Source: a virus. From it: DNA of 33,879 nt. Below the pieces are notes generated by a model, which saw only the letters and a list, made by a program, of their open reading frames with translations, was not told the DNA's origin and did not search any database. Below are positions 1 to 33,879 of the stretch, in pieces. The DNA lies in IMG/VR virus record IMGVR_UViG_3300029268_002491, positions 1 through 33,879 of that record. One strand, given 5' to 3'. Position 1 is the first letter of the stretch. Each line of letters begins with the position of its first letter. The position numbers were made by a program, and so were the translations under genes.

Positions 1-588
1 TTACTGTTTAATGATTTGCACAACTTTATAAATCTTTGTTTCTTTCAGATTGGTGAGAATCGGCTTTATTGTTGGATTATAGCTTGTTAGTATTATGTGG
101 TCATCCACTACCTGAGATAAAAGCTTCACAGCACCGTCATTTTTTCCCCACCTTGCTAAGACAATATCCCCTATTTTCACCCGATCATGAAGACTAACAA
201 GTATTTTATCACTTGGATTAATAAGGGGAATCATACTATCGCCATTAGAAGTGTCAATAATAACGAGAAAATGCTTATCCGGTGGGAAATAAACGTGATC
301 TTGTTGTTCCCAGTCTGTAAAGTTTAAGCCTCCGACCCCCGCCGGTACAACCGCTTCAACTCTATAATTAGCGCCAGAATATTCTGAAATGGAGTGTCCA
401 CCAAGTAAATAGTTAATATCACAACCTAAATTTGCCAACTTCTCAAAAAAATCAAGCCCGGGTTTGTTCATTTCCCTAATATAGTTGCTTAGTTGAGGTT
501 GTGAAATTTTTACTGCAATGGCGAGATTGCCAACGCTTCCAAACTTGTTTTTGGCGAGTTGCTTTAATCTTGAACCAAAATCTTTCAT
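1..588 (-). CDS. LexA/CI-like phage repressor (XRE HTH + S24 peptidase)
   Basis: Likely lysogeny repressor of 195 aa. Residues about 5-62 form a lambda-type helix-turn-helix. Residues about 78-190 match the S24/LexA self-cleaving domain: an Ala83-Gly84 cleavage bond in PAGVGG, the nucleophile Ser118 in NGDSM and the general-base Lys155 in GAVKL. All catalytic parts are present, so RecA-stimulated self-cleavage and induction are expected from the family. It is transcribed leftward, divergent from the small genes starting at 703; the 114-bp gap carries inverted repeats that look like its operators. The protein is complete, its stop being the first three bases of the window. The role is confident by family and position; the target sites are inferred. 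Confidence 0.92.
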   Translation of the reverse strand: MKDFGSRLKQLAKNKFGSVGNLAIAVKISQPQLSNYIREMNKPGLDFFEKLANLGCDINYLLGGHSISEYSGANYRVEAVVPAGVGGLNFTDWEQQDHVYFPPDKHFLVIIDTSNGDSMIPLINPSDKILVSLHDRVKIGDIVLARWGKNDGAVKLLSQVVDDHIILTSYNPTIKPILTNLKETKIYKVVQIIKQ

Positions 589-622
589 ATAACACCTATA
601 ATTATATTTAATGTAGTATTAT

Positions 623-669
623 TATCTTGCATAGATTATGCGTATATGTTATATTTGTATGCGAAGATA
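623..669. promoter_or_regulatory. Putative repressor operator cluster
   Basis: Three related half sites lie in the divergent gap. TATCTTGCATA (623-633) is mirrored by TATGCGAAGATA (658-669), with one extra base in the right copy. GCATA (629-633) also pairs with TATGC (637-641) as a perfect 5+3+5 palindrome. The two TATGCG copies (637 and 658) start 21 bp apart, about two helical turns. The cluster overlaps the rightward promoter candidate, as expected for operators of the repressor at 1-588. The repeats are seen; binding is inferred. Confidence 0.55.
627..657 (+). promoter_or_regulatory. Rightward early promoter candidate (Bacteroidota-type)
   Basis: TTG at 627-629, a 20-bp spacer, then TATATTTG at 650-657, matching the Bacteroidota consensus (-33 TTTG, -7 TAnnTTTG). 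The start of transcription would fall near 663, about 40 nt before the gene at 703. Palindromic operator half sites sit inside the spacer, so repressor binding would block it. Confidence 0.5.
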
Positions 670-685
670 TTATAATTACTTATAA

Positions 686-716
686 CAAATATAGAATAAA
701 CTATGACAAATCCAAA
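686..716 (-). promoter_or_regulatory. Leftward repressor promoter candidate
   Basis: On the minus strand TTTG (716-713), a 19-bp spacer, then TATATTTG (693-686) match the same Bacteroidota-type consensus. It lies just inside the start of the divergent gene and would give a leader of about 90 nt for the repressor. It faces the rightward promoter across the operator repeats. Confidence 0.4.
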
Positions 717-885
717 TGTAGAATTTCAGACACCGAATTATTACGAGGTTAAAATAAATTTTGCTTATAAAAAAGCCTTGAAAGAACGGTCTCTAAAAGA
801 AAAGACAATGATTAAGTCAATTGTTGAAAAAGCAATTGATAATTATTTGGGTGAATATGAGGCAAATACGAGAAAAAGGCGTTAA
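703..885 (+). CDS. Small ribbon-helix-helix-like protein
   Basis: 60-aa protein, first rightward gene opposite the repressor, the usual place for a Cro-type or early regulator. The sequence YYEVKINFAYKKAL followed by two predicted helices (about residues 33-52) resembles an Arc/CopG beta-strand plus two-helix arrangement, and the C-terminus is basic. No strong ribosome site is visible. A Cro-like DNA-binding role is an inference from size, fold pattern and position. Confidence 0.6.
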   Translation: MTNPNVEFQTPNYYEVKINFAYKKALKERSLKEKTMIKSIVEKAIDNYLGEYEANTRKRR

Positions 886-888
886 TTT

Positions 889-1149
889 ATGCCTGTTTTA
901 TTAACCGAAATACAGGTTATAGGGATTAAAGATGCCTGTAAATTATTGAATATTGGCAGTCATAAGTTATATGATTTAGTGAAAGCCGGGAAGTTAAGGG
1001 CTGTTAATTTTGGGACTAACGGAAAGACTTTGCTAAAATTCAAAGTATGTGACATTATTGCGTTTCAGGATAATAATTATTATACCCCGCAAACATTCCC
1101 TGCTGAGTTAAATCTTAAAGAAATGGCAAATAGAATATTTCAGAAATGA
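889..1149 (+). CDS. Excisionase/MerR-type helix-turn-helix protein
   Basis: 86 aa, four bases after the previous stop. Residues about 9-60 follow the excisionase-family winged-helix pattern: IKDACKLLNIGSHKLYDLVKAGKL is the HTH, followed by a conserved-type strand and a DIIAF end. In phages such proteins act as recombination directionality factors or small regulators. No integrase is in the window, so a regulatory role is equally possible. Confidence 0.65.
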   Translation: MPVLLTEIQVIGIKDACKLLNIGSHKLYDLVKAGKLRAVNFGTNGKTLLKFKVCDIIAFQDNNYYTPQTFPAELNLKEMANRIFQK

Positions 1150-1156
1150 GGTTAAA

Positions 1157-1297
1157 GTGGATAATATAGTTTTCAGATTAATTGTAATTTTCATACTGGT
1201 CGTGGTGGCGTTGTGGCTTGGATATAAGATCGGTTTTGAAAAAGGGGTAAAGAAAGTCATCTCTGATATATTTAGCCAAGATGACGATGAGGGTTAG
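1157..1297 (+). CDS. Tiny single-pass membrane protein
   Basis: 46-aa product from a GTG start preceded by GAGG seven bases upstream. Residues about 4-24 are a clear hydrophobic segment (IVFRLIVIFILVVVALWLGY), then a short basic stretch and an acidic end DDDEG. It begins seven bases after the preceding gene and overlaps the next. Function unknown. Confidence 0.5.
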   Translation: MDNIVFRLIVIFILVVVALWLGYKIGFEKGVKKVISDIFSQDDDEG

Positions 1298-1475
1298 TTT
1301 TCAATATTATTATACGGAGGTCTGTGTTACCTTAACAGACTCAAAGGGCAACGAATATAAGACCATTGGTGTTATTCCGTCAAATTATTCGTTTCCTTGG
1401 TCATTGATATTTAAGTGTTATGTCAAACATCTAAAAGGCTGTTTTCCCCTAATTTTACCACCCTTCAAACATTGA
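1281..1475 (+). CDS. Small hypothetical protein
   Basis: 64-aa frame whose start overlaps the end of the membrane protein gene by 17 nt; ATG codons at 1281 and 1287 are both possible, the second with GAGG too close to help. No family recognised. It is the last gene before the AT-rich stretch, and its tail (CFPLILPPFKH) may run into non-coding DNA, so it could be spurious. Confidence 0.35.
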   Translation: MTMRVSFQYYYTEVCVTLTDSKGNEYKTIGVIPSNYSFPWSLIFKCYVKHLKGCFPLILPPFKH

Positions 1476-1560
1476 TATTATATATATATAAAATAATTAT
1501 TATATAATAATATAATAATAATATTATTATATATCAGTATAATATAGGGGATTTTGCTCT
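1476..1560. other. Extremely AT-rich segment
   Basis: Roughly 1476-1550 is almost purely A and T, built of TATA/ATTATTA runs, and opens the gene-free stretch 1476-2053. Such a tract can be an easily melted origin-like element or a spacer between transcription units. No iterons or DnaA boxes were recognised, so no origin is called. Confidence 0.4.
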
Positions 1561-1648
1561 CAAAACAAACAAATAATAATTTATTTTTGCCACCCCTTAA
1601 AAAACAAAGGAAAACAAAGGATTTATATAAAAAAATATAATAAATATT

Positions 1649-1682
1649 ATATAAAAGATTTTTTTATTAATATCTTTTATAT
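1649..1682. repeat. AT-rich inverted repeat (11-bp arms)
   Basis: Arms 1649-1659 and 1672-1682 are perfect reverse complements (core ATAAAAGAT / ATCTTTTAT) around a 12-nt loop. The pairs are nearly all A-T and no clean U tract follows, so it is a weak terminator at best; it may be DNA-level cruciform or protein-binding structure. Confidence 0.4.
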
Positions 1683-1954
1683 TATATTTAATAAACAAAT
1701 TTATAATACTTTTTATAAAATAGTTCTTCGACTCACTGACTGACTTATGGTAAAACGGACAATGTGCCGCTTTTGTCATGCATCGCAAACTTAAGTGCCC
1801 CTCAAGCCCCGCATTTTTCTGGTTTTAATCGTATCAGCTAAAAACTCTTATTAAGGACGTTAATTCGGGTTTTAGCAGTTAATTAATTCTGGTTTATGAG
1901 GATTCAAGCGAAATTTCTATTTCGTGGAAGGGCGAAAAAGGCTTGATAAGCAAA

Positions 1955-2018
1955 TGTAACTGATGAGTCTTAATAAAGACGAAACGGGGCGGTTCATAAC
2001 AGACCGCTTCGTCTTACA
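1955..2018 (+). ncRNA. Hammerhead ribozyme, type I topology
   Basis: All catalytic-core elements occur in order. Stem I 5' strand TGTAA is 1955-1959. CTGATGA is 1960-1966. Stem II pairs GTCTT (1967-1971) with AAGAC (1976-1980) around loop AATA. GAA is 1981-1983. Stem III (1984-1993 with 2003-2012) is 10 continuous pairs, two of them G-U, closed by a 9-nt loop. The cleavage site GTC has its C at 2013. Stem I 3' strand TTACA is 2014-2018. Self-cleavage would fall between 2013 and 2014, leaving a 5'-OH leader 40 nt before the ATG at 2054. Stem I beyond 5 bp is uncertain: a small hairpin GCTT-GAT-AAGC (1941-1951) and an A5/T5 match (1935-1939 with 2024-2028) could form the outer stem and the contact partner for loop II. 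Activity is inferred from the motif. Confidence 0.85.
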
Positions 2019-2053
2019 AACAATTTTTAACAAACACACAAAGGAATAACAAA

Positions 2054-2263
2054 ATGGAAAACTCAACTAATTATTACCCCCCGAAAGTACAATTAACCGG
2101 TACGCATGGTAATGTCTTTGCATTAATTGGGGAATGTAAAGAGGCAATGAGAAAGGCTAATGTGCCGGATAAAGTCATTTCCGAAATGACAGCTAAAGTT
2201 TTCGCCTGCGGATCTTACCATGAGGCGCTAAAGGTTTTATGTTCTTACTGTGATGTTTCATAA
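2054..2263 (+). CDS. Conserved small phage protein
   Basis: 69 aa, first gene after the ribozyme, with AAAGGAA upstream. The pattern VQLTGTHGNVFALIGECKEAM, then NVPDKVISE and a C-terminal helix, resembles a small family found in many phages and plasmids (LxGxDGNxFxLxGxxxxAMRRAG pattern), function unknown. Probably a compact alpha/beta protein. Family recognition is from memory of the pattern; no function is assigned. Confidence 0.65.
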   Translation: MENSTNYYPPKVQLTGTHGNVFALIGECKEAMRKANVPDKVISEMTAKVFACGSYHEALKVLCSYCDVS

Positions 2264-2284
2264 CAAACATAAGGAATTAACACC

Positions 2285-2479
2285 ATGAAAAAAGAATTAG
2301 AAAAACTCAGCGAAATTGAATCTATGCTTAGCCTTAAGATTGAATCTTACCAGCTATCTGCAAAACAGACAAAAAGCTCAAAAAAGCAGTCGATGTATTT
2401 TCACCTCATCCGGGGTCTTGAGCATGTCCGCGAGGAATTGAGATACACGATTAAAATAACTCGCGATTATATTAAATAA
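2285..2479 (+). CDS. Small helical hypothetical protein
   Basis: 64 aa with a good ribosome site (AAGGAATTAACACC before ATG). Composition is lysine/glutamate-rich and almost wholly helical (KKELEKLSEIESMLSLKIES), suggesting a small coiled coil. No family recognised. Confidence 0.6.
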   Translation: MKKELEKLSEIESMLSLKIESYQLSAKQTKSSKKQSMYFHLIRGLEHVREELRYTIKITRDYIK

Positions 2480-2502
2480 CACAAATGGAAAGGGTGGACA
2501 CA

Positions 2503-2919
2503 ATGGCAAATTATACAATTGATCATATAGAACTTCGATTTTTTATTAATTTCAGTTTTGAAAAGATACTCGCAAAATATGGGGTAGAAAAGTTTTATTC
2601 AGAGGTTTTCAGCAGCACATATCTTCAGATAAGCATAATGCCCGATCATCCGTATTCCGTTTGCCCGGTAATATGTTTCGGTTATTCTCCGCCAATTGAT
2701 GAAAAAAAAAGCACATTGAAACTCGATCCCTTTTATATTCCGGGCACTTTTCCCCCCCCGACTAAAGTGACTGAGACATTAAAAGCTTATGAGGGAATAG
2801 CAAAATTAATATTAGCCGATGAGGGGGGCGAACTTAATTTAATAACACTATTAAGATTTGGGCTTGACTACTTTCATAAACGCGCCCAATATCTAAAAGA
2901 AAATGAATATTTATCATAA
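2503..2919 (+). CDS. Hypothetical protein with homopolymer-rich gene
   Basis: 138 aa from the ATG at 2503, chosen because GGGTGG lies just upstream; an ATG at 2485 would add six residues but lacks a ribosome site. No known domain. Features are an aromatic N-terminal half, a CFGYSPPIDEK turn and GTFPPPTKV in the middle. The gene contains an A9 run (2702-2710) and a C8 run (2752-2759), both prone to slippage. It sits in the early operon between small unknown genes and the DUF932 gene. Confidence 0.6.
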   Translation: MANYTIDHIELRFFINFSFEKILAKYGVEKFYSEVFSSTYLQISIMPDHPYSVCPVICFGYSPPIDEKKSTLKLDPFYIPGTFPPPTKVTETLKAYEGIAKLILADEGGELNLITLLRFGLDYFHKRAQYLKENEYLS

Positions 2920-2937
2920 ACACAAAGGAAAAATATA

Positions 2938-3774
2938 ATGACAAACACAATCACACCAAAAGGCCTGACCGATTATTACTTTCCCATTAAGGAAAGGGAT
3001 ATATCATACCTATCAACTAATGATGGTAATTATTCATACTTACAAGAAGATGATAACGTCTCCGGAATATGGCAAAAGGCTACAGCCTATAAGGGAATTG
3101 TTAGAGAGGACACCGAGGAACTTATTTCTGTGGTGGGTAAAAATTATCAATTAATTCCCAACCAACAACTAATTGAAGCACTCTTGGAAGCATTGGACAA
3201 AACCGATATAAAATATAATGAACCTACTCATGGCCTAATCGGACAACTGCATAATTATGTCGATAACAATAAAATGAAACTAACTTTAACATTTCCCGAA
3301 TTAAAAGTGGTGGATGACACGACTGAGGGGATTCACATGAGTTTAATTATTCAAAACAGCTATGATATGTCTGAAAGGATTAAGCTAATATTTGGAATGG
3401 TGCGGTTAATATGCACCAACGGCGCAATAGTTTTTTTACAAGAAAAAAACAAATTCAACCAAACATATAAACATACTGCCGGGTTTGATCTTGACGCTGT
3501 TAAGAGGCAATTTGACAGTATTTATATGCAAATCCCTATGATTAATGAACGCATTAATATTCTCCGCTCTCTTGATAATCCACAAAGCATTTTTGATTCA
3601 GTAATGAATGTGGAAAATGATTTTGGTAAGCGAGCATCAGACTTTGTAAAAGAAAATGATCCGGAAACAATGTGGGCATTATATAATCTACTGACTTATT
3701 ACGTTACTCATTTTGTTGCAGTAAAACAGCACACCGCATATTTCCACGCCATTTCTAACCAATTCCGATTATAG
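2938..3774 (+). CDS. DUF932 / phage-plasmid-like protein
   Basis: 278 aa. Family signature stretches: WQKATAYKGIVREDTEELISVVGKNY (about 46-70), NQQLIEAL, and GMVRLICTNGAIV (about 152-164), which match the DUF932/TIGR03299 phage-plasmid family, usually 250-350 aa. The biochemical role is not established; members often neighbour phage recombination genes, as here. AAAGGA precedes the ATG. Confidence 0.75.
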   Translation: MTNTITPKGLTDYYFPIKERDISYLSTNDGNYSYLQEDDNVSGIWQKATAYKGIVREDTEELISVVGKNYQLIPNQQLIEALLEALDKTDIKYNEPTHGLIGQLHNYVDNNKMKLTLTFPELKVVDDTTEGIHMSLIIQNSYDMSERIKLIFGMVRLICTNGAIVFLQEKNKFNQTYKHTAGFDLDAVKRQFDSIYMQIPMINERINILRSLDNPQSIFDSVMNVENDFGKRASDFVKENDPETMWALYNLLTYYVTHFVAVKQHTAYFHAISNQFRL

Positions 3775-3783
3775 GAGCATGCA

Positions 3784-4032
3784 ATGAATAAAATAACAAT
3801 TCCCTATTCAATCAGGGTTTCCGTTTATCATGTGAAACTATTCATTAATGAGACAATGGAAACCCTATCGGAAAAAACATTTGACACCTTTAACGAGGCT
3901 TATGAATTTGCAACTTGGCTGAGAGAGGCTAAAGAGGTAAGCAATAAAAATATTGATGTTCGGATTTCCGTGCGAAGCAATATTAGATTACTTGAAAGAG
4001 AAATAAGCATACCACAAACATTACTTACATAA
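3784..4032 (+). CDS. Hypothetical protein
   Basis: 82 aa, 9 nt after the DUF932 gene, with GGAGCATGCA before ATG. Alternating strands and one amphipathic helix (FNEAYEFATWLREAKEV) suggest a small alpha/beta protein. No family recognised. A strong hairpin follows its stop. Confidence 0.6.
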   Translation: MNKITIPYSIRVSVYHVKLFINETMETLSEKTFDTFNEAYEFATWLREAKEVSNKNIDVRISVRSNIRLLEREISIPQTLLT

Positions 4033-4037
4033 TTAAA

Positions 4038-4062
4038 AACCCCCGTCTCTACAACGGGGGTT
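4038..4062. terminator. Strong GC hairpin, T tract only on the minus side
   Basis: AACCCCCGT (4038-4046) pairs perfectly with ACGGGGGTT (4054-4062), loop 7 nt. Rightward RNA has no U tract after it, whereas leftward RNA reads straight into TTTTTAATT. It therefore looks like a terminator of antisense transcription, or a stability/attenuation hairpin in the rightward operon. Confidence 0.55.
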
Positions 4063-4073
4063 ACAAACACAAA

Positions 4074-4088
4074 GGTGGACAAACCACC
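4074..4088 (+). promoter_or_regulatory. Small hairpin masking a ribosome-site-like motif
   Basis: GGTGG (4074-4078) pairs with CCACC (4084-4088) around ACAAA, burying the AAAGG of a copy of the recurring ACAAACACAAAGG leader. No gene starts right after this copy; the next ATG (4118) uses its own AGGAAAG. It may be a relic leader of a lost gene. Confidence 0.3.
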
Positions 4089-4117
4089 AAAACAAACACC
4101 GAAATATAGGAAAGAAA

Positions 4118-4330
4118 ATGACAAATACAAAGAAAAAAATGAAAGTGTATGGAAAATATACCGGTTCAAACACATTATTTCATAATACTTGCTGGTATTT
4201 GCCTCAAATAAAGATTTGCAATGAGACTTTGAGCGAGTATGGCTTCAGGGTTGGTGATGAGTTACAAGTAAATTATTCAGTAAATCACCTGTTAATAGTC
4301 AGAAAGGAAAATACAAATGCAGACAGATAA
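4118..4330 (+). CDS. SymE/AbrB-like small protein
   Basis: 70 aa. The C-terminal half PQIKICNETLSEYGFRVGDELQVNYSVNHLLIVRK follows the SymE-type swapped-hairpin pattern (PxIxIxGxWLxxxGFxxGDxVxVxxxxxxLxI). SymE is an SOS-linked type I toxin in E. coli; phage relatives have no settled role. The start is set by AGGAAAGAAA just upstream. It overlaps the next gene by 14 nt. Toxin activity is not claimed. Confidence 0.55.
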   Translation: MTNTKKKMKVYGKYTGSNTLFHNTCWYLPQIKICNETLSEYGFRVGDELQVNYSVNHLLIVRKENTNADR

Positions 4331-4679
4331 CGAATTTAAGAATATGGTGGATAACCATATAACCAAACAAATCAATCAGCAATATCCCCGCTTCTGCTAT
4401 TGTGACAGATGCGGGGATGCAATTAAAATTGATGTAGAGATCACAGGTTTCCGGGAAATATGTTCTGCGTGCCTTGAAATGTTCCGCAAAGACCTCGCAT
4501 TACTGGGGGCGGAGTTTGGCTTAGATGACAATTTCCACTTGGATACTGATAGCAAACACCAAAATTTGCCTTGGAATGAAATTTCCGGCTTTCACATAGC
4601 GGAAGTGATTTCAAGATTCTATTATAGAACGACATTTATTAACGCCTTAAACACGGCAAAACAAACACAAAAAGGATAA
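4317..4679 (+). CDS. Small zinc-ribbon-like protein
   Basis: 120 aa. FCYCDRCGDAI (about residues 27-37) and CSACLEMF (about 52-59) supply two CxxC pairs suited to one zinc ion. The C-terminal half is helical and aromatic. No family recognised. It begins inside the end of the SymE-like gene, which suggests coupled translation. Nucleic-acid binding is only a guess from the ribbon. Confidence 0.6.
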   Translation: MQTDNEFKNMVDNHITKQINQQYPRFCYCDRCGDAIKIDVEITGFREICSACLEMFRKDLALLGAEFGLDDNFHLDTDSKHQNLPWNEISGFHIAEVISRFYYRTTFINALNTAKQTQKG

Positions 4680-4683
4680 TATC

Positions 4684-5409
4684 ATGGAAAGAACAACTGA
4701 AAAATTTGATAACAGCGTGCAAACTAAAAATGCAGATGAGTTTATACAGGATATTCAAGTAATTGAATTAAACCTATTAATAGAGACCGCAGTTAGTGAG
4801 AGTAAAAAAATTGTTGTCTTGACATTGGAATCGGTTAATGAGTCTTCAGCATACATTAAACAATTTTCCAAGTTAGAAAAACGAATTGACGAGGTTCGCA
4901 AAAGCTATACCGAACCATTAGACAGGCGGAAAAAAGAAATTATGGAATCCTTTGATAAATTAAAAGTCATTTTTAGTGCTGAAAAACTAAGGTTAGAAGC
5001 TGACACGAAAAAATGGCTTATAAGACAAAGGGAAAATGCTGAGAAAAAAGCACAGATTGAACGCAAACAAGCGGAGGAAAAGGCGCTTTTGGAAGCAATT
5101 GAAAAGGAATCGCGACTGAAAGCCGAGGCAGTGCAAAGAGGAAAAGACCCGGACATGATTACCGTTGAACCGGCAATTATTCCCGAGACAATTATTGAAG
5201 CTCCAAAGTTATCAACTTTCAACAGTAGCGGGATTGGGACAATGAAAGTATCACAATGGCGAATAACAAACATTAATCAAGTGCCACGAGGGTATATGAT
5301 GCTGAATGAATCGCTTGTAACAAGCTACCGCAAATCAAGGGGGGTTGATGCTATGAGTGATATTCCGGGAATAGAGTTTTATTTCACCGAAACACTTAGG
5401 CGGGGTTAA
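4684..5409 (+). CDS. Coiled-coil phage protein (DUF1351-like)
   Basis: 241 aa. Residues about 55-150 form a long charged coiled coil (RIDEVRKSYTEPLDRRKKEI onward, then an EKKAQIERKQAEEKALLEA segment). The C-terminal about 60 residues (WRITNINQVPRGYMMLNESL, ending IPGIEFYFTE) match the compact C-terminal part common to DUF1351-type phage proteins. These usually sit beside exonuclease and annealing genes, as here; the role is probably in recombination but unproven. One base separates it from the nuclease gene. Confidence 0.6.
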   Translation: MERTTEKFDNSVQTKNADEFIQDIQVIELNLLIETAVSESKKIVVLTLESVNESSAYIKQFSKLEKRIDEVRKSYTEPLDRRKKEIMESFDKLKVIFSAEKLRLEADTKKWLIRQRENAEKKAQIERKQAEEKALLEAIEKESRLKAEAVQRGKDPDMITVEPAIIPETIIEAPKLSTFNSSGIGTMKVSQWRITNINQVPRGYMMLNESLVTSYRKSRGVDAMSDIPGIEFYFTETLRRG

Positions 5410-5410
5410 T

Positions 5411-6199
5411 ATGAAAATAGAATATCTGAGAGCAAGCCAAATAAACTTGTATAGAGAATGTAGTGCATACTTCTATTTCTTGAATTTCACCGACATTAAG
5501 ACAGCTAACAAGCCGTCTCTTGCTTTTGGTTCTGCTATTCACAGCACTCTTGAAAAGAATTTCCGCCAAAAAATCGAATCACGACAAGATTTAACCATTG
5601 CAGAGAGCAAGTACATTTTTTCTAATGAATTAGGAACGCAATTAAACAATGTTGAAAGATGTGATCTGATAGGTTATGATTCCCAAAGGGCATTAGAGGC
5701 AACCGGACTTGATCTGATTGAACTCTATCAAAGGACACACGCGTATCGAATACAGCCAAAGAGAGTTGAGGAAAACGTGCAAATAAAACTAAAGGGTTAT
5801 CCCTATGGGTTATCTGGAACGGTGGATTTACTCGACGATGACAACAATTTAATTGATCATAAAACATCAGGAAGGGATTATAAACAAATATCTGAGTCAT
5901 ACCGGATTCAGGTAGGTGGTGCATACCCCATATTAATGGAAGCGCTGTTAGGCGAGCCTATTAATTCAGCCAGAATTGACTACATGATACGTAAATCTGA
6001 AAATAATGATCGCGTTAAGGTTCGACCGATTGCGGTGGATATTGACAAGAAATATTTCTTTTCGGTATTTGAACAGGTAAGCAAAGGTATTGAGGCTGAT
6101 ATATTTTCCCCATGCCGGGATTATATGTTTTGCTCACAAAAATACTGTAAATTTCATGACCACTGCGTTAAGCAATTCGGTGGCGTAGTTAAAAAATAA
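5411..6199 (+). CDS. Cas4/RecB-type PD-(D/E)XK exonuclease with Fe-S cysteines
   Basis: 262 aa. Motifs in order: Cys17 in LYRECSAYF; GSAIHSTLEK (motif I His, about 41-50); GTVDLLDDDNNLIDHKTS with the catalytic Asp and D-x-K pair (about 136-154); YRIQVGGAYPILMEAL (QxxxY motif); and a C-terminal cluster with CSQKYCKFHDHC. One N-terminal plus three C-terminal cysteines is the Cas4/AddB arrangement for a 4Fe-4S cluster. Expected activity is DNA end resection for recombination with the neighbouring proteins. All key residues appear intact. Confidence 0.85.
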   Translation: MKIEYLRASQINLYRECSAYFYFLNFTDIKTANKPSLAFGSAIHSTLEKNFRQKIESRQDLTIAESKYIFSNELGTQLNNVERCDLIGYDSQRALEATGLDLIELYQRTHAYRIQPKRVEENVQIKLKGYPYGLSGTVDLLDDDNNLIDHKTSGRDYKQISESYRIQVGGAYPILMEALLGEPINSARIDYMIRKSENNDRVKVRPIAVDIDKKYFFSVFEQVSKGIEADIFSPCRDYMFCSQKYCKFHDHCVKQFGGVVKK

Positions 6200-6229
6200 T
6201 ATCAACAAACCAAAGGAAGGAATCCTAAG

Positions 6230-7318
6230 ATGAATGAAATAACCAACTTAGATAAGGTGGTAGAGATTGAGGAAATACAATCCAACTCTAATTTTACCCC
6301 CTTAATGCAAACAAAATCCGCTTATTCAACGGCGGTACAGGTCATAAAACCCCGGCACTTCCCTAACATCATTAGAAGATGTGAAGAGGAAGCATCCATT
6401 GGCGGAGATGACTTTTATTATTCATGGCGACAGGGAAAGGAAATAATCGAAGGCGTTTCAATTCAGGGGGCGCTTGCAATTGCCAGAAATTGGGGCAATA
6501 CGGCAGTTGAGGTGACTGTTGAAGAAACGCCAACAGCATATTTATTCAAAGGCTGCTTTATTGATCTTGAAACAGGCTTTAATCTTGTAAGACCTTACCG
6601 ACAGAATAAACAATCACCCAAAAAGAAAGACGGGACTGATATTTACACCGGCGAAAGAGGTACAGATATTGTATTCCAGATCGGTGCATCTAAAGCGATG
6701 AGGAACGTGGTATTAAATGCTATTCCTAAATGGCTCACAGAGAAGGTTCTGGACAAGGCAAAGGCAAATATTACAGCCAAGATTTCACAATTAATGAAAG
6801 AAGGCAAAGCAGTTCCTATGGTGGTTTCCAAACTTGCGGAACTTGGTATACCATTGACTATTGTTGAAACAGATTTCGGGAAAAAAGAGGGCTGGGATAT
6901 TGTTAAATTGGTACAAATTTCGGGAGCAATTAAGGGAATAAAGGACGGTACTGAATCCGCTGAAAACTTTTTCCCCTCTTTAAGAGCGCAACCCGCTGAG
7001 CAGAAAGAGATAGTTGTTGAATTACAAAGAAAAACGCCTGATGAATTTATAACTGAACCAAAAAGCAAAAAGGAATCAAAGACTCCCCCGGTGAAACCGA
7101 CAAAGAATGTGCCGGTAGAGTCAAATGGGGTTGTTGAACCCGAAAATCACTTTGTAGACAGGCTTGCGGGAATAATAAAGACAGCAACGGCGACCAAAAC
7201 AAGAGCTGAATTAAAGGAATTTATCAGGGCAAATTCAAGCAATTTAGCCAATCTGAATGAAACCGAATGGACTACATTCCAAGAGGCAATAACAGAACAT
7301 GAAACAAAAATATCTTAG
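6230..7318 (+). CDS. Candidate recombination protein (possible annealing partner)
   Basis: 362 aa, 30 nt after the exonuclease, with AAGGAAGG upstream. Residues about 20-185 form a globular domain with MQTKSAYSTAVQVIKPRHFP, GDDFYYSWRQG, GVSIQGALAIARNWGN and a Gly-Ala-Ser-Lys helix (GASKAMRNVVLNAIPKWL). This pattern recurs in phage proteins annotated as hypothetical. The C-terminal third is low-complexity and basic, then helical. Its pairing with a 5'-3'-type exonuclease suggests a single-strand annealing protein of the RecT/Erf kind; that is inference from position only. Confidence 0.5.
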   Translation: MNEITNLDKVVEIEEIQSNSNFTPLMQTKSAYSTAVQVIKPRHFPNIIRRCEEEASIGGDDFYYSWRQGKEIIEGVSIQGALAIARNWGNTAVEVTVEETPTAYLFKGCFIDLETGFNLVRPYRQNKQSPKKKDGTDIYTGERGTDIVFQIGASKAMRNVVLNAIPKWLTEKVLDKAKANITAKISQLMKEGKAVPMVVSKLAELGIPLTIVETDFGKKEGWDIVKLVQISGAIKGIKDGTESAENFFPSLRAQPAEQKEIVVELQRKTPDEFITEPKSKKESKTPPVKPTKNVPVESNGVVEPENHFVDRLAGIIKTATATKTRAELKEFIRANSSNLANLNETEWTTFQEAITEHETKIS

Positions 7319-7325
7319 AGGGAAA

Positions 7326-7757
7326 ATGAACAAAGTTAATGAGTTTCTAAGATATAGGGATGTTATCGGAGAGGAAGAGGCAACCCGTTTATTCCTCAGA
7401 AAACAACCCAAGAAAATAATCAACAATGGCGGGGGTATATCCCCCGCCGATTTATTCACACAGGCAGAACCGAAAACCGACTTAGGAATGGCTCGAAAAA
7501 TTGATGCTTTTTATAGCGAGCCGGTTCAAAAGAGTTTGCCTCGGAGGCAGGCACAGGTTTATGAGGCAATAAAAATTCTTGGCGTTGCAAATGACAACAT
7601 GATTTCCGAAGCAACAGGATTACCCACATCTACAGTTATCCCACGCCGAAAGGAATTAATGAAAATTGGCATGGTAGAAGCAATTTCAGACGAAATAGTG
7701 AGCAAATATTCGGGTATTATAGTAACACATTATAGAGCAACAAATCACAGCAATTAA
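7326..7757 (+). CDS. Winged-helix DNA-binding protein
   Basis: 143 aa from ATG 7326, chosen because GAGGG lies just upstream; an ATG at 7299 would add nine residues without a site. Residues about 75-140 are a winged HTH: QAQVYEAIKILGVANDNMIS, ATGLPTSTVIPRRKELMKIG as turn and recognition helix, then a strand-rich wing. It probably binds DNA as a regulator or replication accessory. The N-terminal half is unfamiliar. Confidence 0.6.
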   Translation: MNKVNEFLRYRDVIGEEEATRLFLRKQPKKIINNGGGISPADLFTQAEPKTDLGMARKIDAFYSEPVQKSLPRRQAQVYEAIKILGVANDNMISEATGLPTSTVIPRRKELMKIGMVEAISDEIVSKYSGIIVTHYRATNHSN

Positions 7758-7777
7758 TCAATATAAAGGATAGAAAA

Positions 7778-7945
7778 ATGAATAACACAATAGTTAGGGA
7801 ACATCAAATTGTGGTAAAAATCAATTTGGAAATGTACAAAAAGTTAAAATTTCTGGCTAAAAAAGAAGATAGAAGCGTATCAAGTTTTCTGAGGGTGCTA
7901 ATTGCCAACAAATTACAGGACAGCACGAATGAAAAAGGAAATTGA
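7778..7945 (+). CDS. Small ribbon-helix-helix protein
   Basis: 55 aa, with AAAGGATAG before ATG. The sequence HQIVVKINLEMYKKLKFLA (strand and helix 1), then KKEDRSVSSFLRVLIANKLQ (turn and helix 2), is a typical CopG/Arc layout. Its 3' end overlaps the next gene by 17 nt, pointing to translational coupling. Likely a transcriptional regulator of the early genes; targets unknown. Confidence 0.7.
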   Translation: MNNTIVREHQIVVKINLEMYKKLKFLAKKEDRSVSSFLRVLIANKLQDSTNEKGN

Positions 7946-8756
7946 ATATTATTTTAGTCATGATGCCAACGCAAAAGATGACCCAAAATGCGTTATGCTG
8001 CTGGAACAATTAGGCTGTGAGGGTTATGGAATTTTCTGGATACTTGTTGAAACCTTACGCAAACAGCCTAATTTCAAATACCCAATTAACTTATTACCGG
8101 CAATCGCAAGGCGATATAATACCACTTTTGAAAAGGTTAAAGCTGTTGTATTCAGTTATGGCCTGTTTATGGTGGAAAATGATGAGTTTTTCTACTCAGA
8201 AAGTCTGATTGAAAGGATGCAATATTACCTTGAGCGAGCGCAATTAAAGTCAATGGGCGGGAAAAAGGGCATGGAATCACGTTGGAAAAACATAACAGAA
8301 AACAAAGGTGTTATAACAGAGCCATTACGGGCACATAACACAGTTATAACTGAGTTATTACAGACGGATAACATAGATATAACTAACGATAACTATAAAA
8401 TAAAACAAAATAAAATAAAACAAAAGAATAATATAATAATCCCTAATTCACTTCTTCATGTTCCCTATTTTGAAGATTCATGGAATGAATGGATTAAATA
8501 CAGAAAGGAAATTAAAAAACCACTTATAGAAACAACACAAACAAAGCAACTAAAAGAATTGTCTGATTGGTTACAGGCCGGGCATGATGTTCTGGCGATT
8601 ATTGATCAGTCGATTAAACGAGGTTGGCAAGGATTATTCACCCTAAACATTGGATATAATAATGGAAACAATCAAAAAAACGGCTATAAATTTGATCCAG
8701 AGAAGCATAACAAGCGAGAGGCAGAACTTGAAGCAATGCACCGAGAACGGGATTAA
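7929..8756 (+). CDS. DUF4373 (Lin1244/Lin1753-type) replication protein
   Basis: 275 aa from ATG 7929, preceded by an AGGA; an upstream ATG at 7902 is possible but runs through the previous gene. Residues about 1-110 match the Lin1244/Lin1753 N-terminal domain of phage replisome organizers: EIEYYFSHDANAKDDPK, LGCEGYGIFWILVETLR and a serine/glycine linker. The middle is a polar N/K-rich linker, then a C-terminal domain (FEDSWNEWIKYRKEIKK). In the family these start phage DNA replication. Coding-quality sequence continues in the same frame beyond its TAA at 8754-8756 (see findings). Confidence 0.75.
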   Translation: MKKEIEYYFSHDANAKDDPKCVMLLEQLGCEGYGIFWILVETLRKQPNFKYPINLLPAIARRYNTTFEKVKAVVFSYGLFMVENDEFFYSESLIERMQYYLERAQLKSMGGKKGMESRWKNITENKGVITEPLRAHNTVITELLQTDNIDITNDNYKIKQNKIKQKNNIIIPNSLLHVPYFEDSWNEWIKYRKEIKKPLIETTQTKQLKELSDWLQAGHDVLAIIDQSIKRGWQGLFTLNIGYNNGNNQKNGYKFDPEKHNKREAELEAMHRERD

Positions 8757-8918
8757 CGCTTTACAGTTAATTGGGGAAATTGCAACAGCGAAAGATTTCG
8801 CCAAGCTGAGGCATTCTTACAAGTTAATTATGGACAGGAATATCAGGCGGAGAAATTCAATTTATTATGGCAATTAGTAAAAGAGGATGGTTGGACTACA
8901 GAACGGCTTGAATGGTCG

Positions 8919-9134
8919 GTGAAACAATTTATTAAGAATAACAGGTGGAAAAATTGGACGGTGGCAGACTTTTATGAGGTTAGCAACATTAAACTTTATC
9001 CTTATTGTTGGTATGTGAAAAACATCACACAAAACGGCATAGCACACTCACAAATGGAAGGATATAAAATTGACGGAATACAGCTCTATAAAATGGCAGA
9101 CGGAGTGATATTACCATTTGAAAAAACTTATTAA
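8919..9134 (+). CDS. Downstream segment of replication gene; start unclear
   Basis: The frame is open from right after the TAA at 8754-8756 to the TAA at 9132-9134, but contains no ATG, GTG or TTG until the GTG at 8919. The peptide encoded upstream (SERFRQAEAFLQVNYGQEYQ, LLWQLVKEDGWTTERLEW) looks like real helical protein and joins smoothly to KNNRWKNWTVADFYEV. Thus the 71-aa GTG product is probably only part of a longer unit: a C-terminal domain of the preceding gene cut by a stop codon, read-through, or a gene with a damaged start. Function unknown. Confidence 0.45.
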   Translation: MKQFIKNNRWKNWTVADFYEVSNIKLYPYCWYVKNITQNGIAHSQMEGYKIDGIQLYKMADGVILPFEKTY

Positions 9135-9152
9135 CAAACACAAAGGAACAAA

Positions 9153-9476
9153 ATGAAAAGAGAAATATCCCAACAATTTGCACTATTAAGGGATTATGGC
9201 TTTACGGTTATTAATTTTAACAGCAAATCTAAATTTAGCGCCGGGCTAAGAGGATTTGTGGATTATGTGATTTTTGACAAAACAAGGCTGATCTTTATTG
9301 AGGTGAAAATCGGTAAGGACAAATATTCAAAAGCACAAGAGGACACTAAGGTTAAATTGTCATCTATTGCTGAATATAACCCTGCAGTATATTATCACTT
9401 GGTAAGTGATTTATCTCGTGCAATAGTAATTGTAAACGACTTAATTATTAAGGGGGGCGGGAATAATGTGGCCTAA
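9153..9476 (+). CDS. VRR-NUC-like endonuclease
   Basis: 107 aa, a typical size for stand-alone VRR-NUC. Catalytic signature: GFVDYVIFDKTRLIFIEVK gives the Asp and the E-x-K pair, followed by a KAQEDTK helix. The usual phage role is structure-specific or Holliday-junction-type cleavage during replication and recombination. It has a full AACAAACACAAAGGAA leader. Its 3' end overlaps the next gene by 11 nt. Confidence 0.75.
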   Translation: MKREISQQFALLRDYGFTVINFNSKSKFSAGLRGFVDYVIFDKTRLIFIEVKIGKDKYSKAQEDTKVKLSSIAEYNPAVYYHLVSDLSRAIVIVNDLIIKGGGNNVA

Positions 9477-9729
9477 ATATGAAAAAAAATTATACCTGAC
9501 AAAAACAGATAGGAAGATTTTATTCCCGAATAACAGTATAATCTTTAAAATGATCAACAACACTCGGAAATATTGCATTTGGTATGATAAAATCAACAAG
9601 GACTATTATTATAGTTATGAAGCGCATAGAAATAGTGACCGAAAAATAAAAGAATGCGACGACAGCAACGAAGCATTCGAATACACACAGAAACTAAACC
9701 AAAACAAGCGAGTGAAAAATGAAAAATGA
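9466..9729 (+). CDS. Hypothetical basic protein
   Basis: 87 aa, starting within the end of the nuclease gene behind GGGGGCGGG. Very rich in Lys, Asn and Tyr, with no recognised family. It overlaps the next small gene by 11 nt. Confidence 0.5.
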   Translation: MWPKYEKKLYLTKTDRKILFPNNSIIFKMINNTRKYCIWYDKINKDYYYSYEAHRNSDRKIKECDDSNEAFEYTQKLNQNKRVKNEK

Positions 9730-9859
9730 ATATGAACCATTTGGAAAAGAATGGCAGGCTGAAATGATGAAGTGGAATAAAAAACAGCTAATCGATAACA
9801 TAAAAAGATTAGCAATAAAAGTAAAAGAACTTGAAAGCAAAGAGAAAGTGAGTAAATAA
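9719..9859 (+). CDS. Small coiled-coil protein
   Basis: 46 aa, ATG at 9719 overlapping the previous gene, and ending one base before the next ATG. N-terminal NEYEPFGKEWQAEMMKW, then a lysine-rich helix. Tight packing between two genes supports it being real. Its GTGAGTAAATAA tail closely resembles the tail of the gene at 10379, suggesting related boundaries. Function unknown. Confidence 0.45.
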   Translation: MKNEYEPFGKEWQAEMMKWNKKQLIDNIKRLAIKVKELESKEKVSK

Positions 9860-10204
9860 ATGAATACAAAATATTATGGATTTGCACCCCGAAATCTGCA
9901 ACACAAAAACAAACTCGAAAAAGACATTGCGGACTTCTTGAAAACCCTTGAAGATGTTGTGGTTAACCCTGACGATCTTGAACAATTCCAGACATTATTC
10001 GATGCTCGCATCAATCAGATCAACGCAGCTCACCCCCGGTGCGGTCAGGCAAAACTTAATATCTATAAGAGCTCAGTCAGCAATGATGTGTTTTTCCACG
10101 TTGCTGACAATTATTCGTATGTGCTGAAACCCTGTCGGGACTTCTCCGGTGAAGTAAACCAACTGATTGAACAGGCGAAAGGTAAAGAGGTGGTAAATGA
10201 TTAA
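9860..10204 (+). CDS. Hypothetical protein
   Basis: 114 aa starting directly after the previous stop. Helical N-terminal half (LEKDIADFLKTLEDVV), then a strand-rich segment with HPRCGQAKLNIYKSS and NYSYVLKPCRDFSGE. No family recognised. Local base composition is richer in GC than the surrounding small genes. Overlaps the next gene by 8 nt. Confidence 0.5.
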   Translation: MNTKYYGFAPRNLQHKNKLEKDIADFLKTLEDVVVNPDDLEQFQTLFDARINQINAAHPRCGQAKLNIYKSSVSNDVFFHVADNYSYVLKPCRDFSGEVNQLIEQAKGKEVVND

Positions 10205-10382
10205 GAAACTATTATCGAAACTCCATAATTGGTACAAGCCTCGCAAGTTAAAATTGCTTAGGTTCAATTATACACGTTGGCGACCACAACCGAAACCTCT
10301 CCGTTATCGGTCAATAACTAAAAACCACGAAGTATATAAAAACATTCTGAAAGAGAGGGAGAAAGCGGAGGCAAACAAATGA
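10197..10382 (+). CDS. Small very basic protein
   Basis: 61 aa with many Lys/Arg and Trp/Tyr (KLHNWYKPRKLKLLRFNYTR), starting inside the previous gene behind AGAGGTGG. The composition suits nucleic-acid or ribosome contact, but no family is recognised. Confidence 0.4.
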   Translation: MIKKLLSKLHNWYKPRKLKLLRFNYTRWRPQPKPLRYRSITKNHEVYKNILKEREKAEANK

Positions 10383-10528
10383 AACACAAAGAAACATTAG
10401 GAGAAGCAAAAGAAAAATTAGGGCTTGCAATTGAGGAACTAAAAAAGGAAATATTGACGATGTTTTCCCATGTGTTGATGAGAGTCTTCAAAATTTTATT
10501 TGGGTTAAAAAAGAAAGTGAGTAGATAA
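10379..10528 (+). CDS. Small amphipathic protein
   Basis: 49 aa, ATG overlapping the preceding stop and TAATG overlap with the next gene. A charged helix (EAKEKLGLAIEELKKEI) is followed by a hydrophobic segment (MFSHVLMRVFKILFGL), so it may associate with membrane. Function unknown. Confidence 0.4.
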   Translation: MKHKETLGEAKEKLGLAIEELKKEILTMFSHVLMRVFKILFGLKKKVSR

Positions 10529-10719
10529 TGAATTATGAAATAATTTATAACACCAATAAACTAACTCCTTTTGGTATAAGAGATAAAAGTGGATATTTGA
10601 TTTTCTTTGTACACGTTAATAAATATATAGGTCAAGAAGAACGTTATGCTAAAGAAGTATCAGAGCAGGTAGAACTTGCAAATTACTTATTAAAATGTTT
10701 GAATGAAAGGAGTAGGTAA
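10528..10719 (+). CDS. Small hypothetical protein
   Basis: 63 aa, coupled by TAATG to the gene before. Reads as strand-rich (YEIIYNTNKLTPFGIRDKSG) then helical. No family recognised. Ends one base before the next ATG. Confidence 0.45.
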   Translation: MNYEIIYNTNKLTPFGIRDKSGYLIFFVHVNKYIGQEERYAKEVSEQVELANYLLKCLNERSR

Positions 10720-10878
10720 ATGAACTATTGCAGTTGCTGTGGAAGTTCAATTCCTGACAATCAAAAAGTCTGCTCCATGTGTTATGGTGATATTGATTAT
10801 GGACATGATGGATATTACAGGGACTGGGCAGAAAGACAAGAAGAATTAAATCAAGAAGAAGAACAAGAAAGTGAGTGA
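10720..10878 (+). CDS. Small zinc-ribbon protein
   Basis: 52 aa, beginning directly after the previous stop with AAAGGAG upstream. YCSCCGSSIPDNQKVCSMCY holds two Cys-x-x-Cys knuckles for one zinc ion, followed by an acidic glutamate/glutamine tail. A nucleic-acid or protein adaptor role is possible; no family assigned. Confidence 0.55.
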   Translation: MNYCSCCGSSIPDNQKVCSMCYGDIDYGHDGYYRDWAERQEELNQEEEQESE

Positions 10879-10881
10879 GAA

Positions 10882-11247
10882 ATGAGAGAGATTAAGTTTA
10901 GATTATGGAATGAAACATTAAAACAAATGTTTGTGCCAATAGCACTAACAAAATTATTAAAAAAAATATCAAGTAAAAATGATAATTCTATTGGTGGTGA
11001 TGTTATAAGAGGAAATGATATTTTAATCTGGTTACAATACACAGGACTCAAAGACAAAAACGGGGTTGAGATTTATGAGGGGGATATATTAACAAGTTGT
11101 GCGTTTACTTACCCTGTATTTTTTGAAAACGGTTGTTTTGTTTGGGATGATATGCCGCTTTTGGCTAATGGCTTCCGTTTGGAAATTATCGGCAACATTT
11201 ACGAAAATCCCCAGCTTATAAAGAATAGAAAAGAAAGGAGCGTTTAA
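10882..11247 (+). CDS. YopX family protein
   Basis: 121 aa. N-terminal MREIKFRLWNETLKQM, central QYTGLKDKNGVEIYEGDIL (about 52-70) and GNIYENPQLI at the end are hallmark YopX stretches. The family is common in phages of Bacillota and Bacteroidota; its function is unknown. It lies at the end of the early small-gene cluster. Confidence 0.85.
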   Translation: MREIKFRLWNETLKQMFVPIALTKLLKKISSKNDNSIGGDVIRGNDILIWLQYTGLKDKNGVEIYEGDILTSCAFTYPVFFENGCFVWDDMPLLANGFRLEIIGNIYENPQLIKNRKERSV

Positions 11248-11248
11248 T

Positions 11249-11365
11249 ATGCCACCCGCTAATGATCACCCTTGGAGAGGCAGAAACAGCACAATTGTAG
11301 AAAAAAGAAGGGAAGCCGGAGAGGCGTTCAAATCTTATCAAGAAAAAAGAACAGAATTATATTGA
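11249..11365 (+). CDS. Tiny hypothetical protein
   Basis: 38 aa with a strong AAAGGAG nine bases before ATG, directly after YopX. Polar and basic (HPWRGRNSTIVEKRREAGEA). It closes the early operon before a 107-bp gap. Function unknown. Confidence 0.45.
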   Translation: MPPANDHPWRGRNSTIVEKRREAGEAFKSYQEKRTELY

Positions 11366-11368
11366 TTA

Positions 11369-11404
11369 TTTGGAACAGGGTGGTAAAAAACAATAATATA
11401 TTTG
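11369..11404 (+). promoter_or_regulatory. Candidate promoter before ParB/terminase genes
   Basis: In the gap 11366-11472, TTTG (11369-11372) and TATATTTG (11397-11404) resemble the two Bacteroidota promoter boxes, but the spacer is 24 bp, longer than the usual 19-21. GTGGTAAA (11380-11387) and TTTACCAC (11452-11459) form an 8-bp inverted repeat around it. The gap and the change to packaging genes support a new transcription unit. Confidence 0.3.
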
Positions 11405-11472
11405 GGAAATAATATAAATGAGACTATATTTACATACTATATCTGTGATAATTTACCACATAAGGACGCAAA

Positions 11473-11964
11473 ATGAACAAAATGCCCGAAATAAAACTCA
11501 TTGACACAAACGCTATCCGACCAAACCCCGACAACCCCCGCCAAATTGATGTGCTGCAGTTTGATAAATTAAAAAAAAGCCTTCAGGAATTTCCTGATAT
11601 GTTGCTACTTAAACCATTGATTCTTGACAAAGATAACGTTGTGCTTGGTGGTAACATGAGATTAAAGGCATTACAGGAATTGGGAATTAAAAAAGTGCCG
11701 GTTATATATGCAGACTCTTTCACTGAAGATCAGAAAAAAGAGTTTATGATCAAAGACAATATCGGTTATGGTAAATGGGATTATGACTTGTTAGCCAATG
11801 TTTGGGATGCTGATGTTCTTAAGGATTGGGGCATGGAATTAGCCATGTTTGACCCAATTGAAGACAGCGATTTTAATATTGATTATGTTCCACCAGAGAA
11901 AGCAAGGGAAAATGATGTGGAAGTTAAGAAAATAAAATGTCCGAGTTGTGGATATGAAATGTAG
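11473..11964 (+). CDS. ParB-like (ParB/Srx-type) phage protein
   Basis: 163 aa. Residues about 5-100 follow the ParB N-terminal fold: IDTNAIRPNPDNPRQID, LLLKPLILDKDNVVLGGNMR (the GG-x-R region) and LGIKKVPVIYADSFTEDQ. A C-terminal KCPSCGYEM adds a Cys-x-x-Cys. Phage members usually stand next to terminase genes, as here; ParB folds can bind CTP or have nuclease activity, but the precise role is unknown. Its end overlaps the next gene by 17 nt. Confidence 0.75.
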   Translation: MNKMPEIKLIDTNAIRPNPDNPRQIDVLQFDKLKKSLQEFPDMLLLKPLILDKDNVVLGGNMRLKALQELGIKKVPVIYADSFTEDQKKEFMIKDNIGYGKWDYDLLANVWDADVLKDWGMELAMFDPIEDSDFNIDYVPPEKARENDVEVKKIKCPSCGYEM

Positions 11965-12604
11965 ATATGGTATTCAATTCGCTAAAAATAAGATGTATCG
12001 CCCTGATGCAGAGAATCTTTTTATTGCTTTTACTAAGCGTAAACACTTTGAACCGAAACACATCCCCCATTATTACTTGTGGGACACCGAATTTAACCGA
12101 ATAGACACCCCCGAAAAATATAGCACTCATCTTGATGATGTTGTTAAAAGCGGTATTAAAATCGTATGCCAAACCGACTTCAGTTGTTGGTTTCATTATG
12201 AGGCACAAAGACAAGAAAATATAGTAAAAAATTGGGAATATTTCAGAATTGCACACGAAAAAGGCTTGGAAGTGTATATAAATTTCAACACAATTTGGCT
12301 TGATAGATTTGATTTTTATGATAAATACTTCAAAATGATCAACTATTCATGTGAAACCGTCATATATGACTATAATCACAGAGAAAAAGATTATATCCAA
12401 TTTGAACTAAAAACTTTTGCAAAACTCATAAATAAAGTGCGGTTTAAGAATCTGGTGTGTTTTACGGGAAAGAGAGATCATAGAGCCTATATGCCTATGT
12501 TTAACCGGCTTAGAGAAAGGGGCATACACATTATTATATTACCTACGGAGATGAGGTTGCTTCAATTTCTTAGCAGAACAGTCTATCAAAAGGATAGGGT
12601 TTAA
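11948..12604 (+). CDS. DUF4417-like protein
   Basis: 218 aa from a GTG at 11948 or 212 aa from the ATG at 11954, both inside the ParB gene. The stretch YLWDTEFNRIDTPEKYSTHL, then IVCQTDFSCWFHYEAQRQEN and a GLEVYINFNTIW strand, follows the DUF4417 pattern (D-x-x-F, P-x-x-Y, the DFS motif, then G-x-x-V and W). The family is phage/plasmid-borne with no proven function. Its coupling to ParB suggests a joint role near packaging. The match is from pattern memory, hence moderate. Confidence 0.5.
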   Translation: MDMKCRYGIQFAKNKMYRPDAENLFIAFTKRKHFEPKHIPHYYLWDTEFNRIDTPEKYSTHLDDVVKSGIKIVCQTDFSCWFHYEAQRQENIVKNWEYFRIAHEKGLEVYINFNTIWLDRFDFYDKYFKMINYSCETVIYDYNHREKDYIQFELKTFAKLINKVRFKNLVCFTGKRDHRAYMPMFNRLRERGIHIIILPTEMRLLQFLSRTVYQKDRV

Positions 12605-12606
12605 TA

Positions 12607-13011
12607 ATGCTAAAACTACGAAAATACGACATTAAAAAGGCAGTTGAGGGTAGTGGTGGCATTATGTCAAACGTGGCAAGACTGCTTAACTGTAACTGGC
12701 ATACTGCAAAGAAATATATCACAAAGTATAAGTTGGATAAAGAGTTTGAGGCGCTTAAAGAGACACAGATTGATTTTGCTTTCACCAAATTATTAGAAAA
12801 TATCAGAGCAAATGACACCACCTCAATTATTTTCTTTCTCAAAACCATTGGAAGGAACAGAGGCTTTGTGGAAAAACAGGAATTAACCCATACACTTCTA
12901 TCCGGAATTGATGTAACAAAATTCACCGACTACGGTTTAACTCGCATTATAGCGGGAGAAAAATTAGAAGATGTTATCAAAGACCCAAGATGTTTAATAG
13001 ATAATGTCTAA
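12607..13011 (+). CDS. Putative small terminase subunit
   Basis: 134 aa, directly upstream of the large terminase and overlapping it by 8 nt. N-terminal HTH: GGIMSNVARLLNCNWHTAKKYI. The central segment DFAFTKLLENIRANDTTSIIFFLKTIGRNRGFVEKQE matches the usual small-terminase pattern with a 'FxLKTxGRxRG' signature. It would recognise phage DNA and load the large subunit. Confidence 0.7.
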   Translation: MLKLRKYDIKKAVEGSGGIMSNVARLLNCNWHTAKKYITKYKLDKEFEALKETQIDFAFTKLLENIRANDTTSIIFFLKTIGRNRGFVEKQELTHTLLSGIDVTKFTDYGLTRIIAGEKLEDVIKDPRCLIDNV

Positions 13012-14569
13012 TATTCTCCTTGTTGCCAAATGTGAAGAGGAAAGACGGAAGCGGCAAGCCCAATATGCCGAAAAAGTTAAGCATTACCAAACCCACCCAA
13101 TTGATTATTTTCATGACCGCCTGGGTATTAAGAAAGAAACTATTGATTGGACACTTATCCCCGAATATAAGAATCACACTTGGGACGGAACGCCAAACCC
13201 GTTTGTAAAGATTCTGGATAGTCTTGTAGTAAACAAATGGATTGGTGTTGAAAGTGCAACCGGCACAGGAAAAACATTCAATGCCGCATTAATTGCATTA
13301 TGGTTCTTAGAATGCTTTGAAAATAGCGTTGTTATAACTACCGCCCCCAAACAATCACAATTGTCTTATAACCTTTGGAAAGAAATAAGTAAATTATATC
13401 CCAAGTTCGGCAAAGGCGAGTTATTATCTTTGCAAATTAGAATGATACCTCGACGGGATGAGTGGACAGCAATAGGATTTGTGGCGGGCATAAAAGCAAA
13501 CGAGGAATCAACAACAAGAGCGCAAGGCTTCCATTCTGAACACATGCTCATAATATTCGAAGAGACAACAGGCGTTCCTAACCCAATTATAACCGCATTT
13601 CAAAACACTTGTGTTTCGCCTCATAACTTGATAGTCGCATTTGGCAATCCTGATCATCAACTTGATAATCTGCATCGCTTTTGCCTAATGGATAATGTTG
13701 AACACATCCGCATATCAGCTTATGATCACCCCAATATAGTGCTTAATAACCCATTCTTTGTTCCGGGCGCTTCCTCAATGTTGGGAATAGAACGAATTAC
13801 GCACCGTTTTGGACAGGATAACCCAATGACACTTTCTCGAACAAGAGGAATCAGTCCTATGAGCGGGGTAGATGCTCTTGTTAATGTGCAATGGGTATAT
13901 GAGGCAATTAACAATTATAAGGTATTACTTAATAATGATGCTGATATTGATTTAACCCAAATTATGGGCGAAATAGTCTTAGGGGTTGATGTTGCAAATT
14001 CAGAATTTGGCGACAAAGCGAGCATTTGTAAGGGAAAGGGTAATGTTGTTTACTGCGTTGATGCCTTTCAATGCCCGGACTCTAATCAATTAGGTCACCA
14101 GATTTATAGAATGTGCAGAGAGGAGAGCATCAATATAAACAATATTGGTGTTGATGGGGTGGGCGTGGGAGCGGGAACAGTGAACACATTAATTGAATAT
14201 GGCGCAAGCGAAAAACAAATTAATTTACAGAGCGGTGCTTCGCAGGTTGGATCTCCCGGCGTTGAGTCATTCAATAATCTCAGATCACAGATGTGGTGGC
14301 AGTTAAGAGAGGATTTGAGGCATGGTCGCATTATGTTGATTAATGATGAGGATTTAATAGCTGATATTGTTACACCCAAATATAGAATTAACAACAAGCA
14401 AATCGTAGTTGAAAGCAAAGATGATATTAAAAAAAGGCTTGGGCGTTCACCTAATAAGGGTGATTCTTTGGTCTATTGGAATTGGATACGAAACAACGCA
14501 TATACATTCAACGAAATAATAACATATAATGCAAGGAACTCCTCAACAATATTGAAAGGATATGACTAA
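13004..14569 (+). CDS. terL: Large terminase subunit
   Basis: 521 aa packaging motor. N-terminal ATPase: Walker A ATGTGKT at about 85-91, with ITTAPKQSQL just after it, and Walker B MLIIFEETTG (about 181-190). Coupling region: FGNPDH. C-terminal RNase H-fold nuclease: LGVDVANSEFGDKAS with catalytic Asp (about 327-341) and IGVDGVGVGAGTVN (about 383-396). Length and motif order fit TerL. No clear ribosome site, so translation is probably coupled to the small subunit. It is the most reliable marker that this is a tailed phage. Confidence 0.93.
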   Translation: MSNILLVAKCEEERRKRQAQYAEKVKHYQTHPIDYFHDRLGIKKETIDWTLIPEYKNHTWDGTPNPFVKILDSLVVNKWIGVESATGTGKTFNAALIALWFLECFENSVVITTAPKQSQLSYNLWKEISKLYPKFGKGELLSLQIRMIPRRDEWTAIGFVAGIKANEESTTRAQGFHSEHMLIIFEETTGVPNPIITAFQNTCVSPHNLIVAFGNPDHQLDNLHRFCLMDNVEHIRISAYDHPNIVLNNPFFVPGASSMLGIERITHRFGQDNPMTLSRTRGISPMSGVDALVNVQWVYEAINNYKVLLNNDADIDLTQIMGEIVLGVDVANSEFGDKASICKGKGNVVYCVDAFQCPDSNQLGHQIYRMCREESININNIGVDGVGVGAGTVNTLIEYGASEKQINLQSGASQVGSPGVESFNNLRSQMWWQLREDLRHGRIMLINDEDLIADIVTPKYRINNKQIVVESKDDIKKRLGRSPNKGDSLVYWNWIRNNAYTFNEIITYNARNSSTILKGYD

Positions 14570-14866
14570 ATGGATTGGATGAAAGAAATAGACTTCAACA
14601 AACTTAAAAATAATGGGGATGTTGATTGTAATGCTGAGTTAATTATTAAGGAATGCGGGGTTGATGTATTGCTTAAACTGATAGAATTGTTTGGTAAGTC
14701 CTCAATATACTTTTCGGAAAAATTGATATTCTCACTAAAGCGGGAATATATTTGTCAAAAGAGACATGAATTGTCGGTCAAACAAATGAGTAGGGCTTTA
14801 AGTGTTTCAGAAAAATATATCTATAATGTGGTAAATGACCTTAACGCCTCTTCCCGCATCCATTGA
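14570..14866 (+). CDS. Mor-like transcription activator
   Basis: 98 aa. The sequence NGDVDCNAELIIKECGVDVLLKLIELFG followed by SSIYFSEK, a basic REYICQKRH helix and SVKQMSRALSVSEKYIYNVV (HTH) follows the Mor/C family of Mu middle/late activators (dimerisation part then HTH). It starts one base after TerL's stop, with AAAGGAT upstream. Its last 46 bases overlap the convergent gpG-like gene. Mu Mor turns on middle/late genes; here it may drive the head/tail genes. That role is inferred. Confidence 0.65.
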   Translation: MDWMKEIDFNKLKNNGDVDCNAELIIKECGVDVLLKLIELFGKSSIYFSEKLIFSLKREYICQKRHELSVKQMSRALSVSEKYIYNVVNDLNASSRIH

Positions 14867-15330
14867 CTGATTTTTTCTTTTATCTTGGTTTCTTCCTGAA
14901 TGGGTAAATTCATAAATTCTCTTTTGGGCACTTGAAAAGTCCTTGCTGAGAATGTTGTTCCCCTCCCTGCTGTGCTTCCTCTTGCAAACCTACCTTTATT
15001 TTTTCCCCTCTTTGTTCTATTCTGAACATAAGCATTAGACCTTGCAGGCATATTAATAGTACCGCCAAAGTTATGTATTCCGGCATAAGCTTTATTAGTG
15101 GACACGACCGCCGTGTCACCCTGTGTTTGTGCAACTATTGACTTTAATAACCCGCCTGAAACGGTTAAGATATTTCCCGTATAACCTTTTTTATATCTTT
15201 GTTTTTTATATCCGGGTGAAAGCGGAGTCCATTTATTAGGACGCCCCTCAACTTCGAAGTTGCGCCTAACTACCGCGAGCATATCCTGTGCAATTGAGTT
15301 AATAAGTTGTATAAGGTTTAAGTTACTCAT
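14821..15330 (-). CDS. Virion morphogenesis protein (Mu gpG-like)
   Basis: 169 aa. Typical stretches: IAQDMLAVVRRNFEVEGRPNKWTPLSPGY, LTVSGGLLKSIVAQ, YAGIHNFGGTINMPAR and a C-terminal VPKREFMNLP. These are the gpG tail-completion/morphogenesis signature. It is the last gene of the leftward head block and shares 8 nt with the small gene before it. Its 3' end runs 46 nt into the Mor-like gene on the other strand. Confidence 0.85.
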   Translation of the reverse strand: MSNLNLIQLINSIAQDMLAVVRRNFEVEGRPNKWTPLSPGYKKQRYKKGYTGNILTVSGGLLKSIVAQTQGDTAVVSTNKAYAGIHNFGGTINMPARSNAYVQNRTKRGKNKGRFARGSTAGRGTTFSARTFQVPKREFMNLPIQEETKIKEKISQWMREEALRSFTTL

Positions 15331-15514
15331 CTTCCGTTTCTATCTTCTCTTTTGTAACCCATTCCCCCGTTTTTGGATCTTCATAAGTTATCCAAGCTGT
15401 TATTGTTCCAAATGCCTTTTTGGCAAATATTCTTGCCCTCTTTAACTCCTTTGCGCGTTCCTCATCAGTAAGTGTATCCACCATTTCGGTTGGAACTTTA
15501 TCTTTTTCTGCCAT
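15323..15514 (-). CDS. Small hypothetical protein in head block
   Basis: 63 aa, between MuF and the gpG-like gene, overlapping both by a base or a few. Highly charged N-terminus (TLTDEERAKELKRARIFA), then a strand-rich end (TITAWITYEDPKTGEWVTK). No family recognised; the position suggests a structural or assembly accessory. Confidence 0.6.
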   Translation of the reverse strand: MAEKDKVPTEMVDTLTDEERAKELKRARIFAKKAFGTITAWITYEDPKTGEWVTKEKIETEDE

Positions 15515-17118
15515 TATTTTTTTCCTTTCAAGTAGTCCGCTAAAATTTGTCTATCCCTTGAGCCTTTATCCATATCCATTATTCCAAACCAGTCCATATT
15601 CCAGTTATTATTCCTAATAATGTCTTCTCCGGTAATTGTTATAACTTTTCCAGAATTAAGTTTTATTTCATGCTCAAAGGTAATAAAATCTTGAGGAGTC
15701 CGCAAGGCTGATAATTTAGCTAAATATTCCTTTGTAATGCTATTCTGCTTATCCAATGGTATGCTTTTCCCCATAAGTCCATTCCTTAAGTTGTCTTTTG
15801 CAATATTCTTAAAGGATTTTTTGAAATTATTATTATTCTCTTTATACTCTGGATCAAAGTCAAATCCGAATTTACCCCATGTTGCTTTTCCACCGTCTAA
15901 GCCGGCATGTACTTTAATATTTTGAACGCCAAGAGAATCATAGAATGGAATTGTGTTGCTAAACAACCCCTTTGCCAAACCACCACCTTGATAAGGCTGA
16001 GCTATGGTGAAAAGAGAGTTTGTCACAGTTAGTTTTCCATTCTCCCGGGCTATGGTTCTCTCAATAGTTCCAATTCCCTTGCTTTTTCCCTGCAAATCTG
16101 TATAAATAATGTCACCGATAATTTTTGCATTATCGGGTGTTAAGCTGTTAGCAAAGTATCGGTAATTTGGTTTTATTGAGAATCCGTCTTGATTGACTTT
16201 AATCCCATTGGCGTTTTCGCTCTTGGTAAACTTGTTAAACTTAAAGGCTTGTTCGAATTTCTCAACTGTATATTTACTTTCATCATTACCAAACAAATGC
16301 CTTAAGTTATCCGCAATTATACCCGCTTCATCTGGCCACCCCTCTGCTAACTTCGAGGCGAGAGAGGTTTCGGGGGGCGGAATTATCTTTTTAACCTTAT
16401 TAAATTGGTCAAATATATCCCTATCATAATTTTTAGGATCGGGAGTAAAGGGTGTTTTAGCGGGATTATAGTTCCACTCTTCGGGTATGCTGACATTGGG
16501 AATGCCTCTGTTTTTTGTGTAGCCAAACTCGATAGCCTCTGCCTCTGTAAGGGCATCCACCGTACACCTGCAACCCCAACCATTAGGCGGATAATATTTA
16601 TCCCAAAACGGGTGATTATATATATATACCTTATTATGAAGTTGTGCATGGGTGTCTCTTGTGTTTGAATCCATAATTGCTCTATAACGCCAATATGGCC
16701 TTTCACCTGAGTTATCCTTCATAGCATTATAATGACCTACTGCATAAGCAACATTCAGGTTTGTTTCATAAATTATCCGTAGTCTATTGGGTGAACCGAG
16801 TTGCACTTTTTTCGGAAGTCCTGTTTCAGGGCTTATGATTTCTTGTTTTCCCCACCAACCTAAATTTGTAAGATTTCCCTGCAAACCCTTCTTAAAATCC
16901 GCATAAGTAATTCCTTCCTTAATAGATTTTTCCACACTATCACGTAATGTCTGTAATACGTCCATGTTCATCGCCTTTGCTACTGTAAACGCTTGGTGAT
17001 GTTGTTCTTTCCAGACATCTTGCCAATTATAAGATATTTCCATACCCTTGCGGGTAAAATATTCAACTATCTTTTCAGGTGGTAAGGTAAAGAGAAAACT
17101 ATAATCAATTTCAGCCAT
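15514..17118 (-). CDS. MuF-type head protein with GNAT-like C-terminal domain
   Basis: 534 aa from the ATG at 17118 (ATGGCTGA overlaps the portal stop); a TTG at 17136 would add six residues. Residues about 110-185 are the MuF/SPP1 gp7 domain: RIIYETNLNVAYAVGHY, RAIMDSNTRDTHAQLHNKV and a YYPPNGWGCRC end. Residues about 310-425 are an extra domain: TDLQGKSKGIGTIERTI, then PYQGGGLAKGLF, matching the acetyl-CoA loop pattern Q-x-x-G-x-A, FYDSLGVQNIKVHAG and WGKFGFDFDPE. MuF proteins enter the capsid and many carry C-terminal enzyme or toxin domains. GNAT assignment is from motif pattern only; the substrate is unknown. Confidence 0.75.
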   Translation of the reverse strand: MAEIDYSFLFTLPPEKIVEYFTRKGMEISYNWQDVWKEQHHQAFTVAKAMNMDVLQTLRDSVEKSIKEGITYADFKKGLQGNLTNLGWWGKQEIISPETGLPKKVQLGSPNRLRIIYETNLNVAYAVGHYNAMKDNSGERPYWRYRAIMDSNTRDTHAQLHNKVYIYNHPFWDKYYPPNGWGCRCTVDALTEAEAIEFGYTKNRGIPNVSIPEEWNYNPAKTPFTPDPKNYDRDIFDQFNKVKKIIPPPETSLASKLAEGWPDEAGIIADNLRHLFGNDESKYTVEKFEQAFKFNKFTKSENANGIKVNQDGFSIKPNYRYFANSLTPDNAKIIGDIIYTDLQGKSKGIGTIERTIARENGKLTVTNSLFTIAQPYQGGGLAKGLFSNTIPFYDSLGVQNIKVHAGLDGGKATWGKFGFDFDPEYKENNNNFKKSFKNIAKDNLRNGLMGKSIPLDKQNSITKEYLAKLSALRTPQDFITFEHEIKLNSGKVITITGEDIIRNNNWNMDWFGIMDMDKGSRDRQILADYLKGKK

Positions 17119-18553
17119 TATTGTCACGACCCTCAATAGAGGCTATGAACATTGCCTTTGCCAATATGTCCTCTAATTTATCCGTAGTCATTTCAGGGAA
17201 CATATCTGCGAGTTTATCATTCATTTCCGCAAACGTTCCCGATCCATTGACCAAATCAATAACAGGCTTTAATATTTTCGCCATTTGCAATTGAAGCAGT
17301 TTATCGGGTATTGAATTAAGTATTTTGTCGATCGGCTTGCTGTCTGCTTCCTTAAATTGTGTTGGCGGAGTTTGGGATGGTGGTGTTATGGCAATATCAA
17401 AGTCATTATCTTTAAGGTTATAATTTTGTATGTAATAATCTTTGCTAAATTTAACGCCTTGAGTTACAAGAATAGCATCTCTTTCTGCAAGGGTTTTATC
17501 AACATTATCCTGCTCATATTGGGAGAACTGGGGGGCGGGAATATCTGCACCAAAATTAACATCCACGATTAGGCGTATTAGTTTGTTAAAAAATGATGTT
17601 ATTATTTCGGTATCTGCTATATTAAGTTTGCCCTCCCCGGTGTACTGGGTATCTGCTGCAGCATAAGAGCCGTGTTCCCCCACCTCTACCGTATTAACAA
17701 CCGTAAGAACTGCCTTACTGATTTCATAATTACAGAAGTTAAGAAGACCCTTATATAGGTCAGCACTACCAACACGACTACCGGCATCAAGCAAGTTTAC
17801 GCTTTCATCATCATTCAGTACAATTACCCCGTCTTGTACCATATTGTTCAAAGAGCGGGCAAGTGCAGTACGCTGATCTTTCTTTGCTGTTTTGGGTACT
17901 TTTCCAATTGCTTGAGGCATTCCGTATTTCTCAGTCATCTTAAGCCAAAACTTCATTCCCCCCTTTTTGAATATTACTGGCCAAAAGACTTTTTTCGCCA
18001 CCCTATCACCATAAGGATTAAGATAATCTGCTTCCTGTGTTGCAACAAGAAACAACATAGGGTCAGCTAATATCCCTGTAAGGTTCTTTGTGCGTATTCT
18101 TAATTGATTCTTATTATCAAAAAAGAAATATTCAGGTGGTCTGTCCTCAATACGAGGCAGTCTATAACCCCCCTTAATTTCCCAATGGAGTACAAAAGGC
18201 TGATAACCATAATAAATACAATCTAATAATTTCTTACATATATTATTAAGGTTAGGAAGTCCATCAAAATAATCTTGGATAAATTTCAGCACAATATCCG
18301 AAGCATTTTTTTGTTCAATCTCCCATTCCATAGAGGTTACACCGCTTTTTCTTTTGGTGATTACTGCCGAAAGGTGTGAATCAATAAGCAAATTCCGGTA
18401 AGAGCTTATATCAATACCCTGAGATGTTAATATCGGATCAGGGTCAGGTAATTCCGTTAACCAACCATAATAGGATAATTGATATTCCCTATTAACATAT
18501 TCCTGCTGAGAGATATTGTCTAAGCCGTCAGTATAATCGCGTGTTCTAACCAT
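17111..18553 (-). CDS. Portal protein, DUF935 (Mu gp29-like)
   Basis: 480 aa. Characteristic stretches: RNLLIDSHLSAVITKRKSGV, SMEWEIEQKNASDIVLKFIQ, YGMPQAIGKVPKTAKKD, and EVGEHGSYAAADTQYTGEGK with NIADTEIITSFFNKLI. It forms the dodecameric DNA channel of the head and pairs with MuF. It is the first gene of the leftward block, with AGAAGGAT before ATG, and lies opposite in direction to TerL, unusual for this family. Confidence 0.9.
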   Translation of the reverse strand: MVRTRDYTDGLDNISQQEYVNREYQLSYYGWLTELPDPDPILTSQGIDISSYRNLLIDSHLSAVITKRKSGVTSMEWEIEQKNASDIVLKFIQDYFDGLPNLNNICKKLLDCIYYGYQPFVLHWEIKGGYRLPRIEDRPPEYFFFDNKNQLRIRTKNLTGILADPMLFLVATQEADYLNPYGDRVAKKVFWPVIFKKGGMKFWLKMTEKYGMPQAIGKVPKTAKKDQRTALARSLNNMVQDGVIVLNDDESVNLLDAGSRVGSADLYKGLLNFCNYEISKAVLTVVNTVEVGEHGSYAAADTQYTGEGKLNIADTEIITSFFNKLIRLIVDVNFGADIPAPQFSQYEQDNVDKTLAERDAILVTQGVKFSKDYYIQNYNLKDNDFDIAITPPSQTPPTQFKEADSKPIDKILNSIPDKLLQLQMAKILKPVIDLVNGSGTFAEMNDKLADMFPEMTTDKLEDILAKAMFIASIEGRDNNG

Positions 18554-18609
18554 TTTATAATCCTTCTAAATTGCTTTGAAAAGTTAATCAACAAAGATTG
18601 TACAGATTA

Positions 18610-18624
18610 TATGAACGGTTCATA
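18610..18624. promoter_or_regulatory. 15-bp perfect palindrome in divergent gap
   Basis: TATGAAC (18610-18616) mirrors GTTCATA (18618-18624) around one G, in the 148-bp gap between the leftward portal gene and the rightward protease gene. Such a site between two late operons may be an activator or repressor target, possibly of the Mor-like protein. No clean promoter boxes were found beside it. Confidence 0.4.
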
Positions 18625-18701
18625 AGAAGCGTTTATTTTACCGTCCATTACCTTTTTTTCATTTTGTCAACACTGATTTAGAAAATTATAAAGGCAACAA
18701 C

Positions 18702-19646
18702 ATGCAAGAAGAGTGGTTTGAAGTGTTTAGGACAGGCGAACATACTGATGGTTCGGGAAGAAAAAAAACTTGGACTGAACAAGATTTAGATAAGATTGTT
18801 ACCAAATATAACGAACAATCTGAACACGAAGCGCCTATTGTTATTGGTCATCCCACAGATAATGCCCCCGCTTATGGTTGGGTGGAATCACTTAAAAGGG
18901 TTGGCGACACATTATTTGCCAAACCGAAACAGCTTGTAAAGGAATTTGTTGAATGTGTTAAAAAAGGTCTCTATAAGAAAAGAAGTATATCATTATATGA
19001 AGACGGTACTCTTCGACACATCGGCTTTTTAGGCGCAGTACCACCGGCAATAAAAGGACTAAAAGACTTAAAATTTAGTAATAACAATAATAATTTAATT
19101 TATGACTATGAGGAAAATATGCCAGAAACACCATTAATTCCAGACCCCAATATTCCAGTCGATCCGAATCCGGAACAGATCCCAACCGATGATCCCGCAA
19201 ACAAGATCAAAGAGTTGGAGGAAAAAGTTGCAATACTTACCGAACTTGTGGATGGCAACAAAGATTTGAAAAAGCAATATGAAGAAATGGCACAGGCGAA
19301 AATAGATGCTGAAAATGTCGCAGATGTAAAACTGAAAAAAGCCGAGTTTGAAACCTTCCTGACTGAAAAACTTAACTCAGGGAACATCAATCCCGCGCAA
19401 GTCGCCAAAGTAAAAGAATTACTTGTAACACTTGAAGGCATTCAGGACTTTGCTGAAGTGACCAGAAAATCAATGCTTGATATGGTTATAAAAAACTATA
19501 AAGAGTTTATTTCGGGTTTGCCTAAACTTATAAAAGCAATTCCGAGCGAGGTTGAGAAAGAGCAACAGGCTTTCACAGAGAAAAACGAATTAGAAGAACT
19601 ATCCGACCGAATGGCGGGATACGTTAATAAGAAAAAAACATTTTAA
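18702..19646 (+). CDS. Prohead protease/scaffold (Mu I-like)
   Basis: 314 aa. Residues about 1-125 match the phage I-protein protease: WFEVFRTGEHTDGSGRKKTW, EAPIVIGHPTDNAPAYGWVESL and KKRSISLYEDGTLRHIGFLG, including the His and Ser expected for catalysis. Residues about 140-300 are an acidic proline linker, then a helical scaffold segment. The fused arrangement lets the protease release itself and the scaffold during head maturation. AAAGG lies before the ATG. An internal start at 19119 can make the scaffold alone. Confidence 0.8.
   Translation: MQEEWFEVFRTGEHTDGSGRKKTWTEQDLDKIVTKYNEQSEHEAPIVIGHPTDNAPAYGWVESLKRVGDTLFAKPKQLVKEFVECVKKGLYKKRSISLYEDGTLRHIGFLGAVPPAIKGLKDLKFSNNNNNLIYDYEENMPETPLIPDPNIPVDPNPEQIPTDDPANKIKELEEKVAILTELVDGNKDLKKQYEEMAQAKIDAENVADVKLKKAEFETFLTEKLNSGNINPAQVAKVKELLVTLEGIQDFAEVTRKSMLDMVIKNYKEFISGLPKLIKAIPSEVEKEQQAFTEKNELEELSDRMAGYVNKKKTF
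19119..19646 (+). CDS. Nested scaffold protein from internal start
   Basis: In-frame ATG at 19119 with GAGGAAAAT just before it, so a 175-aa protein (MPETPLIPDPNIP onward, then the coiled coil KIKELEEKVAILTELVD) is likely also made. It is the same arrangement as lambda C/Nu3 and Mu I/Z. The site is seen; expression is inferred. Confidence 0.55.
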   Translation: MPETPLIPDPNIPVDPNPEQIPTDDPANKIKELEEKVAILTELVDGNKDLKKQYEEMAQAKIDAENVADVKLKKAEFETFLTEKLNSGNINPAQVAKVKELLVTLEGIQDFAEVTRKSMLDMVIKNYKEFISGLPKLIKAIPSEVEKEQQAFTEKNELEELSDRMAGYVNKKKTF

Positions 19647-19673
19647 TCATTATATCTTAGGAGATAAATCAAT

Positions 19674-20027
19674 ATGTCAAATTTAGGAATAACAATTTCC
19701 ACATTAACGCTTAATAACCTACTCGCGGGAGATTTCCCACGATTGGAAAAAGCGGTAATAATTAAGAACGGTCAGAACGTTTTGGCTAAAGGAACGGTTC
19801 TTGGCAAGTTTACTGCCGGCAAATACGGTGCTTATGATGACACAGATCAGAACGGACTTGGAACGGCAAGATGTATTTTAGCCGAAGATGTGGAAGCCAC
19901 AGACGGCGACATTAGTACAACCGCATATTTTACAGGTGAATTTAACGGGACCGCGCTAATTGGATTAGATGCCAATGCCAAGATAGATTTCGAGTTCACT
20001 GCAATTTCAATTGTTAAAGCATATTAG
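19674..20027 (+). CDS. Head decoration protein (gpD-like)
   Basis: 117 aa. TAGGAGATAAATCAAT is a strong ribosome site. The sequence runs LAGDFPRLEKAVIIKNGQNV, LAKGTVLGKFTAGKYGAYDD, then GTARCILAEDVEATDGD and a beta-rich end, matching the lambda gpD/HDPD trimer fold. It stabilises the expanded capsid, and lies directly before the capsid gene as in lambda. Confidence 0.75.
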   Translation: MSNLGITISTLTLNNLLAGDFPRLEKAVIIKNGQNVLAKGTVLGKFTAGKYGAYDDTDQNGLGTARCILAEDVEATDGDISTTAYFTGEFNGTALIGLDANAKIDFEFTAISIVKAY

Positions 20028-20035
20028 GAGGAAAA

Positions 20036-21076
20036 ATGCCAGCTTTGAATATATTTAATTGGACATCACTCACCGAGGCGGTTAATAAAATTACACCACC
20101 AAAGACTTTTGTCTTGGATAAACTTTTCGCGCCTCGCACTAAGCAACATTACACGAAAACCATTCAGGTGGATTTGAAAATTGGAAACCGCAAAATGGCC
20201 CCGTTCGTTAAGAGAACTTCCGGCGCTCACGTTGTTTCCTTAATGAGTAAAGAAAGTCATATCATTGAAGCGCCCTCAATTAGATTAAAGAAGGGACTCA
20301 CTGCAGATGAACTTTACACCCTGCGACCAGAAGGCGAATCAATCTATGTTGGAAATGGTCAGACGGTTAAGACTGCAACTGAAAGAAAGGTTGCCGAAGA
20401 ACTTGCTGAGTTAAAAGATATGGTAACTCGCCGAATGGAGTGGATGGCTTGCCAAGCTCTTTCCGGTGGTTATAAAGTGACACAGGACGACATCGAATTT
20501 GAAATTGACTTCAATATGCCAAATGATAATAAACCGGCTTTGGTTGCAGGAGCATTATGGAGTGCGCCTTCAACTGCCGATCCGCTTGCTGATATTCGCG
20601 CTTGGAAATTGGTTGTGCAGAATGCAAGGGGCGTTGTACCCACAATGGCTATTGCACGTACTGAAGTAATTACCGCAATGCTCAATGTTAGTAGCGTGCG
20701 TACCGCCTTGGATAATCGGAACTTTAATTCCGGTGCTATTAATCTCAATAATGGGCTTTCTGAGATCGGGGTTACTCTGATCGGTGTTCTTGAAGGCGTT
20801 GAGATATATGAGTATAACGAGAATTTCGTTTCTGATTTAGGCGTTGTTTCCCCAATGATTCCGGCAGACCGTTTTATAATGGTTTCCCCGCAGTCAGATA
20901 ACCGTTTGCATTTTGGCTCAATAGATGACTTTGATGTACCTCAATACATCGGTCTCCCATTCTTCTCCAAATCATGGGAAGAAAAAGACCCAAGTGTAAG
21001 GTGGTTACTCGTAGCGAGTTCGCCTTTACCAGTTACACATGAACCCGAAACCATAGTATATGCTAAGGTGCTGTAA
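20036..21076 (+). CDS. Major capsid protein (lambda gpE-like)
   Basis: 346 aa, normal size for the E family (HK97 fold). Diagnostic stretches: FVLDKLFAPRTKQHYTKTIQ, MAPFVKRTSGAHVV, ERKVAEELAELKDMVTRRME (long spine helix) and VGNGQTVKTATERK. AGGAGGAAAA before ATG is the best ribosome site in the region, fitting a highly expressed protein. Lambda-type capsid next to Mu-type portal shows module mixing. Confidence 0.9.
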   Translation: MPALNIFNWTSLTEAVNKITPPKTFVLDKLFAPRTKQHYTKTIQVDLKIGNRKMAPFVKRTSGAHVVSLMSKESHIIEAPSIRLKKGLTADELYTLRPEGESIYVGNGQTVKTATERKVAEELAELKDMVTRRMEWMACQALSGGYKVTQDDIEFEIDFNMPNDNKPALVAGALWSAPSTADPLADIRAWKLVVQNARGVVPTMAIARTEVITAMLNVSSVRTALDNRNFNSGAINLNNGLSEIGVTLIGVLEGVEIYEYNENFVSDLGVVSPMIPADRFIMVSPQSDNRLHFGSIDDFDVPQYIGLPFFSKSWEEKDPSVRWLLVASSPLPVTHEPETIVYAKVL

Positions 21077-21078
21077 GA

Positions 21079-21303
21079 ATGGTTAAGGTATTAATCTTAG
21101 GTTCGGTTTATAACGGCAAACAATATCTGACTGGCGAGGTTATGATGTCTGAGAAACAAGCTGAGTCGCTTGTTATAAGTGGACACGTTAAAGTATTACC
21201 GGCAGAAATCCCTGAAGTTATAAAGGTCGAGATACAGACCGAGGAAGTTAAAACCGAGGAAACAATTAAAAGGAAGAAGAAAAAAGAATGTATTGCGCAA
21301 TAG
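21079..21303 (+). CDS. Small head-region protein
   Basis: 74 aa, two bases after the capsid stop. N-terminal VKVLILGSVYNGKQYLTGEV resembles short capsid-adjacent proteins with a 'YxGxxYxxGE' motif; the C-terminus is acidic, then a run of Lys/Arg. Probably a head-tail connector accessory; function not known. It overlaps the next gene by 16 nt. Confidence 0.55.
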   Translation: MVKVLILGSVYNGKQYLTGEVMMSEKQAESLVISGHVKVLPAEIPEVIKVEIQTEEVKTEETIKRKKKKECIAQ

Positions 21304-21752
21304 CAGACATTATAAAAGATCTCCCTAAAGTTGAATTGATAAATTTAGCGAATGATGAGAACCGTCTGGAATCGGTGATTAATCTTAATACCGATTCCGA
21401 TGTTCTTGTTGTCCGGATGAATGAAATTATCTCAGACTCCGATCAACAGATTGATGCTTATTTACGGAATAAATATGTATTACCCCTGACCACAACACCG
21501 CAAAGGGTTAAGAAGTATTCCAAGATAATAACCATTTACAACCTTTACCTGAGACGTTTCCCCATAGACACCCCCTATAAAGCGGAATATGACAAGATTA
21601 TTTCCGAATTAAAGGATGTACAGAGAGGTAACGTGGTTCTTGACTTTCCGACTAATGATGTAAACGCAGATGTGGATAGCAATATTTACGCATCCAACAA
21701 ATCAGAATCGGATAAACTATTTAGCGATGATAACTTAAAATATTATATGTAA
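21288..21752 (+). CDS. Head-tail connector, DUF1320 (Mu gp36-like)
   Basis: 154 aa. DUF1320 pattern: start of helices (MYCAIADIIKDLPKVEL), QQIDAYLRNKYVLPL and PQRVKKYSKIITIYNLYLRR. In the family this completes the head-tail joint. Its stop shares one base with the next start. Confidence 0.8.
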   Translation: MYCAIADIIKDLPKVELINLANDENRLESVINLNTDSDVLVVRMNEIISDSDQQIDAYLRNKYVLPLTTTPQRVKKYSKIITIYNLYLRRFPIDTPYKAEYDKIISELKDVQRGNVVLDFPTNDVNADVDSNIYASNKSESDKLFSDDNLKYYM

Positions 21753-22171
21753 TGACCCTTAAAGCAATCAAAGAAGCCATTATTGCTAAATTGCAGACAG
21801 CATTCCCCAAAGTCAAGATTGATGTTCGGGATGTAAATGGTTTATTCAGCGCACCAACAGGGCGCATTGTGGTTATGTATATGGGTGGTTCGTTGTCGGC
21901 TAATCCCGATAACTCACTATCCTATGACTGTATGGATAGTTTTGAAATAAGCGTGTTATCGCGAGACCCCTTGGCAACCGACGGGGTTATTGACTCGGTT
22001 GAAACCATACGGGAGACCCTGCACGGTTATAAATTCAACGGCAATGATTATGAACGGTTATCATATCAAGATACAAGGTTTGAGGAGTTTGTGGCTGAAA
22101 CAAATGTATATGCTTACAAAATGACATTTCAAGTTAAGCGAGATGTAAATGTTATTGGGGCGAATATATGA
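21752..22171 (+). CDS. Gp37/tail-completion protein (DUF1834-like)
   Basis: 139 aa. AIIAKLQTAFPKVKIDVRDV, GRIVVMYMGGSLSANPDN and TDGVIDSVETIRETLHGYKF fit the Mu gp37/tail-terminator family. It would cap the tail tube before head joining. It starts on the last base of the DUF1320 gene and overlaps the next by 4 nt. Confidence 0.75.
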   Translation: MTLKAIKEAIIAKLQTAFPKVKIDVRDVNGLFSAPTGRIVVMYMGGSLSANPDNSLSYDCMDSFEISVLSRDPLATDGVIDSVETIRETLHGYKFNGNDYERLSYQDTRFEEFVAETNVYAYKMTFQVKRDVNVIGANI

Positions 22172-22587
22172 TTATTCACTTAATTATCTCCCTTGTTTTT
22201 GTTTGTCTTGCCTCTTTCTGCAATGCTGTTATGGATGTTTGCGAGTTCAAATATAAACAGAGTATATTCAACGTAGACAGAAAATTCAAAATCTTTGGAA
22301 CTTACTTCGCTCCGTTCTTCGATCCGGACTGCAGGGCAATTCTAAGATTAAAGAGATTCAACTTTCTGGGATTTGAAATAAAACAACCCTTACAGCTCTG
22401 TGACGGTTGGCACTTTGCAAAGATGTTGATGTGCTTCTTCCTTATTCTTGCCGTTATGAGCCACGCATATCATAAATATTTTTGGGATACGTGGTCTGTT
22501 ACCCTGCTTTGTGAGTTTATCTTTTACGGCTTGGCTTGGAACTTAACTTTTAATTTCTGTTATAATCACTTATTTATAAAGGAATGA
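22168..22587 (+). CDS. Three-span membrane protein
   Basis: 139 aa. Hydrophobic segments at about 2-23, 84-102 and 110-132, Cys-rich. Start overlaps the previous stop (ATGATTATT). It opens the lysis region, so a holin or holin-like role is possible, but it could be a host-envelope modifier. No family recognised. Confidence 0.5.
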   Translation: MIIHLIISLVFVCLASFCNAVMDVCEFKYKQSIFNVDRKFKIFGTYFAPFFDPDCRAILRLKRFNFLGFEIKQPLQLCDGWHFAKMLMCFFLILAVMSHAYHKYFWDTWSVTLLCEFIFYGLAWNLTFNFCYNHLFIKE

Positions 22588-22591
22588 CTTT

Positions 22592-22939
22592 ATGACAATA
22601 GCGACAAAACCGATTAGACCATTTAAGGCAAACACACCTGAACCGACACCACCTCCGGAGCCGGTAAAGAAGAATAAAGCACCTTTGACATTTGTTATCC
22701 TTGCGTTTGTTTTGATTCCGTTTATGCTGTTGAGTTTAACGGAAAATTTTATACAGTTCTCAGCATTTACGATAGGGTTATGCAAGGGATTATTTGGGGT
22801 CTTAATGTTTTGGGTTATTGATAAGTTTGCGCTCAGCGAAATTGATACCATAAAGGAATTGAAGAGAGGAAACATAGCTTATGCAATATTTTTGCTCGCT
22901 CTTGCTATTATTCTTGGCGTTGCAATGCTCGGCTCATAG
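22592..22939 (+). CDS. Small membrane protein, holin candidate
   Basis: 115 aa. A proline-rich basic N-terminus (PFKANTPEPTPPPEPVKK) is followed by three hydrophobic segments (about 30-48, 52-80 and 94-113). The tail ELKRGNIAYAIFLLALAIIL somewhat recalls DUF350. It is directly upstream of, and overlaps by 59 nt, the lysin gene, so a holin is the simplest guess; unproven. Confidence 0.5.
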   Translation: MTIATKPIRPFKANTPEPTPPPEPVKKNKAPLTFVILAFVLIPFMLLSLTENFIQFSAFTIGLCKGLFGVLMFWVIDKFALSEIDTIKELKRGNIAYAIFLLALAIILGVAMLGS

Positions 22940-23477
22940 TCAGGCTCACCTCGATACTGCGAAGAGTTATGATTATGTAATTGAGAGGACGGGGAACAAC
23001 GACGGTACACAAGTCGAAATATTTCTGAAATCAGTAGGGAGAACAAAGGGGGACGCTTGGTGTAGTGCATTTGTAAGTTACTGCTTAACTGTTTCGGGCG
23101 TGTTAGAACCTAAGACTCGGAGCGGACTTGCAAGGGATTACGCAACTAAGACAGTAAAAACATTAGTGATTAAAGCAAGTGATGTAATGCTGAAAAAGTA
23201 TAAGATTATAAAGGGGGATTTAGTTGTCTGGTCAAGGGGCGAAACAGTATTCGGACATATAGGAATGACAACCGAGGATTGGCAAGGGATAAAAGGAAAA
23301 ACAATCGAGGGCAATGTAAGCAATAAGGTGTCTTATATGAACCGGAAGATCGAACCCGCAAACTATTTTAGGATTAAATGGTTTGTAAAAGTTAAAAACG
23401 AAACAAAAAAAGAAAAAATTGAAATCGACTTTAAGAAATACCTTTATAATAATATTAGTTTCTATAACCTGTTTTAG
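22881..23477 (+). CDS. CHAP/NlpC-P60-like endolysin with signal peptide
   Basis: 198 aa. An N-terminal Sec signal (residues 1 to about 20: YFCSLLLLFLALQCSAHS) is followed by a cysteine peptidase domain with Cys61 in AWCSAFVSYC, His126 in FGHIGM and Asn145 in EGNVSN, the catalytic triad of a CHAP/TIGR02594-type amidase. It would cut peptidoglycan after Sec export. Its start is buried inside the previous gene and its end overlaps the spanin gene, a compact cassette. Confidence 0.75.
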   Translation: MQYFCSLLLLFLALQCSAHSQAHLDTAKSYDYVIERTGNNDGTQVEIFLKSVGRTKGDAWCSAFVSYCLTVSGVLEPKTRSGLARDYATKTVKTLVIKASDVMLKKYKIIKGDLVVWSRGETVFGHIGMTTEDWQGIKGKTIEGNVSNKVSYMNRKIEPANYFRIKWFVKVKNETKKEKIEIDFKKYLYNNISFYNLF

Positions 23478-23808
23478 TTGTTGCTCAACGAAAGAGATTA
23501 CAGAGATTAAACCGCAGATCGTTTATGTGCCGGTTATTGAGGACAGCATAAGGGAAGTGACTATAACAGATACCGTTATTGTTGGCTATGATATTATTCA
23601 TAGCGATACAGTTACAATCGTAAAGTATTTTCCTAAGTTGCAAAAATTCTATATAAAGGTGAAGCCTGACAGCATTATAATTATGGACACAACACGCATT
23701 GTTGAATACTCAGAGAAAGGGCAGGACAATTGGAGCGTATTAAAATATATCTGCTTAGGTTTTGCGATAGCGTTCGGGATTTTTTTGATTTATTTGTGGA
23801 GAAAATAG
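23419..23808 (+). CDS. Unimolecular spanin candidate (lipoprotein with C-terminal TM)
   Basis: 129 aa from a TTG start inside the lysin gene. It has a signal segment (IIILVSITCFSC) with a lipobox-like cysteine, a beta-strand-rich middle (PQIVYVPVIEDSIREVTITD) and a C-terminal membrane span (YICLGFAIAFGIFLIYLWRK). This two-anchor plan is that of the T1 gp11-type u-spanin, which fuses inner and outer membranes. The length is close to that of T1 gp11. Assignment is from topology, not sequence family. Confidence 0.6.
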   Translation: MKSTLRNTFIIILVSITCFSCCSTKEITEIKPQIVYVPVIEDSIREVTITDTVIVGYDIIHSDTVTIVKYFPKLQKFYIKVKPDSIIIMDTTRIVEYSEKGQDNWSVLKYICLGFAIAFGIFLIYLWRK

Positions 23809-23810
23809 TT

Positions 23811-24098
23811 ATGACCTTAGAAGAAAAAATTGATAAGTTGATCGCTGATACATCCACCATTAAAACAGATGTGGAAGTGTTGAAGGAACAAATAAAACTA
23901 AGGCGTACAATCGGAAACTGTGAACAACACGATGACTCTTTAGCGGATCACGAGGACAGACTAAGGGGAATAGAGGTAGACATTAATAGGTTTAAGGGTT
24001 CTTTAACAACCTTTAAAGTATTAATGGGCGTGATTATATCATTACTATTAACAATAATTGGACTTATGACAAATACAAACTTAAATTTATTTAATTAA
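23811..24098 (+). CDS. XhlA-like coiled-coil membrane protein
   Basis: 95 aa from the ATG at 23811 (GGAGAAAATAG upstream); longer reading from 23730 lacks support. Coiled-coil N-terminal part (EEKIDKLIADTSTIKTDVEV onward) and one C-terminal span (FKVLMGVIISLLLTIIGLM). This layout matches hemolysin XhlA-type proteins, often holin/lysis accessories. It closes the lysis cassette. Confidence 0.65.
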   Translation: MTLEEKIDKLIADTSTIKTDVEVLKEQIKLRRTIGNCEQHDDSLADHEDRLRGIEVDINRFKGSLTTFKVLMGVIISLLLTIIGLMTNTNLNLFN

Positions 24099-24115
24099 CC
24101 GAAAGGAACACTACA

Positions 24116-24799
24116 ATGTTACTACAAACTTTTTATGATTTAGCTGACCTTATGAAAGCCGAAATTGTCGCTCGGAATGTGTTGCTCGGTATCAATGAAA
24201 CCGATTACAATAATTTCTTAAACGCCTGCACCGAAGTTGGCAAGTTACTTGTTGACGGTAGTCAGGTTGCGACTTATTCGGACGGCTCATTTAATACAGC
24301 TGTGGATTCAGCTACAAGTGGTTTAGGGTATGATCCCTTAGACCTTACCGAAAGGCAAAACGGATTAATGGTTATCGTAGCGGCTCTTGCTTTGCCGACA
24401 GGAGTAACCGCATCACAATTAATTGATTTAATAACGGAAGGATGGGCTAATATGTTTTCTAAGGATGGAATGGGAAATTACAATGTAGTTGAGGCGATTG
24501 CTTCAATTGCAATTACAAATACAACCGCAATAAGTGATGGCATTTTATGTCCGAGCGAAGCTGACGTGGTTCAAATAACCGCAAGTAAAACCGCAGGAGC
24601 AGGATCGGTCGTTGTAGCTTATGCAGTTTCCGCTGATAATGTTTCATATACTGCTTATGATACTCTTGGAACAATATCGGCAAACGAGGCTCAGATTTAT
24701 GGAATAGACAATGTCAATATTCCTAAATACATTAAAGTAAAATTCACAGCGACAGGAGCCGCTACTGTAAATGCATTTGTTTCAGTTGCAATAAACTAA
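24116..24799 (+). CDS. Putative virion surface protein
   Basis: 227 aa, behind GAAAGGAACACTACA. A helical N-terminal half is followed by a serine/threonine/alanine/valine-rich beta half (TASKTAGAGSVVVAYAVSAD onward), which looks like a phage fibre-type sandwich. It sits between the lysis genes and the large fibre-like gene. No family recognised. Confidence 0.5.
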   Translation: MLLQTFYDLADLMKAEIVARNVLLGINETDYNNFLNACTEVGKLLVDGSQVATYSDGSFNTAVDSATSGLGYDPLDLTERQNGLMVIVAALALPTGVTASQLIDLITEGWANMFSKDGMGNYNVVEAIASIAITNTTAISDGILCPSEADVVQITASKTAGAGSVVVAYAVSADNVSYTAYDTLGTISANEAQIYGIDNVNIPKYIKVKFTATGAATVNAFVSVAIN

Positions 24800-24815
24800 G
24801 AAAGGTAGGCAAAAA

Positions 24816-26666
24816 ATGACTTTAAATAAATTTATCCCGCCTAAAAACGTAGTGCATTCTCCGTTTCCGCAAGACAATATGGCTGATGTTGACGGAGCAA
24901 TAAGTTCGGGAGGTATTGCTTTTGAGGTTAATCGTTTTATTGCAAACCTGAAACCGGTTCATAGTAAGCATACTTTTCTATGCTATCAATATTTCGTTGA
25001 CCCTGTAGATGGTTCAGATACAAATTCAGGGTTGACAGTAAAATATGCTTTCAAGACCATACAAAAAGCGATTGACACAACGCCAAATGATTTAGGTGGT
25101 GCAGAGGTATTTATATGGTTAATGTCTGGCACATATACAGCACTCCCGAACGAGGAGATAGCTATGATAAACAAAGTTAATGGCGTTGTTACTATTCGTT
25201 ATTTGGGAACTTGGGCTAATGGTGTTGCTCCTGTAAGCGATGCTAATTGGTTTGGTGCTACTTGGAAAACGGAACATATTGATAAAGTGATAACTGACGA
25301 TACAGGTTGCATTTTTGAGAATGACGGAGTAACTAATCTGATGCATTTTTCGGGTGGTGGCTCGCTTACAGTATATATACAAATTCAAGACAAATATGTA
25401 ACAACTTGGAATTTACACAGGTTGGCATATAAATTCAAATTTCAAAGGATAGCAGGAGCAACGCCTTCTGATTTGCGTTCTTTAAGATTTGATAATTGTC
25501 GAGTAGTTAATATGTGCGATGCCTCTTTGGTTTTTGATACCGCAAGAATGTCCCGTTGTTTGTTGGCTTTTTACAGTTGCGCTTACGTTGTAATGGATGC
25601 AATTAAAGTGTATTCGACTGCTTTGTCCGGCATAAATACTGCTGACGACCAATGGTCGGCAATTTACTCTGCTAATAGTATGCTCAATTGGTGCAATGGT
25701 TACACTACAGGATATTTCAGTTTAACGAGTCCGTTAGACTTTCCTGCGACTCCTATCGAAGTTGAAGGGATGCGAAGAATATTAAATATTCTTGGGAATG
25801 CTTATAATGGGCAGACTTACGTTCACATAATGAAATATTCGCAAGGTGTTCTTCCGGATGCTAACCCTCCAAAAATAGGAATAACTGCTGATGTCGATAA
25901 GTATTATTTGAAATATCATGCCGATACAGCAGTATTAGTTAACGCAAGTACGGGAAGCGGAACAATTAATGAAACCAAAAATGCCATAGTGACTCAGACT
26001 GTTACTCCGAAGATAAAATACATTGGCGATTCACTTATACAAGCGACTGCCGTTGCCGAGCCTGCCGATGCGTTATTAGCGAACAAAGATATGAGTCTCT
26101 TTATTGATGAGACAAAACAAGAGCTAAACGTCAAATTAAAATATACTGCCGGAACTGTAAAGAAAGCCAAGATTGATTTAGTTCCACCTTTGGAATATAC
26201 CGCTCTCCTTTCCGAAACAGGTTACGCCGCTACAAGTGGTTTACTTGTTGCAGGACAGACTTACTACATAGCAAGCTTTGTCGCCGGTGATGACTTCGTT
26301 AATGTTGGCGGAACGAACGTAACAGGGAACACCTTTGTTGCAAGCGGAACAACACCCACAACTTGGACTAACAGTTCAATCTTAGTGAGTGTTGGAATAA
26401 GCGCTCCTGCCGTAACATTGTTAAAGAATGCATTGAGCGCCGCAATTGTTTGGACTTACTCAGCAGTTGGAACATACATCGGTACGCTTACAGGCGCATT
26501 CACCGAGAACAAAACCGTATTCAGTCATCCACCTCTTGGGAATGATAAAGCGGTTACGCTTGAGTGGACTTCTGCAAACGTTATAACTCTCAAGACTTAC
26601 GAAACAGGTGCATTGAAGGACGGCTTGCTCGTAAAATTCCCATTAACCATTAAAGTTTATCCCTAA
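24816..26666 (+). CDS. Tail fibre/tailspike-like protein
   Basis: 616 aa. Residues about 60-90 hold YFVDPVDGSDTNSGLTVKYA then FKTIQKAIDT, the DUF1565-type entry into a right-handed beta-helix. Middle (about 95-320) has beta-rich repeats; the C-terminal about 200 residues (VSVGISAPAVTLLKNALSAA) appear as separate beta domains. The design suggests a receptor-binding spike or fibre. No enzyme motif is visible, so polysaccharide cleavage is not claimed. Confidence 0.6.
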   Translation: MTLNKFIPPKNVVHSPFPQDNMADVDGAISSGGIAFEVNRFIANLKPVHSKHTFLCYQYFVDPVDGSDTNSGLTVKYAFKTIQKAIDTTPNDLGGAEVFIWLMSGTYTALPNEEIAMINKVNGVVTIRYLGTWANGVAPVSDANWFGATWKTEHIDKVITDDTGCIFENDGVTNLMHFSGGGSLTVYIQIQDKYVTTWNLHRLAYKFKFQRIAGATPSDLRSLRFDNCRVVNMCDASLVFDTARMSRCLLAFYSCAYVVMDAIKVYSTALSGINTADDQWSAIYSANSMLNWCNGYTTGYFSLTSPLDFPATPIEVEGMRRILNILGNAYNGQTYVHIMKYSQGVLPDANPPKIGITADVDKYYLKYHADTAVLVNASTGSGTINETKNAIVTQTVTPKIKYIGDSLIQATAVAEPADALLANKDMSLFIDETKQELNVKLKYTAGTVKKAKIDLVPPLEYTALLSETGYAATSGLLVAGQTYYIASFVAGDDFVNVGGTNVTGNTFVASGTTPTTWTNSSILVSVGISAPAVTLLKNALSAAIVWTYSAVGTYIGTLTGAFTENKTVFSHPPLGNDKAVTLEWTSANVITLKTYETGALKDGLLVKFPLTIKVYP

Positions 26667-26688
26667 CGGATAAGGAAGGAAAAATAAA

Positions 26689-27162
26689 ATGGCAGTAGTA
26701 GTAAACACATATTTAGGCGAAGTCTTCTACCTCTCAGACGTAGGAGAGACAGATCACGATGCTTTCTTCACCTCAGCCTCAGCGGTTTCAATCGCTGACT
26801 TCACCAAGATCGGAGTCTTCTCAGATGACAGTTCTTTGAAAGTTACGAAGGATGGCGAAGTTGCGACCTCAGACGGCAAGAGCATTACATTTGGTTACAA
26901 ATCCGATGTTGCATTACCGATTATTGCGCAGGATTCGACCGTTGTGTCGGCATTCGAAGCTCGTACCGCCACCGTAGAATATTCTTGTCTATTGATTAAG
27001 TACACAAACAGGACAGGTGGCTTGCTTATCCGTCCTAACGCTTGGATAATCGAAGAGGATTACGTTTTCGGAAAGAATGCAGGAAGCAAATTCACAATAA
27101 CAGGTTCTACTAAGGGACAGGCAAAATCAGAGTTACGTAAAGAAGTAACAATCACAGCTTAA
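26689..27162 (+). CDS. Tail-tube-like protein
   Basis: 157 aa, with GGAAGGAAAAATAAA upstream. Beta-rich, uniform throughout, with SDVGETDHDAFFTSASAV and a GSKFTITGSTKGQAKSEL end. Size, composition and position before the chaperone and tape measure suit a tail tube (gpV-type) protein. No strong motif; based on context. Confidence 0.5.
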   Translation: MAVVVNTYLGEVFYLSDVGETDHDAFFTSASAVSIADFTKIGVFSDDSSLKVTKDGEVATSDGKSITFGYKSDVALPIIAQDSTVVSAFEARTATVEYSCLLIKYTNRTGGLLIRPNAWIIEEDYVFGKNAGSKFTITGSTKGQAKSELRKEVTITA

Positions 27163-27180
27163 TAGAAAGGAATTTCTGTT

Positions 27181-27711
27181 ATGGCAATTGTGAATAACAA
27201 GCAAAAGGTTGTTACCTTTGTCAACGATGTTCATATCTGGGCTAATGTTGACCCTGACGGAACAAATCACTCAGACGTAGGTATAATTCCGGACGGTAAA
27301 GTATCAATAAAATTCACCCCTATATTAGCTACTGATATAGGGGGCGAATCTTACATCTTGGGTTATGACTGCTCTTGGGAAATATCTGCGTTACAGGTTT
27401 ACGACCTTAGACAATTCCAACACTTTAATAACCAGAGGGTTTGGCTTTGCTTTAACCCCGCTCAGATTAAGTTAGCAAATGTTATCCTCAATATAACAGC
27501 AGAAATAACAGGCAAGGCAGGCGAAAGCACGATAACCATTTCCGGAACCAAAAGGGTTGAAGAAATCACAGACGTCTTGCGTGGTGATTCTTCTCTTAAT
27601 GGTGGATTCGGTGGCGTTTGGGGCAATAAATGGTCTGCACCTTGGGCGGGCGGTGGAAGTCCCGGGAGTGGTGTTTATCTGATTTCTCAAAACGAAGATC
27701 CATTCTTGTAA
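27181..27711 (+). CDS. Second tail-tube-like protein
   Basis: 176 aa. NDVHIWANVDPDGTNHSDVG and ISALQVYDLRQFQHFNNQRV are beta-rich, followed by a glycine-rich tail (GGFGGVWGNKWSAPWAGGG). It could be the major tail tube or a minor tail protein; two consecutive tube-like genes may be related duplicates, but similarity is too weak to call. Confidence 0.4.
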   Translation: MAIVNNKQKVVTFVNDVHIWANVDPDGTNHSDVGIIPDGKVSIKFTPILATDIGGESYILGYDCSWEISALQVYDLRQFQHFNNQRVWLCFNPAQIKLANVILNITAEITGKAGESTITISGTKRVEEITDVLRGDSSLNGGFGGVWGNKWSAPWAGGGSPGSGVYLISQNEDPFL

Positions 27712-27719
27712 GGCTATGA

Positions 27720-28475
27720 ATGATTGCAATATATTCGCATTGGAGTTTGCCTTGTAGCAACGGAAGATTACACGGGAAGTTACCTAATGAATATTTCCTT
27801 GCATACCTGACCCTCTCGGTTAAGTATGCGAGGCTTTTTTTTGATAAAGTGATAATGTTCACAGACACAGGGGGCAAAGAAACATTTGAGAAATATAAAA
27901 CCCGATCAGAGATATTAACCAATACAACCTATCTTCCTTTCGATAAAATTGAAACTATCCTTGACGGAGTTCCCCACCCGAAAAACTTTTGGGCGATCGG
28001 GAAAATATACGCCTATCAGTATGCGAGTATAGTCTATAAGACTCCGTTTATTCACTTCGATTATGACAGCCATTTCGTTCTTGATATTATTCCGCAAATT
28101 AAGAATAAGCGTATTATAGTCGAACATATCGAAAATGAGAATATGTATTGCCGTTATGAGAATTACGGATTAAAGAAAAACCGGTATGCGTACAACACCG
28201 GAGTATTTGGCGGTTGTGACTTAAAACATATAGCGGAGTACTGCGAGGGAGCATTGGAAATAGCAGACAAACTAAGGCGTTTTACAAGTGAGAACTTAAT
28301 CAGTTGTATGTTTGAGCAAAAATACCTTTATGATTTCTGCCAAGCTAAAGGGATAATCCCCTACACAATATTACCGAACCACAAATTTGAGTATACGCAT
28401 TTTTGGAGCGCTAAATCAGAACCCGCTAATTATATCAATACAGTTAATAAACTAATGAGTGTCTATGGAACATAA
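27720..28475 (+). CDS. DUF6734-like glycosyltransferase (GT-A fold)
   Basis: 251 aa, AAGG eight bases before ATG. FWAIGKIYAYQYASIVYKTP, then FIHFDYDSHFV carries the metal-binding D-x-D, and RYAYNTGVFGGCDL has the N-x-G-x-x-G acceptor-side motif. This matches a DUF6734-type nucleotide-sugar transferase layout. Its place between tail-tube and chaperone genes is odd; it may glycosylate virion or host-surface molecules. The stop overlaps the next start. Motif call is moderate. Confidence 0.6.
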   Translation: MIAIYSHWSLPCSNGRLHGKLPNEYFLAYLTLSVKYARLFFDKVIMFTDTGGKETFEKYKTRSEILTNTTYLPFDKIETILDGVPHPKNFWAIGKIYAYQYASIVYKTPFIHFDYDSHFVLDIIPQIKNKRIIVEHIENENMYCRYENYGLKKNRYAYNTGVFGGCDLKHIAEYCEGALEIADKLRRFTSENLISCMFEQKYLYDFCQAKGIIPYTILPNHKFEYTHFWSAKSEPANYINTVNKLMSVYGT

Positions 28476-28854
28476 GCGAGAAAAATTCATATTTACGAAT
28501 AAACAGAATAAACCAATCAGCCTGATTACACGGAAATTCACCTTTGAAGTGGATGAGTTCCTTGAAAGCCGGTTTCCCAAATACAGTTCCGGTGAGTCAA
28601 TGGATTTGCCAATCAAATTATCAGATGTAAATCAAGACTTCAAATTTCTGTTGGAGGGGAAAACAGAAAATATCAATTGGGCTAAGCAGGATTACGAGGG
28701 AATCCTTCAGGTGTACGCTTTTTTTTTGACTTACAAAAAGAATGCCTTCTTGAGGCAATTGGAATACAGAGACGAAACCCTTGCTTTAGCTACGAGTTTA
28801 GCAGTACGGATGATGACTCCTTCAGAACGTCAGACTGGATTGAAAAAGAATTAA
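28465..28854 (+). CDS. Tail assembly chaperone (G part)
   Basis: 129 aa from ATG 28465 (a GTG at 28459 is possible). It lies just before the tape measure region, like gpG. EVDEFLESRFPKYSSGESMD and DYEGILQVYAFFLTYKKN contain an acidic helical body. A T9 run (28719-28727) in the gene and an open -1 frame past it suggest a frameshifted G-T product (see 28719-28727). Confidence 0.6.
   Translation: MEHKREKFIFTNKQNKPISLITRKFTFEVDEFLESRFPKYSSGESMDLPIKLSDVNQDFKFLLEGKTENINWAKQDYEGILQVYAFFLTYKKNAFLRQLEYRDETLALATSLAVRMMTPSERQTGLKKN
28719..28727 (+). other. Candidate -1 frameshift site (T9)
   Basis: T9 spans codons GCT TTT TTT TTG of the chaperone gene and contains the ideal slippery heptamer T TTT TTT. 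Slippage by -1 continues in an open frame from 28686 (after a stop at 28683) through to the TAG at 29010-29012. The extension would be about 95 residues. A second possible site, G AAA AAG, lies nearer the chaperone stop. Seen directly; shifting itself is inferred from the gpG-gpGT precedent. Confidence 0.5.
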
Positions 28855-29012
28855 TGAGCAAACAAAGTCGGTTCTCAGTATGCAAGGACATCACTACTTT
28901 TGAGCACGTTAATAAGAGTTATTGTAAATGCAGTTTTGCAATATTCGAGGTCTTCGCTATGGCTGAGTCCGTAAAGAATGATATGGAAATAATGAAAATA
29001 AGGTCTGGTTAG
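28854..29012 (+). CDS. T-part frame / small ORF after chaperone
   Basis: The last about 95 codons of the -1 frame include an ATG at 28854 (TAATGA overlap with the chaperone stop) giving a 52-aa product (MSKQSRFSVCKDITTFEHVN). It may be read only as the C-terminal part of a G-T fusion, or be initiated by coupling. CysXCys elements (CKCS) are visible, but no family. Confidence 0.4.
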   Translation: MSKQSRFSVCKDITTFEHVNKSYCKCSFAIFEVFAMAESVKNDMEIMKIRSG

Positions 29013-29017
29013 TCAAA

Positions 29018-29164
29018 AAGTTAGCAGTAAAGTTAGCACCTGAGTTGAAAAGTTAGCGTTTGGAGTGGAAAGTTTGCATTAAAGTTAGCGTTTGAAGGCA
29101 AATGTTAGCGTTTAAGTTAGCATTTAAGGAAAAAGTTTGTAATAAAGTTAGTAACATAAGGAAA
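29018..29164. repeat. 32-bp tandem repeat array of AAGTTAGC 12-mers
   Basis: Nine copies of AAGTTAGCA/G-type 9-mers start at 29018, 29030, 29050, 29070, 29082, 29102, 29114, 29133 and 29145, spaced 12 or 19-20 bp. They group into units of about 32 bp: two 12-mers and an 8-bp AAGGAAAA-like end (units start 29018, 29050 [20-bp, truncated], 29070, 29102 and 29133). Unit length is not a multiple of three and stops occur in the frames checked, so it is non-coding. The last unit ends in the ribosome site of the gene at 29172. Function unknown. Confidence 0.7.
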
Positions 29165-29171
29165 AATCAGT

Positions 29172-29477
29172 ATGCCGGTAATAGAAAACACATTACAGGA
29201 CTTGTTAGACAAGGTGGCAGACATTCAGCTTCTCGAACTTGAGATGTCTGGTCTTGAAATATTGGCACGATACCCTACCATTTTAGAGGGCACAGAGGTT
29301 TTTGTTTCCGTTTCCGTTCCCGCTGTTTCAACAATAGGGATTCAAAGCATTGCCTTAAAGAATTTATTCACACCAAGCGAGATTGTCAGCAAGGCTGTTG
29401 TTAGGCGTGCAATAGTGCAGGCACAACTTGACCTGCTTTTAGAGAATCAAGGCGAAATCAACTTCCCTAATGAGTAA
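29172..29477 (+). CDS. Hypothetical tail-region protein
   Basis: 101 aa directly before the tape measure. N-terminal helix (NTLQDLLDKVADIQLLELEM), then a strand-rich middle (EVFVSVSVPAVSTIGIQSIA) and a C-terminal helix. AAGGAAAAATCAGT upstream is the end of the repeat array. No family recognised; likely a minor tail assembly protein. Confidence 0.55.
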   Translation: MPVIENTLQDLLDKVADIQLLELEMSGLEILARYPTILEGTEVFVSVSVPAVSTIGIQSIALKNLFTPSEIVSKAVVRRAIVQAQLDLLLENQGEINFPNE

Positions 29478-29580
29478 CGGACACCCCAAATTTCGCACAC
29501 AGCCAAGCGCTGTTAAGAGAACGGACATCAAAGCGGTGTCAGTAGTCAAGCAACAAATAATATGGTCGTACAATGGCTGA
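29470..29580 (+). CDS. Tiny coupled gene before tape measure
   Basis: 36 aa, ATG within the preceding gene's end (TAATGAG) and TGA overlapping the tape measure start. Polar, basic (HPKFRTQPSAVKRTDIKAVS). Its overlaps on both sides fit a translation-coupling leader; function unknown and it could be spurious. Confidence 0.35.
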   Translation: MSNGHPKFRTQPSAVKRTDIKAVSVVKQQIIWSYNG

Positions 29581-32500
29581 TATAAACCTAAAATTAACAA
29601 TAGACGGCAAAGAGGCAATACAGACTCTTAATCTTACCGAGGCACAGCTTAAACAGTTGAAAGCCGACCTCGACAAGATCAAGAATGAGAAGATAAAAAC
29701 CACTCTCGAAACCGAAATGAAAGGTATGCCGATCGACAAAGCTAAGGCAATGTATGCTCAACTCAAGGCAGAGTTTCAGGAAAAGATTAGGGCGAACGTA
29801 CCACTCGGAGAATTAGATGAGTTGAAAGCAAAACTTGGGGTAGTTGGCGGAGCGTTGTCACAAGTAGAAAGTGAGGGCGAGCAAGCGGGTGAAGGTCTCA
29901 CAATGGGTTTTGCCAAGTTCGGGTTAGCGGTACAAGGCGTTCAACAGGCAATAGCTATTGTAGGTGGATTAATTGGCAAGCCATTAGAGGTTGCGGGACA
30001 ATTTGAAAAATACGCCATAACCTTAAAAGTTATGTTAGGTAGCGCTGAAGAAGCCGCGAAACGTATGGAGGAGTACGTCAATATCGGAGCGACCACACCA
30101 TTCGAATTGTCTGAGGTTGTCGAATTGGGAAATGGTTTGCAGGCACTCGGCAAATATTCAAAAGAAAATGTTCTCCTGCTGGGTGATCTTGCTGCAGCAT
30201 CCGGAAAGCCGATTGCACAGGTCGCAGGCGCTTATGCTAAGTTGGCTACTGGTCAAAAAGGTGTGGCTGTGGATATGTTCAGGGATTTATTGATTACTCA
30301 GCAAGATTGGGAAATGGCAATTGGTAAGTCAATAGATAAGATCACCGCACAGGAAATGGAAGTCAATTTGGGGAAAGTTGTAGCAGGCAAGGGTTTCAGT
30401 GGTATGATGGATGAGCAGAGCAAATCTCTTGAAGGAATAAAATCAAACTTCGAAGACACCATAACCGGCTTAATGAATGATGTTGGACAGGATATATTGC
30501 CGGTTGCTAAAGAGGTATTCGGCGTGCTGATTAGTGGAATAAGTATAACAAGAGACAGTATGGAATATATAAGACCCATTATAGCTGTGATGTCTGTTGC
30601 TATTGCAGGTTGGGCTGTGGCGACTTATGGGTTGGTAGGGGCAAAAGTTGCTTTAGCCGGAGCGCTTAAATTGGCGAAGTTGGCAATAGATGCAATGAAT
30701 GCTTCTTGGAAAGCGAATCCAACAGCTATGATAATTGCAGGGATTGCCGGTATTGTAGCCGGAATTGTAATTTTGAGAAACGCATTAACTCAAAGCGTGG
30801 AAGAAAAACTTGAAGATGTAAAAGCTCAAGTTAAATTAAATGATGAAGCAATTAACGCAACAAAAACCCTGAAAGATCAAGCCGATGGTGAGCAGGTCTT
30901 AATAAAGGAAATGAACAAAAAGATTGATGCTTACAAATTATTAAAAAAGGGGTCAGAGGAAGAAATAACGGCACAAGAAGAATTACGCAAATCCTTAATA
31001 AGAATGTCCGGAACACACAAAGAATTGATTCCTGTTGTTAATGATTTTGGAAAGGCACAGGGTTTATTGAATGCAGTCTTTGATACCAACACAGCGAGGG
31101 CAGAGGAGTATCGAAAAAAACTCATAGAATTAGAGGACATACAGAAAAAACTTGCTTATTCTCAAAAGTGGTCTGAGTATGATGTGCTTTCTAAGGAAGG
31201 ACTTAGTGAGACTCAAAATTTAGGCTTTGATTCTCAGTTTTCTAAAGAGGTTAAAGATGCGTTTTACGTAGGTCAGACAGAGCAAGAGCGTGTTGATAAG
31301 CTAAGCAAGTTGGTGGAAAAAACAAAACAATTAAAGGCTCAACTTTTAGCCAACGCAACCTACACGGAAACCAATATAGATACCGGGCTTACTGAAACCA
31401 AGACAAGGGATATTGACGTATCGAAGTATGATAAATTGCTAAGCAAGATATATGAGGGACAGTTAAAACTAAAAGAGATTGAGGCAACAGGTAATAAAAC
31501 AGTCCCGACCACTCCAACTACGCCAACCACACCCGACAAACCAACAGGAACTAAAAAATCCTTTGCTGATGACCTTAAAAAACTTGAAGAATCTTACAGT
31601 ACCTCACAATTTAGAATGACTGAAATTGACAAGGCGAGTAAAGAGGACTTATTAAAAGCAGAAAAGAAGTTTATTGAAGACAAAATAATGCTTTACCGTG
31701 AATATGATAAAGATAAAGCCCCTCTGATTGTTGAATTAAAGACGGTTACAACTAAGTTAGATGTGATTGAAGAAGAAAAATTCATTAAAGAGCGTAAGGA
31801 ATCACGTACCAAGACTCAGGATGTCGGTTTATTAGGGAACATTGAGAAGGAATTAAACCCGAACTATAAACCACCGCTTAGCGAGGAAGAAAAAAATCGC
31901 AATAAGTTAAAACCCGAACAGACAGCAGAACTTGATAAGAGAAAAGAGAAGTTCGCGATTGACCAAATGGATAACGAATTTGAACGCCAACGTGCAATGG
32001 TGGATTTTGAGAAACAGGCTGAACTTGAGAAGTATATCAACTACTCAAACTATGCTCAAATGAAGGTTCAGATCGAAGCCGAAGCATCCGCGAAAAAGGA
32101 AGCAATCAACGAAGCAGAAAAAGGGGCACAAATAAGTATGGCGAAGGAGACACTCAGCATTTTAGCGACAATGATCAATGAGCAGACGGCACTTGGCAAA
32201 GGGATTGCTATTGCTCAGGCAACCATTAACACTTATGTGGGAGCTACCAAGGCGCTTGATCAGGGTGGAATATTAGGCGCTGTATTAATGGCGGTCGTAA
32301 TCGCACAGGGAATGGCACAGGTCGCAAACATTATGGCTGTACAACCTCCGAAAATGACCGGTTACGCTAAAGGTGGTTATGCCTTAGTCGGTGAAGCGGG
32401 AACGCCTGAGATTATAAGTCCTATCAAGGACTATGCTGAGGGACAGAACGCTCTTATCACTGCAGTTGTGAACAGAATGGGGGGAGCTGGCGAGAACGCG

Positions 32501-32638
32501 AAAATGGAAAGTCTGTTTATAGGCTTTTATAGCAGGCTTGAAAGCTGGCAGACTAATATGCAATTCCAAATAAAGAGAGGGGATCTGTATAGTTCGGTCA
32601 AAAGGGAGGAACTTGTGAGGGCGAGGAGTCAATTGTAA
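29573..32638 (+). CDS. Tape measure protein
   Basis: 1021 aa, largest gene in the window. N-terminal coiled coils (LTEAQLKQLKADLDKIKNEK), an inner hydrophobic region at about 335-405 (VAIAGWAVATYGLVGAKVAL and IIAGIAGIVAGIVIL), a Thr-Pro linker (PTTPTTPTTPDKPTGTKK, about 645), a charged helical stretch and a C-terminal part ending YAKGGYALVGEAGTPEI. Tape measures set tail length and pass DNA through the membrane. Size suggests a tail of roughly 150 nm by the usual 0.15 nm per residue rule. Confidence 0.9.
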   Translation: MADINLKLTIDGKEAIQTLNLTEAQLKQLKADLDKIKNEKIKTTLETEMKGMPIDKAKAMYAQLKAEFQEKIRANVPLGELDELKAKLGVVGGALSQVESEGEQAGEGLTMGFAKFGLAVQGVQQAIAIVGGLIGKPLEVAGQFEKYAITLKVMLGSAEEAAKRMEEYVNIGATTPFELSEVVELGNGLQALGKYSKENVLLLGDLAAASGKPIAQVAGAYAKLATGQKGVAVDMFRDLLITQQDWEMAIGKSIDKITAQEMEVNLGKVVAGKGFSGMMDEQSKSLEGIKSNFEDTITGLMNDVGQDILPVAKEVFGVLISGISITRDSMEYIRPIIAVMSVAIAGWAVATYGLVGAKVALAGALKLAKLAIDAMNASWKANPTAMIIAGIAGIVAGIVILRNALTQSVEEKLEDVKAQVKLNDEAINATKTLKDQADGEQVLIKEMNKKIDAYKLLKKGSEEEITAQEELRKSLIRMSGTHKELIPVVNDFGKAQGLLNAVFDTNTARAEEYRKKLIELEDIQKKLAYSQKWSEYDVLSKEGLSETQNLGFDSQFSKEVKDAFYVGQTEQERVDKLSKLVEKTKQLKAQLLANATYTETNIDTGLTETKTRDIDVSKYDKLLSKIYEGQLKLKEIEATGNKTVPTTPTTPTTPDKPTGTKKSFADDLKKLEESYSTSQFRMTEIDKASKEDLLKAEKKFIEDKIMLYREYDKDKAPLIVELKTVTTKLDVIEEEKFIKERKESRTKTQDVGLLGNIEKELNPNYKPPLSEEEKNRNKLKPEQTAELDKRKEKFAIDQMDNEFERQRAMVDFEKQAELEKYINYSNYAQMKVQIEAEASAKKEAINEAEKGAQISMAKETLSILATMINEQTALGKGIAIAQATINTYVGATKALDQGGILGAVLMAVVIAQGMAQVANIMAVQPPKMTGYAKGGYALVGEAGTPEIISPIKDYAEGQNALITAVVNRMGGAGENAKMESLFIGFYSRLESWQTNMQFQIKRGDLYSSVKREELVRARSQL

Positions 32639-33879
32639 TGTTTTATCTTCAATCACAACCTAAAGGATTTGTTGATCAATACTCCCTGCTTATCGAGTTA
32701 CCCGATTTACCCCGCGAGCTAAATCCCGTCGAGTGTATTGTAAGCGAATTAGAATTTAACAACGAGAATATCGACGGCGCGAATGAGTTTATAAGTTATG
32801 CGAGCGCTGTCAAACTAACAATAGCGTTTCCCGATATAGATTTATATCCCGCGGTTTTGCTCGCACTGTACACCTCTCAGGAGTGCATTGTAAATAAAAA
32901 CGGTTTGCTTTGCTTCAAAGGGCAAATAGAAGATGTGGACGGCATAGAGTATAGTGTTAAAGATAGGGAAATAACTTTTTCAATAGTAAGCTATATAAAT
33001 AAGCTGAAGACCATAAAAGTGACCGATGTCATTATGGAGAATTACGGGGTGCAATCAGTTGTGAATAGTTGGAATGGCGAGCGTTGGTATAAAATAAAGG
33101 ACGTTATCAGGGCTTATTTTATACATATAGGTTATGCCGACTACGATATTAAGTTTAATCACCTCGAGAATATCAAGGTCAGGGAAGTGCGGAATGGTAT
33201 AATCTTTACTACCTTTTTCAGCACCTGTTATTTCCAATTCCAATTTATTGTAGCAATTAATCCAGATACAACCGTTTGGGATATGCTGAAACAAATATTT
33301 AATTTATTTTGCATAGACTGTTATGTCGTTGGAAAAGAGGTTATAATCCAAAATAAATTTTTATGGAAAAACTCGCATATTCCGGCAGAGCAATTAAACA
33401 ATAGATTTTCCCTGTCATCTTCATACAGGACACGGGGGGGGGGTAAAAAGGTTACCGTGAAAATTGATGGTGTGCCTACAACACTGGGCGATCCAAACGC
33501 AAACAACGAATTAATAATTGAAACTCGATTAGCAAGCTATACGGCAAACCAATTTAATGTTCATTATACGAGTTTCGGAGTGTACTGTCCGGCAATATTG
33601 GGCGGGGATGACAACGTTTGGCAAGCGCACCAAGTCAATATCATAAACGACTTGCCTGAGTTTTTCTTTCTGTTAGATGATACCACCTCAATAGTGATAT
33701 ACAACAACATTATGAATGCTAAGTTTGTAATTGATACGGAATTTGTTGGAAGTTTCGATATAACGAAATTTTATCTGTTAAATGGGAAATATTATAAGGT
33801 TGCTAATTATTCCTTTGATGTGGGCGACAATAAATCTAAGATTGTTTTAGTCGAAGTTACCCCGTATGAGGCGCGCTGA
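32638..33879 (+). CDS. Distal tail/baseplate protein
   Basis: 413 aa, start overlapping the tape measure stop. Beta-rich throughout; EYSVKDREITFSIVSYINKL and TVWDMLKQIFNLFCIDCYVV (about 205-225) resemble gp27/D-type tail hub proteins. A G10 run (33434-33443) codes for RGGGKK and could slip. The TGA is the last triplet of the window, so the gene is complete. Family call is from context plus general fold. Confidence 0.55.
   Translation: MFYLQSQPKGFVDQYSLLIELPDLPRELNPVECIVSELEFNNENIDGANEFISYASAVKLTIAFPDIDLYPAVLLALYTSQECIVNKNGLLCFKGQIEDVDGIEYSVKDREITFSIVSYINKLKTIKVTDVIMENYGVQSVVNSWNGERWYKIKDVIRAYFIHIGYADYDIKFNHLENIKVREVRNGIIFTTFFSTCYFQFQFIVAINPDTTVWDMLKQIFNLFCIDCYVVGKEVIIQNKFLWKNSHIPAEQLNNRFSLSSSYRTRGGGKKVTVKIDGVPTTLGDPNANNELIIETRLASYTANQFNVHYTSFGVYCPAILGGDDNVWQAHQVNIINDLPEFFFLLDDTTSIVIYNNIMNAKFVIDTEFVGSFDITKFYLLNGKYYKVANYSFDVGDNKSKIVLVEVTPYEAR

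Follow-up and report, generated by a model that had tools for sequence, protein, structure and literature searches.

The stretch of DNA analysed here (the window) is a virus record of IMG/VR, 33,879 bases long, whose completeness is not established. Its left end carries a leftward repressor gene and then a rightward HTH_17 gene. Small rightward ORFs also precede the ribozyme described below, on the same strand. Among the upstream ORFs of 60 codons or more, the nearest stops at position 1475, about 480 nt from the ribozyme, and the interval between them is poor in genes and rich in A and T. Within it, positions 1476–1720 are rich in palindromes, with 9–20% G+C, and precede the early genes; they possibly correspond to a promoter or replication region. 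After the ribozyme, the genes run rightward and comprise small genes, a DUF932 gene, an exonuclease-like gene, a gene in the RecT position and replication-initiation genes. A promoter scan of the window gave 17 consensus matches as compared to 12.9 expected, that is chance level, and no promoter was placed. The terminator scan of the window was also at chance level. Further to the right, portal and minor head/DNA pilot genes occupy the minus strand at 15514–18553 within a plus-strand packaging and head region. With the terminase before it and the protease and major head protein after it, this block looks as if it had been inverted.

Table 1. Features of the ribozyme region, in window coordinates
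Feature	Position	Strand or direction	Details	Evidence
Repressor gene with Peptidase_S24 domain	1-588	leftward
HTH_17 gene	889..1149	+	last domain-supported gene upstream of the ribozyme	PF12728, E 2.1e-7
Gene-poor, AT-rich stretch	~1476-1935		G+C down to 9%
Whole motif, type I hammerhead ribozyme	1955..2018	+		R1 covariance model, 43.9 bits, E 3.5e-11; motif scan; minimum-energy fold
Stem I, 5′ strand	1955..1959	+	UGUAA, open end of the ribozyme; pairs with UUACA 2014-2018	sequence, fold
Catalytic core, C3 to A9	1960..1966	+	CUGAUGA	sequence
Stem II hairpin, 5 bp	1967..1980	+	1967-1971 with 1976-1980; loop AAUA 1972-1975	sequence
Core, G12 to A14	1981..1983	+	GAA	sequence
Stem III hairpin, 10-11 bp	1984..2012	+	from A15.1-U16.1 to the loop; 1984-1993 with 2003-2012	sequence
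Predicted cleavage site	2013/2014	+	after C17 at 2013; predicted 5′-OH end at 2014	set by the hammerhead core
Predicted leader of the 3′ product, 40 nt	2014..2053	+	stem I 3′ strand 2014-2018; Shine-Dalgarno AAGGA 2041-2045	sequence
First gene past the ribozyme, 69 aa, function unknown	2054..2263	+	PHROG 1933	PHROG 1933, E 1.1e-15
DUF932 gene, fourth past the ribozyme	2938..3774	+		PF06067, E 1.3e-13

Read directly on the plus strand, positions 1955–2018 are UGUAA CUGAUGA GUCUU AAUA AAGAC GAA ACGGGGCGGU UCAUAACAG ACCGCUUCGU C UUACA. All the hammerhead invariants are present: C3-U4-G5-A6-N7-G8-A9, G12-A13-A14, the A15.1-U16.1 pair (A1984-U2012) and H17 (C2013). Three helices surround the core, of 5, 5 and 10–11 bp for stems I, II and III respectively, the eleventh pair of stem III being a possible G-U between 1994 and 2002. 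All three appear in the minimum-energy fold. Loops close stems II and III and stem I is open, as in the type I topology. A sequence-only reading of the window had described the invariant core nucleotides in order, a stem II of 5 bp, a stem III of 10 bp with two G-U pairs, a stem I of at least 5 bp and a cleavage site 40 nt before the ATG (at 2054). Direct reading confirmed each of these points. The limits first proposed, 1935–2028, enclose the motif and are slightly wide, the evidence covering 1955–2018.

The unconstrained minimum-energy fold of positions 1936–2036 is the full hammerhead, with a z-score of -2.98, and none of 200 shuffled sequences was as stable. When stems II, III and I of at least 5, 8 and 4 bp were demanded, the window yielded one site and 300 Markov-simulated windows yielded none. 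Depending on the context, pair probability was 0.5–0.99 for stem II and 0.6–1.0 for stem III. That of stem I was only 0.1–0.3 in most longer contexts, a value in the middle of the range of 149 phage type I hammerheads. By hand, stem I can be prolonged past a 5x5 internal loop; the minimum-energy fold did not favour this extension, which was not retained.

The covariance check proposed in the sequence-only reading gave a divided answer. At gathering scores, Rfam returned no match in the window. In a permissive search, the sole hammerhead model listed was Hammerhead_HH9 (RF02275), with 25.7 bits (E 0.023) against a cut-off of 52. Over 1955–2018 this model aligns with the motif in the core and in stems I and II, whereas stem III is longer and the outer stem I of the model (positions 1–13 and 60–77) is unmatched. 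On the other hand, a covariance model built from 34 type I hammerheads of other phages, with the window excluded (R1), located exactly 1955–2018 with an E-value of 3.5e-11, the next best place in the window having an E-value of 0.53. Applied to 21 other loci, R1 found 44 hammerheads at E<0.01, mostly outside its training set. At gathering scores, Rfam 15 missed every clear hammerhead of five control loci (L015, L102, L108, L109 and L117). Failing the Rfam cut-off therefore says little here, and pipelines relying on gathering scores would miss clear phage hammerheads as well. The survey described below suggests that many phage hammerheads are hidden by these cut-offs. The covariation in our alignment A3 stems from other phages' hammerheads; since its rows were picked by pairing, this evidence is partly circular.

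The score under the Rfam cut-off is what could speak for a chance resemblance to a hammerhead. We consider such a coincidence extremely improbable in view of the E-value obtained with the independent R1 model, of the absence of any comparable site in the 300 null windows and of a location that fits the pattern of phage hammerheads; the Rfam cut-offs also report no hammerhead in the five control loci. Overall, core, stems, fold and R1 score strongly support the type I identity first proposed, and positions 1955–2018 are a genuine hammerhead, a new example of an already known kind.

In order to place the motif among its likes, viral sequences were surveyed with a pattern that specified nothing beyond the core and the three outer pairs of stem II; at least 120 viral stretches matched. 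Among the matches listed, a full type I or type III hammerhead was present in 110 of 121 loci, the window's own included, and at least 156 distinct hammerheads were counted in at least 102 viral loci (123 of type I, 33 of type III). Still among the matches listed, 150 of these 156 lie outside same-strand ORFs and 125 come after a same-strand ORF, with a median gap of 19 nt. The median distance from the cut to the next ATG is 42 nt (129 phage cases among the matches listed) and 37 nt for type I, as compared to 40 nt in the window. The window hammerhead is likewise outside coding sequence and shortly before a start codon. It is not directly behind a same-strand stop codon, its 480-nt upstream gap exceeding the 90th percentile (295 nt) of the phage hammerheads among the matches listed. 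The placement just before an early gene, considered of real interest in the sequence-only reading, turned out to be the usual one: most examined phage hammerheads also sit a few tens of nucleotides before start codons.

Our preferred reading is that the phage is temperate and tailed and that the motif in its early region is an active type I hammerhead, which would cut the early transcript before position 2054. We give it a probability of about 0.7, with self-cleavage attributed by analogy to the hammerhead family. A rightward RNA crossing 1955–2018 would fold, the 2′-OH of C2013 would attack the next phosphate and the chain would be cut at 2013/2014. The upstream piece, made of the immunity region and/or the AT-rich 1476–1935 stretch, would end in the ribozyme, its 3′ terminus bearing a 2′,3′-cyclic phosphate. 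Downstream, the early mRNA from 2054 would start with a 5′-OH and a 40-nt leader nearly free of structure that carries the ribosome-binding site. Both end chemistries are those expected of the family. The leader, AACAAACACACAAAGGAATAACAAA-ATG, has AAGGA 8 nt before the ATG and resembles the leaders of other genes of this phage. Cutting would separate the coding part of the early mRNA from the RNA that precedes it and would provide a short, uniform leader whose end is disfavoured by 5′-monophosphate-sensing decay. Separation of the early mRNA together with a uniform 5′-OH leader is the probable use, with a presumed benefit to the phage.

RNA with a 5′-OH is a poor substrate for the 5′-sensing mode of RNase E (PMC4191395), and hammerhead ends are apparently not rephosphorylated in E. 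coli (unpublished remark in PMC4191395). Direct entry of RNase E without a 5′ phosphate is common (PMC4191395). A stabilising effect is therefore not certain, because the enzyme can enter directly. If cutting does shield the early mRNA from host decay, the phage would possess a simple RNA-based takeover device. Since there is one ribozyme, one predicted cut and one 40-nt leader, the effect of cutting is testable by a single core mutation.

That the ribozyme belongs to an early-operon leader, as the sequence-only reading had it, is plausible from gene order, with promoter matches at chance level. Because same-strand genes lie upstream, it may just as well lie between cistrons of a longer transcript and split this into two groups. 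An active hammerhead could then work mainly between cistrons: a long transcript from the immunity region (before 703) would be cut, the HTH_17 group would be split from the early operon and the upstream RNA would be protected or released, with no leader trimming. This has a substantial probability, somewhat short of an even chance. Besides the same-strand genes upstream, it draws on the 125 of 156 phage hammerheads (among the matches listed) that follow a same-strand stop codon with a median gap of 19 nt, and on the proposal of Perreault et al. 2011 (PMC3088659) that long phage transcripts are cut into gene-length mRNAs. It fits poorly with the gap of about 480 nt to the upstream ORF, above the 90th percentile of 295 nt, and with the upstream stretch, whose high A+T content and lack of genes might befit a leader driven by its own promoter.

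We also considered that a ligand, or ribosomes on a short ORF, might control cutting, which would open the start of the gene at 2054. A 16-codon ORF at 1896–1946 (MRIQAKFLFRGRAKKA) indeed stops 8 nt before stem I; it lacks a Shine-Dalgarno sequence and may be there by chance. The start region 2038–2060 is already mostly unpaired before cutting (0.62–0.81) and reaches 0.88 in the folded 3′ product. Because it is open both before and after the cut, no hidden ribosome-binding site would be freed, and processing is therefore a simpler reading than an on-switch. As there is also no Shine-Dalgarno sequence before 1896 and no extra domain attached to the ribozyme, we regard such regulation as improbable.

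The lengths of the stems were then compared. Among phage type I hammerheads (loci L002–L152), a 6-bp stem I mostly goes with a stem II hairpin of 12–13 nt, and a 5-bp stem I with one of 17–19 nt. This tight coupling of lengths suggests two distinct classes of loop-loop docking in phage hammerheads. In the window, stem I has 5 bp and the stem II hairpin 14 nt, a rare arrangement matched only by that of locus L060 among the surveyed phage hammerheads. The contact between loops I and II that is needed for speed was not identified in the window hammerhead, and there was no clear pseudoknot.

Close relatives of the phage were searched for in several ways. BLASTN of positions 1500–6200 against 50,697 phage records gave no match, and the 69-aa and DUF932 proteins had no relatives in viral contigs. 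No hammerhead was found by R1 in six distant relatives, some of them fragments, recovered through the RecT-position protein (34–48% identity; L122–L130), nor was any detected in distant capsid relatives (L133–L140). No support was obtained for hammerheads being directly associated with PHROG 1933: the one relative of this family compared in full (L131) has none, and most known members of the family are mycobacteriophage genes, outside the comparison. Because no near relative of the phage was found, the case for selection on the window hammerhead rests on its intact core only.

These observations bear on whether the motif may be a relic or a slow hammerhead, with the right core and stems, lacking a working tertiary contact and hardly cutting in the cell. 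Length changes can lower the rate by orders of magnitude (Perreault 2011, PMC3088659), and the rare combination of stem I and stem II lengths, the lack of a clear pseudoknot, the single copy and the failure to detect the motif in distant relatives all point in this direction. Yet the core bases and the pairs next to them are all intact although the region is free to drift, and the stability of stem I is mid-range among phage hammerheads. We consider a relic or slow ribozyme unlikely, and retain an active one as the preferred reading.

Perreault et al. 2011 (PMC3088659) described hundreds of bacterial hammerheads of three types, many of them intergenic in prophages, and proposed that they process phage transcripts into gene-length mRNAs. 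Three arrays were shown to cleave in vitro, and one of them, the A. tumefaciens set beside ardA, did so in E. coli (PMC3088659). The window hammerhead shares with these its core, its open stem I, its intergenic position in a phage and its proposed role in transcript processing. It differs by being a single copy rather than part of a cluster, by the long gene-free stretch upstream and by its rare stem I and stem II lengths. Why phages keep hammerheads has been an open question since 2011.

The genes following phage hammerheads were also examined. Recognisable among 76 downstream proteins were early or auxiliary ones, namely DUF932 (4), ArdC-type anti-restriction proteins (2), RNA polymerase, MazG and primase, and no structural PHROG family was among the 25 listed. 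DUF932 genes directly follow hammerheads in four divergent phages (L022, L076, L108 and L110), and ArdC anti-restriction genes in two loci (L074 and L092). In contrast, 76 other genes of the same loci, taken as a control, included no DUF932 and did include head, terminase and tail proteins. These counts suggest a preference of phage hammerheads for early and anti-restriction genes. The bias is a lead only, because minimum lengths differ between the two samples (70 and 100 aa, respectively), the families are the 25 listed and the numbers are small. More tentatively, type I and type III phage hammerheads may form a general early-mRNA processing system. They would lie tens of nucleotides before the starts of early genes of the anti-restriction type (DUF932, ArdC) and would give uniform 5′-OH leaders outside host 5′-phosphate-dependent decay, the window representing a case with one copy, by which a long AT-rich leader would be trimmed. 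We hold this generalisation to be rather doubtful at present.

Several IMG/VR contigs carry many hammerheads (L145, L149 and L108). As in the window, these are of type I and located tens of nucleotides before small early-type genes, and in L108 one of them directly precedes a DUF932 gene. Unlike the window with its single copy, these contigs have eight to about fifteen hammerheads each, between most gene pairs. In L145 (IMGVR_UViG_3300030382_001968), about fifteen type I hammerheads are spread over positions 2293–8606, one between most adjoining small genes. The cuts usually fall 20–27 nt before the next ATG, possibly an RNA-processing layout of a whole operon.
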